From Microcaldota archaeon (GTDB taxonomy: Archaea > Micrarchaeota > Micrarchaeia > Anstonellales > Bilamarchaeaceae): a stretch of DNA of 64,000 nucleotides. Numbering within the stretch: the first letter of the stretch is position 1; each line of letters starts with the position of its first letter. Where the stretch lies: the NCBI GenBank assembly GCA_016932815.1, contig JAFGCC010000002.1, positions 1 to 64,000 of the forward strand, in the 5' to 3' direction. Positions 1 to 64,000 of this stretch are shown here, piece after piece. A program made the translations under genes and the position numbers. A model generated the notes under the pieces. That model had not been told where the DNA came from. It made no database searches and saw only the letters and a program-made list of their open reading frames with translations.

Positions 1-119
1 GCCGGATACAAAACCCAGAACGCCGAACCCAAAACCTTTTTCATCCCCCATCGCCCAGCATGATTTCTACAAAGCCGGCAAATGGGGGATTGGGTTTTTA
101 TAGTTGAGGATGCAGGCTT

Positions 120-371
120 GTGGGCATGGGACTAGGGAGGCTGCTCCAGGCTGCTGCCGCAATCGCCTTGCTGCTAATTGCGCTCCCGCTCCTCCTGGCA
201 AACCCGGAAGAGGGCATAAAGCAGGTGGATGCGTTCATAGATGGGCTGCCCGGGCTCCTGGGCCCGCTGTGGGACGGGTTTGCACTATGGGCGGCGGAAT
301 CCCCGGTTTGCGCGGGGGCGGCGATAATCGTGCTGGCAGCTATTTTGGCGGTTTGGCGGCGGCGGAAGTAG
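120..371 (+). CDS. Small hypothetical membrane protein (two hydrophobic segments)
   Basis: ORF MGMGLGRLLQAAAAIALLLIALPLLLANPEEG...AAIIVLAAILAVWRRRK; hydrophobic N- and C-terminal segments with a basic end. Confidence 0.45.
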   Translation: MGMGLGRLLQAAAAIALLLIALPLLLANPEEGIKQVDAFIDGLPGLLGPLWDGFALWAAESPVCAGAAIIVLAAILAVWRRRK

Positions 372-435
372 TCGGCACCACGAAAACCTCCAAAAGATAA
401 CTTTAAAAGAAGGAATCTGCCCTAGAATATGCACA

Positions 436-1290
436 ATGGGAAGGCTCGCTTACAGGCAGGCACATCATTCAAACGGGGCAGTGCAGCCGCTGCGCCTGGC
501 ACCTGCCGGGGCGAATGCGAATCCTGCGCGCGTTTTTGGGAAACGGCATCTTGAGGGGATTCCCAATTCCTGCTCATTCCTCGGAATGGGAAAGAAAAAC
601 AAGGGCGCATCTGCCCAAAGGGGCGGGGCGCCCGGCCCTGCGTTTGGGAATGGTGCGGGAAGCCCGCAAAACGGGAAGAAAGAGGAGTGGCCACTCTGGT
701 CGCCTCAGAAGATTTACTGGCTGCTCGACGACTTGGTTTACAAGGCGGTTGAGAAGTGCTATGAGAAGCTGAACAATCTCGCAGGAAAGCTTGGGAAGAA
801 GACTCCTGTTCCGAGGTGGGTGGCGGCAACCGGGGCGTTGGCTCTGGGGAACGCCCTAAACTGCATGACCATAGATGGCCCTAAGGGATGCGAATGGGGA
901 ATTGACACTGTAAGCACGGCGGTTTTTTCAATTCTTACCCTGGTTCTGGCCAACACGGCGAGGGCCATCGAGAAGGATGCAAACGGCGAAACGTCCGCAA
1001 GCGGGGCCAAGGCGGCCTCGCCCGCCGCATTGACCCTGAGGGTGCTGCGCCTCCCTTTCTTAGGCGCGGGCGTGGTGTCCTGTGCCGCCGCAATGTTCGC
1101 AGAACACGCGCTAAGGGGGATGTGGCTGGGCACGGCACACATGGGCATGGGAATCTACTGCTACCTTTTAAGTGGTAAAAACGGAACAGGGAAGAAGGTA
1201 AAGGAGGCCTTAGAGGAATTGGGGGCAAAACTCCATTTGGGGCTTGCGAAAAAGGATCCGGTTCCGGTAAAAAAGAAGCCGGGGCAATAA
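436..1290 (+). CDS. Hypothetical membrane protein
   Basis: 284-aa ORF with several hydrophobic segments; TTTAAAAG TATA-like box about 30 nt upstream of the ATG (leaderless geometry). Confidence 0.55.
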   Translation: MGRLAYRQAHHSNGAVQPLRLAPAGANANPARVFGKRHLEGIPNSCSFLGMGKKNKGASAQRGGAPGPAFGNGAGSPQNGKKEEWPLWSPQKIYWLLDDLVYKAVEKCYEKLNNLAGKLGKKTPVPRWVAATGALALGNALNCMTIDGPKGCEWGIDTVSTAVFSILTLVLANTARAIEKDANGETSASGAKAASPAALTLRVLRLPFLGAGVVSCAAAMFAEHALRGMWLGTAHMGMGIYCYLLSGKNGTGKKVKEALEELGAKLHLGLAKKDPVPVKKKPGQ

Positions 1291-1408
1291 GTTTCCACTT
1301 CTGCGCGCAGAAAGAAACCTATTTAAACACTTCTATCAATAATTACCGTTACTTTTTCCGTTTTAGGGCGACCCTCCGTCGGGAGGGCTACGCAAAAGAG
1401 GGAAACAT

Positions 1409-2359
1409 ATGACAGATACATGGAGACCCCGAAGGGGTTCGTTAGCATTCAGGCCGAGAGGAAGGGCAAAAAGCCAGGTCCCCAGGGTAAGCCACTGGGC
1501 GGACTCGGGCGAAGCCAGGCTCCTCGGTTTTGCAGGGTACAAGGCGGGGATGACCCACCTTAGCTTCATCGACGATTCGGAAGGGCCGACCAACGGCCAG
1601 GAGATTTCCACCGCGGTAACCGTGGTCGAAGTCCCGCCCCTCTACGTTTACGGAGTTAGGGGATACATGAAGGGCAAGGCGGTGGGAGACGTCCTAATTG
1701 ACGATGAGAACGTGCTAAGGAAACTCGGGGTCAAGAAAAAGAAGGCGAAGGCGGAATTCACTCCGGAGAACACCGACGCGATAACCGTGCTCGTCTTCAT
1801 GCAGCCGGACAAGACCACAGCGGGCAAGAAGCACCCTGAGAGGATGGAGCTTGCAGTAGGCGGGGCGGACGTTGCCGCAAAAGCCGAATACGCAAAGTCC
1901 CTCATGGGAAAAGAGCTCAAGCCCGAAGAGATGTTCAAGAGCGGCGAATACGTCGACGTAATTTCGATTTCCACCGGAAAGGGCTGGCAGGGGACCCGCA
2001 AGAGGTTCGGGACCGCACTGCACAGGCCAAAGGCAACCGGGCAGAGGAGGCACTCGGGTACGCTTGGGCAGTGGCACCCCGCATACATCCTTTATACGGC
2101 AAGGAGGGCGGGGCAGCTCGGATACCACAAGAGGACTGAAGTGAACAAGCGCATAATGAAAATCGGGGAGAACGTGGAAGAAGTGAACCCGAAAGGGGGA
2201 TTCCCCCACTACGGGTTTGTGAGGAGCAATTACGTCTTGCTCAAGGGTTCGGTTCCGGGGCCGGTAAAGAGGCTAATCCGCATGAGGCTGGGAACCAGGG
2301 CGCCGGAAAAGGTGCAGGAGCCGAAGCTTACTTACGTCTCCATTGAATCAAAGGTGTGA
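1409..2359 (+). CDS. rpl3: Ribosomal protein L3 (uL3)
   Basis: RPRRGSLAFRPRGRAKSQVPR and GFAGYKAGMTH motifs; first gene of archaeal r-protein cluster. Confidence 0.96.
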   Translation: MTDTWRPRRGSLAFRPRGRAKSQVPRVSHWADSGEARLLGFAGYKAGMTHLSFIDDSEGPTNGQEISTAVTVVEVPPLYVYGVRGYMKGKAVGDVLIDDENVLRKLGVKKKKAKAEFTPENTDAITVLVFMQPDKTTAGKKHPERMELAVGGADVAAKAEYAKSLMGKELKPEEMFKSGEYVDVISISTGKGWQGTRKRFGTALHRPKATGQRRHSGTLGQWHPAYILYTARRAGQLGYHKRTEVNKRIMKIGENVEEVNPKGGFPHYGFVRSNYVLLKGSVPGPVKRLIRMRLGTRAPEKVQEPKLTYVSIESKV

Positions 2360-2364
2360 TTGGC

Positions 2365-3147
2365 ATGAAGGCAGATGTTTATACGCTCGAAGGGGCAAGC
2401 GCAGGGAAAAAAATTGACCTCCCATCCCAGTTTGAAGAGGACGTGCGCGAGGAAATAATCAGGCGCGCGGTCCTAAGCGACGAGAGCAAGGAATACCAGC
2501 CCCAAGGCTCATACCGGCTTGCGGGAATTGAGACTTCAACCAAGTACCGCGGAAGGAAAGGCGACTTCGGTTCCCTAAAGAACAAGGGGCAGGCGATGCT
2601 TCCCCGCGAAGTGAGGCCCGAAGGGCTCAGCGGGAAGGTAAAGAGGATTCCGTCTGCGGTAAAGGGGCGCAGGGCGCACCCTCCAAAACCGGAGAAGAAG
2701 CTCGTAGAGCATATTAATAAGAAAGAATACGGGAAGGCGCTGCGCTGCGCAATTGCGGCGACCGCGCACGCGGACCTCGTTAAAGCGAGGGGGCACGCGT
2801 ACGAGGGCGCACTCCCGATTGTATTCGAGGATTCGCTTGAGAAGGTGGATAAGACCTCCAAGGTGCTAAAAGCGATTAGCGCCCTGGTGGGGAAAGACCT
2901 TGATAGGGCGAAAAACGGCAGGAAGCCTCGGAGCGGGACCAGGAGCAGGAAGGCCGGGACCAAATCCCCCAAGAGCGCACTAATAGTAGTGGGCGGGGGC
3001 AGCATCCTAAAGTCCGCAAGGAACATTGCGGGAGTGGATGTCGTCGCAGTCGACAAGCTCAAGGTAAAGGACCTTGCACCCGGGACGCACCCTGGCAGGC
3101 TCACAATCTATACTGAATCTGCAATAAAGAAAATAGGGGAGATGTGA
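2365..3147 (+). CDS. rpl4: Ribosomal protein L4 (uL4)
   Basis: Archaeal L4 sequence (RGHAYEGALPIVFED...; SRKAGTKSPKSALIVV) and position in cluster. Confidence 0.95.
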   Translation: MKADVYTLEGASAGKKIDLPSQFEEDVREEIIRRAVLSDESKEYQPQGSYRLAGIETSTKYRGRKGDFGSLKNKGQAMLPREVRPEGLSGKVKRIPSAVKGRRAHPPKPEKKLVEHINKKEYGKALRCAIAATAHADLVKARGHAYEGALPIVFEDSLEKVDKTSKVLKAISALVGKDLDRAKNGRKPRSGTRSRKAGTKSPKSALIVVGGGSILKSARNIAGVDVVAVDKLKVKDLAPGTHPGRLTIYTESAIKKIGEM

Positions 3148-3152
3148 TACGG

Positions 3153-3401
3153 ATGATACTAATAGAGCCAATCAAGACGGAGAAAGCGATTGGGAAGATA
3201 GAATTTAGCAACACCATCACTTTCAGGGTGGACGAATCCGCAACCAAAAAGCAGGTAAAAGACGAGGTTGAGAGGGTATTCGGGGTGAAGGTAAAATCCG
3301 TCAAGACGTACGTTCTTCCGGGCAAGGGGAAGAGGGCAATCGTAAGGGTTGCAGACAGCCACAAGGCGGAGGACATTTCCTCAAAACTCAAGATGGCATA
3401 G
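3153..3401 (+). CDS. rpl23: Ribosomal protein L23 (uL23)
   Basis: IEPIKTEKAIGKIE...NTITFRVDESATKKQVKDEVERVFGVKVKSVKT. Confidence 0.95.
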   Translation: MILIEPIKTEKAIGKIEFSNTITFRVDESATKKQVKDEVERVFGVKVKSVKTYVLPGKGKRAIVRVADSHKAEDISSKLKMA

Positions 3402-3410
3402 GTGGATTGA

Positions 3411-4142
3411 ATGGGAAAAAGGCTTAAACCACAGAGGAGGGGCCGCGGAACCCCAAGATACTGCTCACCGAAGAAGAGGTTCAAGGTGAAGCTCCGCTAC
3501 AGGCCATACGACGACGTCGAAAAGACGGGCGTAATTCGCGGGCAGGTAGTGGACTTCGTGGACGACCCCGCAAGGAGCGCACTCCTGATGAAGGTGAAGT
3601 ACGACAACAATGAAGAGGGCTACCTGCTTGCCGCAGAAGGCACCTGCCAGGGCGACTACGTGGAGCTGGGGGTGCAGGCGAAGGTGGCTTTCGGGAACGT
3701 TCTCCCCCTATATCGGATTCCGGAAGGAACCTACATATATAATATAGAGAGGATTCCGGGCGACGGAGGCAAGTTCATCAAGGCCCCGGGCGCATTCGGA
3801 ATCGTTGTGGGGCGCGAGAAGGAAACCGTTTCAATCAAGCTCCCAAGCAAGAAAGTGATTACCGTGTCCTCCGAAGCGAGGGCGCAGGTCGGGATAGTAA
3901 ACGGAGGCGGGCTCAAGGAGAGGCCGCTGATGAAGGCAGGAAATGCACACTACAAGCACAAGGCTAAGAGTACCCGCATCTGGCCAAAGGTCAGGGGTGT
4001 GGCGATGAGCGCCTACAACCACCCGCACGGAGGAAAGCAGCACCACGCAGGCAAGCCTACGAGCGTTGCGCGCGGAACCCCGCCGGGAAGGAAAGTCGGG
4101 CACATTGCCTCCAAGAGAACGGGGCGCAGGGCCAAAGGGTGA
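3411..4142 (+). CDS. rpl2: Ribosomal protein L2 (uL2)
   Basis: MGKRLKPQRRGRGTPRY...; WPKVRGVAMSAYNHPHGGKQHHAGKPTSV. Confidence 0.97.
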   Translation: MGKRLKPQRRGRGTPRYCSPKKRFKVKLRYRPYDDVEKTGVIRGQVVDFVDDPARSALLMKVKYDNNEEGYLLAAEGTCQGDYVELGVQAKVAFGNVLPLYRIPEGTYIYNIERIPGDGGKFIKAPGAFGIVVGREKETVSIKLPSKKVITVSSEARAQVGIVNGGGLKERPLMKAGNAHYKHKAKSTRIWPKVRGVAMSAYNHPHGGKQHHAGKPTSVARGTPPGRKVGHIASKRTGRRAKG

Positions 4143-4146
4143 ATGA

Positions 4147-4545
4147 ATGGTTAAAAAAGAAGTATTCAGAGGCATGGACGAAAGCAGTTTCGAAGGCATG
4201 GGCATGGACGAGTTCCTGGCACACCTTACCTCAAGGGAGAGGAGGACGCTAAGGAGGCTCAACCAGAACCCCAGGCTCAAGCAGTTGATTGAGACCGTCC
4301 GGAAGGTAAAGAAGGAGAATCCCAAGAAGATGATAAAGACGCACATACGCGAAGCGGTCATCCTGCCCGAATGGCTTGGGCTCACTTTCGGCGTTTACAA
4401 CGGAAAGGAGTTCAAGAGGGTGGAGATTACCATCAAGCACCTTGGCAAAAGGCTCGGCGAGTTTGCGCACAGCACCGGCCGCGTCATGCACTCCGGGCCC
4501 GGTGTGGGAGCTACAAGGGGCTCCAAGTTCGTGCCGCTCAAGTGA
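4147..4545 (+). CDS. rps19: Ribosomal protein S19 (uS19)
   Basis: KTHIREAVILPEWLGLTFGVYNGKEF...HLGKRLGEFAHSTGRVMHSGPGVGATRGSKFVPLK. Confidence 0.96.
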   Translation: MVKKEVFRGMDESSFEGMGMDEFLAHLTSRERRTLRRLNQNPRLKQLIETVRKVKKENPKKMIKTHIREAVILPEWLGLTFGVYNGKEFKRVEITIKHLGKRLGEFAHSTGRVMHSGPGVGATRGSKFVPLK

Positions 4546-4554
4546 TGTGATACT

Positions 4555-5250
4555 ATGAGTTACTCGTGCAAGATTGATTGTGAAGCCGACTTCGCAAAGG
4601 CGAGGGTTGAAGGGGTAAATGCTTCTTTCAAGGACCTTACCGAAGTTTGCGGGAACATCCGCAGGAGGCCCGCGGTTGCCGCGGTTGCGCTCCTAGAAGA
4701 CGCAAAGGCGGGAAAGGTCCCCCTTAGGTACCGCTCGCACAATACGAGGATGGGGCATCGCAAGGAGCTTATGGGGCAGAAGGGAAGGTGGCCGATGAAG
4801 GCTGCCGGAATCGTGCTCAAGTGCCTGCAATCCGCCATCGCGAATGCGAAGGAGAAGGGGCTGAGCGAGGAATTGGTCGTATCCCATGCATGCGCGAACA
4901 AGAAGAATACATATATGAGGTATTCTTCCAAGGGCCGCAGGAACATCTCAAGGATGGAGACTGCGCGCGTGGAGATCGTGCTTCGCGAGAAAGTTGAGGG
5001 CAAGAAAAAGCGCTTAGAAGACGCCAAAAAGAAGAAGGCGGAAGCGCCCAAGAAGCCCGCAAAGGAAGAGGCCCCGAAGGCGGAAGCGGCAAAGGAAGCA
5101 AATGCCGCACCTCCGAAAGCGGAGAAAAAGGCTGAGGCGAAAAAGGCGGAAGCTACGCCTAAAAAGGAGGAAACTCCTGCAAAGCCCCCTGCAAAGGAGG
5201 AAAAGAAGGAGCCTGCCAAGGAGGCATCCGATAAAGAAGAGGTGGCATGA
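4555..5250 (+). CDS. rpl22: Ribosomal protein L22 (uL22) with long Lys/Ala/Glu-rich C-terminal extension
   Basis: L22 core (GNIRRRPAVAAVALLEDAKAGKVPLRYRSHNTRMGHRKE) followed by ~75-aa K/A/E/P-rich tail. Confidence 0.93.
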   Translation: MSYSCKIDCEADFAKARVEGVNASFKDLTEVCGNIRRRPAVAAVALLEDAKAGKVPLRYRSHNTRMGHRKELMGQKGRWPMKAAGIVLKCLQSAIANAKEKGLSEELVVSHACANKKNTYMRYSSKGRRNISRMETARVEIVLREKVEGKKKRLEDAKKKKAEAPKKPAKEEAPKAEAAKEANAAPPKAEKKAEAKKAEATPKKEETPAKPPAKEEKKEPAKEASDKEEVA

Positions 5251-5943
5251 ATGGCAATTGAAAGCAAGTTCATAGACAACCCGATTGAGAAGCACAAGGT
5301 CATGAAGTTCCTTGAAGTGGAGCTTGACCGTGCGGGAGTTGCGAACATCGAAATCCAGAGGACACCTGTTGTGACCAGGATTGCGATTGAGGTCCTCAAC
5401 CCCGGCAGGGTAATCGGGAAGAAGGGAAAGACCATCAACGCACTTACCGAAACCCTCAAGAGGGAATTCCAGCTTGAAAACCCGCAGATAAGCGTGGTTG
5501 AAGTGAGGAACCCCGCGCTTGAGCCGCGCCTTGTGGCAAAGAAGGCGGCAAAGTACATTGAGATGGGCAAGAAGGTCAGGGCAGTCCTGCACTTCCTCCT
5601 AAAAGACATCATACGCAACGGGGCGCTTGGCGCAGAAATCGTAGCCTCAGGCAAAATCGGCGCAAAAGGCGCGCGCTCCAAGAGGCTCCGCGTTGCGGAT
5701 GGTTACATTCCCAAGTCGGGCGAGCCAGCAAGGCTCGTAAACGAGGCGCACGTGTCCGCGAACACCAAATCCGGTATCATCGGGGTGCTCGTTCGGATTG
5801 CGCCGCCAGGAACCGTGTTCCCTGACAAGCCGAGCACGCAGGTTGAAGCTGCGCCGAAGGCACAGGGAGACGGCAAGCAGCCCGTTGAACGGGTGCAGGG
5901 CCCGCCCAAGGATGCAGGCGCAAAGAAACCGGAGGCGGCTTGA
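5251..5943 (+). CDS. rps3: Ribosomal protein S3 (uS3)
   Basis: KH domain ...NPGRVIGKKGKTINALTETLKREFQLENPQI; C-terminal S3 fold. Confidence 0.96.
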   Translation: MAIESKFIDNPIEKHKVMKFLEVELDRAGVANIEIQRTPVVTRIAIEVLNPGRVIGKKGKTINALTETLKREFQLENPQISVVEVRNPALEPRLVAKKAAKYIEMGKKVRAVLHFLLKDIIRNGALGAEIVASGKIGAKGARSKRLRVADGYIPKSGEPARLVNEAHVSANTKSGIIGVLVRIAPPGTVFPDKPSTQVEAAPKAQGDGKQPVERVQGPPKDAGAKKPEAA

Positions 5944-5944
5944 A

Positions 5945-6124
5945 ATGGCGGTCTATAGGATTTCCGAACTTAGGAACATGAGTACGGCGGAACTTGGGAA
6001 GAAGCTTGAGGAATTGAACCTCGCACTCCTGGAGGAGGGTGAGGGCAATCCCAAGAAGAACCGGGAAATACGCAAGGCGATTGCCCGGATAAAGACTATA
6101 CAAAACGAGACGAAAAAGGCATAA
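5945..6124 (+). CDS. rpl29: Ribosomal protein L29 (uL29)
   Basis: Internal ATG of the 5798..6124 ORF gives MAVYRISELRNMSTAELGKKLEELNLALLEE...; canonical position after S3. Confidence 0.93.
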   Translation: MAVYRISELRNMSTAELGKKLEELNLALLEEGEGNPKKNREIRKAIARIKTIQNETKKA

Positions 6125-6137
6125 AGAGGTAAAAACA

Positions 6138-6443
6138 TTGGCGGAAATATGTCAAAAATGCGGAATGATACAGGATCTCTGTGTTTGTGAGATACTGGAC
6201 AAGGAAGAAGTGAAGAAGATCCGGATATACACCACCAAGGCAAAGTTCAGGAAATTGGTGACTGTGGTTGAAGGAATTGACAAAAACAGGGTGGCTGAAG
6301 CCGCGAAATCCCTCAAGCAGGCGCTTGCCTGCGGCGGGAGCGCAAAGGAAGGAAGCGTTGTGCTCCAGGGAGACCACAAGAGGAAAGTAAAGGGAATCCT
6401 TGTGGGAATGGGATACCCCGGGGAGAACATCGAAGTGGAGTAG
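6138..6443 (+). CDS. Translation initiation factor SUI1/eIF1 family
   Basis: MAEICQKCGMIQDLCVCE...KLVTVVEGID...LKQALACGGSAKEGSVVLQGDHKRKVKGILVGMGY; TTG start. Confidence 0.93.
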   Translation: MAEICQKCGMIQDLCVCEILDKEEVKKIRIYTTKAKFRKLVTVVEGIDKNRVAEAAKSLKQALACGGSAKEGSVVLQGDHKRKVKGILVGMGYPGENIEVE

Positions 6444-6698
6444 ATGATTCACCTAATCGGGGAATTCATCGGCAAGAAGCTGCTGGTGAAAGATTGCCCC
6501 GCACGGGGGTTCTGCGGCATGGAAGGGAAAATCGTCGATGAGACGAAGAACACCTTCCTCGTGGAGACGGCTTCCGGGATTAGGAGAATCCCGAAAAAAG
6601 GGGCCGTCTTCGAAATCGGCGGGAAAACCGTGCACGGTGACAAGATAATGTTCAGGGCCGAAGACCGGCCGAAAAAACTCAGAAGGAAAATAAGGTGA
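6444..6698 (+). CDS. rnp1: RNase P protein component 1 (Rpp29/Pop4)
   Basis: GEFIGKKLLVKDCPARGFCGMEGKIVDETKNTFLVET...RRIPKKGAVFEI. Confidence 0.93.
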   Translation: MIHLIGEFIGKKLLVKDCPARGFCGMEGKIVDETKNTFLVETASGIRRIPKKGAVFEIGGKTVHGDKIMFRAEDRPKKLRRKIR

Positions 6699-6702
6699 TG
6701 AT

Positions 6703-7008
6703 GTGGCAGAAGAAACAGGCAACAAGCAGAAACGCCCGCTCTCCATACGCGGAGCACGCATAGTCGGGAGAGTAGTCAGCGACAAGAACAAGAAGACCGT
6801 CGTAGTGGAGCGGGACGTTACCAAGAAGATAACCAAGTACAAGAGGCTTGCAAGGAGCCGCTCTAGGATACAGGCCCACAACCCCGACGAAGTCGGGGCG
6901 AAGACGGGCGACATCGTGAAAATCGGGGAAACCCGCAAAATCAGCAAGACCAAGTCCTGGGTGGTGATGGAAATCATCTCCAAGGCTGCAGACGAGGCGG
7001 TAAAATGA
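6703..7008 (+). CDS. rps17: Ribosomal protein S17 (uS17)
   Basis: GRVVSDKNKKTVVVERD...YKRLARSRSRIQAHNPDEVGAKTGDIVKIGETRKISKTKSWVV; GTG start. Confidence 0.95.
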   Translation: MAEETGNKQKRPLSIRGARIVGRVVSDKNKKTVVVERDVTKKITKYKRLARSRSRIQAHNPDEVGAKTGDIVKIGETRKISKTKSWVVMEIISKAADEAVK

Positions 7009-7403
7009 AAGGCGTAGGCGCTCACATTCCAAAGACTCTCACACTCGGAAGCGAGCTTGTGTGCCACGACAACTCCGGGGCGAAGATAGTGGAGATAATC
7101 GGTGTGGTCGGCTACAAGGGAGTCCACGGCAGGAACCCCAAGGCGGGTGTTGCGGACCTCATAATCGCGGCGGTCAAGAAGGGCAAGCCCGACATGGTCA
7201 AGAAGAAAGTGAAGGCGGTAATCATCCGCCAGAAGAAAGAGCTCCGCAGGGCCAACGGGAACAGGCTCGCGTTTGAGGACAACGCATGCGTCCTCGTAAA
7301 CGACGACAAGCTCCCGATTGGAACCGAAATCAAGGGCGTAATCGCAAAAGAGGTTGCAGAAAGGTACCCGAAAGTGGCTGCAATAGCCCCGGGAGTCGTA
7401 TGA
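7005..7403 (+). CDS. rpl14: Ribosomal protein L14 (uL14)
   Basis: LTLGSELVCHDNSGAKIVEIIGVVGYKGVHGRNPKAGVADLI. Confidence 0.96.
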   Translation: MKGVGAHIPKTLTLGSELVCHDNSGAKIVEIIGVVGYKGVHGRNPKAGVADLIIAAVKKGKPDMVKKKVKAVIIRQKKELRRANGNRLAFEDNACVLVNDDKLPIGTEIKGVIAKEVAERYPKVAAIAPGVV

Positions 7404-7413
7404 GGGATGTTTC

Positions 7414-7767
7414 ATGAAGAGGAAAACTGAGAGGAGAAAGAGGTACAACGCGTCCATGCACGAAAAAAGGGCGTTTGTCAGGGTGCACCTGGCAAAGGAG
7501 CTCAAGGAGGGCGCCAAAACCAAGAAGAGGTCCCTGCTAGTCAACAAAGGGGACACCGTAAAGGTCATGCGCGGAGCCCACAGGGGAAAGAGCGCGAAAG
7601 TGCAGAAGGTAAGCCACGCAAAGGGGCTCGTATACCTAGAAGGCATAAGCACCAGGAATGCAAGGGGCACCGAAAGTGCGCTCGGCTTCCAGCCTTCAAA
7701 CCTGGTAATTACTTCGGTAAAGGAGACCCCGTATAGGCAGAAAGTCATGAGTGCAAAGGGTGAATGA
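7414..7767 (+). CDS. rpl24: Ribosomal protein L24 (uL24)
   Basis: KKRSLLVNKGDTVKVMRGAHRGKSAKVQKVSHAKGLVYLEGISTRNARGTESALGFQPSNLVIT (KOW). Confidence 0.95.
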   Translation: MKRKTERRKRYNASMHEKRAFVRVHLAKELKEGAKTKKRSLLVNKGDTVKVMRGAHRGKSAKVQKVSHAKGLVYLEGISTRNARGTESALGFQPSNLVITSVKETPYRQKVMSAKGE

Positions 7768-7768
7768 G

Positions 7769-8476
7769 ATGGCAAAGAGAGGAAGGAAAGGCCACACTAA
7801 AAGGATCGCGGTCCCCAAGGCCGTGCCCATACACGACAAGAAGGCGAGGGGCAGGGTCTGGATTGCAAACACCAACCCCGGGACGCACCCTGCGCGCAAG
7901 AGCATGCCCCTTGTGGCGCTGCTCCGCGAGGTGCTGGGAGTTGCGGAAAACGCAAAGGAAGTGAAAATCATCCTGGGCGACAGGAAAGTGCTAGTTGACG
8001 GCGTGCCCAGGACCGACCACCGCTTCCCGATTGGGTACATGGACATAATATCCATGCCCGCAGCGGATGAATATTACAGGATTGGCGTGAATCGGGGCAA
8101 GCTCGTCTTGGAGAAGGTTGAGAAGGATGCGACCGGAGTGAAGTTCCTAAAGGTTACCGGCAAGAAGACGGTGAAGGGGAACAAGGTCAGCCTCAGCCTC
8201 CACGATGGGAGGAACCTGCTAGCAGACAACGGAGTTAGCGTCGGGGACACAATCGAGTTTGACCTTGGCGGAAAGAAAATCGGCAAGCTGCACAAGCTCG
8301 GAAAGGGCGCAAAATGCATGATTACAGACGGGAAGCACTCTGGTGCAAGCGTAGTGGTGGAGGAAATCTACCCAAGCATCGAGGGCAGGAGCGCGGAAGC
8401 GCTGGTGGCCCCCGCAGGCGGGAAGGGAGGAACCTTCAGGACGCTTGCGGGCTACCTCTTCGTGATGGGTGAATGA
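7769..8476 (+). CDS. rps4e: Ribosomal protein S4e
   Basis: WIANTNPGTHPARKSMPLVALLREVLGVAENAKEVKIILGDRKVLVDGVPRTDHRFPIGYMDII. Confidence 0.95.
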   Translation: MAKRGRKGHTKRIAVPKAVPIHDKKARGRVWIANTNPGTHPARKSMPLVALLREVLGVAENAKEVKIILGDRKVLVDGVPRTDHRFPIGYMDIISMPAADEYYRIGVNRGKLVLEKVEKDATGVKFLKVTGKKTVKGNKVSLSLHDGRNLLADNGVSVGDTIEFDLGGKKIGKLHKLGKGAKCMITDGKHSGASVVVEEIYPSIEGRSAEALVAPAGGKGGTFRTLAGYLFVMGE

Positions 8477-8997
8477 AAATGGCGGAGAAAGAAAACCCGA
8501 TGAAGGAAATAGTAATCGAGAAAGTCACAGTAAACATGGGCGTTGGCGAGCCGGGAGAAAAACTCGATAACGCAAAGAAGCTCATGGAAGCTTTAAGCGG
8601 GAGCAAAGTGGTGGAGACCAAGGCGCACGACCGCAACCCCACTTTCAAGCTCCGCAAGGGGCTGCCCATTGGGGCGAAGACCACCCTCCGCGGGCCAAAG
8701 GCGGCGGAATTCGTGGGGAAAGCGCTCATAGCGAACAAGAAACTGCTTCGCGCATCCTGCTTCGACAGACGGGGAAACTTCTCTTTCGGGGTAAAAGAAT
8801 ACATCGACTTCCCCGGGGCGAAATACGACCCGAAAATCGGGATGCTCGGTTTTGATGTGTGCGTGACCCTTACCCGCAGGGGAGAGAGGGTAAAGAGGCG
8901 GAAGGTGAAGCCCACTTCCGTTGGAAGGAGCCACTTGATTACCAAGGAGGAGGGCATTGAATTCGCTAAGAAGAAATTTGAAGTTAATGTGGAGTGA
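8473..8997 (+). CDS. rpl5: Ribosomal protein L5 (uL5)
   Basis: VIEKVTVNMGVGEPGEKLDNAKKLMEALSGSKVVETKAHDRNPTFKLRKGLPIGAKTTLRG. Confidence 0.95.
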   Translation: MKMAEKENPMKEIVIEKVTVNMGVGEPGEKLDNAKKLMEALSGSKVVETKAHDRNPTFKLRKGLPIGAKTTLRGPKAAEFVGKALIANKKLLRASCFDRRGNFSFGVKEYIDFPGAKYDPKIGMLGFDVCVTLTRRGERVKRRKVKPTSVGRSHLITKEEGIEFAKKKFEVNVE

Positions 8998-9001
8998 GTG
9001 T

Positions 9002-9160
9002 ATGGCAAAGGTTCCTCTTGATGAAAAGGCTAAGGGAAAAGGGAAGCGCAAGTGCCGCGTGTGCGGGACTGCAAAGGCGCTTATTAGGAAGTACAAGCTC
9101 AACATATGCAGGCGCTGCTTCAGGGAAGTGGGCGAATCCGTGGGCTTTAGGAAATATTAG
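9002..9160 (+). CDS. rps14: Ribosomal protein S14 (uS14, zinc-binding)
   Basis: Internal ATG gives MAKVPLDEKAKGKGKRKCRVCGTAKALIRKYKLNICRRCFREVGESVGFRKY with CX2C..CX2C. Confidence 0.95.
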   Translation: MAKVPLDEKAKGKGKRKCRVCGTAKALIRKYKLNICRRCFREVGESVGFRKY

Positions 9161-9169
9161 GTGGTATTG

Positions 9170-9556
9170 ATGTCTATAGACCTTTTGGGAGACGCGATGA
9201 ACACGATAAAAACCCATGAGATGGCGGGTGTTGAAGAGTGCGAGATGCGCGCATCCAAAATCGTGGGCGAAGTGCTCAGGATATTCAAGGAACACGGGTA
9301 CGTGAAAGAGTACGAGCTAGTAGATGACGGGAAGGGAGGATTCTACAAGGTAAAGCTCGGAGGGTTCATCAACGACTGCGGGGTAATCAAGCCGCGCAGC
9401 CCGGTGAAAAAAAACGAATGGGCGAAAATAGAGCAGCGCTACATCCCAGGTGTAGGTGCCGGGATAATCGTGGCTTCCACTCCCCTTGGGGTTATTACCA
9501 ACAGGGCGGCAGAGGAGAAGCACGTTGGCGGAAGGCTCCTCGCATTCGTATATTGA
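9170..9556 (+). CDS. rps8: Ribosomal protein S8 (uS8)
   Basis: MSIDLLGDAMNTIKTHEMAG...YIPGVGAGIIVASTPLGVITNRAAEEKHVGGRLLAFVY. Confidence 0.95.
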   Translation: MSIDLLGDAMNTIKTHEMAGVEECEMRASKIVGEVLRIFKEHGYVKEYELVDDGKGGFYKVKLGGFINDCGVIKPRSPVKKNEWAKIEQRYIPGVGAGIIVASTPLGVITNRAAEEKHVGGRLLAFVY

Positions 9557-9605
9557 TGTTAAGCAATAGAACGCGATAGAACAAGAACAAACAGATGTGA
9601 TTTGG

Positions 9606-10100
9606 ATGATTGAGGTAAAAATACCTGCAGGTGTGACCGTTGCCGTAGATGGAAACAAGGTAACGGCCAGCGGGCCAAACGGCTCGGCTGCGCGGGAATT
9701 CAAGGGCACTGCCCTTGACCTGAAGCTTGAAGGAGATACCCTTTCCGTAGCAGGAAAGGGGAAAGCCATCGAGAACACCGTAAGGGCCCACCTCGGCAAT
9801 ATGTTTGCCGGAGTCACTGAGGGCTTTACGCAGAAGATGGTGATCCGGTACGCCCACTTCCCTATAAGCGTGGAAGTAAAGGGCAAGGACATCTTAATAA
9901 AGAACTTCCTAGGGGAGAGGAAGCCCAGGAAGACCAAGGTGCACGGAAACGCGAAAGTCGAAGTGAAGGGAAAGGACATCGTGGTTTCGGGAACCGACAG
10001 GGAGGCAGTGGGCCAGACGGTTGCGAACATCCGCAAGACCACAAAGATAAAGGGCCACGACTGCAGGATATTCCAGGACGGGATTTACCCGACCGACTGA
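9606..10100 (+). CDS. rpl6: Ribosomal protein L6 (uL6)
   Basis: IPAGVTVAVDGNKVTASGPNGSAAREF...KMVIRYAHFPISVEVKG...IKNFLGERKPR. Confidence 0.95.
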   Translation: MIEVKIPAGVTVAVDGNKVTASGPNGSAAREFKGTALDLKLEGDTLSVAGKGKAIENTVRAHLGNMFAGVTEGFTQKMVIRYAHFPISVEVKGKDILIKNFLGERKPRKTKVHGNAKVEVKGKDIVVSGTDREAVGQTVANIRKTTKIKGHDCRIFQDGIYPTD

Positions 10101-10112
10101 AGGTGATGTTCA

Positions 10113-10529
10113 ATGGCAGAGAAAAAAGCGGCTGCAAAGGCCCCTGCGAAAAAAACCGGAGCTAAGAAAATCCGGGTAAAGAAAAAGAGCAAGAAGAAAT
10201 TCACCGTGCCCAACTCAACTGGGAAGAGGCGCATGAAGAGCGTAAAGCCCAGGTGGAGGAGGCCTACGGGTGATGATAACAAGAAGAAAATCCGCAAGGC
10301 GTTCATGGGCAAGTCCCCCAGGGTGGGCAACAAGAACACCGCGGAAGTGCGCGGAGTGCACCCTCTTGGCCTCTCTGAAATCCTCGTTTGCAACGCAACC
10401 GAGCTTGAAGGGGCGCAAAACGTGCTAGTCCGGATTGCATCCGGGGTGGGCAAGAAGAAGAGGGCGGAGATTGCCGCGCGGGCAAAGGAGATGAACCTCC
10501 GCGTCTTGAATGCAAAGGTGGTTGAATGA
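10113..10529 (+). CDS. rpl32e: Ribosomal protein L32e
   Basis: RWRRPTGDDNKKKIRKAFMGKSPRVGNKNTAEVRGVHPLGLSEILV. Confidence 0.93.
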   Translation: MAEKKAAAKAPAKKTGAKKIRVKKKSKKKFTVPNSTGKRRMKSVKPRWRRPTGDDNKKKIRKAFMGKSPRVGNKNTAEVRGVHPLGLSEILVCNATELEGAQNVLVRIASGVGKKKRAEIAARAKEMNLRVLNAKVVE

Positions 10530-11056
10530 GCGCTGACACTATCAAGAGGCTCGCGGCCGACATACTAAAAGTCGGGAAGAACCGCGTCCGCATAAAGATG
10601 GATGAGTATTCCAAGGCCATGGAAGCCCTAACGCGCGAAGACGTGCGGGGGCTTATTGCGGAGGGAACGGTGTACAAGGAAAGGTATGTGGGCCCAAGGA
10701 GCAAGCCCGAGAGGAAGAACAAGGGCGTAGGAAAGAGGAGAGGCAAGAAGTACTCGCGCAAGAGCGCAAAGGAGACCTGGATGGAGAAGCTCCGCGCGCA
10801 GAGGAAATACCTCGCGGAGATGATTGAGGGCGGCGAAGTCCCCAAGGAGAGCAAGAGGAAAATCTACCTTAAGATAAAAGGCGGAAGCTTCAAGGGGAAG
10901 AAGGCTCTCAGGGTTTACCTTGAGGAAAACGGGATGCTAAACGAAAAAGCGGCGAAGCCCATTGAGAAGAAGGAGCCCGCAAAGAAGAAGGCGGAGGCAC
11001 CTAAGAAGGCAGCGCCCAGGAAGGCGGAGAAGAAGCCTGTGGCAAAGAAGAAGTGA
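10526..11056 (+). CDS. rpl19e: Ribosomal protein L19e with K/A-rich C-terminal tail
   Basis: IKRLAADILKVGKNRVRIKMDEYSKAMEALTREDVRGLIAEGTVYK. Confidence 0.93.
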   Translation: MSADTIKRLAADILKVGKNRVRIKMDEYSKAMEALTREDVRGLIAEGTVYKERYVGPRSKPERKNKGVGKRRGKKYSRKSAKETWMEKLRAQRKYLAEMIEGGEVPKESKRKIYLKIKGGSFKGKKALRVYLEENGMLNEKAAKPIEKKEPAKKKAEAPKKAAPRKAEKKPVAKKK

Positions 11057-11061
11057 TTGTT

Positions 11062-11637
11062 ATGGCAAAAGCGAAAGGACCTACGTATGTCGTCCCCTTT
11101 AGGAGGAGGAACGAAAAGGCCACCAACTACAAAAAGAGGCTCGCCCTAATAAAATCCGGCAAGCCCAGGATGGTGGTTAGGAGCAGCAACAAGCACGTTC
11201 TTGTGCAGATAGTTGAGTTCCTGCCCAAAGGAGACAAGGTGCTCGTTTCGGTTAGTTCCGGCAAGCTCAGGAAATTCAAGTGGGCATCCAGGCGGAACCT
11301 GCCTACTGCGTACCTTGCAGGATATTATGCGGGCGTGCTCGGCAAGAAGGCGGGAGTAAAGGAATTCGTCCTGGACATCGGCCTTGTTTCCCCGATTGTG
11401 GGGGGGCTGCCGTTTGCGGCGCAGAAGGGTGCGCTTGATGCGGGGCTAAAGAGCCCGCACGGCGAGGAAATAGTTGATGAGAAGAGGGTGCGGGGAGAGC
11501 ACATAGAATCCCTTGCAAACTCCCTTAGCGACGCAGAATACAAGAAGAGGTTCTCTTCCTACATAAAGGAGGGCTTTGACGCTAAGAAATTCACTTCGCT
11601 CTTTGAGAGCGCCAAGGAGGCAATTGGAAAGGAGTAG
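11062..11637 (+). CDS. rpl18: Ribosomal protein L18 (uL18)
   Basis: YVVPFRRRNEKATNYKKRLALIKSGKPRMVVRSSNKHVLVQIVEF. Confidence 0.94.
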   Translation: MAKAKGPTYVVPFRRRNEKATNYKKRLALIKSGKPRMVVRSSNKHVLVQIVEFLPKGDKVLVSVSSGKLRKFKWASRRNLPTAYLAGYYAGVLGKKAGVKEFVLDIGLVSPIVGGLPFAAQKGALDAGLKSPHGEEIVDEKRVRGEHIESLANSLSDAEYKKRFSSYIKEGFDAKKFTSLFESAKEAIGKE

Positions 11638-11642
11638 TGGTT

Positions 11643-12314
11643 ATGATGGCAAGAGGAGCAAGGAAAGGAAGGAGAAGGGATGAGAGCGTCCGCATGCTGG
11701 ATGTCGAGTCCTGGACTCCGAAAACCGAAATTGGAAGGCTCGTAAAAAGCAAGGAAATAGCCTCGCTTGAGGAAGTGTTCAACAGGGGAAAGCCCATACT
11801 AGAACCCGAGATAGTGGACACCCTGCTTCCCGAACTTGAAGCCGAAACCCTTACTGTGAGCCCAACCCAGAGGACTACGGACTCCGGGAGGAAGATGCAG
11901 TTTCGGGTAGTCGTCGTGCTAGGCGACAAGAGGGGCCACGTGGGCCTCGGGGTGGGAAAGAACGACGAAGTCAAGCCCGCGATAGATTACGCGATGCTTG
12001 ATGCGCGCAAACACATGATTTCTGTCAAGAACGGATGCGGCTCATGGGAGTGCAGGTGCGGAGGAAAGCACTCGCTTCCAAGGGAGGTAACCGGGAAGTA
12101 CGGGAGCACGGAAGTGGTTCTAAAGCCCGCCCCCAAGGGGCTTGGCCTTGCAACCAACTCCGTGGTAAAGAAGGTGCTCACCATCGCAGGGGTAAAGGAC
12201 GTGTGGAGCTTCGCAAGGGGTTCCACGTCAAATGTTTACAACATGGCGATGGCGACCATAAACGCTCTGGACTCGCTTAATAGGATGAAGCCTCAGCCGG
12301 GTGATAAGGCATGA
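11643..12314 (+). CDS. rps5: Ribosomal protein S5 (uS5)
   Basis: TDSGRKMQFRVVVVLGDKRGHVGLGVGKNDEVKPAI...NGCGSWECRCG. Confidence 0.95.
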   Translation: MMARGARKGRRRDESVRMLDVESWTPKTEIGRLVKSKEIASLEEVFNRGKPILEPEIVDTLLPELEAETLTVSPTQRTTDSGRKMQFRVVVVLGDKRGHVGLGVGKNDEVKPAIDYAMLDARKHMISVKNGCGSWECRCGGKHSLPREVTGKYGSTEVVLKPAPKGLGLATNSVVKKVLTIAGVKDVWSFARGSTSNVYNMAMATINALDSLNRMKPQPGDKA

Positions 12315-12742
12315 AGATTGCAGTAGTAAGAATCAGGGGAATAAGGAACATTTCGCCTAAGATAAAGAATACGCTTAAGCTGATGAACCTAGAGAAGCCC
12401 AATAACTGCGTAGTCGTAGAAGACAGCGCCCAGAACATGGGAATGGTGCAGGTCTGCAAGGACTACATAACCTATGGGGCAGTCTCGGAAAAAACGCTCT
12501 TTGAGCTCCTTCGCAAGAGGGGCGAAAAAGGCGGAAGGCAGCTTAGGGAAGTCATGGAAGAAGACGAGATTGCGCAGGTCGCAAAGAAAATCATGCATGA
12601 AGAGAACGTGAAGAATTTCGTGAACCCCGTCTTCAGGTTGCATCCTCCAAGGAAGGGCTACAAAACAATTAAAAAGCCCGCCCCAGAAGGTGACCTCGGC
12701 AAGAGGGAGGACATGGATTCGCTCCTAAAGAGGATGATGTGA
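12311..12742 (+). CDS. rpl30: Ribosomal protein L30 (uL30)
   Basis: MKIAVVRIRGIRNISPKIKNTLKLMNLEKPNNCVVVEDSAQNMGMVQVCKDYITYG. Confidence 0.94.
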   Translation: MKIAVVRIRGIRNISPKIKNTLKLMNLEKPNNCVVVEDSAQNMGMVQVCKDYITYGAVSEKTLFELLRKRGEKGGRQLREVMEEDEIAQVAKKIMHEENVKNFVNPVFRLHPPRKGYKTIKKPAPEGDLGKREDMDSLLKRMM

Positions 12743-12747
12743 TTCTT

Positions 12748-13137
12748 ATGCCAGCAAGGAAGAAAAGGAAAATCGGCAAGATGCGCGGAAGCAGGAGCTG
12801 CGGAACCGGAAACATCAAGAACAAGCGCGGTTCCGGATGCCGCGGCGGAGTTGGCAACGCAGGCTTGCACAAGCACAAGTGGAGCTGGATTACTACCAAT
12901 GACCCGGACCGCTACGGGCGCGAGGGGCTCAAGAGGAAGAGCGTGCGCGTCCCGGTAATTAGCTTATACCAGATAGAGTCCCGGGCCACTAAGGGAGAAA
13001 AGGAAATCTCCTTTAAGGGAAAGGTCTTAGCAACCGGCGCAATCCGCCAGGCGGTCAAGGTCAAGGCTCTTGCATGGAGTGCGAGGGCACAGGAGAAGAT
13101 AACCGCCGCAGGCGGAGAGATTGCGAAACTTGAGTGA
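12748..13137 (+). CDS. rpl15: Ribosomal protein L15 (uL15)
   Basis: MRGSRSCGTGNIKNKRGSGCRGGVGNAGLHKHKWSW. Confidence 0.94.
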   Translation: MPARKKRKIGKMRGSRSCGTGNIKNKRGSGCRGGVGNAGLHKHKWSWITTNDPDRYGREGLKRKSVRVPVISLYQIESRATKGEKEISFKGKVLATGAIRQAVKVKALAWSARAQEKITAAGGEIAKLE

Positions 13138-13151
13138 ACCCTTGAATGGAT

Positions 13152-13169
13152 GCCCGCTTTTTCGCGGGC
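13152..13169. other. GC-rich hairpin between L15 and secY (GCCCGC-tttttc-GCGGGC)
   Basis: Perfect 6-bp inverted repeat in the L15-secY gap. Confidence 0.6.
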
Positions 13170-13213
13170 CCCTCCTTGGGCAATATTAGACAAAAACAAA
13201 AAAGGGAATTGAA

Positions 13214-14638
13214 ATGGGCGCGATTCTGGATATTGGGCACAACATTGCACAGCTGCTCCCGGAGATAAAGCCGCCAACGCGGCCTCCTGAGATAAAAGAA
13301 AGGTTCATCTGGACGGGCATTGCGCTCTTCATATTCTTCCTCATGTACAACGTGGTGGCATTCGGGGCAAGGGACCACGGAGCCACCTTTGACTTCCTGC
13401 AGATGATTACCGCATCCAAAGTGGGAAGCCTCCTTACTACCAGTATCGGGCCGATTGTGTTGGCCAGCATATTCCTGCAGCTCTTCTCAGGAGCGGGAAT
13501 AATCAACCTCAACCCGCGGGACCCTGCGGAGAAGGTGAAATTCCAGGAGCTCCAGAAAGTTCTTGCGATACTAATTGCGCTAGTTGAGGCGGCCATCTTC
13601 GTAATGACCGGCAGGGTTATGCTCGCAGAAGGGCTTGCCCCGGAAATTGCGATGCCGCTTGTGATACTGCAGATTGCGCTTGGTTCGGTTGTTGTCCTAT
13701 ACCTGGACGAAGTTGTAACCAAATATGGAATAGGAAGCGGAATCAGCCTGTTCATCGCAGCGGGTGTTTCGTTCTCCGTAATTGGGGGCGCGGTTGCGCT
13801 CGTCTTCGGGGAGGCGGGAGTGCTTAGTGCGGTTTCGGGAGGGGGAGCCGAAGCAATACCCAACGCCCTTATGATACTTGCTCCGATACTCGTGACGCTG
13901 GTTGTGTGGTTCCTCGTATCGTACGGGGAGGGGATGAAAGTGGAAATTCCCCTTGCATACCAGAAGGCAAGGGGGCTTAGCCCGAAACTTCCCCTTAACC
14001 TGTTCTACCTGTCAAACATACCGGTTATTTTCGCGAGTGCGCTCCTAATGAACGTCCAGCTGTTTGCAGTGGGGCTTAGCGGAGTGAGCTTTGATGTGGG
14101 GGGATTTGACATCGTTTCCGCATTGGGCTACGTGGATGCCAGCCACCAGCTAACAGACGGGTTCCTGTACCTGATTACCCCGATATACGGCGGAGGGCAG
14201 AGCACCATTGCACACCTCAACTTCCTCTTAAACGGGGTTACGCCCATATTCGGGATACCGGAGTGGGTGCACGCAATCGTTTATGTCATATTCTTGTCCC
14301 TGGTTTCGGTCCTCTTCGGCATTTTCTGGGCGGAAACATCCAACATGGACACTAAGGGCATGACCGACCAGCTCCTTGGCTCCGGGATGCAGATTCCGGG
14401 GTGGAGGACGGATAGGAGGATGCTTGAGAGGATACTAGACAAATACATACCTCCCCTCATAGTGCTCGGTTCGCTCTTAGTCGGGCTGGTTGCCGGGCTT
14501 GCGGACCTTAGCGGCGCGCTTGGTACCGGAACGGGAATCCTCCTTACAGTGGGTATCTTCTATAGGACCTACCAGCAGCTAAAGAGGCAGAGGATGCTTG
14601 AGAACGCCCCGTTCCTAAGCGGGATAATTGGTGAGTAA
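13214..14638 (+). CDS. secY: Protein translocase subunit SecY/Sec61alpha
   Basis: ~10 TM; KYGIGSGISLFIAAGV; YYGG-type plug region; position after L15. Confidence 0.96.
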   Translation: MGAILDIGHNIAQLLPEIKPPTRPPEIKERFIWTGIALFIFFLMYNVVAFGARDHGATFDFLQMITASKVGSLLTTSIGPIVLASIFLQLFSGAGIINLNPRDPAEKVKFQELQKVLAILIALVEAAIFVMTGRVMLAEGLAPEIAMPLVILQIALGSVVVLYLDEVVTKYGIGSGISLFIAAGVSFSVIGGAVALVFGEAGVLSAVSGGGAEAIPNALMILAPILVTLVVWFLVSYGEGMKVEIPLAYQKARGLSPKLPLNLFYLSNIPVIFASALLMNVQLFAVGLSGVSFDVGGFDIVSALGYVDASHQLTDGFLYLITPIYGGGQSTIAHLNFLLNGVTPIFGIPEWVHAIVYVIFLSLVSVLFGIFWAETSNMDTKGMTDQLLGSGMQIPGWRTDRRMLERILDKYIPPLIVLGSLLVGLVAGLADLSGALGTGTGILLTVGIFYRTYQQLKRQRMLENAPFLSGIIGE

Positions 14639-14640
14639 AG

Positions 14641-15180
14641 ATGATTATAGTGATGGGGCTCCCCGGAGCAGGCAAGAGCACGGTGCTAAAGGGAGTGCAG
14701 GGCGAAGTCAGGCAGGTAAACTACGGAACCCTGATGTTTGAGATTGCAAAGGAGAAATTCGGGATTGAGGGCCGCGACCAGATGCGCAAGCTCCCGGTGG
14801 AAAACCAGAAGGAGGTGCAGGCGGCGGTCGCAGAGAGGCTCTCCAAAGAGGAGGGGAAGGTAATCCTGGATACCCACTGCTCAATAAAGACCGGCAAGGG
14901 ATACCTGCCCGGGCTGCCTTTTGAACTTTTAGCCAAGCTTTCAGTTGAAGGGGTAGTGCTCGTTACCGCAAAGCCCGAAGAGGTTTTTGAGAGGAGGAGC
15001 AGGGACCCAAGCAGGGACCGCGACAGGGAAACCCTAGAGGATGTGCAGGAGCACGATTTCATGAACAGGGCGTTCTTAGCGGCTTACGCTGCCCACAGGG
15101 GCTGCCCGGCAAAGATAATATACAATGCGCAGGGGAAGGTGGAGGAAGCCACCGCAAAGCTGCAGCAAATGCTAGAGTGA
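14641..15180 (+). CDS. adkA: Archaeal adenylate kinase (AdkA type)
   Basis: VMGLPGAGKSTVLKGV P-loop; position after secY. Confidence 0.9.
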   Translation: MIIVMGLPGAGKSTVLKGVQGEVRQVNYGTLMFEIAKEKFGIEGRDQMRKLPVENQKEVQAAVAERLSKEEGKVILDTHCSIKTGKGYLPGLPFELLAKLSVEGVVLVTAKPEEVFERRSRDPSRDRDRETLEDVQEHDFMNRAFLAAYAAHRGCPAKIIYNAQGKVEEATAKLQQMLE

Positions 15181-15186
15181 ACGAAA

Positions 15187-15963
15187 ATGATTCCTTACGA
15201 GATTTACTTTTGGATTGTCACCGCATGCGCGCTGGTTTATACTAGCATAAGCCAGGTGGTGCGCGGAAAATTCGTCAACATGGAGCGGATGAAAACCATC
15301 CAGAAGGACCTAAACGAATACAACAAGCAGTACTTTGATGCGATGAAGAAGAACAACTCCAAGAAAATGGAGGAGGTAAAAGCCAGGCAGGACGCCCTCA
15401 TGCCCGAATTCAACGGCATGATGATGGGGCAGTTCAAGGTCATGGGGGTAATCATAGTAGTTTTCATGAGCTTCATGTGGGTTCTTGGGGCAATCGACCC
15501 GCATATTGAAGACGATTTGAGCTTTGAGCTATCCCTCGCTGGAGACGGGGAGTGGTGCGGGGAAATACCCCTTGGCCCAAACGAAGGGCCCTGGGAGATT
15601 GACGTGACCGCCTTTGAGGGGGACGCGCTAAAATCGGAGAGGGGAGTTACGATATTCTACATTGAGGCCTCCGAGTTCCTGCCTTCCGGCAAGGTAACCG
15701 GTGAGGAAATGAATGTTTTTGCGGATAAGGACCTCTATCTGCAAGATGAAAGCGCGGTTGTGTGCGCGGTCCCTCCTGCCAATGCGGACCGGGTCGTAGC
15801 GACTGCGAATAGCGGAACTTGGTTCCACGTAGGGCTCCCATTTGAAATACCCGTGCTTGAGACGAGGACGCTAAACGGGGTGAACATCTGGTTCATCCTG
15901 GTTGCAATCGTAGGAGGGCTGGGAATAGCCAGAGTAAAAAAAGCGATTGAAGAAAAAGGGTGA
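15187..15963 (+). CDS. DUF106 / EMC3-Oxa1 superfamily membrane protein with inserted extracytoplasmic domain
   Basis: TM1 plus cytosolic coiled coil (MKKNNSKKMEEVKARQDALMPEFNGMMMGQFKVMGVIIVVFMSFMWVL); ~115-aa insertion before the last TM. Confidence 0.87.
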   Translation: MIPYEIYFWIVTACALVYTSISQVVRGKFVNMERMKTIQKDLNEYNKQYFDAMKKNNSKKMEEVKARQDALMPEFNGMMMGQFKVMGVIIVVFMSFMWVLGAIDPHIEDDLSFELSLAGDGEWCGEIPLGPNEGPWEIDVTAFEGDALKSERGVTIFYIEASEFLPSGKVTGEEMNVFADKDLYLQDESAVVCAVPPANADRVVATANSGTWFHVGLPFEIPVLETRTLNGVNIWFILVAIVGGLGIARVKKAIEEKG

Positions 15964-15967
15964 GATT

Positions 15968-16285
15968 ATGCCAAACACGAAAAACAGGTCAACTTCCATG
16001 AGGAAAGTAAAAAGGCGCGTCCCTTCCGGGGAGAGCCGGGAATACTACTCCCGCAGGAGCGGGGCGGGCGCTGCACATTGCGCAGTATGCAAGGGAGCGC
16101 TCAAGGCCGTGCAGAGCACGGGCCCTAAGAGTTCAAGGAGGCCGGAGAGGAAATTCGGCGGCGTGCTCTGCCACAAGTGCCAGAAAATCGTGGTCGTGGA
16201 AGCGTCCAGGGTAAAGGAGAAGGCAAAGAGCATGGATGATGTGGACATCATCTACCGCAAGTACGTAGAGGGTATCGTAAAATGA
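15968..16285 (+). CDS. rpl34e: Ribosomal protein L34e
   Basis: CAVCKGALKAV...RPERKFGGVLCHKCQKIVVVEASR. Confidence 0.92.
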   Translation: MPNTKNRSTSMRKVKRRVPSGESREYYSRRSGAGAAHCAVCKGALKAVQSTGPKSSRRPERKFGGVLCHKCQKIVVVEASRVKEKAKSMDDVDIIYRKYVEGIVK

Positions 16286-16800
16286 TTATAGCTGTTTCCG
16301 GTTTGGGCGGAAGCGGCAAGGACACCCTGGGCAGGGCGATTGCAAAAGAGCTCGGCCTCCGGGTGGTGTGCCCCACTTTCAAGACTCTTGCAGAAGATGA
16401 GGGAATTTCCCTCATGGAGTTTCAGGAGAAAGCGAAGAACGACCCGGAAATTGACCGGAAGTTTGATGATGCTTTGAAGAGGGAATGCTCCGCAGGGGAC
16501 TGCGTGGTGACCACGTGGCTTGGGCCCTGGATGGTGGAGGCGGACCTGCGCGTGTGGGTTTTCGCTTCCGAAGCGGTGCGCGCTTTGCGCATCGCAAAAA
16601 GGGACAATCTCTCCGAATCGGATGCATTAATGCACATAAAAAAGCGGGACGCGGACAACCGCGAGAGGTACCTTAAGCTATATGGGATAGACATATTGGG
16701 CGTTGAAAGATTCGACGTTGCGCTGAACTCCGGGAATTATTCCCCGGAAGAAATGGCAAGTATTGTGGCCGAGGCTATCGGCCAGAAAAAGAAAAGGTGA
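16282..16800 (+). CDS. cmk: Cytidylate kinase (archaeal)
   Basis: IIAVSGLGGSGKDTLGRAIAKELGLRVV P-loop; between L34e and L14e. Confidence 0.88.
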   Translation: MIIAVSGLGGSGKDTLGRAIAKELGLRVVCPTFKTLAEDEGISLMEFQEKAKNDPEIDRKFDDALKRECSAGDCVVTTWLGPWMVEADLRVWVFASEAVRALRIAKRDNLSESDALMHIKKRDADNRERYLKLYGIDILGVERFDVALNSGNYSPEEMASIVAEAIGQKKKR

Positions 16801-16805
16801 AGATT

Positions 16806-16979
16806 ATGGCAGCAATTGAAGAAGGAAGGATTTGCGTAAAGAACATGGGAAGGGACTCCGGAGAGGAAGTCGTGATCACGAAGATAGTGGACGACAACTA
16901 CGTCATGGTAAAGGATGCGAAAGGGCAGGAGAGCAAGGTAAGCATCCGGCACCTGGAGCCCACTTCCCGCAAGGAGTAA
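16806..16979 (+). CDS. rpl14e: Ribosomal protein L14e
   Basis: IEEGRICVKNMGRDSGEEVVITKIVDDNYVMVKD...RHLEPTSRK. Confidence 0.92.
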   Translation: MAAIEEGRICVKNMGRDSGEEVVITKIVDDNYVMVKDAKGQESKVSIRHLEPTSRKE

Positions 16980-16980
16980 C

Positions 16981-17859
16981 ATGGGAAACGTGGAACCGCT
17001 CCTGGAATCCGGAGTGGTCCTGCTGGACAAACCCTGCGGCCCGGTCAGCCATGAGGTCACTTCATGGGTGAAGAAGATGCTCTTCGTTTCGCGCACCGGG
17101 CATGCGGGAACCCTTGACCCCGACGTTTCCGGCGTGCTCCCCGTTGCAATCGGGAGGGCCACCAAGCTCCTTCGCTACATTGCGGGAAAGAGGAAAACCT
17201 ACGTAGGAATATGCAAATTCAAAAAAGAGCTCAAGAGTGGGCATATTGAAGACCTTTTTGCTTCTTTTAGGGGGGAAATCGAGCAGACTCCCCCCCTTGT
17301 TTCCGCGGTCAGGAAAGTTAGGAGGAAGAGGTTCGTGCATTCTTTGGAAGTGCTCGAAATAGACGGGAAGCGCGTGCTCTTCCGCGCAGTTGTGGAAGCG
17401 GGAACTTACATACGGGCTCTTTGTGAGGACATTGGCGAGAAAGCGGGGTGCGGCGCATTCATGGAGGAATTGCGGCGGACTGCTGTGGGGCGCATAAGGG
17501 AGGATTCGTGCTGCACGATGCAGGATTTGTCCGATGCTTATTGGCTCTGGAAGGAGAAGGGAGACGGGCGGCTCCTAGAAAAATGCATAGTCCCAATTGA
17601 GAAGCTAATTGATTTTAGGAGGATTTACGTTAGGGGCAACGTTCCGGATTCGCTTGCATCCGGGGCGCAGTTGATGGCTCCGGGGCTATGCGGGGCGGAG
17701 CCTGGGATAAAAAAAGGGGACCTTGTGGCGATTTACAGCGAAGGGGGCGATTTCGTCGGGGTGGGAAGCGCGCTCTTTGACGGAGAAGAGATGAATTCCA
17801 GGGAGCGCGGAAGGATTGTCGCCACCGAGAGAATCCATTGGAAGAAGGGTAAGGAATAA
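16981..17859 (+). CDS. cbf5: tRNA/rRNA pseudouridine synthase Cbf5 (TruB family, PUA)
   Basis: VVLLDKPCGPVSHEVTSWVKKML...TGHAGTLDPDVSGVLPVAIGRATKLLRYI. Confidence 0.95.
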   Translation: MGNVEPLLESGVVLLDKPCGPVSHEVTSWVKKMLFVSRTGHAGTLDPDVSGVLPVAIGRATKLLRYIAGKRKTYVGICKFKKELKSGHIEDLFASFRGEIEQTPPLVSAVRKVRRKRFVHSLEVLEIDGKRVLFRAVVEAGTYIRALCEDIGEKAGCGAFMEELRRTAVGRIREDSCCTMQDLSDAYWLWKEKGDGRLLEKCIVPIEKLIDFRRIYVRGNVPDSLASGAQLMAPGLCGAEPGIKKGDLVAIYSEGGDFVGVGSALFDGEEMNSRERGRIVATERIHWKKGKE

Positions 17860-17899
17860 AAACAAATTGGGTATATAGAATATCCCGAATTAACTGAAT

Positions 17900-17984
17900 G
17901 CGGAGATGGCAGAATCTGGTTATCGCGCACGCCTGGAAAGCGTGTGCCTTTACGGGCTTGGGAGTTCAAATCTCCCTCTCCGCG
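17900..17984 (+). tRNA. tRNA-Ser (GGA)
   Basis: Acceptor GCGGAGA/TCTCCGC, T-arm GGGAG-TTCAAAT-CTCCC, anticodon arm CACGC-CTGGAAA-GCGTG, long variable arm, G discriminator, no encoded CCA; upstream TATA-like GTATATAG. Confidence 0.93.
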
Positions 17985-18000
17985 AGCGAAGCGAGCGGGA

Positions 18001-18061
18001 GGGGCAGTAATCGGAGGCGAAGCCGAAGATTACTCCAACCCTCTCCGCGTACCATCCTTTT
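18001..18061. repeat. Diverged direct repeat, copy 1 (ggggcagtaaYcg..gaagccgaagattRctccaacc..taccatcctttt)
   Basis: About 61 bp matching 18165-18227 in order and spacing; internal stem GTAATC..GATTAC and GGC-GAA-GCC. Confidence 0.75.
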
Positions 18062-18164
18062 CTTCTTGAGCTCTGCTCAAGAGATGCAATCTCCGATTGC
18101 ACAGATTTCAAAAAAGAAAAGGCTAGTAGCTCCCAAAAGAAAACAATTATCGGAGTATTATTCC

Positions 18165-18227
18165 GGGGCAGTAACCGAGGCTGAAGCCGAAGATTGCTCC
18201 AACCTTATTGCTTACCATCCTTTTTTT
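18165..18227. repeat. Diverged direct repeat, copy 2
   Basis: See copy 1 at 18001-18061. Confidence 0.75.
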
Positions 18228-18237
18228 GCAAAAAAGG

Positions 18238-19143
18238 TTACCAGCGCACTTCGGAAATGTCCGCGGGGTTCGCATCTGTTGAGGGCTCCCAGTCCATTGA
18301 GAGGATTTCGCGCACATGGCCATGGGGCTGAAGCACAAGGGCCTCAACCTGCTCCGGGGTGTAGGCTTCAAGCTTTATGTTGCGCTCTTTTAGCCTCCGG
18401 GCAATCCCTTCTACTTTGGAATCGGTTGCGAGCACATAGCTCTCCACTATGAAGAAGCTTTGCACGAAAGCCGCATACCCTATTGCGTTCCTGAACACCT
18501 GGGCAAGGGCGGCCTGCACCCTGCCGTGGATTAGCCCCTCAAATACCGGAGAGCCGGTCTGCACAGAAAGAATCCCCCCCTCACCCATCTTGGATTTTAC
18601 GAGAGTGTAGAACTCTTTTGTGAAAAGCATTGTGCTTGGGCCTTCGGGGTCTGTGAGGTCCATGATTACTATGTCAAACCGTTCTTCGGTTTCTTCTAGG
18701 AACTTCCTTCCGTCCCCGATTTTTAGCTCTAGGCGGGAATCCTCAAATGCGCCATCTGAGAGGCTTGGGAAGAATTCCTTTGAAAACCCTATTACCTCAT
18801 CGTCCAGCTCTGCTAGGACGACGCGCTCTACTGGGTGCTTGAGCACCTCGCGGAGGGTTCCCCCATCCCCGCCGCCTATTATGAGGACGTTTTTGGGGTT
18901 GGGGTGTGCGCCCAGGACGGAATGGGCGATTGCTTCATGGTAGTATTTTTCATCCCTTGTGGAGAATTGTATTATGCGGCAGTCGCCCGAACCTATTAAG
19001 AGCATCCTGCCCAATACCGGCGAATCGAAAACGGTTAGCTCCTGGTACGGGGTGGATTTCCTGGCCACCACGGTTCCACTGAGGGTTACTCTTGCATTTG
19101 GGTTTAGGGAATATATCACCTTGTCTTCGCTCAATTTTTTCAC
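18238..19143 (-). CDS. speE: Spermidine synthase-like aminopropyltransferase
   Basis: LIGSGDCRIIQFSTRDEKYYHEAIAH...VLIIGGGDGGTLREVLKH...MDLTDPEGPSTMLFTKEFY. Confidence 0.94.
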   Translation of the reverse strand: MKKLSEDKVIYSLNPNARVTLSGTVVARKSTPYQELTVFDSPVLGRMLLIGSGDCRIIQFSTRDEKYYHEAIAHSVLGAHPNPKNVLIIGGGDGGTLREVLKHPVERVVLAELDDEVIGFSKEFFPSLSDGAFEDSRLELKIGDGRKFLEETEERFDIVIMDLTDPEGPSTMLFTKEFYTLVKSKMGEGGILSVQTGSPVFEGLIHGRVQAALAQVFRNAIGYAAFVQSFFIVESYVLATDSKVEGIARRLKERNIKLEAYTPEQVEALVLQPHGHVREILSMDWEPSTDANPADISEVRW

Positions 19144-19484
19144 CTATTTACTCTTTGTGCAGTTAATTTGGAGGGCTTGAACTTCTCCTTTAGTGCCTCA
19201 AAGGCCTTGTCCGCAGAATCCGGTGCGCCGCAGGTAAATATGTCAACTGCGGCAGAGCCGTTCTGCTCAGGCCAGGTGTGTATGCTTATGTGCGATTCTG
19301 CTAGCAGGATTACCGCAGTAACCCCGTATGGCTCAAACTGGTGCACGTTCTCGCCCAGTTTGGTAAGGCCGCTAGCCGCAACTACATCGTTCAAAAGAAG
19401 CGAAACGGTGTCAGCACGCTCCAGAAGTTCCGGAGGGCATCCGTACATATTCACAAGTATGTGTGTTCCCATGCTCACCCTCAT
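19140..19484 (-). CDS. speD: S-adenosylmethionine decarboxylase proenzyme
   Basis: LLAESHISIHTWPEQNGSAAVDIFTCG with ES cleavage site; overlaps speE start by 4 nt. Confidence 0.94.
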   Translation of the reverse strand: MRVSMGTHILVNMYGCPPELLERADTVSLLLNDVVAASGLTKLGENVHQFEPYGVTAVILLAESHISIHTWPEQNGSAAVDIFTCGAPDSADKAFEALKEKFKPSKLTAQRVNR

Positions 19485-19681
19485 CACCTTCCGGGTCCGA
19501 GTCCGAATCCATGAGCCAGTATTAGAGGGGAAAAAAGATTTAAATAAGGCGGATTTGCCCCGGTTTTCACGAGATAAACTCTCACGTAAAAATTGCCCCT
19601 TTTTGCGAAAAAATGCCGGTTTTGGGCAGTGTTTGAACGTGGGGGCGAACGGGAGGTGGGGGTTTTCCCGTCCCATCATGC

Positions 19682-19713
19682 GGGGATAGGGGCATGTGGT
19701 GGGGCCTGGGGGG
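19682..19713 (+). other. G-quadruplex-forming motif (G4-N3-G4-N8-G4-N3-G6)
   Basis: ggggataggggcatgtggtggggcctgggggg in the speD/S13 divergent intergenic region. Confidence 0.65.
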
Positions 19714-19929
19714 TTTGCGCTGGGAGATGCAAATGGGGAAACCGTGCCCAATGGGGCCTGGCGGATGGGGGCTGGGGGAATCCGGCGCGGAGCACGCCTA
19801 CGCGTTCTGAAGATGAGGCAGGTTTAAAAATATTACGGCAAGATAATACTACCCTCTACGCAATCTTTTGCATGTGTTTTGCACGTGCTAATTGTTTTAG
19901 GCTAGAGAAGATGTGTTCACGGTGAGTTG

Positions 19930-20541
19930 ATGGCGAAAGCAAAGAAGAAAGATAAAGATAACAAGGATACCAAGACCAAGGAGAAGCCTAAGAAGGAGAA
20001 GGAATCCTCCAAAAGGCCCCAGGCAAGGCCCCACGACAAGGAAGAAGAAGGAGTCAGGGGAATCGTCCGCCTTGCAGGCAAGGATGTTAGGGGAAACCTG
20101 CCTCTATCCAGGGCTCTAATGAGCGTAAAGGGAATCGGGCAGAGCATCAGGAAAGTGGTCGCCAAGGCGATTGCAAAAGAGCTCAAGATTGATTCCGAAG
20201 TAAAGGTGGGTACTTTTACCGATGAGCAGATTGAGAAAATCGACGCGATACTAGCCAACCTCCAGAAGTACGACCTTCCGGCATACCTCCTAAACCGGAG
20301 GAAGGATACCGAGACCGGAAACGACGTGCACAATATCATGAACGATCTCGTTTTCGCCCAGAGGCAGGACGTGGAGAACGAGAAGAAGCTCTACACCTGG
20401 AGAGGGTACAGGCATGCATACGGCCAAAAGACCAGGGGGCAGAGGACCAAGAACACCGGAAGAAAGGGAATGTCCCTCGGTGTAATCAGGAAGGCGCAGG
20501 CGCCTGCGAGCGGAGGCTCAAAAGATAAAGGCAAGAAGTAG
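19930..20541 (+). CDS. rps13: Ribosomal protein S13 (uS13) with lysine-rich N-terminal extension
   Basis: [31 protein letters not shown]...[27 protein letters not shown]. Confidence 0.95.
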
Positions 20542-20549
20542 GTGATTAT

Positions 20550-21155
20550 GTGGGAGACCCAAGGAAATTCGGCAACAAGTACGAGCACCCAAAGAGGCTC
20601 TGGGAATCCGCGAGGATTAACGAGGAGAGCGCGCTCAAGAGGGAATACGGCCTAAAGACCATGAGGGAGCTCTGGGTCATGAACCAGGAGCTCAAGATAA
20701 TGAGGCGTGAAGCAAGGAGGCTTCTTTCAGTAAGCGAAGACGAGAGGCAGAGGGATTTGCCCAAGCTCATGAACAAGCTTGCAAGGCTTGGAATACTGAG
20801 CAGGGATGCAAAGCTTGAACAGGTGCTTTCGCTCACCGTGAAAGACATCCTGGAGAGGAGGCTCCAGACCAGGGTTTACCGCAAGGGCCTTGCAAAAAGC
20901 GTGAAGCAGGCCAGGCAGCTAATTACCCACGGATTCATTTGTGTAAACGGGAGGAAGACCGATTCGCCCAGCTACCTTGTCCCGGTGGAAGAGGAAGGCT
21001 CGGTTTCATACTATAAGAAAGTGGACCTGAATGCCGGAGAGCTCGCAGAAGAGCCTGCGGCGAAGGAAGACTCCATTGAGGAGGAAGAAGCCGCAGAAGC
21101 AAAGGAAGAGGCGGCTGTGCAGGCCGATGCGGACGCAGGCGAGAAAACCGAATGA
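20550..21155 (+). CDS. rps4: Ribosomal protein S4 (uS4)
   Basis: [39 protein letters not shown] start. Confidence 0.95.
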
Positions 21156-21166
21156 GTTGATTATCC

Positions 21167-21706
21167 ATGAGCGAAGAAAAAGAAAAGGCTGCGGAAAAAG
21201 AAGCTGCGGCGCAAGATAAGGACGCGAAAGAAGAGGCTCCCGCAAAGGCGAAGAAGGAAGAGGTAGTGGAAGCTTCCGCTCCCGAGAAAGACGAGGCGGA
21301 CAAGCCCGCAAAGAAAAAGAAGCCGGGAAAGCTGGCAGTCGTCCACGTATATTCTTCCAAGAATGACACTATTATTACCGCAACGGACATAAGCGGTGCG
21401 GAAACCCTGTCCTGGGCAAGCGGCGGAATGATGGTCAAATCCTCAAGGGAAGAGGGCAAGCCATACGCTGCGATGCAGGCTGCGCAGAAAATCGTAAACG
21501 ACCTGCGCGAGAAGGGAGTGGACACTGTCCACATAAAAATCCGCGCACCCGGCGGAAACGGCTCCAAGACTCCGGGCGGAGGCGCACAGGCAGTCGTCCG
21601 TACCATTGCGCGCATGAAGATGCGCGTCGGGAGAATTGAAGATGTTACACCCATACCAACCGACTCCATGAAAAGGGCAGGAGGAAGAAGGGGAAGGAGG
21701 GTGTAG
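21167..21706 (+). CDS. rps11: Ribosomal protein S11 (uS11) with K/E/A-rich N-terminal extension
   Basis: [34 protein letters not shown]...[15 protein letters not shown]. Confidence 0.95.
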
Positions 21707-21709
21707 AGC

Positions 21710-22285
21710 ATGAAAGCGGAACTTGCAGACTCCAGGGAGAACAGGCTGTCGCTCAAAGTGAGCGGCGCCGAGCTCCCCCTCCTAAATGCAATTAGGAGGT
21801 ATTCAATGAGCAGGGTTCCCGTGCTTGCAATAGACAAGATTTCCATGTATGAGAACACCTCATCCATGTTCGATGAATACATCTCGCACCGCATAGGGCT
21901 GCTTCCTATTGTGACTCCCAAGTCCACAAAAGACGGCATGGAAGTGCAGTTCTCAATCGACGAGGCTGGCCCCAAGATGGTTTATTCTGGGGACTTTAAG
22001 TGCGCGGACAAGGAAGCGGCAATGGCGAAAGACAGGATTCCCATAATTACCCTCTTTGAGGAGCAGAACCTCAGGCTTGAGGGCACCGCGGTAGTTGGGC
22101 GCGGGATAACCCACGCGAAGTTCCAGGCGGGGCTCGTTGCATACGGCGAAGACGAAAAAGGCGGAGTGACGCTCAAGGCAGAGAGCTTCTTCCAGATGGA
22201 GCCTGCCGAGATGCTCGTTCGCGGATGCAAGGAGCTGGAAAACGACCTTGCGGAACTGGCCAAGGCGCTCAAGAAGGCGAAGTGA
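21710..22285 (+). CDS. rpoD: DNA-directed RNA polymerase subunit D
   Basis: ELPLLNAIRRYSMSRVPVLAIDKISMYENTSSMFDEYISHRIGLLPI. Confidence 0.94.
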   Translation: MKAELADSRENRLSLKVSGAELPLLNAIRRYSMSRVPVLAIDKISMYENTSSMFDEYISHRIGLLPIVTPKSTKDGMEVQFSIDEAGPKMVYSGDFKCADKEAAMAKDRIPIITLFEEQNLRLEGTAVVGRGITHAKFQAGLVAYGEDEKGGVTLKAESFFQMEPAEMLVRGCKELENDLAELAKALKKAK

Positions 22286-22324
22286 AGCCTTCCCTCCTTT
22301 AATTTGTTTTTAGGTGGCCTAAAA

Positions 22325-23353
22325 ATGGCCCAGGATGATGGTTCTTGCTGCCCCAAAAAAGAGGGCATTTCTTTTTCCCCGAAGGTTGTTTCCGAATTCT
22401 CAAAAAAGCAATACGGGATTGTGGGGAATCATTCTGCCGTTCAAATCTGCGGGTGGACCAAGAGGTTCCTCCGCGGAAAGGGCGCATGCTACAAAAACAA
22501 GTTTTACGGGGCGGATACGGCTTCGTGTGCGCAGATGAGCCCTTCTGCGGCGTGGTGCTCGCAAAACTGCATATTCTGCTGGAGGCCCATGGAATGGATG
22601 GAATTCAAGCAGATGGATTCTTCTTGTGTTGATTCGCCATGTTCCATCATTGAGGGGGTTGTTGCGGCCAAACGCAAATTAATTAGCGGCCTTGGGGGGG
22701 CTGAAGATGTTAATGAGGAACTCTTTAGGGAGGCTCTTGATTCCTTTCCAAAGCATTGGGCGATAAGTTTAAGCGGGGAGCCTACGCTTTATCCGCGCCT
22801 TCCGGAAATGATTAAGCTGCTAAAAGAACACGGGGAGGTAAAGAGCGTATTCTTGGTTTCCAACGGGCAGCATCCTTCCATGCTGCTTAGGTTAAAGGAA
22901 GAGGGGGCTTTGCCCACGCAGCTCTACATTTCCGTTGACGCTGCGGAGCCGGAAACTTTTTCCAAGGTGAACGTGCCCGTTTTTTCGGATGGGTGGGAGA
23001 GGCTTGGGAAAACCTTGTCTGTGCTAAACGATTTGAAATGCAGGAGGGTTTTGCGCTTTACCGTGATTAAAGGGCTCAACGATTTAGAGTGGATGCTTCC
23101 GTTGTATGCTAAGATGTTTGAAGATAGCGGGGCGGATTTTATCGAAGTGAAAGCTTACATGTGGCTGGGGTATTCGCGGCGCAGGCTTTCCGGGGAGAAC
23201 ATGCCCACGCACGAGTACGTAAAGGAACTCTGCGGCAAGCTGCTAGGATTCATGGGCAACTATCGCTTTGAGGATGAGGATTCCAATTCGCGGATTGTCC
23301 TGCTCAAGCGCAAAGACAGCGTTTATGAAAACGTGATAAGCAATGTCGGATGA
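22325..23353 (+). CDS. taw1: tRNA wybutosine-synthesis radical SAM enzyme (TYW1/Taw1)
   Basis: QKKYGIVGNHSAVQICGWTKR-type N-terminus; CSQNCIFCWRP radical SAM CX3CX2C. Confidence 0.93.
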   Translation: MAQDDGSCCPKKEGISFSPKVVSEFSKKQYGIVGNHSAVQICGWTKRFLRGKGACYKNKFYGADTASCAQMSPSAAWCSQNCIFCWRPMEWMEFKQMDSSCVDSPCSIIEGVVAAKRKLISGLGGAEDVNEELFREALDSFPKHWAISLSGEPTLYPRLPEMIKLLKEHGEVKSVFLVSNGQHPSMLLRLKEEGALPTQLYISVDAAEPETFSKVNVPVFSDGWERLGKTLSVLNDLKCRRVLRFTVIKGLNDLEWMLPLYAKMFEDSGADFIEVKAYMWLGYSRRRLSGENMPTHEYVKELCGKLLGFMGNYRFEDEDSNSRIVLLKRKDSVYENVISNVG

Positions 23354-23471
23354 GGCTTCGTGCAGGCGCGCTATTGGGCAATCTCTCCGAGATTTGCGGG
23401 TTTGCTCCTGGTTTTTCGTGCGGCGGGGCCTTAGGTAACACTTATAAGCTGTTTATACAACAAATCATAGT

Positions 23472-23885
23472 ATGGAATGCAAGACAATCCATGCCCATCC
23501 CAAATGCGAGCCTCCCCGCAATAAGCAGCTGCCTGCTGTCAACTGGGGCAAGCTGATACTAGCTGCAGGGGGTGTGAGCGCGCTCGTTAGCGGGGCGTTC
23601 CTGTTTGGGTATTCTTCCTCCCAATCCACCGAGGTAAAATATACTTCGGGCGCCCAGGAGCCGGCAAAGCCCTGCATATGCACGCAGGAGGATACTCCCG
23701 CGGAGCGGAGGGATAAGCTTCGCGGGGACGTGCGCAAGCTAAGGGAACTCCGAAGTACCGTGGAGAGGGCGATGCTGGAGCTTGAAATCCTCTCTGCGGA
23801 CATCAGGGGGAAGCTGGATGCGCTTGAAGCTGGGGAAGTTGATGATTCCCTTGAGGGGGAGAAATCTCCTGCGGATACTAATTAG
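23472..23885 (+). CDS. Array gene A: single-TM coiled-coil protein (no Cys tail)
   Basis: Basic N-term, TM LILAAGGVSALVSGAFLFGY, coiled-coil C-term; TATA cttataag ~28 nt upstream of the ATG. Confidence 0.7.
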   Translation: MECKTIHAHPKCEPPRNKQLPAVNWGKLILAAGGVSALVSGAFLFGYSSSQSTEVKYTSGAQEPAKPCICTQEDTPAERRDKLRGDVRKLRELRSTVERAMLELEILSADIRGKLDALEAGEVDDSLEGEKSPADTN

Positions 23886-23899
23886 CTGGGTTTTAGGCG

Positions 23900-24325
23900 G
23901 TGGGCACTTTGCGGAAAATTGAGGTTAAGGGAAAACTTGCAGACACCGTTCATCCATTGCGGAGAATCCAGGTGTGGAAGCCTGCACCAGAATCCATTAT
24001 GGTTGTTCAAAAGGCCCCGGTTCGCAGGCCCCCAAAATGGAAGAATGCCCTGCTAGTTTGCGCCATGTCCGCCTTCGTTGTGGCGGAGGGGTATTTCGTA
24101 TTCAGCGACCTCAAGAGGCGCGTGGATGAGATACGTGCGGAAATCGGTTGTGAGGGAGATGGGCTCAAGCGGGATAGCAAGAGCCTCAGGGCACAGGTTG
24201 AGAGGCTAATGGAGAATTCCAATCGCATCGCCCTGGAGCAGGAAGCGATTTGGAGGGAGCTTGAGAGGCGCTACGGCGGGGATGCGGGGCTTGTGCGCTG
24301 CCCGGAAGGCGAAGAGTGCAGGTAG
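23900..24325 (+). CDS. Array gene B: single-TM coiled-coil protein with C-terminal VRCPEGEECR
   Basis: GTG start; TM ALLVCAMSAFVVAEGYFVF; Cys tail. Confidence 0.72.
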   Translation: MGTLRKIEVKGKLADTVHPLRRIQVWKPAPESIMVVQKAPVRRPPKWKNALLVCAMSAFVVAEGYFVFSDLKRRVDEIRAEIGCEGDGLKRDSKSLRAQVERLMENSNRIALEQEAIWRELERRYGGDAGLVRCPEGEECR

Positions 24326-24335
24326 CTGGATTTGC

Positions 24336-24371
24336 TTTTTAAACTTTCCTTTACACTAATTATAACTTATG
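24336..24371 (+). promoter_or_regulatory. Leaderless-type promoter of array unit 2
   Basis: TTTTTAAACTTTCCTTTACACTAATTATAACTTATG, paralogous to 27238-27274 and 28363-28397. Confidence 0.65.
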
Positions 24372-24387
24372 AATAGTAAGGGCCTTC

Positions 24388-24885
24388 ATGTTACGGGGGG
24401 TGGAAGCAGGAATCGGGGAAACTGCGCCAGTACCATCAGGGGGGGGTGCTAAAAAGCCAGGGGCACGCTGGGGAAGGCGGATATTTACTGCAACCCTCAT
24501 AGCATATGCTGCCGTTGTTTGCAGCCCCTTGGGTGAGCGGGGAACGGCTACGGGGAATCCGGGCAAGCTTGGGGGCGGGGCAGTTGAAAGCCGAAAACCC
24601 CCAAAAGATATCGGAAAAGAGCTATCTAAAATACGAAGCGGGATTTCCGAACTGCAGGAAATGCAGGGGGAGATTCTAGAGGGCCAGGCATTGATGATAG
24701 ATGATATACGGGAGATGTCAGAGAACCGGGAGAGGAACCGAGGGGAAATGGAACGGGAACTCAACGAACTAATGGAAAGCCGCACCAGGCAGATGAGGGC
24801 ACTGGATGCAATCGAATGGGAATTGGGCAGGCGGGAAGGGAAATTGCCCATTTTGCGCTGTGGTGATGGAGGAGAATGCAAATGA
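24388..24885 (+). CDS. Array gene C: single-TM coiled-coil protein with C-terminal LRCGDGGECK
   Basis: ARWGRRIFTATLIAYAAVVC TM; heptad-rich domain; Cys tail; start uncertain (see finding on out-of-frame ATG at 24369). Confidence 0.68.
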   Translation: MLRGVEAGIGETAPVPSGGGAKKPGARWGRRIFTATLIAYAAVVCSPLGERGTATGNPGKLGGGAVESRKPPKDIGKELSKIRSGISELQEMQGEILEGQALMIDDIREMSENRERNRGEMERELNELMESRTRQMRALDAIEWELGRREGKLPILRCGDGGECK

Positions 24886-25526
24886 TTAGGCAGATGCACC
24901 GGAATTTTAAGTGCGTTATCCCTTCACCCAAACGCAATTTCGGCAGGGGGGCAAATGCTGGGTGGAATGTGCAGGGAAGGATGCTTGCGAAAGTTGAAAC
25001 CGCCAAGCTTCCGCTGCCGAAAATCCGGGGGCGCAAACCCCGGGCGGAATCCGTAACCAAGGCGGAGAAGGAAACCCGGCAGATGGACCGGAAATTGAAA
25101 CTCCAGATCCAGCTGATTGTTTGCGGCACTTGCGCAACGATAATTGGAATATGTGCGGGGGCATTTTATTTCATGAGCAGGGAAATGCTCGCCCTAAACT
25201 CGGACATAGAAAGGCTCGCACAGGCTGTAGGGCCCATGCAGGAGGGCCTAGATGAGATTGACGGAATGGCAGAAGATTTGGAACGCATAGAAAACGACCT
25301 TGAGGCCATGAGCGAAAATTTGAGAGGGCTTGGTGGAATAGAAAAGGACCTTGAATATGGAAGGGCGGAGCAGGGGCTTATCTGGAAGGCGATTATGCTG
25401 GATGCGGAGGGGAAGCTGGGGCCTGCGGAAAAGGCGGAACTCGAGGCGGAGCGGAGAGAGCTTAAGAGGCGCTATGAGAGCCGCAACCGGATTGTCCGCT
25501 GCCCGGAAGGAGGCGAATGCAAATGA
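24882..25526 (+). CDS. Array gene D: single-TM coiled-coil protein with C-terminal VRCPEGGECK
   Basis: ATGA overlap with gene C; MIRQMHRNFKCVIPSPKRNFG N-term; TM IQLIVCGTCATIIGICAGAFYF; Cys tail. Confidence 0.78.
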   Translation: MIRQMHRNFKCVIPSPKRNFGRGANAGWNVQGRMLAKVETAKLPLPKIRGRKPRAESVTKAEKETRQMDRKLKLQIQLIVCGTCATIIGICAGAFYFMSREMLALNSDIERLAQAVGPMQEGLDEIDGMAEDLERIENDLEAMSENLRGLGGIEKDLEYGRAEQGLIWKAIMLDAEGKLGPAEKAELEAERRELKRRYESRNRIVRCPEGGECK

Positions 25527-26158
25527 TTAGGCAGATGCACAGGATTCTGGATAATGGGAAACACACTATTAGGCCCAAGCGGGGCTTTGGCAATAGCGGC
25601 AACTTATTGCGCAACAGGCAGGTTCTGGAAGAAGGTGCTGCCGCGCTTCGCAGGCAGAAGGGGAGTGTCCCCCTGCCTCTCCCAACTGGGGAGGGTGCCC
25701 TCTACAAAGCAGCCATGCACGTTGCGGAAAAATGGAAATCCGATAAGCCTTTCCGCAAAAAGGTAATCCTTGCTGCCATCATAGTTGCGCTTGCAGCAGG
25801 AGAAGTGCATGCGTGCAGCACGTATGCGCAGAATTACTACGAGAAGGTGCAGATGCAGGAGGCGGCGCGGGCGGAGCGGAGGAGATACATCCTAAAGCAA
25901 CTCGCTGAAATGGAAGAGAGGATTGACCGATTAGTTGAAAAGCGGGCGGATGCCCTGGAGCAGCAGGTGGAGCAACAGGAAGAAACGATAAAGAAAGTTA
26001 TTGAGGGGCAGCAGCGCGACAGGGAGAACTTCCGCATCATAAGAAGGGAACTCAGGCTCATTCAGGAGCACATGGTAAGGCAGGGGCATACGTTTGATGG
26101 CGGGCTGGTTGAGGAAGAGCCTATTGTGCGCTGCGAAGATGGGGGAGAATGCAAATGA
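25523..26158 (+). CDS. Array gene E: single-TM coiled-coil protein with C-terminal VRCEDGGECK
   Basis: ATGA overlap; MIRQMHRILDN..RPKRGFG N-term; TM KVILAAIIVALAAGEVHAC; Cys tail. Confidence 0.77.
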   Translation: MIRQMHRILDNGKHTIRPKRGFGNSGNLLRNRQVLEEGAAALRRQKGSVPLPLPTGEGALYKAAMHVAEKWKSDKPFRKKVILAAIIVALAAGEVHACSTYAQNYYEKVQMQEAARAERRRYILKQLAEMEERIDRLVEKRADALEQQVEQQEETIKKVIEGQQRDRENFRIIRRELRLIQEHMVRQGHTFDGGLVEEEPIVRCEDGGECK

Positions 26159-26664
26159 TTCGGCAGCGGCACCGGAATTTGCAGCGCGTTGTTCCTGCAC
26201 CTAAGCGGAACTTTGGGAAGAAGAATAATGATGCGTGGAAGGTGCAAAACAGGATGCTCACGGAAGTGGGAACCCGGGGATGCCCCATGCGGAAAACCGA
26301 AATCCCAAAAGAAAGGCCCCTCTATGGGATGGTTGCGCGGGCTGCGGAAAGAAAGAGGCCGCAGATTGCACTTGCAGGGTGCCTGCTCCTTGCGGGAGTG
26401 CTTACTGCGGCAGTTGCATGCTTCGCGTACGTTTGTTATAAAAAAATCGAAGCGCGGGACAGGGCGCTGGAGCAGAAGAGCGAGGAGAGATTCGGGGGGA
26501 TAGAATCGAGGGCGAACCAGGACTTCAACCGGCTTGTTGAAACGCTCCAGAAGCTGGATGTTGGGGGTCTTGACAAGAAGCTCAGGAAGCTGGAAAAGGC
26601 GGAGTTCGGGGAAGAATGGAAACCGCCCATTGTCCGCTGCCCGGAGGGGGAAGAATGCAAATGA
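26155..26664 (+). CDS. Array gene F: single-TM coiled-coil protein with C-terminal VRCPEGEECK
   Basis: ATGA overlap; MIRQRHRNLQRVVPAPKRNFGKK N-term; TM IALAGCLLLAGVLTAAVACFAYV; Cys tail. Confidence 0.78.
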   Translation: MIRQRHRNLQRVVPAPKRNFGKKNNDAWKVQNRMLTEVGTRGCPMRKTEIPKERPLYGMVARAAERKRPQIALAGCLLLAGVLTAAVACFAYVCYKKIEARDRALEQKSEERFGGIESRANQDFNRLVETLQKLDVGGLDKKLRKLEKAEFGEEWKPPIVRCPEGEECK

Positions 26665-27227
26665 GGAAGCAGATGCACCGCAATTTACAGCGCGTTGTCC
26701 CTTTACCCAAGCGGAACTTTGGAAAGAAAGCGGATGATGCTTGGAGAGTTCATGGCAGGCTGCCCTCAAATGTTGAAACTGCGGGCTGCCCCCTGCGGAG
26801 AATTCCAATTAAGAAAGAGGGGCCCCTGCATACTGCCACGGTTAACGCTGGGGGTGAGGGGAAACCAAGAGCATCCCTGCTAAAGCAACTGCTGTTGGCG
26901 GGGGTAATTGGTGCGGCAATCGGGTATGGATATTACAAGCTTACTGGGGACATCGATGCGAGAAACGAGGCACGGACGCAGGAACTCATGCGGAAACTAG
27001 ACGAGTTTGAAGCCGAACTAGCCGGGCCGGAAGGAAGCATCGCCAGGAGGTTTGAAGAAATAGAGCAGCGGCAGTATGAGAGGGCGATAATGATAGAGGA
27101 CCTGAAGGAAAACCTCGCACAACAGATGCAGGGCCTCCTAGAAAAGATTGATGAGGTTGAGAGGGTAAGGGGCGGGGGCAAGGCGAAGGAGATTGTCCGC
27201 TGCCCGGAAGGGGGGGAATGCAAATAG
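26661..27227 (+). CDS. Array gene G: single-TM coiled-coil protein with C-terminal VRCPEGGECK
   Basis: ATGA overlap; MRKQMHRNLQRVVPLPKRNFGKK N-term; TM LLKQLLLAGVIGAAIGYGYY; Cys tail ending at TAG with no overlapping downstream gene. Confidence 0.77.
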   Translation: MRKQMHRNLQRVVPLPKRNFGKKADDAWRVHGRLPSNVETAGCPLRRIPIKKEGPLHTATVNAGGEGKPRASLLKQLLLAGVIGAAIGYGYYKLTGDIDARNEARTQELMRKLDEFEAELAGPEGSIARRFEEIEQRQYERAIMIEDLKENLAQQMQGLLEKIDEVERVRGGGKAKEIVRCPEGGECK

Positions 27228-27237
27228 CCGGATTTTC

Positions 27238-27274
27238 TTTTTTAAACCTTTTCATACACTAAATACGACTTATG
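27238..27274 (+). promoter_or_regulatory. Leaderless-type promoter of array unit 3
   Basis: TTTTTTAAACCTTTTCATACACTAAATACGACTTATG. Confidence 0.65.
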
Positions 27275-27706
27275 GAGAAAACCGCTCCCCCCAAACGGAG
27301 TTCCAATGCGCCGGTTCCAGACGCCATAGACATGGCCAGGCTTGAGAAGGCCGTAGAACGGGCAATCCGGGAGAGGTTCGCAAAGGCAGAGCGTGAGAAG
27401 CCGCGGGCAAGGTGGGGCGTTAGGCTCCTCGTTGCGGGGGCGCTTGCTGGCGGAATCGGGCTGGCTGCGTGGAAACTGGATAACCTGGAAACCAAGGTTG
27501 AGAAAATTTCCGATGAAAGTGCCAGGATGAGAGCGAGAGTAGACCAGACTGAGAAAAACGTCAGCGAATTGGCAGAGACGATGTCCGAAATCCTTGCTAG
27601 GATGGACGGGCTGGTTGAAGGCATTCAAAAAATTGCGGAGGAGGTGGGGTACGAAAGGGAGCAGGAATCCCTTATTCGCTGCCCGGAAGGGGGGGAATGC
27701 AAATGA
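27272..27706 (+). CDS. Array gene H: single-TM coiled-coil protein with C-terminal IRCPEGGECK
   Basis: ARWGVRLLVAGALAGGIGLAAWKL TM; strong heptads; Cys tail. Confidence 0.78.
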   Translation: MEKTAPPKRSSNAPVPDAIDMARLEKAVERAIRERFAKAEREKPRARWGVRLLVAGALAGGIGLAAWKLDNLETKVEKISDESARMRARVDQTEKNVSELAETMSEILARMDGLVEGIQKIAEEVGYEREQESLIRCPEGGECK

Positions 27707-28359
27707 AGAAAAGGCCGCCGTACCTGAAGCTCGCTTATTCTAGGCCGAAGGAGTTGGAGGTCCAAGAGCGCAGGAGCCCGTGGGAGGGGAACGCCTCCGC
27801 CCCGAAGCATCTGGAAGCGGTGCCCCCCAGCCCGCCCGCGGGGTTTAAGGCCAAATCCTCCTGGGGAAAGAGGCTGATGGTTGCGGGAATCTTCGTGTCA
27901 TTTACGCTCTTCTGCAGGCAGCCGGGAGAGGATAAAAAGCCCCGGGGAATTGGAAGAAGGGGCTCTTCGGAAGTTAGCGAAATCGACAAATCCAGCACGG
28001 ATATCCGGGAGGCATCCGGAGACATCCGCAAGGCTACCCAGGAGATAGAAGAATCCAACCGGGAGTTCATAAAATACATGGAACGGCAAAGCCGGGAGTT
28101 TTCGAAATTCATGGAGGAGAAAAACAGGGAGATTGAGGAATCGGGGAAAGGGTTAGACGCGCAACTAGAGGCGCTGAAGGCGGTAAACAGGCGCCTTGAG
28201 AGGAGCGTGAGGGGGCTCTCCGGGGAATCGAAAAAGCTCAATGAAGGCGCGGATGGCGTGCTAAAGAAGACAGAGAATGTCCAGGGGCAGCAGAGAAAAA
28301 TCCTAAGGCGGCTGCGCAGGATGGAAAACCAGCGCGGAGCGGAAAAAGGGGCTCAATAA
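27703..28359 (+). CDS. Array gene I: single-TM coiled-coil protein (no Cys tail)
   Basis: ATGA overlap with H; SSWGKRLMVAGIFVSFTLFC TM; long helical domain with repeated SREFxKxMExxxRE. Confidence 0.72.
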   Translation: MKKRPPYLKLAYSRPKELEVQERRSPWEGNASAPKHLEAVPPSPPAGFKAKSSWGKRLMVAGIFVSFTLFCRQPGEDKKPRGIGRRGSSEVSEIDKSSTDIREASGDIRKATQEIEESNREFIKYMERQSREFSKFMEEKNREIEESGKGLDAQLEALKAVNRRLERSVRGLSGESKKLNEGADGVLKKTENVQGQQRKILRRLRRMENQRGAEKGAQ

Positions 28360-28362
28360 GGG

Positions 28363-28397
28363 TTTTTAACCTTTCTCCCACTAATTATAACCATATG
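28363..28397 (+). promoter_or_regulatory. Leaderless-type promoter of array unit 4
   Basis: TTTTTAACCTTTCTCCCACTAATTATAACCATATG; shares CACTAATTATAAC with 24336-24371. Confidence 0.62.
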
Positions 28398-28907
28398 AGG
28401 ATGCTCAGGCAACTCCCTGCGGAAAAAAGCGGCAAGCCCAATAAACCATGGAAGGTGAATCCATGGAAACCAAGCGAGAAAGCCAAGGACCGCATGCTAA
28501 TAGCAGGGCTGGCAATAGTATTTACCGTGGGCCCGGCATCGATAGTGTATAATCTCTCTAGGATATCCAATGCAAATGGCGGGCCTGCTGAATCGGGCGC
28601 AAAAGAAGAAGCATACGTGCCCCCAAAAAGAGAAGAGGGGAACTCCCGGGAAACGCTGCAGGGAATCCTGGAAGCAAGGCGCGCGATAAGCAGGAGGGGG
28701 AGGGAACTTGATTTGATAGACTCCATGCCTGCGGGAGAGGAAAAGAACGCAGCCATAAAGAAGTTCTTATGGGGGATGAACGAAGGCTGCGAAGAAAGCG
28801 CAATGGGGGAAATGAGCGACTCAATCTACAGGCTGGAAATGATGATAGAAGATATCAGGGCGAAGCAGGAAGAAGGATGCGGGTGCACAAACGAACCTAA
28901 GAAGTGA
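28395..28907 (+). CDS. Array gene J: single-TM protein with variant C-terminus EEGCGCTNEPKK
   Basis: KAKDRMLIAGLAIVFTVGPASIVYNL TM; coiled-coil region; leaderless promoter. Confidence 0.7.
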   Translation: MRMLRQLPAEKSGKPNKPWKVNPWKPSEKAKDRMLIAGLAIVFTVGPASIVYNLSRISNANGGPAESGAKEEAYVPPKREEGNSRETLQGILEARRAISRRGRELDLIDSMPAGEEKNAAIKKFLWGMNEGCEESAMGEMSDSIYRLEMMIEDIRAKQEEGCGCTNEPKK

Positions 28908-29973
28908 CCTCATCTAGCCTTCCGGTTTTTTCGGCTTCCTTTATCTCCATTGCAACGCGCCTCCCGAAACTTATTGGCTCGCGGTACAAATAATACGAAT
29001 AGGGAGTAAAACGCGTTCCGGGGGAACCGGGCATCCTAAATGACACATCGAATACGACGAACCGTTCCTTGCCGTCTTTCTCCTCTATTGCGCCCTGGAG
29101 CGCAAAAGGCCCAATTAGGCCCTGCGGGTAGAACTCCTTAACAGTTTCCACAAAGCGCTCTCCTGCTTCTATTCCCTTTTGCAGGAGCGATTCGCGCATC
29201 GTGCAGGATATGTGCCCGGCCTCTATTGTAGTGAAGCGGCGGTATTTTAGGACTTCCGACTGCTGGGGGGCGGGGAGGCGGAGCAGGCCGTCTATGTTGG
29301 TCTGCCTGCGCGTGTCTATTCCCAAGAGTTCAAGCTCCCCGCTCAAAGGCGAATAGAAGAAGTTGAAGTTGAACTGCGCGCCGAGGATGAATTCCTCTAT
29401 GCGCGCGTCTGCCAGGTCTTCTACCGCGATTGTGCCTTCGGAAATTAGCTGCTGGCTTTTTTCCTCAAACTCAGCAGGGCTTGCGGCAAAGAAGAATGCG
29501 CGCTCGTATGAGCGCTTGGCCTCCTGCACCTTCACTAAGGAGAGGACGTCTATTTCCTCCGGCTTGAACGTGCGTGCTATGTTGATTTTCGCGTTCTCAA
29601 GCAGGTCGTACTGGTTGTTTTCCGCGGTGCGCTCTTCTGCGCGCAGGAGGTGCTTGTTCCCGAAAATGGGGACTTTGAACTTGTTTTCTATATTGTCGTA
29701 TCCGACGTAAACCGAGAACGAGCGGTTGGGGATGAAGACCGAATCGGAGAGCTTCTCCTGGGTTTCATCCGATATTATGTCCGCAAATGAATCCAGGAGC
29801 AGGACGTCGTCAACTACGCCCATCCCCCTGCCGTTTCTGGTGCGGGACCTAAAGTGCTTTGAATATGTTACGTCCCTGCCTTTTTGGCACACTACCATCG
29901 ACTTGTATCCTTCTGCCTTTGCACCTTCGGAAACATCCAGCGCGGAGTGGCTTCCCAATGTTGAAATGAACAT
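28897..29973 (-). CDS. purP: PurP: formate-dependent AICAR ligase (FAICAR synthetase, ATP-grasp)
   Basis: STLGSHSALDVSEGAKAEGYKSMVVCQKGRDV; IEEFILGAQFNFNFFYSPLSGELELLGIDTRRQTNIDGLLRLPA; GPFALQ. Confidence 0.9.
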   Translation of the reverse strand: MFISTLGSHSALDVSEGAKAEGYKSMVVCQKGRDVTYSKHFRSRTRNGRGMGVVDDVLLLDSFADIISDETQEKLSDSVFIPNRSFSVYVGYDNIENKFKVPIFGNKHLLRAEERTAENNQYDLLENAKINIARTFKPEEIDVLSLVKVQEAKRSYERAFFFAASPAEFEEKSQQLISEGTIAVEDLADARIEEFILGAQFNFNFFYSPLSGELELLGIDTRRQTNIDGLLRLPAPQQSEVLKYRRFTTIEAGHISCTMRESLLQKGIEAGERFVETVKEFYPQGLIGPFALQGAIEEKDGKERFVVFDVSFRMPGSPGTRFTPYSYYLYREPISFGRRVAMEIKEAEKTGRLDEVTS

Positions 29974-30082
29974 GTGCTCGCCCTTTTTTTGGGTTAATGT
30001 ATAGCAGTAGTAATAAAAGAATGGTGGACAGCCTCCTGCCAAAAGATGAACGATGCGAACCGGATTAATGGGTTGCAAACAC

Positions 30083-30241
30083 TCATTCTTCGTGCAGGAG
30101 CGCCTTTATCTCCTTTTTGCGCGAAGAGAAGCAGGAATTGCAGAACACGAAAGTGTATCCGCTAAGGCTTATGCCGAAATTCCGCTCCCCATCCTCAAGG
30201 GGCTGCTTGCACATGCTGCATTCGTTGTTTCCTTCGAACAT
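30083..30241 (-). CDS. Small zinc-finger protein
   Basis: MFEGNNECSMCKQPLEDGERNFGISLSGYTFVFCNSCFSSRKKEIKALLHEE with CX2C...CX2C. Confidence 0.6.
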   Translation of the reverse strand: MFEGNNECSMCKQPLEDGERNFGISLSGYTFVFCNSCFSSRKKEIKALLHEE

Positions 30242-30395
30242 CGTTGTCGCCTCCGTATTTTTCCTATGGAAAAGAAAAAAGAGTGAAAATGACAAATGTT
30301 GGTGTTAGCAACTGCATTCATTACGGGGTTTTGGGGGTTGGTTTCTTCTTGGCCATACTACATCCGCCTCCGGTTAAGCTCCCTGGGCTTTTTGG

Positions 30396-30438
30396 TCCAC
30401 GGATTTTGGCAGCCTCGCTGCCCTAGCATTACCGTGGA
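30396..30438. other. Nested hairpin: TCCACGG(...GGCAGC-CTC-GCTGCC...)CCGTGGA
   Basis: Two nested perfect inverted repeats in an intergenic region. Confidence 0.55.
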
Positions 30439-30682
30439 TATTTGCCCATGATTGTATTAAAAACAGGAATTTTGCATTCGGAGGTTTTCCTGCGGCGATG
30501 CCTTGACGTGAAAAACAGGGGAGCAAAAGCTTAAATACCCAAAAAATTCCGGGGGAAGGCGCAGAATGCGGATATGAACGCGTGGAGAAAGATGCGGATT
30601 TTGCCTTTGCGTGTGGGAGGATGGAGGAGCGTTCCTTGGAAACGGGAAGGCGTGGCGTTTTTTGCGGGAAGCCGGCGCCTGC

Positions 30683-32014
30683 TCAAGAATGCGGGGGGGA
30701 ACTGCGGCGCAGGTATTCTTCTAGCGCATCCGGAAACCTGCGGATGAGTGCGGCCTCCCCAAGGAGGGCGGCGCGGGCGAGCTTTCCGCGGAGGTGGGAA
30801 GGCGCATCCCTGCATTCTTTGAAATCTTTTATGGCAGAGGAAACGTTGCGCAGCCTGCGCTCTGCGATTGCGTGAATCCTCCCCTCATCAAAATAGAAGG
30901 GGGGCTCGTGCTTTTTTATGAATGCCGAAACATCTTTTTGCAAATCAAGGAACGGGCCGCGGAAAGTCTGCATTTTAGGCAGTTCCGGAGAGCGCAGCTC
31001 AAAGAGCAGGAGGCAGCGCGAGGAAGCAGCGTATGCGTGCGAGCCTAGGACCTTGAACTCCGCCTTCTTCAAAAACGAGGATAGCTGGGATGAGAGCCTC
31101 CAGAGCTGGCCCCAGAGGACGTCGTCAACTATCCTGGGCTTCCCAAACGATAGGGCAAAGATTGAGCGGCCGCGGGCTGCGGATTCAAGCTGCTTCTTCG
31201 TGAATTTCTTTGGGAAGAAGTAGATTTCGGAGGGCTCTGCGCGGAATGAAGCGCAAAGGAACACTAAGCGCAGGAAGTTCTCCCCGCTTATTACCGCGGA
31301 AACGTTGCGCGTTAGGTCCACGGGGTCTATGACGGTCAGCGGGGCTCCGAAATCAGGGATTGCAGAATCCGTGCGGTATTTTTTTGCGGGGTCCAGCCTT
31401 ATTGGCGCCTTCCAGAGTGCCGCCGCATTCACAAACGCTTCAAAGCTCCCATAGTGGGCAATCATGAGCTCGCAGAGGTAGCCTGAGAAGCCGCGGATTT
31501 TTATTTCCGCGCCGTATAGGCCGTTTGCCCTGAGGAATTTCTTTAAGAGCAGCACTTCCGCCTTCTGCTTTGGCTTGAGGGTTTTTAGCACGTATTTTGT
31601 GTGCAATTGCGAGCGGTCCACCGCGGACTTTACCTTCTGCCCCTCTTTCATCTCATAGGAGGGGACCAGGTCTATTTTCTTCTTAAGATAATACATGCGC
31701 AAGTAAGGGTGCTCTGCATAGCCGACTTCAAACTTTGCGCGGGGGAAGGCTTTTTTAGCCGCACCCTTTAAGCTCTCAAACATCTTTTCCTTGGAATAGG
31801 AAACCGGGAAGATTGCGAAAACGTCTATGTCGCCTGCGCCCCTGAGGAACGTCCCTTTTGCAACTGAACCTGCAAGGAGAGTCCGCGTACCCTCTGGAAG
31901 CGCGGCAGAGAGGCGCCCTATTATTGAAGACGAAATCTTCCGCAGGCGGGCTCCCTCGGATTTGGTTGGGGAAACCCTGCGCAGGATTTTCGCGTATCCG
32001 TATCCATGTTTCAT
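30683..32014 (-). CDS. cca: CCA-adding enzyme (archaeal class I tRNA nucleotidyltransferase)
   Basis: LLAGSVAKGTFLRGAGDIDVFAIFP nucleotidyltransferase motif; DLVPSYEMKEGQKVKSAVDRSQLHTKYV. Confidence 0.92.
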   Translation of the reverse strand: MKHGYGYAKILRRVSPTKSEGARLRKISSSIIGRLSAALPEGTRTLLAGSVAKGTFLRGAGDIDVFAIFPVSYSKEKMFESLKGAAKKAFPRAKFEVGYAEHPYLRMYYLKKKIDLVPSYEMKEGQKVKSAVDRSQLHTKYVLKTLKPKQKAEVLLLKKFLRANGLYGAEIKIRGFSGYLCELMIAHYGSFEAFVNAAALWKAPIRLDPAKKYRTDSAIPDFGAPLTVIDPVDLTRNVSAVISGENFLRLVFLCASFRAEPSEIYFFPKKFTKKQLESAARGRSIFALSFGKPRIVDDVLWGQLWRLSSQLSSFLKKAEFKVLGSHAYAASSRCLLLFELRSPELPKMQTFRGPFLDLQKDVSAFIKKHEPPFYFDEGRIHAIAERRLRNVSSAIKDFKECRDAPSHLRGKLARAALLGEAALIRRFPDALEEYLRRSSPPHS

Positions 32015-32308
32015 TGCATAAAGGTGCGGAAAGAGGATTTTTAAATTTGGGGGAAGCGCGGGGGGCGGCAGGAAATGGGAATATCGGTGCAAAACGTGCG
32101 GCCAGAAGCGCAAAAAAGGCTAAAAAAAGCCGGAATCCACAGCGGGAGGGGCATTTATGCTGCAGGCTGTAACGGATGGATTTTGGGGCTTTTGGGCCCC
32201 GCAGGCAAAGGGGAGCGTTTTTTACTCCGTCGGTGCGCAATTTTACGACGTTGGAACCGAGAGGAAAAAGGAGAAAGGTTTATAAGTTAAATCTTCCAAA
32301 TTGCCCCC

Positions 32309-34597
32309 ATGCGAAAGGTTGCAATATTCCTATTGATATTCCTGCTTTTTTACGGCTGCATTGAAGAGCGGCAGATAAGCGTAAGCGGGTATGAGCAGAT
32401 TGAGAGCCTAAGCGGCACGGACTTTACCGGTGACGGCATAAACGATTTCATACTAGCCACATACGCGCCAAAGGTAATCAACCCCGAAGTGGGGGTTTCC
32501 ATAAAGAAAACCGTCGCGGTGTATCCGGTTTCGCTTAGTGCGCAGGTCATTAGCTGCATGCCCCTAACGGATTACGATTTGCAATACGTAAAGAACAGGA
32601 TAAACGAGTTTGACGAGGCAAGAAGCTCCGGGGAGAGCAGCTGCTTCTCTGCTCTGGGAATGGGCGGGGGAACCTGCACGGACGTTGACAACTGCCTCAC
32701 GCAGTGCACATCATATGCATGCACGAGGGCGAAATCCTTCGGGGAGAACACCTTCGGAAACGAGCTCTACGTATTCAGCCACGAATCCTCCGAGATGGAC
32801 AAGGCCATAGCGGATATTGAGGGAACCGTTTATACGGGCACCGAGGCGCAGAGGGAGGAACTGATAGAGGATATTACTACGCTCATGGCGCTATCATCCA
32901 AAATCTCTTCTAGCCTCCTGTTCCGCTCGGACGCTTTTGGCGCGTGCAGCAGGCCGATATACGATAGCGGAACGCTGTCTGCGGCCCTCTCAAGGCTGGG
33001 CAACATAACCGTCACTTCGGGCAGCTACGAATACAAGGTGGGAATAATCGCGGAGAGCGACCCCAACGAGGAGAGCATAGAGCTTTACGTGAAGGATACC
33101 CCTCCGCTACTGCTTGACATAGACCCGGTAACACTGGACGTGCTAGAGGACGGGACGCTCTTTGAAAAAGAGCCGATTACGGTGGGGTGGGATGCGCTGG
33201 AGCTTGATGCGTCCCATGAAGTGATGTATTACGATTTTGTTTCCGCAGACGAGCCTTCGGACGAGGTGCTCTCCAAATGGAAGTTCCCCAAGATAAAAGA
33301 GAGGAACCTAAAGGCGCTAACCTACGTCAACCAGGTGCTCTCGCACCCTGCGGGCGCAACCGTGTTCATAGTCTCAGAATACGTTTTCAATTCCACGCTG
33401 TTCCTGGGGTATTATGCCGCATTGGGCGCTGCGATGTCGCTGTGGGTGATACTGCTTTTCCTCCTGGTTTTCCTGGGGGAGCTGCTCTATTTCATAGCAA
33501 AGGCGGTAATGGACCGGAGGAATATGCGCGAGGCGCTCCTGGATTATTTCGGGGCACCCATGACCGACTGGAAGATGTATGGAATGGTGGGCGCGGTGCT
33601 AATGGGCGCAGCCGCAATGATTAACCTGTTCTACGTTGCCCCGGTTGCATCCGAGAACTTCCTAATAGATGAACTGGTGGCCACCCTGGGCTCTGATGCC
33701 GCAGGAGCCGGATGCGTGCTGCTATTCGTAATAGGCGCATACACTATTTTCCTGGTAATTGAGGATTGGCTAAAGGGAGTGGTTGTCGGCCCGGGCTATT
33801 ATAGGCTAAAGAACGCAACCAAGGAAGAAAACACCAGGATATTAGCTGACCTGCGCGAATCCTGGCAGGCGCTCAAGATGAGGGTGGAAGACCTCTCCAA
33901 GACCGGGATGGTCGTGACAGAAGAATACGCGATAATCGTTTCGGTCCCAATAGAGCGCTTAGAGCAGATGATTGCGACCGGGAAGCAGGGGATGGCCAAG
34001 CAATTAATCGTTTTCAACCAGGAGAGGCTTGAGGGCCTCAACCAGAAACTGGACGAAAAGGTAAACGTGATGAACCAGAAATGGCCCGAGTGGGAAGTTG
34101 AGCTTGCAAAGGCGCTTGAATCAAGCGACCAGATACCACTCAACACCCTGCTGTTCATCCCCCTCCAATGGAGGGAATGGGCCGTGGAAAAGTACATAAG
34201 CGAGAACCGCGCAAAAGGATATGTCCTAGAAGGGGACATCGTGACAAGGAGGGAAGTGAAAGTGGACGACCTCCTGACCAAGAAAGTAGAGGAGATGGTA
34301 AAGTCCAATCTTGCACAGCAGGCAGTCATCCTCTCAAAAGACGTGGAGGTTTTCAACTCCTTTGCGAAGGGAAAGAGAACCGTTGCGGACGTGTTGTTCC
34401 TAAAGCTTAAGGCATACTCCGAATCCCTTGCCAAAAAGATGGGGGCAAACGAGGTAAAGCGGTTCGTGGTTTCGGGAGGGAAGATGGCTGCGGTATACGT
34501 TAGCCATGATGGGCACCAGGCATTCATAGCCGCGCAGAAAGGGCGCATAAAGGAAGTGGTGGATGCCTGGGGCGGGACGGTGGAAAAACTCAAGTGA
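32309..34597 (+). CDS. Large membrane protein of unknown function with lipobox-like N-terminus and long cytosolic helical domain
   Basis: MRKVAIFLLIFLLFYGC; central TM cluster (~aa 355-490); conserved-looking helical C-terminus. Confidence 0.7.
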   Translation: MRKVAIFLLIFLLFYGCIEERQISVSGYEQIESLSGTDFTGDGINDFILATYAPKVINPEVGVSIKKTVAVYPVSLSAQVISCMPLTDYDLQYVKNRINEFDEARSSGESSCFSALGMGGGTCTDVDNCLTQCTSYACTRAKSFGENTFGNELYVFSHESSEMDKAIADIEGTVYTGTEAQREELIEDITTLMALSSKISSSLLFRSDAFGACSRPIYDSGTLSAALSRLGNITVTSGSYEYKVGIIAESDPNEESIELYVKDTPPLLLDIDPVTLDVLEDGTLFEKEPITVGWDALELDASHEVMYYDFVSADEPSDEVLSKWKFPKIKERNLKALTYVNQVLSHPAGATVFIVSEYVFNSTLFLGYYAALGAAMSLWVILLFLLVFLGELLYFIAKAVMDRRNMREALLDYFGAPMTDWKMYGMVGAVLMGAAAMINLFYVAPVASENFLIDELVATLGSDAAGAGCVLLFVIGAYTIFLVIEDWLKGVVVGPGYYRLKNATKEENTRILADLRESWQALKMRVEDLSKTGMVVTEEYAIIVSVPIERLEQMIATGKQGMAKQLIVFNQERLEGLNQKLDEKVNVMNQKWPEWEVELAKALESSDQIPLNTLLFIPLQWREWAVEKYISENRAKGYVLEGDIVTRREVKVDDLLTKKVEEMVKSNLAQQAVILSKDVEVFNSFAKGKRTVADVLFLKLKAYSESLAKKMGANEVKRFVVSGGKMAAVYVSHDGHQAFIAAQKGRIKEVVDAWGGTVEKLK

Positions 34598-34645
34598 GGC
34601 TTTACGCTTGAGGCGGGGGCTGCGTTTCCGTCCCCAGAGTGAGAT

Positions 34646-36589
34646 ATGCAGAGTGTGGCAAATCAGAAATCGGGAGAGAGGATAACTAGATACAAGGATG
34701 TTGATTACATGGTTGAAGAATACGGCGCTGAAACAATCAAGGTATTAGAGGGGCTGGAAGGAGTCCGCAAAAGGCCCGCGATGTACATCGGGGACACTTC
34801 AAAAAGGGGGCTGCATCACCTGGTATACGAAGTGGTGGACAACAGCATAGACGAGGCGCTTGCAGGCTACTGCAAGAACGTTGAGGTCGTGCTCACAAAG
34901 GGCGGCTCGGTAATGGTGCGCGATGACGGGAGGGGAATTCCCGTGGGAAAGCACTCCAAAACCGGCAAGTCCGCGCTGGAACTTGTAACCACAGTCCTGC
35001 ATGCCGGAGGAAAATTCGAGAAGAAAGCATACCAGGTAAGCGGCGGGCTGCACGGAGTCGGCCTCTCAGTCGTAAATGCGCTTAGCGAATGGATGGAAGT
35101 GGAAGTGCACCTTGGGGGAAAGAAGCACCAGCAGAAATACGAGAGGGGGAAAGCGGTTACGCCCGTGGAAGTGCTCGGGGACACCGATTATCGTGGAACG
35201 ATAGTGAGGTTCAAGCCGGACATGACCATATTCACCGGGGAATTGGACTTCAGCTACCTGCGCGAGAGGCTGCGCGAACTCGCGTTCTTAAACGCCGGGA
35301 TACGCATAGTCCTAGCAGATGAGGGCTCGGGGCAGAAGGAAGAGCTGCGCTACGAAGGCGGAATCAAGAGCTTCGTAGAATACATGAACCGCTCAAGAAA
35401 GCCCCTGCACGCCCCCTTTGGCTACGGGAAGAAGGTGGATGACGTTGATGTGGAATACTCTTTACAGTACACCGAGAACTTCACCCCTGTTGTGCACTCT
35501 TTTGTCAACAACATAAACACAGTTGAGGGGGGAACGCACCTTGTGGGATTCAAGACCGCACTTACCCGTGCAATAAACGAATACATGAAGGACAACAAGG
35601 CGCTAAAAGAGAGGAAAATCAGCGGGGACGACGTGTTGGAGGGGCTTACCGCAATAGTGAGCGTAAAGGTCATGGAACCCCAGTTTGAAGGGCAGACCAA
35701 GACCAAATTGGGGAACGCGGAAGTCCGCGGGATTACTTCCAGCGTCGTCTATGAGAGCTTAATGCAGTTCCTAAACGAGAACCCCGCAGAGGCAAAGAGG
35801 ATTGGGGAGAAGATGCTAAACGCCATGCGTGCGCGCGAGGCGGCGCAGAAGGCGAAGGAGCTAATTCGGAGAAAGAGCGTTTTTGAGAGCAGCGTGCTCC
35901 CCGGGAAGCTTGCGGACTGCATAGAGCGCAACCCGGCCAATGCGGAACTCTTCATAGTGGAGGGAGATTCCGCAGGCGGCAGCGGAAAGCAGGGGAGAGA
36001 CAGGCAAACCCAGGCAATCCTGCCTTTGAGGGGGAAAATCCTCAATGTGGAAAAAGCGCAAATCAACAGGGTGCTGCGGAGCGAAGAAATCAAGGCGCTA
36101 ATTACCAGCCTGGGGACCGGGTTCGGAGAGGACTTTGACCTTGAGAAATTGCGCTACCACAAAATCGTAATCATGACGGATGCGGACGTGGATGGAAGCC
36201 ACATCCGCACCTTGCTCCTCACCCTATTCTACAGGCACTTTAGGAGCATAATAGAAGGAGGGTATCTCTACATTGCCCAGCCGCCGCTATACCAGGTTAG
36301 GAAGGGCAGGGCGGCAGAATACGCCTACGATGATGCGCAGCTTGGGGAATTGATGGGCAAATTCGGGGAGAACGCAACCATACAGAGGTACAAGGGGCTT
36401 GGGGAAATGAACCCGGGGCAGCTCTGGGACACCACGCTCAACCCTGAGAACCGGACGCTAAAGAGGGTTAGCGTGCAGGATGCGATGAGGGCGGACGAGC
36501 TATTTACCACCCTCATGGGAGACGCGGTTGAGCCGCGCAGGAAATTCATAGAAGACCACGCGCGCGAGGTGGAGAACCTGGACATATAG
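34646..36589 (+). CDS. gyrB: DNA gyrase subunit B
   Basis: [19 protein letters not shown]...[59 protein letters not shown]. Confidence 0.97.
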
Positions 36590-36598
36590 GTGGTACTC

Positions 36599-39133
36599 AT
36601 GGGAATCGAGAACATTGCAATTGAAGATGACATGAAAAAATCCTACATGGATTATGCGATGAGCGTCATAGTGAGCAGGGCGCTGCCGGATGTGCGAGAC
36701 GGGCTAAAGCCTGTCCACAGGAGAATCCTGTATTCTATGTACGAACTTGGGAACACGCACAGCAAGGCGTACAAGAAGAGTGCGAGAATCGTCGGGGAAG
36801 TCCTGGGAAAATACCACCCTCACGGAGACGCGGCGATTTACGATTCTCTCGTCCGGATGGCGCAGCCATTTAGCCTGCGCAACATGCTAGTAGACGGGCA
36901 GGGAAACTTCGGAAGCATAGACGGGGATTCCGCTGCGGCAATGAGGTACACAGAGTGCCGCATGAGGGGAATAGCCGAAGAGATGATCCGGGACATAGAA
37001 AAGGAAACCGTGGAATGGTCGCCCAACTTTGATGGAACGCTAAAGGAGCCAATCGTGCTGCCCTCTAGAGTCCCGAACCTGCTAATAAACGGCTCATCCG
37101 GAATCGCGGTGGGAATGGCAACCAACATACCCCCGCACAACCTAATTGAGGTTGCGGATGCGATTATCGCAGCGATAGAGGGCGCGGATGAGGAGGCACT
37201 CCTTGCCATTGTGCAGGGGCCGGACTTCCCAACGGGTGGATACATAGTCGGGCGCAGGGGGATACTTTCTGCGTACAAGAGCGGAAGGGGCATAATAAGG
37301 GTGCGCGCAAGGGCGCAAACCAAGGAGAGGGAAATCATTGTTACCGAAATCCCCTACCAGGTCAACAAGACCAGCCTGATACAGCAGATAGTAGAATGCG
37401 TAAAGGACAAGAAAATAGAAGGGATAAGCGGCCTGCACGACCGCTCGGACAAAGACGGGCTGAATGTTAATATAGAGCTAAAGAGGGGCGAGGACCCAGA
37501 AATCGTGCTGCGCCAGCTTTATGCGCACACGGACCTGGAAAAAAGCTTTGGGATAATCAACCTGGCGCTGGTTGACGGGAAGCCGCGGCAGCTAACATTA
37601 TATGAGATGATTCGGGAATTCATAGAGTTCCGCAAGGAAATCATAACGCGCAGGAGCCGCTTTGAGCTTGAGAAGGCAAAAGCGAGGCTCCACATCCTAG
37701 AGGGCCTTGTGATTGCTCTTGAGAACATAGACGCAATCGTGAAGATGGTGAAGGCGGCATCCAACGCGGAGTCTGCGCGCGCGGCACTATCTGAAACCTA
37801 CGGGCTAAGCGAGAAGCAGGCCCTTGCAATCTTGGACATGAAGCTCCAGAAATTGACCAACATGGAGCGCGATGGGATAGAAGGGGAGAAGCGCGAGAGG
37901 GAAGGCGAAATCCGCGGGTTATTGGAGCTCCTGGGTGATGAGAGGAAAATCCTGGATGTCATAAAGGCCGAAACCGAAGAGGTCAAGGCGAAATTCGGGG
38001 ACGCTAGGAAGACCGAAATCCTAGAAGACGAGGAGGATGGCGACATCGAGTCCCTTATTCCCGACGAAAAGGTCGTGGTCACTTTCTCCAAGAGGGGATA
38101 CATCAAGAGGGTGCCGCTGGAAGAATACAAGAAGCAGAGGAGAGGGGGCCTGGGAGTGATTGCGGCGGAAACCGTGGAGGACGACTTCATAGTGGACGTT
38201 ATCGTTACGACCAACCACAAGTACATGCTCTTCTTTACCGACGCAGGAAGGGTGCACTGGCTAAAAACGTACCGGATACCAGAGAGCGGAAGGTACTCAA
38301 AGGGCAAGCCAATCGTGAACCTGCTTGAACTTGACAATGAGAACGTCACCGCGTGGGTTTCCGTAGATGAATTCGGGGACGATGAGCACCTGGTCATGGC
38401 GACTGCGAACGGGACTATTACCAAGACGATGCTGTCCGCTTTCAGCAGGCCCAGGAAGGGAGGCATAATAGCCATTACCCTGCGCGAAGGGGACTCCCTA
38501 ATAGACGTTAAGAAGACGGATGGAGAGCAGAGCCTCCTGCTTGGGACACTTGATGGGCACTCTGTGCGCTTCAACGAAAAGGACGTGCGCCAGACCGGAA
38601 GGGGCTCAATGGGGGTTAGGGGAATCCGCCTCCGCAAGGGAGATGCGGTCGTGGGCCTTGCAGTATGCGACAAGCCCCATATCCTGACTATCACCGAAAA
38701 CGGGTACGGAAAGCGCACCGAAGTGGGCGAATACCGCATCCAGGCAAGGGGCGGCCAGGGGATAATCAACATCAAGGCCAGCGGAAGGAACGGGAAAGTC
38801 GTGGGGATTAAATCCACCGACGACTATGATGAGATAATAGTAGTCAGTTCCCGCGGCAGGATAGTCCGCATGGGCGCTTTGGGAATCCCGGTAATAGGGC
38901 GCAACACCATGGGCGTGCGCATAGCAAAGCTCAAGGAAGGCGAGAAGGTGTCCTCCTTTACCGTGATGAAGCCCGAGGAGAAGGAGGATTCCGGCGGAGA
39001 AGAAGATGCGCAGGAGCCCTTGGGGCGCGGCGGAGGCGGAGAAGAGGGGGGAGCTTCGGGCATTTCCGGGGAAGGCGATGTCGGCGAAGCAGAAGGCAAC
39101 GAAGGGGAGGAATATGGGGGGGAAGACGCCTGA
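36599..39133 (+). CDS. gyrA: DNA gyrase subunit A with acidic/Gly-rich C-terminal tail
   Basis: [53 protein letters not shown]; GyrA-box QRRGGLG. Confidence 0.97.
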
Positions 39134-39174
39134 AGCGCTGATGCAGCCGACGGAAGATATTAAAAAAGGATTGT

Positions 39175-40458
39175 GTGATGGATATGCGCCGTGATAATAT
39201 GTGGAAAAGCCTACTGCTCTTCATCGTGATGTTCGGAAGCCTCCTATGGGCGTGCGAGCCCGGGTTTACCGATGACCTGGAAATCAAGGTTATTGACTCC
39301 AAATACAGGCCCATAAGCGGGGCGGCGGTAAACATCACATACCAGAAAGACGAGACCACGGGCAAGGGATACGTTACCAGCACGACGCAATATACCCCGG
39401 AAGACGGGCTTTTGTCATTTACGGCAAGGAACATAGAGACTTTTGAGAGCCGCGTGGAATGCGACATAACCGTGATGGCGGAATACGACGGAGTTGTGGT
39501 TGAGAGGGAAATTGAAGCGGAATCCCACTCGGCGCTCTTGCAGATGCGCTTTGAAGACGCATACCTCCTTAACATGAAGGTTGTGGACAAGAACGGCCAG
39601 GCAATAGGCAATACGCAGGTGCGCATAAACGGGATGTACGTGAACACCTCAGACGAAGGATACATAGCAGTCATAGTGAATGCGGGAACCGTGGAAGTGG
39701 CGGTGCCATACCTGGGAGCAGTAATAGCGCGCGAAATAGAAGTGGACTCCGATATGACCTACACGCTGCAGGCTAGGGCATATTCGCTTAGTTTAGACGT
39801 GGTTGACGACCGCGGGGACCCGCTTGTTGCGCAGATAACAGTAGAAGACAACGTGAGCCTGGGCACCGGGATTGACATTGAAGGGCTCGCAATTACCAGC
39901 CCGTATGTGAAAGTCGCATACGGCTCGGTGGAGAAGTTCCCCCAGATAGACCTTACGCAGGGGGGGCAATACCGGGTTTCATTTGACCTTACTCCCCCAG
40001 AAATTACCAATGTCGGGGTAGTGGGGAGCGGCGGGGACCTTAGGATAAGCTTCTTCCTAGAAGACCCCAATGCGCTTGCAAGCGGGCCGGACATAGGCTC
40101 TACCACCGTGAGCTACGTGGTTTCGGGGGTTACGCAAGAGGCGGTCCCCTATGCGGAGAGCGGGGCATACGCAGTGGAGATACCCGCACCCCCGGAGAAT
40201 ACGCTCCTTCGCTTCACGATAACCGCCTACGACATGGAAGGGAACATGAACACGGTAAACGGGGAATACCTCGTTACCCCGGAGGCGCAGCAGGAGCCCG
40301 AAACCGGAAACGGGGGGGAAGGTGAAGGCCAGGGCGGGGAAACCGAACCCCCCTCTGAGGACGGAGGGCTCATCTTCCTGGCCCTTGGAGGAATCGTGGT
40401 GGTCGTGCTCGCATACGTTGTAATAGGCTATTTCAGGGGCCTTTCCGATGGAGAATGA
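39175..40458 (+). CDS. Secreted, C-terminally membrane-anchored protein with Ig-like/carboxypeptidase-regulatory-like repeats
   Basis: Signal-like N-term, beta-rich repeats (VIDSKYRPISGAAVNITY; VVDKNGQAIGNTQVRINGMYV), Pro/Glu/Gly linker, C-terminal TM. Confidence 0.65.
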   Translation: MMDMRRDNMWKSLLLFIVMFGSLLWACEPGFTDDLEIKVIDSKYRPISGAAVNITYQKDETTGKGYVTSTTQYTPEDGLLSFTARNIETFESRVECDITVMAEYDGVVVEREIEAESHSALLQMRFEDAYLLNMKVVDKNGQAIGNTQVRINGMYVNTSDEGYIAVIVNAGTVEVAVPYLGAVIAREIEVDSDMTYTLQARAYSLSLDVVDDRGDPLVAQITVEDNVSLGTGIDIEGLAITSPYVKVAYGSVEKFPQIDLTQGGQYRVSFDLTPPEITNVGVVGSGGDLRISFFLEDPNALASGPDIGSTTVSYVVSGVTQEAVPYAESGAYAVEIPAPPENTLLRFTITAYDMEGNMNTVNGEYLVTPEAQQEPETGNGGEGEGQGGETEPPSEDGGLIFLALGGIVVVVLAYVVIGYFRGLSDGE

Positions 40459-40512
40459 GCGATAGGTTTATAAATATTTGAGCCGTAACTAATATGTGAA
40501 TAAAAAAGGCAA

Positions 40513-41265
40513 ATGGTGAGAAATGTGCCAAGGGGTAGGAGAATCGTAATCAACAAAAAAATCGACGATGATAAAGTGGCGGCTTTCAAGTCCATCGACA
40601 TGGGTGAACTAAAGTCACAGAGGAGCGAAATAGAAATCCAGCTCTCTGCATCCATAGAAGGCGTCATGGAAGCTGCAAAGGACATGAACGCAAAAAAGAA
40701 GCTCGACGACGAAGCGCTCAAGAGGGCCGGTCTCTACTCCATCCAGTCTTCTTACGAATTTCTCCGCTCAAAGGGCCTTGACATCTCATTTAGGGCATTC
40801 GGCGGCAGGATTGAGCGCAGGAGCGTGCCTTCTGTGAAAATCGGAAAGAAGAGGTACATTCCCCTCCAGTCGCTTGGCGACATGCTCGGAATCAGCGACA
40901 GCTATTATACCGTAAGGCGGGCATACGAGGCCTACAGCCGCTTCAATAGGAGCATCAACTACCGCGCATTCATAGGGAGGGTGGAAAAGAACTCCATTCC
41001 TTCGGTCAAAATCGGGACCAAGAGGCTAATCCCCAAGGACGCGATTGACTCCCTCAACCACGTTGCAAAGAAATACTGCTCGGTAAGCGAGGCGCTCAGG
41101 GAACTCCACAAGAAGAGCGTGTCCATAAAGAGGAACGCGTTTGAGAGGAGGCTTGACCGCAACCGCGTGCCCCATGTCAAAATCAGCGGGAGGAGGTTCA
41201 TCCCCCGCGCGGTTCTCAACGAACTAATTGACAAGGAGCTCGCCCTCCGCAGGAGCTCAAGGTAG
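40513..41265 (+). CDS. Predicted DNA-binding protein with three tandem MerR/excisionase-like HTH repeats
   Basis: Three ~50-60 aa repeats: (S/T)xxxAYEx...AFxGRIERxSVPSVKIGxKRxIPxxxLxxL. Confidence 0.65.
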   Translation: MVRNVPRGRRIVINKKIDDDKVAAFKSIDMGELKSQRSEIEIQLSASIEGVMEAAKDMNAKKKLDDEALKRAGLYSIQSSYEFLRSKGLDISFRAFGGRIERRSVPSVKIGKKRYIPLQSLGDMLGISDSYYTVRRAYEAYSRFNRSINYRAFIGRVEKNSIPSVKIGTKRLIPKDAIDSLNHVAKKYCSVSEALRELHKKSVSIKRNAFERRLDRNRVPHVKISGRRFIPRAVLNELIDKELALRRSSR

Positions 41266-41319
41266 AGCGGGCATCTCTGCTCCCTCTGCCTTATAACCTT
41301 TTCTTGCTTATTCTAAGCG

Positions 41320-43719
41320 ATGTGCGCAAATCCTATCCGTAAAGCGGTCCTTCTGGATGCAAGCTACAGCATGCAGGATGGGAAATGTTATGCAAAGCTT
41401 GAGGTAAAAGGCAGGAAGGCGGCAACCCTTTATTACGAATACGAGCCGTATTTTTACGTGGATGCCCCCCAGAGCGCAGCCGGAACGGTCGCATCCGTGC
41501 GGGCAAAGGCCAGGGACGGGGAGATTGTTTTTCCAAAGAAAGTTGAGAGTGCCGAGCGGGAAGTTGAGGGAAAGAAGAAAAAACTCCTAAAAGTAATCTG
41601 CAGCGCACCCTCGCACGTCCCGGTTCTTGAAAAGGAAATCGGGCTTCCCTGCTATGAATACAGCATCCCCTTTGGGCGCAGGTTCATGATGGATTTTGGG
41701 CTCATGCCGCTTTCTGTCATACGCTACAAGAGAAACGGGAAATACATAACCAGGTTCATGGGTTCAGCGGGAGACGGCTCCGGGAAGCTGAATGTGATGG
41801 CGTTTGACATAGAAACGTACAATCCGGAGGGGGCTCCCCTGGATGGGAGGGACCCTGCGGTCATGGTCAGCTATTCCAATGGTAAAAAGCACGGGGTCCT
41901 AAGCTGGAAGGAGGTTCCGGGCAAGGGGTTCGTGGAGGCGGTTTCCGGGGAGAAAGAGCTAATTGAGCGATTCTGCGCGCTCCTTGGGGAATTGGACGTG
42001 GACATACTTACTGCGTATAACAGCACTAATTTCGACCTTCCTTATTTGAAAGAGAGGGCAAAGAGGCTAAAGACCGAGCTTGCCCTTGGGCGCGATGGCA
42101 CGAGTTACCGGGCGGTAAAGAGGGGGCTAATCCAGCCCCTAAAGATACGCGGCAGGGTGCACGTGGATTTGTACCCCTCGGTCCGGTTCTTTGGGTTTAC
42201 GGGGATGATAAAGACCGGGGATTACACCCTCAAGAACGTTTATTCTGCTATTACGGGCAAGAAAAAGCTCATGGTGGAGCGTGCGGACATCTGGAAGATG
42301 TGGGACAACGGGGGGAAAGAACTTGAGGAACTAAGCGACTATTCCTTGATGGATGCGGATTCCACTTTTGAAATCGGGGAGCACATACTGCCCATACAGA
42401 TGGAACTAAGCGAGATTGCGGGGCTCCCCTTATTCGACGTTGCTTATGCTACTAGCGGGCAGATGGTGGAAGCCCTGCTTATGCGCGAGGCCATTTCCTC
42501 CAAGATGATTGTGCCCCCAAAGCCAAGCGGGGCGGCGGTGAATGCGCGCTCCAAAAACCCGATACAGGGAGCATACGTGAAACTGCCGGAGCCCGGGATT
42601 TACGAGAACATAGCGGTATTCGATTTTAGGGGGCTGTATCCTAGCATAATCTGCTCTTACAACATTGACCCGGGGACAATTGACAAGGAGGGCGAAAGCT
42701 GGGAATCGCCTACGGGGGCACGGTTCTTGAAGAAGCCCATGGGGCTTGTTCCGCGGGTTCTTGGGGGGCTAATTGAGAGGAGGGGAAAAGTAAAGGGGGA
42801 ATTGAAGAAGCTAAAGAAGGGCTCAAAGGAATACAACAGGGCGTATGCGCGAAGCTACGCGCTAAAGATTCTCGCAAACTCGTTCTACGGATACCTGGGC
42901 TATGCGCGCTCAAGGTGGTATAACCGGAGTTGTGCCGAGAGCATAACCGCGCTTGGGAGAAAGCACATAATGGAAACCGAGAAGATGGCCAATGATGAAG
43001 GCTTCAGGGTTCTTTATTCGGATACGGATTCGGTGTTCCTGCTCCTTGGGAACAAGAAGAAAGAGGATGCGATGGCATTCTTGGAAAAAGTGAATTCGTC
43101 TCTTCCTGGGAAAATGGAGCTTGAGCTTGAGGATTTCTATACGCGCGGGGTGTTTGTTAGCAAGAAGCACCAGAAGGAGACTACGGGCGCAAAGAAGAAA
43201 TACGCGATGCTATCCGAGGATGGAAGCGTAAAGATACGCGGGTTTGAGCTTGTGCGCAGGGACTGGTCGCGCGTTGCACGGGAAACCCAGAGGAAGGTGC
43301 TTGAGGCGATTTTGAAAGAAGGCAGCAAGGAGAAGGCGATGGGGATAGTCCAGGAAACAATTTCCCGGCTGCGCAACGGCGAGGTTCCGCTTGAGGAGGT
43401 TGCAATTTACACGCAATTGAAGAAGAAGCCGGAGAATTACGGCATCGTTTCCCCGGAACTTTCCGCTGCGAAGAAGGCGATAAAACGGGGGAAGAAGATT
43501 GGGCGCGGAAGCATAGTTGCCTATGTGATTACGCGAAACGGCAAAAGCAGCATATCCGATAGGTCGGAGCTTCTGGAATTCGCCCAGAACTACGATGCGC
43601 AATACTATATCGACAAGCAGGTCCTGCCTTCTGTGATGAAGATTCTGAAGGAGCTTGGGTATGATGAATACGAATTGAAGCACGGGGGAAAGCAGAAGGG
43701 GCTTGGCGACTGGTTTTGA
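41320..43719 (+). CDS. polB: Family B DNA polymerase
   Basis: DIETYNPEG, AYNSTNFDLPYLKERA, VFDFRGLYPSIICSYNIDP, YSDTDSVFL. Confidence 0.97.
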   Translation: MCANPIRKAVLLDASYSMQDGKCYAKLEVKGRKAATLYYEYEPYFYVDAPQSAAGTVASVRAKARDGEIVFPKKVESAEREVEGKKKKLLKVICSAPSHVPVLEKEIGLPCYEYSIPFGRRFMMDFGLMPLSVIRYKRNGKYITRFMGSAGDGSGKLNVMAFDIETYNPEGAPLDGRDPAVMVSYSNGKKHGVLSWKEVPGKGFVEAVSGEKELIERFCALLGELDVDILTAYNSTNFDLPYLKERAKRLKTELALGRDGTSYRAVKRGLIQPLKIRGRVHVDLYPSVRFFGFTGMIKTGDYTLKNVYSAITGKKKLMVERADIWKMWDNGGKELEELSDYSLMDADSTFEIGEHILPIQMELSEIAGLPLFDVAYATSGQMVEALLMREAISSKMIVPPKPSGAAVNARSKNPIQGAYVKLPEPGIYENIAVFDFRGLYPSIICSYNIDPGTIDKEGESWESPTGARFLKKPMGLVPRVLGGLIERRGKVKGELKKLKKGSKEYNRAYARSYALKILANSFYGYLGYARSRWYNRSCAESITALGRKHIMETEKMANDEGFRVLYSDTDSVFLLLGNKKKEDAMAFLEKVNSSLPGKMELELEDFYTRGVFVSKKHQKETTGAKKKYAMLSEDGSVKIRGFELVRRDWSRVARETQRKVLEAILKEGSKEKAMGIVQETISRLRNGEVPLEEVAIYTQLKKKPENYGIVSPELSAAKKAIKRGKKIGRGSIVAYVITRNGKSSISDRSELLEFAQNYDAQYYIDKQVLPSVMKILKELGYDEYELKHGGKQKGLGDWF

Positions 43720-43727
43720 TTGTGGTT

Positions 43728-44666
43728 TTAGGCTGCCTGCACTTCCTTCTTGCCGTTTATCCTGCATACAGATTTCCAGAAGAAGAACCCTACTACCCCG
43801 AAAGTTATTATTGGCGAGAGCCAGGATGGGATGTGCGCGCCGAATGCGTCTAGCACCATGATTACGCCCAGAAAGAAGATTGAGTACATCGCCCCGTTTT
43901 TTAGGAAGACGTATTTTTTCACGTTTTCTATGTTGCGGATTGTAAGCTCCCTTACCACGAAGGCGCCGATTCCGTTTCCGATTAGGATTAGGGGGACTGC
44001 GAAAGTGAATGCGAATGCCCCTACAACCCCGTCAATTGAGAAGGTCGCGTCTATTACTTCGAGGTACATTAGCTTGCTTAGGTCGCTAAGGTTGGAGCTT
44101 CCCTCAACGAGTTTTGCCTCCTGCAGTTCCGCGTTCTGCTTGAAGCCGTGGACTATGAAAAAGGCGGTTGAGCCTACTACCGCGCCGAAGGCCAAGAGGG
44201 GGTCTAAGTTGATTGCGTTCCAGGTTATGTAGGCTAGGAGGATTGAAACTACCGCGAAGAACCAGACTCCCTGGTCCTTGAAGAATTTTTCCGTTGGGAG
44301 CCCGAACTGCTTGGGCTCCAGAAATAGCCAGTGGAAGAAGAGGAAAATGAGGAATACGCCTCCTGCAATCAGGAGTACCGGGCCGCTCTGCTCCATCGCC
44401 TCTGCAACCTGCGGGTCGCTAGAAAGCGTTGCCATGAAAACGTCCTCAATTGTAAAGTGCGGGTTTGCGGCCCATACTATTGCCGCAGGAAGGAGGCCCC
44501 GGATTACGAAAACCGCGATGAGTATTCCCCAGAGCAGGAACCATCGCCTTGCCTTCTGGCTCATTTTAGAGAGGACTTCCGCGTTGATTACCGCATTGTC
44601 CAGGCTGGTTATGGTCTCAAAGAAAACCAGGCCGAGAATCGTGAGGAGCATTGCGCCTATGTCCAT
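43728..44666 (-). CDS. TerC-like/DUF475 integral membrane protein
   Basis: FFETITSLDNAVINAEVL; EVIDATFSIDGVVGAFAFT; multi-TM. Confidence 0.85.
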   Translation of the reverse strand: MDIGAMLLTILGLVFFETITSLDNAVINAEVLSKMSQKARRWFLLWGILIAVFVIRGLLPAAIVWAANPHFTIEDVFMATLSSDPQVAEAMEQSGPVLLIAGGVFLIFLFFHWLFLEPKQFGLPTEKFFKDQGVWFFAVVSILLAYITWNAINLDPLLAFGAVVGSTAFFIVHGFKQNAELQEAKLVEGSSNLSDLSKLMYLEVIDATFSIDGVVGAFAFTFAVPLILIGNGIGAFVVRELTIRNIENVKKYVFLKNGAMYSIFFLGVIMVLDAFGAHIPSWLSPIITFGVVGFFFWKSVCRINGKKEVQAA

Positions 44667-44731
44667 TGCCTTGGATATCTAGAAGAGTGTTTTTATTTAT
44701 TGGCTTTGGGAAGCGGGGGGGCAAGTGGAGG

Positions 44732-45718
44732 CTAAACTTTTCTTGCCGTTGTTTTGCGGATTACGCAGGCATGCCTCCTGTCTCCTAGGCATCTTGAAAA
44801 AAGCGCGGTTAGGGGCTCTTCTTTTAGGAGCATTATGTTCCCCATGCTTCCTTCCATCATGTGGGGGCAGCGGTAGACATCCTCGTTTGGGGCAATCGTA
44901 ATAGACGAGCCTGCTCCCATCTGGCACCTTCCGTCTGCATAGGTGCTGTGGGGGAGGTTGAAGTCGCTGTACGCTAGGGCGAGGGCGGCCATCTTGCGCT
45001 TATGTTTTCTTCCCTCTTCGGAATGGAGGGGGGTGTTGCACACGAAGTATATCCCGTTGCCGTTTGCCGCATCTTTCAATGCCGCAAGCTTATCCAGGTC
45101 CGGCTCGCCGTTGATTCCAAGGACGTAATTCATGCCCAGGCGGGTCAGGCCGTACGCGGGGGGATTGGAGCAATAGGTGTAAGCGAGAAACAGGGTGCGC
45201 AGGCTAGTTGCGATTTCTGCGGAGCGGCCCCCGTATGCTGCGCCCTTGAAGAATTTCTCGTCTATAAAAGTGTTGTTGCCAGCTAGGCCAATCATCACGT
45301 TCACTCCATGGTTGGAGAGGAAGCGGCAGATTTGCGGGGAGAGGTTGTTGCCCTGCGTGAATACGTATGAGCGGACTCCTTCCGAAGTTGCGTGGGCTAT
45401 TTTCTGCATCGTCTCCTGTGCAACACGGGGGTGGAACGGGTCGCCCCGGCCGCTTATCGCAACGAACTTGGTCCCGAAGCGGCGCGCAAAAAGGGAAATC
45501 AATTGTTTTGTGGCCTTCATCGGGAGTTTGCCGTTTAGCTCCCTAAAGTGCGCATTTGCCGCGCTGCCTTCGCGGTTTATGCACTTTCTGCATTGTTCCT
45601 CGCAGTGGAATGTACCTGGGAGGTTGAGGATCCTGAATTTTCTCCTAAGGGACATCTTGCCGTTATGGGTGGATGCGATGTTTTGCATGGCGTGCATTAT
45701 CTCAAGCTGCTTTTGCAT
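44732..45718 (-). CDS. Radical SAM protein with SPASM-like C-terminal Cys motif
   Basis: FHCEEQCRKC (CX3CX2C) and GRCQMGAGSSITIAPNEDVYRCPHMMEGSMGNI. Confidence 0.8.
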   Translation of the reverse strand: MQKQLEIMHAMQNIASTHNGKMSLRRKFRILNLPGTFHCEEQCRKCINREGSAANAHFRELNGKLPMKATKQLISLFARRFGTKFVAISGRGDPFHPRVAQETMQKIAHATSEGVRSYVFTQGNNLSPQICRFLSNHGVNVMIGLAGNNTFIDEKFFKGAAYGGRSAEIATSLRTLFLAYTYCSNPPAYGLTRLGMNYVLGINGEPDLDKLAALKDAANGNGIYFVCNTPLHSEEGRKHKRKMAALALAYSDFNLPHSTYADGRCQMGAGSSITIAPNEDVYRCPHMMEGSMGNIMLLKEEPLTALFSRCLGDRRHACVIRKTTARKV

Positions 45719-45838
45719 AATTCCACATATTTATAGGGACGGCAACAACTTTTAAATGTTTGCGGAATGAGGATGATGATACAAAGTAAAGGGGGCTTGC
45801 GCCCCAAAAAGAAAACAAAAAGAAATCTGGCGGAGGAG

Positions 45839-46810
45839 TTAGAAGACTACCTTCTCCCCCGGAACCTTCGGGAACAAGATTACGTCGCGCACGTGCTGCT
45901 TTCCGCAGAGGAAGCGGACCATGCGCTCAACCCCGAAGCCGCCTCCGGCGCTAGGGCGGAGGATTCCCATCTGGGCAATCTGGAGATACGGGGCAAAGGC
46001 ATCCTCGGAGTTCTTGCGCTCGCGCATTTTCTCTAGTATGCGCCCATATTCATGCTCACGCTCGCCTCCTGAGAGGGCTTCCCCGTATCCTTCTGGGTAA
46101 ACGAGGTCGTAGTTGATGTGCTCTCCGCTCTCCTTATCCTGCTTGTCGTAGAACTCCCTGTAATGGCTTAGCACCCAAAACGGGGATTTCTCCATTCCGG
46201 AGACCACCTCTTCAAAGCGGTCGCCGTATTTCTCGCGGAGCTCGTCCGACTTGAACACCTTGTATTCGGTTGGGACTTTTAGGTTGCGGCCAAGCCTTGC
46301 AAGTTCCGGGGCGCAGCTCTCTTTTACGTATCTTATTACGTGGGTGTAGAGGCCTTCTATTAGCTTGCGGAAGTCCTCGGAGGACGCGTCCCTTAACTCA
46401 ATGTCCACCTGGCTGAACTCAAGCAGGTGCCTGCCGCTCAAAGAGGTGTGGTCCCCCTCCAGGCGCACGTTGGGGGAAACTATGTATATTCCCTTAGCGT
46501 CAAGGGCGCCTACCGCAAGCTGCTTGTGGAGAATCATGCTTTTAGTTAGTTCAAGCTTCTGGCCGCGGTATTTGAGGGAGGAATCCTCAACGTCGTGATT
46601 GAGCGGGTCGGTGATAGTGGAGAGTATCACGGGGCTAGATAGCAGTATCCCCTTCTCCCACAGGTAATCCTGCACGGCCTTCATGGCGGCACTCTGTACC
46701 TTTAGGATGTCCGCCATTTCCTTCCTTTGTATATGTTCTATGCTTTTTTTGGGCATCCAAAACACCTTGGGGGTTGGCTGGGAGGGAACTGGTATTAATA
46801 TGTTTTCCAT
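45839..46810 (-). CDS. AsnRS-like asparagine synthetase (archaeal AS-AR type; class II aaRS catalytic core without anticodon-binding domain)
   Basis: Class II core (SPVILSTITDPLNHDVEDS; RLEGDHTSLSGRHLLEFSQVDIEL; GGGFGVERMVRFLCG) with no N-terminal OB-fold. Confidence 0.82.
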   Translation of the reverse strand: MENILIPVPSQPTPKVFWMPKKSIEHIQRKEMADILKVQSAAMKAVQDYLWEKGILLSSPVILSTITDPLNHDVEDSSLKYRGQKLELTKSMILHKQLAVGALDAKGIYIVSPNVRLEGDHTSLSGRHLLEFSQVDIELRDASSEDFRKLIEGLYTHVIRYVKESCAPELARLGRNLKVPTEYKVFKSDELREKYGDRFEEVVSGMEKSPFWVLSHYREFYDKQDKESGEHINYDLVYPEGYGEALSGGEREHEYGRILEKMRERKNSEDAFAPYLQIAQMGILRPSAGGGFGVERMVRFLCGKQHVRDVILFPKVPGEKVVF

Positions 46811-46824
46811 AAAATTGCGGATGA

Positions 46825-46873
46825 TTGTACAAAAATAACAAGATTTAAATAGATTTATTGTATGTATATACAA
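46825..46873. promoter_or_regulatory. Bidirectional promoter with two TTGTAN/NTACAA operators
   Basis: TTGTACAA (46825-46832), central ATTTAAAT (~46842-46849), TTGTAT-gtat-ATACAA (46858-46873). Confidence 0.6.
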
Positions 46874-46874
46874 C

Positions 46875-47321
46875 ATGATTGATGAAAAGGATATGGAAAT
46901 ACTGCGCGTTCTGAGGAAAAACTCAAAAAGCTCGGTAAACGCGATTGCAAAGGCCACGGGGATTCCTCCTGCCACCGTGCATCACCGGGTGCGGAAGCTG
47001 GATTCGGAGGGGGTAATACGCAGGTATACAGTTGAGCTTGACGATTCTAAGATGGGCTTTTCCCTGGGGGCCTACGTTTTTGTGTCGGTGCAGCAGGGGC
47101 AGGGCGAGAAACTGGACCAGAGGCTGATGGCACAGAAGTTCGCAAAATACGAGTTCGTAGAAGAAGCTTCGGTCCTTGCCGGGGACGTGGACATGGTCCT
47201 GCGTGTGAAAGCGCGGAGCATGGAGGACCTAAACCATTTCGTGCTGGATTATTTGAGGAACTCGCCCGGGGTGGAAAAAACCAGGACCATGCTGATAATG
47301 TACGATGTTAAGTCAGAGTAG
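46875..47321 (+). CDS. Lrp/AsnC family transcriptional regulator
   Basis: IDEKDMEILRVLRKNSKSSVNAIAKATGIPPATVHHRVRKLDSEGVIRRYTVELD + RAM domain. Confidence 0.93.
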   Translation: MIDEKDMEILRVLRKNSKSSVNAIAKATGIPPATVHHRVRKLDSEGVIRRYTVELDDSKMGFSLGAYVFVSVQQGQGEKLDQRLMAQKFAKYEFVEEASVLAGDVDMVLRVKARSMEDLNHFVLDYLRNSPGVEKTRTMLIMYDVKSE

Positions 47322-47351
47322 GCTGGCCGCTTTGGCCCGGAATCCCAGCCT

Positions 47352-48068
47352 TCAGGGGGCGGGCTCTTTGGGGAGGTCTTCTAGAACCACAGCGTAATCA
47401 TTATTGAGCGGAAGCGTTGCGAGGACGTGCCTCCTCGCATCCGCATAGCGAGAACCATCCAAAGTGCGCGAAACCGTCCTTACCGCCTCGTGCGGAAGCC
47501 TGCTAAATAGGAGATTCTTGTATAGCGGGACCCCCTCCATCTGCCTGGGATTGGCCGATAGGGGAATCATTGTTTCCGCATGTGGCACCCCTGCGACTCC
47601 AGAAGCCTGCTCCATGAAGCTTTCCGTTTTGGTTCCCCCGATTACGGTTATGGATTCCGGGATTACTACCACGCTTGATGCTCCCCTGTATTTTTCGAAT
47701 TCCCTTGGAATGATAATCAGGGCTTTCCCGCCGCCTAGGGCATCTACGTTCCGTATTAGGGACCATGGGATTCTCGTCCCATCCTCCTTGTCTACGATGT
47801 CTAAGCCCTTCTTGAAGGATTCGCCCGTGGCGGCGTATGCGATTATTTCCGCTGCGCAGATGGGCAGTTTCCCGGGATTTCCGACTAGCCTCCCTCTTCC
47901 GCGCATTATTCCTTCGTTGAGCGTGCTGTGGGAGACGAGCCGTTTGTCGGTTTGCTTTGCGTGCCTGCCAACCTGCATGCGGCTGTGGAAAGTTTTGCAT
48001 ACTGCCAATTGGCGGGGGATTAGGGCTTCCTTCTTGGGAACGATTACTTGGTTAGCCATGTTTTTCAC
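47352..48068 (-). CDS. Hypothetical protein
   Basis: 238-aa ORF with codon-consistent sequence; family not recognised. Confidence 0.6.
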   Translation of the reverse strand: MKNMANQVIVPKKEALIPRQLAVCKTFHSRMQVGRHAKQTDKRLVSHSTLNEGIMRGRGRLVGNPGKLPICAAEIIAYAATGESFKKGLDIVDKEDGTRIPWSLIRNVDALGGGKALIIIPREFEKYRGASSVVVIPESITVIGGTKTESFMEQASGVAGVPHAETMIPLSANPRQMEGVPLYKNLLFSRLPHEAVRTVSRTLDGSRYADARRHVLATLPLNNDYAVVLEDLPKEPAP

Positions 48069-48124
48069 CGATAATAGTTATTGTTTGTGGTCGGGACTGT
48101 TTAAATAATTATTGGCAGGGGGGC

Positions 48125-50428
48125 CTAGATTGCTTCCGCAACGGTTGCCCCAAGCCTCTCTTTGTCGCGGGAGAACTTGTAGCTGCGCGCGAATTCCGAA
48201 CTAATCAGGTTTTCCTCGTGCGTAATCACTATTGACTGGGGGATTATTTCCGGGACCTTGTTCTCTAAGGCTTCGGATAGGGTGTGGATTGCCTCCGCAT
48301 CCAGGTTGTGGGTTGGCTCATCAAGCATCATCCATCCGACATTCGGGGTGAGGACTGTTGAGAGCGCCATCCTCAAGGTAAGGGAGAGGCAGGCTTTTTC
48401 CCCTCCGGATGCGATGTTCTCCAAGCGCCTCCACTGCCCGTCGTTTATTTCAAAGGTGTAATCTTTTTCCCTTGCGACTATGCGCAGTTCCTTGTAGTCC
48501 GCATAAGGGTAAAGGATGGGCCAGATGTTGTTCATTGCCGAGTTTATGGCGGAAGTTAATTCCATGCGCAATTCCCCCTGCAATTCAAGCAGGGAGTTGC
48601 GGTAAATCTGGAGTTCCTCTTTTAGCTTTAGGAGGTATGCGCGCTCATCTTTTAGCCCCTCCAATTTAGAGATGCGCATAGAGATGGAAGAGAGTTGTTC
48701 GGAGAGCATTGCCGCATCCTTTTTGAGGGCCAGGAGTTCGGAGGATTTTTGTGTGTGCGTGAGCCTGGTTTCCTGCGACTGCCCGCGCAGCTTTGCAAGC
48801 TCATTTGGATTGAATTGCAACCCGGATAGTTCGGAAGCCGCACGGGAGGCTTCGGCTTTCGCCTCTTCTAGGGATTGCGCTTTTTTGAGCAGGGCTTCTT
48901 CCTCCCTGAAGGATACGAGCGCATCCGAGTGCTTCCCTGCGCACTCATCCCTCTGCAGGAGGAAGGAGGATTTTTCCTTTTTCGCAAGTGAGAGTTCGGC
49001 CTCTTCCTTCTCAAGGTTACCCTTGAGGGCGGGAATCGTGTCCGCGCGTGCTTTGTGCTGGGCAATCTGGGAAGATACCTGCTGCATCTTCTGGATGCGG
49101 GAGGCTAGGCCGGACTTTTCTTTGCGCAACCTTGGGATTTTCTCGTTTAGGGATTCTAGCCTGGATTTTTTTGCGCTGAGGGTTTCCCCCTTCTGAGCAA
49201 GAAGGTTCTCCGCGGTTCCGCTTGATAGGCTGGAATCGCACAGGGGGCAGCGCGAGCTTCCGGGCTTTAGCCTGCGCAGGGTGTCTTCTAGTTCCGGAAT
49301 TTCCGCGGCAAGGGATTTTGCCTCCGATGATGCGCAGAGGAGCTCTTCTTCTTTTTTCTCCAGTAATGATGCGGCATCGGGGCCTTCGGAAGGGGAGAGG
49401 GATTCTAGCTCCAGCCTGAGTTTTTCTAGTTCCCTTGCAGAAGAAGAGGCCGCCTCAAGGAAGGTGGAACTCTTCCCGGCTTTCCTTGATATGGCGGAAA
49501 TGGATTCTTCGGTTTTTGAGAGTTTGGAATCCAGGGACTTCTTTTCTAAAAGGAGGGCAGAGAGGGCTTCGCGCTTTTTTTGGAGCGATTCCCCGGATGG
49601 GGCCTTGCCCTCTAGCTCCCTGGAGAGCACTTCCACCCGTGCTTTGGAGCGCTCTAATGATGAGCGCAGCGCCTCGGATTTTTTGCCCAGGGACTCTAGT
49701 TCTATGAGCTTGCGCGAAAGCGATGATGCGGATTCGTGCAATTGCGTGCACTCACTTTCCAAGAGAGGAAGCTTTTGCGAGATTGCTTCCAGGGAGGAGT
49801 TTTTATTAGCTTTTTCTTTTGTGAGCGATTCGTATTCCTGCGGGCTAAAGAGCGGCGATAAGGACTCCGCTTCGCCGGATATGCGGTTTAGGAGGGAAAC
49901 CGCTGCAGAGCGCGCGGATTCCACCCGCTCTAGCCCCAGGAGCCTGTCCATTTCTTTCTTCCTTTTTCCCGGGTCTATTGTGAGGAAGTAGTCTATGTTG
50001 TTCTGCTCGGAGTATATTGCGCGGGTGAAGAGGTCGTAATCCACTTCAAGTATTTTTGATATTGCCTCCGTAACGCGCTTTGGGCCGGATTCCAGGACCT
50101 TCCTCTCCGGGAGAAGCATGAGCTTGGATGCTGCGGCAACGCTCGCCTGTTTCTTTTTGAGCCTGCGCACTACGCGGTAGTCCTTGCCGGAATGTGAGAA
50201 ACTGAGGGCGACTTCCGCTTCTTCCTCATCGTATGAGATTGCATCAAAAAGGGATGTTTCCCTGCGCCTAAGCTGGGGGAAAGCCCCAAAGAGCGCGTAG
50301 CTTAGGGCGTCTAGAAGCGCGCTTTTTCCACTCCCCATTATGCCGATTACGAGATTGGTGCCCCTTCCGAAATTTACCTGGGTATCCTTGTGGGTGCGCC
50401 AGTTCTTGAGGGAGAGCGAAGAAATCAT
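48125..50428 (-). CDS. rad50: Rad50/SbcC-like SMC-family ATPase
   Basis: LKNWRTHKDTQVNFGRGTNLVIGIMGSGKSALLDALSYALFG; CPLC hook; ASGGEKACLSLTLRMAL; MLDEPTHNLD. Confidence 0.93.
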   Translation of the reverse strand: MISSLSLKNWRTHKDTQVNFGRGTNLVIGIMGSGKSALLDALSYALFGAFPQLRRRETSLFDAISYDEEEAEVALSFSHSGKDYRVVRRLKKKQASVAAASKLMLLPERKVLESGPKRVTEAISKILEVDYDLFTRAIYSEQNNIDYFLTIDPGKRKKEMDRLLGLERVESARSAAVSLLNRISGEAESLSPLFSPQEYESLTKEKANKNSSLEAISQKLPLLESECTQLHESASSLSRKLIELESLGKKSEALRSSLERSKARVEVLSRELEGKAPSGESLQKKREALSALLLEKKSLDSKLSKTEESISAISRKAGKSSTFLEAASSSARELEKLRLELESLSPSEGPDAASLLEKKEEELLCASSEAKSLAAEIPELEDTLRRLKPGSSRCPLCDSSLSSGTAENLLAQKGETLSAKKSRLESLNEKIPRLRKEKSGLASRIQKMQQVSSQIAQHKARADTIPALKGNLEKEEAELSLAKKEKSSFLLQRDECAGKHSDALVSFREEEALLKKAQSLEEAKAEASRAASELSGLQFNPNELAKLRGQSQETRLTHTQKSSELLALKKDAAMLSEQLSSISMRISKLEGLKDERAYLLKLKEELQIYRNSLLELQGELRMELTSAINSAMNNIWPILYPYADYKELRIVAREKDYTFEINDGQWRRLENIASGGEKACLSLTLRMALSTVLTPNVGWMMLDEPTHNLDAEAIHTLSEALENKVPEIIPQSIVITHEENLISSEFARSYKFSRDKERLGATVAEAI

Positions 50429-50568
50429 CGGACATATATTATGGAATAAGTAATAAAAAGAAATTCGGGGGGTTGGAGTCCGCTTTCCGCTGCGGGGCGG
50501 GCTGGATACTGTGCCCTCCGCGATTTAGAATGCAAAGATACAAAAAGAAGTTCTGTTATCTTAGGGGC

Positions 50569-51567
50569 ATGGAGATTGGAAACGGGCAATTGGCCATTCT
50601 GTTGCTGCTTGGGATTATGCTGTTTAGCTTCGGGTGCGGGGGAGATGACCATGCTCCCCCTGAGCCGCTTCCCCAGGAGGGAACCGCCGATAACGGGAGC
50701 GCACCCGTTTTTGAAGACGAGCCCCTGGGGGAGAACGTGACCGAGTGCTACGATGGCACTCCGGTGGGCAACTGCTCGGCAACAAAACCAAAGGCGTGCG
50801 ACATAACCGGGAACCTCGTTGATGACGTTGAGACCTGCGGGTGCCCGGAAAACGCATTCCAAATGGGCGATGAATGCATATACTACTGCGCGGACGGGAC
50901 GCCCCTTGGGGAATGCTCAAAAGACAAGCCGTACTACTGCAACATGAGCGCGGAACTCTATGAGGGCGCAAGTATATGCGGATGCCCAGAAGGCTACGAT
51001 GCGGAAGGGGAGGGCTGCAGGAATGCGTGTGACGATGGGACTGCGAAAGAAGTGTGCTCGGAACAAACCCCTCCGTACTATTGCAACCGCGAATACGAAC
51101 TGGTGCTGAACCCGTCCCTGTGCGGATGCTTTGAATGGGAGTTCATGGTTTCAGGGAGCTGCTACGACCCTACGGCAATCGGGTATTCCAACGGGGAAAC
51201 CATACGCCTGAGCGAAGACGTGAGCGCGGTCATAGACAAAGTAGAAGAGCTAGACTGCGAGGATTCGCGCTACCTTGGAGTCAGGCTTACGATAACCAAT
51301 AACGGCGATGAGGCTTTCGCAATAGAAGAAAGCGACGTGCGCGCATACAAGAACAACAGGTACAGGATGTTCTCGGGCAGGCCAGAAGGCTGCGCAATAA
51401 GCAGCATCTTCAGGTGGGGGGAGGTAAATGCCGGGGGGGAGAAAACCGGAAGGATATATTTCGACATGGGAGGGGGGATAGGGGATACTTACAGCATGAC
51501 CATTTCGAGGATATATTATGAGAGCATCCTGCGGGATTTCAACGTAACTTTGGAGCTTGAGGATTGA
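50569..51567 (+). CDS. Cys-rich repeat lipoprotein
   Basis: Lipobox FSFGC; three repeats CxDGTPxGxCSxxKPxxC...CGCPE...GExC; C-terminal Ig-like region. Confidence 0.75.
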   Translation: MEIGNGQLAILLLLGIMLFSFGCGGDDHAPPEPLPQEGTADNGSAPVFEDEPLGENVTECYDGTPVGNCSATKPKACDITGNLVDDVETCGCPENAFQMGDECIYYCADGTPLGECSKDKPYYCNMSAELYEGASICGCPEGYDAEGEGCRNACDDGTAKEVCSEQTPPYYCNREYELVLNPSLCGCFEWEFMVSGSCYDPTAIGYSNGETIRLSEDVSAVIDKVEELDCEDSRYLGVRLTITNNGDEAFAIEESDVRAYKNNRYRMFSGRPEGCAISSIFRWGEVNAGGEKTGRIYFDMGGGIGDTYSMTISRIYYESILRDFNVTLELED

Positions 51568-51572
51568 TTTGC

Positions 51573-52040
51573 ATGGCTTTGGGAGGAGTGCTCGTAAAAA
51601 GCAGGAGCGAAGTGTTCTACTCCACTAAAAGCGGCAACACGCAAAAGATTGCGGAGGCGATTGCGGAGTGCATGGGAACGCAGGCACTAAACGTTTCGGG
51701 CGTGGGGGAGGGGCATTCCCTATCAAAGTGCGACCTCCTCTTTGTAGGAAGCGGGAGCTACGGCTCAGCGCCCTCTGCGGAAATGGCCGCATTCATAAGG
51801 GGGCTTGGGAATTCGGAGGGCAGGCACGCGGCGGTATTCGGAACCTCCGGAGGAGGGAGGGAGGACTACCTAAAGAAGATGAAAGCGCTCCTTGAGGGAA
51901 GGGGCCTCAAGGTTATTGGGATGTGGGGCTGCCTGGGCCAGGAGTATTCATTGAAAAACAAGGGGAAGCCCGACGATAAAGACCTGAAGGATGCTGCGGG
52001 CTTTGCAAAGAAAATGCTAATGAAAATAGAAATAATATAG
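51573..52040 (+). CDS. Flavodoxin-like protein
   Basis: EVFYSTKSGNTQKIAEAIAE FMN-binding loop; FVGSGSYGSAPSAEMAAFI. Confidence 0.85.
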   Translation: MALGGVLVKSRSEVFYSTKSGNTQKIAEAIAECMGTQALNVSGVGEGHSLSKCDLLFVGSGSYGSAPSAEMAAFIRGLGNSEGRHAAVFGTSGGGREDYLKKMKALLEGRGLKVIGMWGCLGQEYSLKNKGKPDDKDLKDAAGFAKKMLMKIEII

Positions 52041-52089
52041 GCAGATAATCCCTGCCTATTTTTCTTATCCTTAATCTTGGGGCGATTGC

Positions 52090-53148
52090 TCATTCTTGAG
52101 GCTCCTGCCCCTCATCGCTTATGCTCTTGCTTATCCTGCCCAGGGCTTCGCGAAGCTGCCCCTGCACGGGTGCGAGGGCTCCCCACCAGGGGCCTTCCTC
52201 GCGGAGTATGCTCCCGTTGCGGGCATTGAGCGTGAAGGAGGTTTCCGAATCCACATCGAATATCCCAAGGAACATCCTCCGCTCTGCCACCCTGAATGCG
52301 TAGGCTGGCACATCGCCCTCAAAGCCGAGGGTTATGTTCTGCGAAGGCGCAAGGGAGGCTGCAGCCTCCGCCAAATCGGATGGGAGGACGTTGAGCCTGT
52401 ACTCTGTGCCGTTGCGCTCTAGGTACATCGTGCGGTTTCTTATGCGGAGGGTTTCCGCCGTGGAAACTTCGGTCCCGTTCATCTGCATTATGGTTTCGCG
52501 CTCCCTTGGCTGGATACTAAGGGGCGAAGACGCGTTTGCGTGCCTTAATGCGATTTGTGCTTCTACCTGCACCTGCCCACCCGACTGGTTGTTTGCAAGG
52601 AGGGTAGGGGATTCGTTGCCGGCCCTGGACTGGACTTCCACCCTTCCTGGGCTAACCTGCACCGCTTCTATTTCCCCTGCATTCTGGAGGGCCTCCCCGT
52701 TGGAGGCGGTAACCGTAAGCTGCCAGCGGTTTGTTTCCCCTTCGGGTTTGTCTTCGGAGTTGTTGTTGGGGGAATTCTCCCCGCGGGAAGCTTCCACTGC
52801 CCCGGAGCCGTTGCCGCCGCCCTGGCTGCCCGTGGAAATCCCTGCTCCCCCGTATTGGGTGGGAGTGGGGGCGTAATCGGGGCCACGGGCGGGTTCCCCT
52901 GCGCCGGATGAAGAGCCTCCTGAGCCGGATGGAGAACTGCCGGAATCGCCTTCCGATTCTGAAGTGCTGGAACCTGTTCCCGTTGCGGAGCCGCTCCCGG
53001 AGCCGTTTGCGATTGTGGCGGAAACCTTTAGGGGCGTTGATTCGGCTGCGGAATCGGTGCGCACGCCCGTCTCCGCAAAAGCCATGCCCAAAACCAGTGA
53101 AAATGCCAATACGAATACTATTGCAGTCCTCATGAAGGGAGGTTGCAT
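52090..53148 (-). CDS. Secreted protein with Ser/Gly-rich linker
   Basis: Signal peptide MRTAIVFVLAFSLVLGMAFA; SGSGSATGTGSSTSESEG linker; N-X-S/T sequons. Confidence 0.65.
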   Translation of the reverse strand: MQPPFMRTAIVFVLAFSLVLGMAFAETGVRTDSAAESTPLKVSATIANGSGSGSATGTGSSTSESEGDSGSSPSGSGGSSSGAGEPARGPDYAPTPTQYGGAGISTGSQGGGNGSGAVEASRGENSPNNNSEDKPEGETNRWQLTVTASNGEALQNAGEIEAVQVSPGRVEVQSRAGNESPTLLANNQSGGQVQVEAQIALRHANASSPLSIQPRERETIMQMNGTEVSTAETLRIRNRTMYLERNGTEYRLNVLPSDLAEAAASLAPSQNITLGFEGDVPAYAFRVAERRMFLGIFDVDSETSFTLNARNGSILREEGPWWGALAPVQGQLREALGRISKSISDEGQEPQE

Positions 53149-53211
53149 GAAAAATAATATAAAGTTGCCCTCTGGAAGAGGGGAACCTGCATGGATGCGC
53201 GCAGCATCAAT

Positions 53212-53817
53212 TTAGATGTGCGAACTTGCAGTCAGGCTGCTTATTGTGTAGATTATCACGGCGCAGATTAGGCCTATTGCCAGCGTCTTTAGTGCCGAGA
53301 TTGCGAGGTTCTCCTTTGAGAGTTTGCCCAGGAATATCCCAAGGAGGAGGAACATCACAAAGCACATCCCAAACGAAATGTAGTAAGCGGAGAGGACGTC
53401 AAGGATTGGGGTAAATGAGATGAAGAATGGGAGCAGCACCAGGAGGATTGCTATTAGGGGGGAGAGGCCGTCTATTAGGGAGACGTAGACTGTCGCAAAG
53501 CTCTCCGCGCGGGAGATGTCGGTGGAATCGAGGTTCCTTAGCATGCTGCGCTCAAGGTCCTTGCGCGATTTCATGCGCTCAGCGCGCTCGGAGAGGTAGG
53601 TTCCCCACACTCCGGAAACGAAGATTGCGGCCCCTGCGCCAAGGCCCATCGTGGCGATTGTATCCACTTCCATTAGGCCGGAGAGGAAAGAGCCCAGGAG
53701 GACCCCGAAAATAGTGAGCGTCCCATCAAAAGTGTTCATCACGAAATACCTGCGGGCCAGTTTGGACATGCCCGTGATTTTCTCGTAATGCTCGATTTTT
53801 TTCCCGAGTTTCTTCAT
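53212..53817 (-). CDS. VIT1/CCC1-family membrane transporter
   Basis: YFVMNTFDGTLTIFGVLLGSFLSG; SERAERMKSRKDLERSML; five TM. Confidence 0.85.
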   Translation of the reverse strand: MKKLGKKIEHYEKITGMSKLARRYFVMNTFDGTLTIFGVLLGSFLSGLMEVDTIATMGLGAGAAIFVSGVWGTYLSERAERMKSRKDLERSMLRNLDSTDISRAESFATVYVSLIDGLSPLIAILLVLLPFFISFTPILDVLSAYYISFGMCFVMFLLLGIFLGKLSKENLAISALKTLAIGLICAVIIYTISSLTASSHI

Positions 53818-53833
53818 GGTTTGGGATTACCCC

Positions 53834-54106
53834 CTAATCCGAAGGTTCCTTTATCGTGAGGACGTTGTCTATTGAGTGGATTGTGGCGCCCATGTTCTCT
53901 ATTATCCTGTTTATGTTCTCATAATGCAGGCTCGGGCCTTCTATGGAAATCTTCACGTTCTCTACTTTCTTGTCGATTTCGAGAATGTCAACCGAAACCT
54001 TGTCCACGCCGTCTACCGCGTTTATGTTCCTGGATAACTCAAGTATGGAAGGCTCCATGGGCTTGAGGACGTCCAGAACTATCTTTTGCACTTTTACTGT
54101 GTCCAT
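53834..54106 (-). CDS. DUF211 family protein
   Basis: KIVLDVLKPMEPSILELSRNINAVDGVDKVSVDILEIDKKVENVKISIEG. Confidence 0.88.
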   Translation of the reverse strand: MDTVKVQKIVLDVLKPMEPSILELSRNINAVDGVDKVSVDILEIDKKVENVKISIEGPSLHYENINRIIENMGATIHSIDNVLTIKEPSD

Positions 54107-54198
54107 GCTGCTTGGTATATTGAACAACTAATATAAAAGGATTGGAAGGCGGGGGAGTGGGGAGGGATTTAATAGTTTTCTTGGCCAAAATCCCCTTC

Positions 54199-55113
54199 AT
54201 GAAATACGCTCTTTCAGTTTTCATGGCGCTGGCACTCCTGCTTGCAGGCTGCCCGCAGGAAGGCTCCCCTGATGGGGGGATCTGGGGAGGCGCTGGCTCT
54301 TGCAGTGACAGCGATGGCGGGATATACGAATTTACCAGGGGGGTTGCCACAGTTGAGGATGGTGCGGGAACCGACAAGTGCCTGGGCCAGGGCGGAAGCG
54401 TCCTTGAATATTATTGTGAGGATGGGGAGCTTGCGAGCACGGACGTTGAGTGCCCCCTGGGCTACGTTTGTGACGATGGGGCATGCATAGTAACGCCCTG
54501 CTTTGACACCGAAGAGGATGCGGATCCTGGCGTTGCCGGGACCGTGCAATATTCGGGCGCGCAGTACGCGGACTCCTGCATAGATGATACTTGGGTAAGG
54601 GAATATTCGTGCACTAAAGAGGGGGTGTCCGAAGAGGCAATTGAGTGCGAAGAAGATGAGAAGTGCGAGAGGGGAGAATGCATGCCGATTCTGCCCTGCA
54701 TAGACAGCGACAACGGAAAGGACGTTTATTCTGCCGGGGTAGCCAGCGTGGGGGCGGCATCGTATTCTGACATCTGCGTAAGCTACAACGTGGTCTTTGA
54801 GTATTACTGCGAAGATGGGGGCGTGCGGGATGTGCAAATCATGTGCCCGGACGGGGAAGAATGCTCCGGGGGGGTTTGCATCGAGGCTGGGGACCGCGAA
54901 TGCACGGACACCGACGATGGCAAGAGCAGGTACCAGAGGGGGACCGTTTCCTATTGGGTTGGCGGGGAGGAACTCTCCGAAACCGACAAGTGCTATGACC
55001 AGGATTCGGTTTTGGAAGTGTGGTGCACAGAAGACGGCTCGGTCGGGTTTGGGATTCTGGAGTGCTACGATTCCGACTGGTGCGAGGATGGGGCGTGCAC
55101 AAGTGGAAGTTAG
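54199..55113 (+). CDS. Cys-rich repeat lipoprotein (four tandem ~65-aa repeats)
   Basis: Lipobox LLAGC; four repeats C(S/T/I)D(S/T)D(D/N)GK...DxC...YxCxxxG...EC...C..G.C. Confidence 0.78.
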   Translation: MKYALSVFMALALLLAGCPQEGSPDGGIWGGAGSCSDSDGGIYEFTRGVATVEDGAGTDKCLGQGGSVLEYYCEDGELASTDVECPLGYVCDDGACIVTPCFDTEEDADPGVAGTVQYSGAQYADSCIDDTWVREYSCTKEGVSEEAIECEEDEKCERGECMPILPCIDSDNGKDVYSAGVASVGAASYSDICVSYNVVFEYYCEDGGVRDVQIMCPDGEECSGGVCIEAGDRECTDTDDGKSRYQRGTVSYWVGGEELSETDKCYDQDSVLEVWCTEDGSVGFGILECYDSDWCEDGACTSGS

Positions 55114-55594
55114 GCCCGAAGAAAGGATGCGCGCAGTTGGCATAATCCGCTACGAAGGGCAATACGCATTGGCCACCAGGGAGTTCGTGCTCAGCGTGCT
55201 GGGAGGGGAATTCGGGTGGTGGGACACCAACCGGCCGGATTTGGATGATATTGGCGGATTCTATTTGGGGGAGAAAAGCGGGTTCTGGATTGCGCTTGAA
55301 GATGGGAAGGTTGTTGGCACAATCGCAATCAAGGATTATGGGAAGGGGAGGGCGTACCTCAAGAGGATGTATGTGGCAAAGGAGTTCCGGGGGACGGGGC
55401 TGGCAAGGAGGATGCTCGATACCGCGCTAAGTTATGCTAGGGGGAAAGGCTTTAGGGAAGTGTTCCTTGCAACCGTTGATGAGATGGCTGCGGCAAAAAA
55501 ATTCTACTCCAAAAACGGCTTTGGGAGAATAAGCAAACTGCCCGAAGGCCTGCCGGATTTTGGGGACAACGTTTTCTACAGGCTGGCACTCTGA
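55103..55594 (+). CDS. GNAT family N-acetyltransferase
   Basis: AYLKRMYVAKEFRGTGLARRMLDTALSYARGKGFREVFLATVDEMAAAKKFYSKNGF. Confidence 0.88.
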   Translation: MEVRPEERMRAVGIIRYEGQYALATREFVLSVLGGEFGWWDTNRPDLDDIGGFYLGEKSGFWIALEDGKVVGTIAIKDYGKGRAYLKRMYVAKEFRGTGLARRMLDTALSYARGKGFREVFLATVDEMAAAKKFYSKNGFGRISKLPEGLPDFGDNVFYRLAL

Positions 55595-55616
55595 TTTGGG
55601 ATGTTAGCGAACGCAT

Positions 55617-56036
55617 TCACTCGGTGCGCTTTAGGAGTATTGCCGGGCAGATTCTAAGCACCCCCTCTTTGCCCCCCAGTTTTTTTATTAGCGCGTTCAG
55701 ATTTTCGGGAGTCTTGCACCATGCCTCAAACATTATCATGTGGTCCCCCGTAGTTAGCGAGGCGTAGCGGACATCCGGGAGGTTGCTTATATACTCTAAA
55801 ACCGGGAGGAGTCTCTCCGGAGTGGTATCGAGCCCTACTAGCGCAACCCCGGAATACCCCATGAAAAAGGGGTCTATTATCGCAGTATAGGATTTGATTA
55901 TGCCGCGCTCTTCTAGCTTTTTTATGCGCTTTCTCACGGCGGTTTCGGTGATTCCCAGCTTCAATGCTATCCGGGTCAGGGGAGTCCTGCTGTTGCGCAT
56001 TAGGGTGTGGAGGATTTCCTCGTCTTTTTCATCCAT
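55617..56036 (-). CDS. Lrp/AsnC family transcriptional regulator
   Basis: MDEKDEEILHTLMRNSRTPLTRIALKLGITETAVRKRIKKLEERGIIKSYTAIIDP. Confidence 0.92.
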   Translation of the reverse strand: MDEKDEEILHTLMRNSRTPLTRIALKLGITETAVRKRIKKLEERGIIKSYTAIIDPFFMGYSGVALVGLDTTPERLLPVLEYISNLPDVRYASLTTGDHMIMFEAWCKTPENLNALIKKLGGKEGVLRICPAILLKRTE

Positions 56037-56072
56037 GTTCGTATTTCAAACCAAAGAGTTTTAAAAACGAAC
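56037..56072. promoter_or_regulatory. Divergent promoter flanked by inverted repeat GTTCGT...ACGAAC
   Basis: GTTCGT (56037-56042), TTTTAAAA core, ACGAAC (56067-56072). Confidence 0.5.
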
Positions 56073-56112
56073 TGATAAAGCGTTGACCATAGAAAAAGGA
56101 AATGGTGTGAAA

Positions 56113-56676
56113 ATGATGAGAATCGGAGAAAAGATAGCGGATATGGGAATGGAAGTTTTCCATGAAGGGGAAATAAAGAAGGTAAAGCTCTCGGATTACT
56201 CTGGAAAGTGGTTGGTCCTGGTATTCTACCCTGCGGATTTCACTTTCGTGTGCCCAACCGAGCTTGAGGACATGGCGAAGCATTATGCGCAGTTTAAGGA
56301 AGCGGGCGCGGAGGTAATTAGCATAAGCACCGACACCGTGTTCGTGCACAAGGCGTGGAAGGACAATTCGGATGCCATAAAGAAGATTGAGTACCCGATG
56401 GGCGCAGACCCCACGGGCAAAATCTGCAGGGAGTTTGGGACGTACATAGAAGAAGAGGGGCTCTCCCTGAGGGGAAGCTTCATAATAGACCCGGACGGAG
56501 TGCTTAAAGCGTTTGAGGTCCATGACAACAGCATAGGCAGGAGCGCAAAGGAGCTCCTGCGGAAACTGCGGGCTGCGGATTTTGTGCGAAAAAGCGACGG
56601 AATCGTGTGCCCGGCCAACTGGGAACCCGGGGCGGAAACGCTCAAGCCCGGGCTGGACCTGGTGGGAAAGATATAG
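56113..56676 (+). CDS. Peroxiredoxin (AhpC/Prx family)
   Basis: [49 protein letters not shown]. Confidence 0.95.
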
Positions 56677-56684
56677 GTGAGGAC

Positions 56685-57062
56685 ATGACCAAGAGAGAAG
56701 AGATATACAAATGCAACGTATGCGGGAACATCGTGGAAATGGTGCATCCTGGCGCGGGAGAGCTTGTCTGCTGCGGGCAGCCAATGGAGCACAAGCCGGA
56801 GAAGGAGACTGATGAGGGAAACGAGAAGCACGTCCCGATAATCAAGAGGACCGAAACCGGCGTGAAGGTAAAGGTGGGCTCGGTTCCGCACCCTATGGAG
56901 GAGAACCACTACATTGAGTGGATTGAAATCATAGCGGACGGCAAAGTGTGCCGCAAGTACCTAAAACCGGGAGAGGCTCCGGAAGCGGAATTCTGCACGG
57001 ATGCAAAAGAGGTTAGCGCACGCGAATACTGCAATGTGCACGGGCTCTGGAAATCCGCCTGA
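56685..57062 (+). CDS. Desulfoferrodoxin-type superoxide reductase
   Basis: [65 protein letters not shown]. Confidence 0.94.
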
Positions 57063-57064
57063 GC

Positions 57065-57084
57065 GCGGGCTCCTAAGGGCCCGC
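57065..57084. terminator. Hairpin between convergent SOR and RuBisCO genes
   Basis: GCGGGC-tcctaagg-GCCCGC inverted repeat. Confidence 0.5.
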
Positions 57085-57106
57085 TTCGCGCTTTGGGCTT
57101 TGGGAT

Positions 57107-58402
57107 TCACTTGGGCTTGTAGCGTCCCCACTTGCCCAGTGCTTCCCTCAATTCTTCGTTATTTTTAGCCTTCTCTTTTAGGGAGACTCCTTCCATCTTC
57201 GCATCTATTGCCTGCATTACTGCCATTGCGCCTGCGCGGGTGCCCTTGGGATGTCCGTGGATTCCTCCGCTAACTAGGAGTACCATGTCGTTGCCGTAGA
57301 TGTCCATGACATCCGGGACCAGGCCGGGGTGGAGGCCTCCTGAGGATGCTGGGAAAACGGATTTTATGTTTCCCCACTCCTGCTCTAGTATGAGGCCTTT
57401 TTTCGCCTTGGTTTTCTTCTCGCGCAGAACGTCCGCTATTGCCTGCACTTCGGGCTTTGTGCCAACGAGCTTGCCCACCGCAGTTCCGGTGTGGATGTTG
57501 TTTACTCCAAGCATGCGCATCGTCTTTGCGAGAAACTGCATGGTAAGGCCGTGCTTGGGGTTGCGGTCAAAAGCCGCGTGCATCGCCCTGTGCGCGTGTA
57601 TTGCAAGGCCCAAATCGCCAAGGTAGTCGCGCATCGTCTGGACTGCCGAGTTGCCGGTTACAACGACGTCTATCATCACATAATCCCAGCCGTGGTCTGC
57701 GACCATCTCCGCGCGCCTCATCATCTCTCCTACTTCTGCTGTGATGTTGAAGAATGCGGATTTTTTCTCGCCCGTGAGGGCTTCCGCCTTGTCGCGGAGC
57801 TTCGTCATCCTCTTTAGGCGGTCCTCGAAGCGGTTGAATGAGAGGGATGTGAGGTTTTCGTCATCCTTTACGAAATCGAATCCGCCCATCCAGGTTTCGA
57901 ACGCTATTTTGGAGTGCTCGGCTGCGCTGAATCCTATTTTGGGCTTTACCACTGCCCCTGTTAGGGGGCGCTTTTTTACTCCCATCCTCTTTCTTATCCC
58001 CTCCATCCCGAATTGGGGGCCCTTGAAGGACTTGAGGAGGGCGGGCGGAATCGACGCGTCTATTAGCCTCAGGTTCTTGAGCGCCTTCATGCCGAAGATG
58101 TTGCCGGCTATCCCGCTTAGGAGCTGGCAGAGGTTGCCCTTTTCCCAGAGGCCAATCGGGTATGCGACTTTTAGGTAGTTGCCATCCATCTCAAAGGCGG
58201 TCGCCTCCAGGCCCTTCATTCTCGGAGGAAGGCTGGTGAGGGTGGTCCAGGTGCCAGTGGAACTCTCCGATGCAATCCTGCCTGCAGCCTCCTTCTTGCT
58301 CATCCCCGCTGCGGGCTCGAAATAAAAGAGAGCTATAACGTCGTCTTTTGCAGGCGAATATTTAAAGTCCACGAATTTGTCATACCAATCGATTTTTGCC
58401 AT
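57107..58402 (-). CDS. rbcL: RuBisCO large subunit, form III-like
   Basis: ESSTGTWTT; GAVVKPKIG; GGFDFVKDDENLTS; HAHRAMHAAF; NIHTGT; VGKLVG; SSGGLHPG; GHPKGTRAGA. Confidence 0.93.
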   Translation of the reverse strand: MAKIDWYDKFVDFKYSPAKDDVIALFYFEPAAGMSKKEAAGRIASESSTGTWTTLTSLPPRMKGLEATAFEMDGNYLKVAYPIGLWEKGNLCQLLSGIAGNIFGMKALKNLRLIDASIPPALLKSFKGPQFGMEGIRKRMGVKKRPLTGAVVKPKIGFSAAEHSKIAFETWMGGFDFVKDDENLTSLSFNRFEDRLKRMTKLRDKAEALTGEKKSAFFNITAEVGEMMRRAEMVADHGWDYVMIDVVVTGNSAVQTMRDYLGDLGLAIHAHRAMHAAFDRNPKHGLTMQFLAKTMRMLGVNNIHTGTAVGKLVGTKPEVQAIADVLREKKTKAKKGLILEQEWGNIKSVFPASSGGLHPGLVPDVMDIYGNDMVLLVSGGIHGHPKGTRAGAMAVMQAIDAKMEGVSLKEKAKNNEELREALGKWGRYKPK

Positions 58403-58599
58403 GGAAAGCTCAAATCAAACAAGTAATATAAAGCCTGCGGATTGGGGGCCCGGGGCAGGGGATGGTGCGCGGATGGGGGATGTTATGTGTGGGGAGCGCT
58501 TTGGGGGGCCTGCTGCGGAAAAGAGGGGGGCATAGATAAGCTTAAATACCATCGCATTCCCAATAGAAGCGGATGGCTGGCAGCCGATAATGCGCAAGC

Positions 58600-58616
58600 C
58601 CCGGGGAATCCCCGGG
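58600..58616 (+). other. Hairpin CCCGGGG-AAT-CCCCGGG in leader of small zinc-ribbon ORF
   Basis: 7-bp perfect stem with triloop. Confidence 0.5.
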
Positions 58617-58667
58617 ATTCTGCCTCCGGGTGCGGGCCGTCCTTAAGTAAAATAAAAAGGTGAAAGA

Positions 58668-58829
58668 ATGTCTTTTGGAGACGACGATGAAAGCGGAGAC
58701 AGGCCTGCGCGCGAAATGCACGATGCGGTCTGTTCTAAATGCGGTAAGGAGTGCCAGGTCCCCTTTAAGCCTACTGAGGGAAGGCCCGTTTACTGCAGGG
58801 ACTGCTTTAGGCCACGCAAGAGATTTTAG
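58668..58829 (+). CDS. Small zinc-ribbon protein (CX2C...CX2C)
   Basis: MSFGDDDESGDRPAREMHDAVCSKCGKECQVPFKPTEGRPVYCRDCFRPRKRF read directly from sequence; missing from ORF track. Confidence 0.82.
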   Translation: MSFGDDDESGDRPAREMHDAVCSKCGKECQVPFKPTEGRPVYCRDCFRPRKRF

Positions 58830-58923
58830 GTGAAGGAGCTTTCCTAATCCGCTAAGTTTCTTTTAATATTATTTTTTTGTTTTAAATTCAGTTCTTGGTT
58901 TTGATTGCCCTTGCTTTTTAGCG

Positions 58924-60150
58924 TCAGCTCTCTGCATAGGGGGATTTCGCCTTCTGCAGGGTTTTGGGCGGGGGGTGGCCTATTGGGCCTTGTGGCGGCT
59001 CCTTTATGGTGCGCGCAATAGCGCTCATTAGGATTGGGCCTATGAACGTGGTTGCTATGCTCAGGATTATCATCGCGGTAATCATGTTGTCATCTAGCAG
59101 CCCCATCTCAAGCCCCACGAATGCGACTGCGAGGGTAGTGCTAAGCTGGGGGATTGTTGATACTCCGGCAAGTGCGCTCTCCTTTGAATCAAATCCGCAG
59201 GATTTGGCGGCAAGCCAGCCGCTTGCGAACTTGGAGATTACCGAAACCGCGGCTATTGCAAGGACCAGGTATAGCGCGCTGCCCCACCTTGAGAGTATGG
59301 AAACGTCCATCTGGGTGCCGATTATGATGAAGAACACCGGGATGAAGATTCCATAGCTTACAGCGTGCAGCTTCCTGCGCAGGGTTTCATTCGTAATGGA
59401 ATCCGAGAGGACCAGGCCTGCGAAGAATCCCGCGATTATTGAGTGCATCCCAAGCAGGTCAAATAGGACGACCGTCCCGACTAGCATTACCAATATGAAG
59501 CGCAATTCCTGCTCAAAGTGGTATTCTATTCCGGAATTGAGCGAGAAGAACCATTCCCTTGCCCTTGGCATTAGGATGCGCAAGGCTGCTAGCAGGATGA
59601 AAACGAACAGGTAGAAAAGGGGAAGGGGCATCTCGGAAGTGGGGTCGGCACTCTGGAGGAATAATGATAGCAGGATGAGGCTGAGGACGTCTTCTACTAT
59701 TGTGCCGGCAACGATTGTTTTCCCAAGCTTCATGTTGATTAGCCCCGTGGATTCCATTACCGGGATTACCACCGCTATTGAAGATGAAACGAAGATTATG
59801 CCCAAAAGCAGGGAGGATATTGTGTCGTATCCGAAAAAGGAGGCTATGCCAAAACCGGCAAGGAAGGGGATTGCCCCGTTTATGAGGGCGAACCTGGCTG
59901 CGCTGCCGCCTATGCTCCTAAAGCTTGAGAGCTTTATCTCCATTCCCGCCATGAACATCAGGAAAACCAGGCCGATTGAGCCTAGGAAATCAATCGTTTC
60001 GTTCATCTCAAAGAGGGCCAGGCCGTAGGGGCCGATTATTATTCCCGCCAGGATGAGGGCGACAACATATGGGAGATGGAAGCGCCTGAAGAGTTCTGAT
60101 AGGAACAGCGATGCGGAGATTAGCACCAGGAATGAAAGCAGTTCCGCCAT
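58924..60150 (-). CDS. Na+/H+ antiporter (CPA2/KefB family)
   Basis: LFLSELFRRFHLPYVVALILAGIIIGPYGLALF; FLSIGLVFLMFMAGMEI; multi-TM. Confidence 0.9.
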   Translation of the reverse strand: MAELLSFLVLISASLFLSELFRRFHLPYVVALILAGIIIGPYGLALFEMNETIDFLGSIGLVFLMFMAGMEIKLSSFRSIGGSAARFALINGAIPFLAGFGIASFFGYDTISSLLLGIIFVSSSIAVVIPVMESTGLINMKLGKTIVAGTIVEDVLSLILLSLFLQSADPTSEMPLPLFYLFVFILLAALRILMPRAREWFFSLNSGIEYHFEQELRFILVMLVGTVVLFDLLGMHSIIAGFFAGLVLSDSITNETLRRKLHAVSYGIFIPVFFIIIGTQMDVSILSRWGSALYLVLAIAAVSVISKFASGWLAAKSCGFDSKESALAGVSTIPQLSTTLAVAFVGLEMGLLDDNMITAMIILSIATTFIGPILMSAIARTIKEPPQGPIGHPPPKTLQKAKSPYAES

Positions 60151-60246
60151 TGAAGCCTGAATCTTTGGCTTTGCTTATAAAAGTATTGCAGGCCTGCCCT
60201 GGGGGAGCTGCACACGGGAATCCCATTTTCATCTTGGAAGCGCTGC

Positions 60247-61755
60247 TCAGATTGCCCCGGATATTTTCGGGTTCAATCCCTTGAATTTGGAGAGCCATTC
60301 CTTCCTGCTAATCCTGAGTTCGTTGGTTAGTCTCGCGTATTCCTCCTCTTCGTAGAGGGACCGCGGGTGCAGCTTGCAGCCTTCCACTTCCGGGATTTCT
60401 TTTGGGAGGAGGTAGCCCCACTCCCCATCCTGTTCCCAGGAGATGCCGCCCCTTGCAATCTCCTTTATTATGGAGGCGGAATCGTGCACGGTTATCTTCC
60501 TTGCTTCTCCCTTGCCGCCTTCGCCTACCCCACCGGTATTTAGGAGGTAGCACTCCAGGTGCGGATTCTTCCCCAGGATTTCTAGGAATCGGTTTCCCTC
60601 CTCGTATTCGGGGCCGATTATGAAGGGGTTTGTGCCCACTACCCTGCGGGGCTTTCCCGCATCAATATCCGAGGCTGCGCTTCCCACGGATTCGCCTAGC
60701 ATGAAGAATGCGGCTGCCTGGAGGGGGCCAAGCTTTGCAACCGCGGGAACGATATTGTTCCAGCGGGTTATGAACAGTATCATGTCCACTTCCTTTAGGC
60801 TTATCCCTTTTTTCGTGTGCCCGATTTCGCTTCGCAGGACCACCGCCCTCCCATTGGAAGTCAGGGTGCAATCTGAAAAATCCGGTTTTCCGCCCCCATT
60901 TAGCTTAACGTTCTCCAAGAGGGCGTTGGGGCTTGTTGCGGCCTTGTATAGGAGGGGCTGGGATTTTGGCTCTAGGCCTTCGGTTTTTATGTAGAAATTG
61001 TCCTCTGTGCCCCGGCATGAGGAATCGGCCTGCATCAGGACCACGTCGTCTTGGAGAATGGTTACGCTTTCCCCCTTTGAGGCATCCAGCCAGTGGTGGT
61101 GGCAGGTAAGGGTGGTCTTCCCGGTTGCGCTAAGGCCAAAGAGCAGGACTCCTTTTTCAATAAGCTTTCCGTCCTTTTGCAGGGCGGAGATTGTTTTTGA
61201 GCCTGCGTGCAGGCCCAGGCCGCCTGCCATCTTGGCCTTGTGCATTGCCATTCGGAGGTTGGCTTTCTTGAGCTCCCCGGTGTAGTCTGAGCCTAGTATG
61301 AAGGTTATGCCGCTTGGGGCGTGGGCGAGGATTTTGGTTTCTTGCCATTCCGGGACTTGCACACTGGTAAAGTCCGGGGATTTCCCTTTTTTGGGGGGAA
61401 AAAGCATCTTCGCCCACATAAAGGGGATGTGGGGGTATGCTGCGGAAACGTATGCGCGGCAGTAAAACGGGTTTTCCATGCACATTCTTCTATCCACTCT
61501 GAGGAGCTTTTTCCCCTTTAGGTACTGCGCCACGCTCGTGATTAGGGATTCTTGGGCGGATGTTGGCTTCCCTTCTATTATCGTTGTCAGGGACGCGCTC
61601 CTTCCGCGTATTTTCGTGGTGTAGCACATGCTCCCGTATGCGGTCTGCACCCCTTCTTTTTTGGAGATTTCTAGGAGGCGCCCAAAAGACGGGTTTGCAT
61701 CAATCTGCGCCCCTTTTCCTATTTCCCTTATAGCTTCTTCAAAATCCAAGTGCAC
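60247..61755 (-). CDS. pckA: Phosphoenolpyruvate carboxykinase (ATP)
   Basis: LLFGLSATGKTTLTC kinase-1a; ILQDDVVLM; YLLNTGGVGEGG. Confidence 0.93.
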   Translation of the reverse strand: MHLDFEEAIREIGKGAQIDANPSFGRLLEISKKEGVQTAYGSMCYTTKIRGRSASLTTIIEGKPTSAQESLITSVAQYLKGKKLLRVDRRMCMENPFYCRAYVSAAYPHIPFMWAKMLFPPKKGKSPDFTSVQVPEWQETKILAHAPSGITFILGSDYTGELKKANLRMAMHKAKMAGGLGLHAGSKTISALQKDGKLIEKGVLLFGLSATGKTTLTCHHHWLDASKGESVTILQDDVVLMQADSSCRGTEDNFYIKTEGLEPKSQPLLYKAATSPNALLENVKLNGGGKPDFSDCTLTSNGRAVVLRSEIGHTKKGISLKEVDMILFITRWNNIVPAVAKLGPLQAAAFFMLGESVGSAASDIDAGKPRRVVGTNPFIIGPEYEEGNRFLEILGKNPHLECYLLNTGGVGEGGKGEARKITVHDSASIIKEIARGGISWEQDGEWGYLLPKEIPEVEGCKLHPRSLYEEEEYARLTNELRISRKEWLSKFKGLNPKISGAI

Positions 61756-61851
61756 ACCCTGTGTGCAGCTTCTGCAAGAACCAATTATATTGTTTGCTGT
61801 TTGGGAAGGCTGGTGGAGGGGTTTATAATGCGTGGGGGAGTTGGCAGGAGC

Positions 61852-62259
61852 ATGGAGGGGGAATTGAAGAAAAGGCTTTCCAAAGAGGAATACAGGGTCC
61901 TAAGGGAGAAGGGAACCGAACCTCCATTTAGCGGGGAATACAACGAAAACAAGCGCGAGGGGACATACCGGTGCAAAGCATGCGGCAACGTGCTATTTAG
62001 GTCAAAGGAAAAATTCGATTCCAAGAGCGGATGGCCCAGCTTTTTTGAAGTTGAAGAGGGTGCCGTGGAATTGCGGGAGGACTTGAGCCACGCTATGGTG
62101 CGCACGGAAGTCCTGTGCAAAAAATGCAAGAGCCACCTTGGGCACCTCTTCTATGACGGGCCCATGCCCACCGGAAAGAGGTACTGCATAAACTCCCTCG
62201 CACTTGATTTTGAAGGGAAAAAATGCGGAAAGGCGGGAAGCTGCGCAAAGAAGGGATAG
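61852..62259 (+). CDS. msrB: Peptide-methionine (R)-S-oxide reductase MsrB
   Basis: REGTYRCKACGNVLFRSKEKFDSKSGWPSFFE; VLCKKCKSHLGHLFYDGP; RYCINSLAL. Confidence 0.95.
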   Translation: MEGELKKRLSKEEYRVLREKGTEPPFSGEYNENKREGTYRCKACGNVLFRSKEKFDSKSGWPSFFEVEEGAVELREDLSHAMVRTEVLCKKCKSHLGHLFYDGPMPTGKRYCINSLALDFEGKKCGKAGSCAKKG

Positions 62260-62288
62260 CAACCTATTGCGGGGGGCTCTTGCGCTTG

Positions 62289-62300
62289 CCCCCATGGGGG
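62289..62300. repeat. Perfect 12-bp palindrome CCCCCATGGGGG downstream of msrB
   Basis: Direct reading. Confidence 0.5.
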
Positions 62301-62360
62301 TTGGCGCAGGAGAGGGGAGCCAAGAAAGCCTTTTAAAAGATAAACCCAATTTTGAAAGTT

Positions 62361-64000
62361 ATGTATCTCCTGCGCAACGCCGTTGTGGCTGCATTTTTCA
62401 TGCTCATTATTTCCGGGATTGCACACCCGGCGAACCTGCTTACCAACCCGGATGCGGAAACCGGGGACTTAACCGGGTGGACACTCGTCCCCTATCCAAG
62501 CGGGAGCACCTTCGTTGTGGGTTCCGGGGGGCTAGAAGGCGGAAGCTACCATTTTGCGGAGAACCGAGAGAGCGGGGCGACTGCAACCGGGCTGGCGTCT
62601 TTGAGCCAGGAGATAAACCTCACAGATGAGGGATATGGCGATTCCTACTTAGATAGCGCCCCCCCAATCGGGATAAAGGTTTACGTGCACGGAGTGGTTT
62701 ATGCGGGCTCCGACTTGTACCAGGTAATAGTGCAGCTAAAGGACTCCGAAGGCGGGGTGATTGATTCTTATGATACGGGGCAGCAGGTGGCGGGAAACGA
62801 CTGGATATTAATTAGCCACAATTTCAGCGGATACGGCTCAGGGGTGCGCACCATAGATTTTGAGATGAAGGGAACAGATGGCGAGCACTGGGCAGGGCAA
62901 TACGGGGTGTTCTTTGATAATGCATCGGTGGAATTCAACGAGATTGTGCTCTCAAACTGCAGCCAGGAGCTTGATACCGCTTCAACCATGTACAGGCTGG
63001 ACAGGGACATTTCCGTGAACACGACTAATTGCCTCAACGTGACTGCGAGCAGCGTCCTCATAAATTGCGACGGCTATACGATAACCGGTGACAATTCCTC
63101 CGGGGCATATGGGATTTACACAAACCGCTTTGGGACCGGGGTGGTAAACTGCAACATCAGCAATTTTGAGCGCGCGGTTTATTTTTATGGGACGGACAAT
63201 GGGAGCATACGAAACAGCAGCCTCTATTCCACTAGGAGTTCGGGGAACGCGATGCGCTTTGAATCCTCTGCAAATTACAATATGATAGGGGACGTTTATG
63301 CATATTCGGCTTCCGGATACGTGTTCCTAATGAGCGGTTCGCGGGGGAACAGGATATACGGCACAACCATGGAGGGCGCATCCAGCTCTTATGCTTTTTA
63401 CATGATGAGCTCGCACAACAATACGATTGAGAATTCCTCTTCTTCGTGCACTTCCGGGGCGCTGTGCGTCGGTTCCGCATCATCGGACAACAATTTTACC
63501 AATTATAATGCGACTACGACCAGCGGGGTGGCGGTTTATGTCCTCTGGGACGGCTCAAGCAAATACGTGATAGGCAACAAGTTCGTGGGGCTGAATGCAT
63601 ATTCCTCTTCAAGCAGGGGCGTGAGCCTGGAAGTTGGGAGGTACAATGAGTTCATAAACTCCACTTTATATGGGGGGTGGGGAGAAGGATTCTACTCCAT
63701 GCAGGGCTACGACATGAAGATTGCCAACTGCAACGTTACTTCCAAGGGGGATTATGGAATGTACATTTATTCTTCTGACAGGCTCAACATCTCCGGGGGG
63801 AGGTACCAGTCGCTTTCTAGTTCCAGCAGCTATTATGGGGCATACGTAGTTCATACCGACGATTCTTACATCTCGGATGCGGAATTTGCCGGGAACAACT
63901 CGGTTGCGCTCTACCTCTCCAACAGCGACAACTGCGAGGCATTCAACAATACGCTTGAGAGCATTAGCGGGAGCACGACACTGCTTTATCTCTCATTGGC
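62361..64000 (+). CDS. Secreted right-handed beta-helix (NosD-like) protein, truncated by window end
   Basis: Open frame from MYLLRNAVVAAFFMLIISGIAHPANLLTNPDAETGDLTGWT to window end; N-rich beta-helix rungs (INCDGYTITGDNSSGAYGIY; NNTIENSSSS). Confidence 0.82.
   Translation, partial: MYLLRNAVVAAFFMLIISGIAHPANLLTNPDAETGDLTGWTLVPYPSGSTFVVGSGGLEGGSYHFAENRESGATATGLASLSQEINLTDEGYGDSYLDSAPPIGIKVYVHGVVYAGSDLYQVIVQLKDSEGGVIDSYDTGQQVAGNDWILISHNFSGYGSGVRTIDFEMKGTDGEHWAGQYGVFFDNASVEFNEIVLSNCSQELDTASTMYRLDRDISVNTTNCLNVTASSVLINCDGYTITGDNSSGAYGIYTNRFGTGVVNCNISNFERAVYFYGTDNGSIRNSSLYSTRSSGNAMRFESSANYNMIGDVYAYSASGYVFLMSGSRGNRIYGTTMEGASSSYAFYMMSSHNNTIENSSSSCTSGALCVGSASSDNNFTNYNATTTSGVAVYVLWDGSSKYVIGNKFVGLNAYSSSSRGVSLEVGRYNEFINSTLYGGWGEGFYSMQGYDMKIANCNVTSKGDYGMYIYSSDRLNISGGRYQSLSSSSSYYGAYVVHTDDSYISDAEFAGNNSVALYLSNSDNCEAFNNTLESISGSTTLLYLSL

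Follow-up and report, generated by a model that had tools for sequence, protein, structure and literature searches.

Ten consecutive + strand open reading frames (ORFs), A to J, occupy positions 23472-28907 of the window (the whole 64,000-nucleotide stretch of DNA analysed here), which belongs to the 1.25 Mb, 91.5% complete archaeal genome of an uncultured Micrarchaeota species. The array is preceded by taw1 (22325-23353) and is convergent with purP (28897-29976) on its other flank, and it sits amid ribosomal and housekeeping genes, its neighbours including ribosomal protein and gyrase genes as well as taw1 and purP; the ORF coordinates confirm the ten same-strand genes between taw1 and purP described in the original prediction. 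In all ten ORFs the frame given here was the best scorer under codon usage trained on the housekeeping genes of the window. Gene A (23472..23885) encodes a single-transmembrane (TM) protein of 137 aa with Cys in its N-terminus and CIC after the TM, and gene B (23900..24325), which starts with GTG, encodes 141 aa. Gene C (24388..24885, 165 aa) overlaps the start of D (24876..25526, starting at 24876 or 24882), which overlaps that of E (25517..26158, starting at 25517 or 25523), which overlaps that of F (26149..26664, starting at 26149 or 26155), which in turn overlaps that of G (26655..27227, starting at 26655 or 26661). Gene H (27272..27706, 144 aa) overlaps the start of I (27697..28359, starting at 27697 or 27703; 218-220 aa), and the last gene, J (28395..28907, 170 aa), is convergent with purP and ends in EEGCGCTNEPKK, a CXC distinct from the tail described below. 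Putative promoters are marked by + strand TATA-like boxes upstream of C (CTTTTTAAAC, 24335..24344), H (CTTTTTTAAAC, 27237..27247) and J (TTTTTAAC, 28363..28370); the box upstream of C is repeated upstream of H (repeat family D5). Rfam gave no matches.

Seven of the ten ORFs (B-H) end in a two-cysteine tail, [IL][VLI]RC-x-[ED]-G-x-E-C-[KR], which reads VRCPEGEECR in B, LRCGDGGECK in C, VRCPEGGECK in D and G, VRCEDGGECK in E, VRCPEGEECK in F and IRCPEGGECK in H, exactly as originally quoted. Genes A, I and J end without it, and the tail is therefore dispensable for some members of the set. Over their last nine residues the seven tails show 152 of 189 pairwise identities (random 9-mers taken from these proteins reached at most 39 in 20,000 draws), and identity drops at once upstream of position -11, so that a constant tail of 9-11 residues is attached to variable bodies. 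A whole-genome search for the pattern returned seven matches in 1.25 Mb, all inside the array and on the same strand (reversed pattern, 0 matches), and a looser pattern applied to 301 Micrarchaeota genomes found no other real gene end outside the array (reversed-pattern controls, 2 matches); one extra match, in the congener G004, was discarded because it lies out of frame within an unrelated gene. Among the genomes examined, these pattern searches place the tail in a single species, and the breadth implied for it by the original prediction does not hold across the 301 Micrarchaeota genomes.

The codons of the tail carry a second layer of information, new here and missed by the earlier prediction. 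In five of the seven tailed genes, C, D, E, F and H, they include a Shine-Dalgarno-like motif (GGAGG, GGGGG or GGAG) and lead into ATGCAAATGA, where the stop overlaps the start codon of the following gene; the TGC codon of the second Cys forms part of that overlapping start. Given these motifs and overlapping starts, C-D-E-F-G and H-I look translationally coupled by termination-reinitiation. Termination-reinitiation at overlapping genes has been demonstrated in archaea (PMC6728339), and gene pairs of H. volcanii that lie close together (-8 to +10 nt) encode heteromeric complexes in 45.2% of cases, as against 5.6% for distant pairs (PMC10666635). Shine-Dalgarno-like motifs also precede many of the housekeeping genes in the window.

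Coupling alone is, on the codon evidence, insufficient to explain the tail. The segment encoding the B tail (24299..24325, + strand) contains GGCGAAGAG and a TAG stop, with neither a Shine-Dalgarno motif such as GGAGG nor an overlapping downstream gene, and that encoding the G tail (27201..27227, + strand) is likewise followed by TAG, the next start lying 45 nt on. Pooled over the tail codons, pS is 0.52 and pN 0.11; third codon positions vary, and the first and second positions of R, C, G, E and C are fixed. Nor do the first Cys and the Arg vary, although the Shine-Dalgarno-like motif lies downstream of them. Since the tail is preserved in B and G, which have no overlapping gene, these upstream residues do not vary and substitutions are mainly synonymous, the codon pattern indicates that the tail is constrained at the protein level and is not just a by-product of coupling. 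The best individual evidence comes from gene B, whose tail codons are synonymously diverged, because the last nine sense codons of G are nucleotide-identical to those of H and these two genes may have exchanged sequence.

All ten proteins have a net positive N-terminus (+3 to +15) and one hydrophobic segment, whose mean KD is weakest in I (1.19) and modest in C, G and H (1.50-1.56). In nine of the ten, K/R are more frequent in the 20 residues before the TM than after it; this bias and the positive N-termini favour an N-in orientation, and the single-pass N-in topology proposed originally is supported as a prediction. The ectodomains are 35-44% charged, and their helical periodicity is significant (p<=0.01) in seven of ten, including a strong signal in I, but not in F, A and J. 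The succession of basic N-terminus, hydrophobic segment and charged helical region claimed for all ten is thus predicted throughout, but with a weak segment in I and significant periodicity in seven. A single-chain AF2 model of G places residues 1-69 in disorder, residues 70-171 in one continuous helix (block pLDDT about 75-92) and the tail again in disorder; we give it moderate weight because the alignment, at seven sequences, was shallow (pTM 0.25). Matches to PDB profiles were to generic coiled coils (such as syntaxin, myosin and spectrin), and Pfam and NCBIfam returned no family above the curated cut-off, the sub-threshold matches being mostly coiled-coil, which agrees with the earlier statement that no named family has such an architecture. 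A literature search, mostly of openly readable papers, found no description of such an array. The helical ectodomain and N-in topology are thus predicted features, and the set seems, from its sequences, to be an orphan array not described before, ordinary in its type II coiled-coil design and unusual in a constant terminal peptide that apparently also serves coupling.

With the tails removed, F and G scored 95 bits against each other, D scored about 50 against F and against G, and E scored about 16-17 against D and F; C and I (21 bits) and B and H against D, F and G (about 11-13 bits) were near the shuffled background, and A and J were indistinguishable from shuffled sequences. By these scores only D-E-F-G are firmly paralogous outside the tail, the case being borderline for C-I and weak for B and H. 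The multi-paralogue system originally envisaged is therefore retained for D-E-F-G, but not as a system of ten paralogues, because A and J show no demonstrable homology. The B-C and G-H intergenic segments have repeated DNA in common, each with a TATA-like CTTTTTAAAC box ~30 nt before the ATG, and repeat analysis found common N-terminal DNA in D-G. The homology scores and the repeated intergenic DNA argue that duplication accounts for at least part of the growth of the array; pN is lower than pS among D, F and G.

In five congeners (G001-G005) the gap between taw1 and purP measures 793, 327, 846, 73 and 1484 bp and contains one, one, one, zero and two single-TM genes, respectively (G004 is a fragmented assembly). 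A single-TM gene also lies beside purP in G059, from another genus, and further small membrane genes occur on the other side of purP in G003, G004 and G005. None of the taw1-purP or purP-adjacent genes of G001-G005 and G059 carries the tail, and none of the taw1-purP genes of the five congeners is detectably homologous to the array. Relatives without the tail, which the original prediction had counted against itself, are thus found in the congeners as positional counterparts, but not as demonstrated homologues; on this comparison the tail appears species-specific. The genes of G001, G003 and G005 form a family of their own, W-x-RHPL, whose profile had no match in the source genome and aligned with the array profile over about 20 columns at the TM with a probability of 1.7%, which is not significant. 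The W-x-RHPL proteins (G001, G003, G005 and G059) resemble the array in lying beside purP and convergent with it (beside taw1 too within the genus) and in having a basic N-terminus, one TM and a charged helical ectodomain, but they are without the tail, and the ectodomain of G001 is predicted to form several helices, not one rod. Orthology of the array to the sister-species purP-adjacent gene is not supported, given the unmatched profiles and this difference in predicted fold, and a fold search with the sister-species protein gave nothing significant. No sequence relatives of G were found in 40 near genomes, nor did a seven-protein profile find relatives in 84 genomes of the order, its leftover matches being weak and coiled-coil. 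The differing contents in the congeners mark the taw1-purP site as a variable slot for small membrane proteins, and the array, judged by these comparisons, has expanded there within one species and is no widespread system.

We tentatively propose, with somewhat less than even confidence, that the array encodes co-translated, N-in, extracytoplasmic coiled-coil stalks that are hetero-oligomeric and carry disulfide-locked tails at the tip, and that it arose by tandem expansion at the species level. The expanded units would be type II single-pass membrane proteins, each with a disordered basic cytoplasmic N-terminus and one TM helix leading straight into the extracytoplasmic stalk, which in the tailed genes would span 73-118 residues (some 11-17 nm as a fully helical rod); the membrane-distal tip of B-H would bear a flexible RC-x-[ED]-G-x-E-C-[KR] tail. 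Termination-reinitiation through the ATGA overlaps would match the amounts of C-G and of H-I, and matched amounts would favour a hetero-oligomeric bundle whose tails meet at the tip and may be locked by disulfides, each tail closing a CX5C ring or linking to its neighbours. It is hetero-oligomerisation, tail chemistry and any cell-surface role that we infer here. VKOR, DsbA-type Thioredoxin_4 and DsbD_TM families were not detected in the 91.5% complete genome, and disulfide formation is therefore not assured, a catalysed route having no identified enzyme. The window also carries a predicted lipoprotein (54142-55110) with C-x5-C-x4-C repeats, for example MCPDGEECSGGVC, and such extracytoplasmic C-x5-C repeats suit an extracytoplasmic placement of the tail.

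The tail could alternatively be mainly a translational-coupling cassette that was copied with each duplication, its amino acids being a by-product. On this account the run GGA-GGx-GAA-TGC-AAA-TGA provides a Shine-Dalgarno-like motif together with the next start in ATGCAAATGA. The tail codons of C, D, E, F and H do carry GGAGG, GGGGG or GGAG along with the ATGCAAATGA overlap, and the downstream genes D-G have N-terminal DNA in common, but we judge this account unlikely given that B keeps RCPEGEEC with GGCGAAGAG and TAG, that G keeps the tail at a TAG followed by a 45-nt wait for the next start, and that the first Cys and Arg hold constant upstream of the motif amid varying third codon positions. 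A constant 9-11 residue end on variable bodies, with identity lost just upstream of -11 and predicted disorder (in G) that would leave it exposed, might instead be a signal for recognition or anchoring, directed to a protease, sortase-like enzyme or S-layer, that positions a variable stalk on the cell surface. This, too, we regard as unlikely, since the tail is the part of the protein most distant from the TM anchor, no enzyme that would process it was identified and we know of no C-terminal sorting signal of such form.

The chemistry of the tails may also differ from that proposed, in that they could stay reduced and bind metal (for example, through four thiolates from two CX5C tails) or act as a redox-sensitive clasp in place of structural disulfides. 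Such a reading accommodates the failure to find extracytoplasmic disulfide enzymes in the genome, and a superoxide-reductase-like protein encoded in the window (56607-57062, recognized by eye) would fit a low-oxygen habitat; it is nevertheless improbable in our estimation, as the Cys-rich repeats of the predicted secreted lipoprotein suggest some extracytoplasmic disulfide chemistry and CX5C is not, to our knowledge, a common metal-binding spacing. Finally, fast-turnover orphan membrane genes of little function may have duplicated at a tolerant convergent intergenic site, where sister species have zero to two other single-TM genes (and more across purP); no sequence relatives of the array were found beyond its own species. 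We give little credence to this possibility, because all ten frames are intact with coding-like composition, pN falls below pS among D, F and G and the tail is conserved at the amino-acid level.

Attachment to other archaea is the presumed way of life of DPANN archaea, and their known surface proteins are few. Extending the model of co-translated stalks, the array might constitute an undescribed archaeal surface apparatus of variable coiled-coil rods, co-translated stoichiometrically and clasped at their tips by a constant thiol tail, that has diversified in one Micrarchaeota species for contact with hosts or viruses and in which the clasp peptide doubles as a coupling element; we offer this broader reading as a rather doubtful one. 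Its compactness and single invariant tail make this array of rods tractable for expression and structure work, and it illustrates clearly how one short stretch of DNA apparently serves both a peptide motif and the coupling of the next gene.

Among known systems, Rz-like i-spanins (PHROG 739 and 1152) share with the array, as predicted, an N-in single TM followed by an extracytoplasmic coiled coil, and matches to them were weak (best 3.5e-05, in two of the ten proteins). Unlike i-spanins, the array has no lysis cassette, phage genes or partner lipoprotein, its host is an archaeon and its surroundings are housekeeping genes, the neighbours being taw1, purP, ribosomal protein and gyrase genes; the viral contigs and phages searched contained no relatives. 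Integron-like cassettes were also rejected, since conservation across all seven tails stops at the stop codon and follows codon phase; no fitting inverted repeat was found, and no integrase was recognized among the ORFs of the window. The repeats of the lipoprotein at 54142-55110 are closer to the tail in their C-P-x-G-x-x-C spacing and composition (MCPDGEEC versus RCPEGEEC), but they have three cysteines per repeat inside a long protein, whereas the tail has two and is C-terminal. Like the coupled overlapping pairs described previously (PMC6728339, PMC10666635), the array combines ATGA overlaps with an intragenic Shine-Dalgarno-like motif; unlike those pairs, its putative coupling element also encodes a conserved peptide.

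The segments encoding the two-cysteine C-terminal tails of array genes G (27201-27227) and H (27680-27706) match exactly over nine sense codons, even at synonymous sites, whereas the sequences flanking them are divergent; this combination suggests recent exchange between copies. Upstream of the tailed gene C, an ATG equivalent to the start of H opens a 27-codon frame (24371-24454) that is out of frame with C, and C itself seems to start 17 nt further downstream, at 24388.

In three congeneric species (G003, G004 and G005; purP regions L047, L050 and L051), the interval between purP and cca holds extra small membrane genes with basic N-termini and a single TM segment in some or about three in others; the purP neighbourhood as a whole appears to be a variable site that accommodates orphan membrane proteins.

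Elsewhere, this archaeal genome carries gyrB and gyrA side by side (34646-39133, + strand; identified by eye) and, although from a member of the Micrarchaeota, encodes a RuBisCO-like large subunit (57107-58402, − strand), probably of form III as judged by eye. A predicted lipoprotein (54142-55110, + strand; LLLAGC), for which Pfam returned no match, contains four C-x5-C-x4-C repeats that are similar to the array tail.
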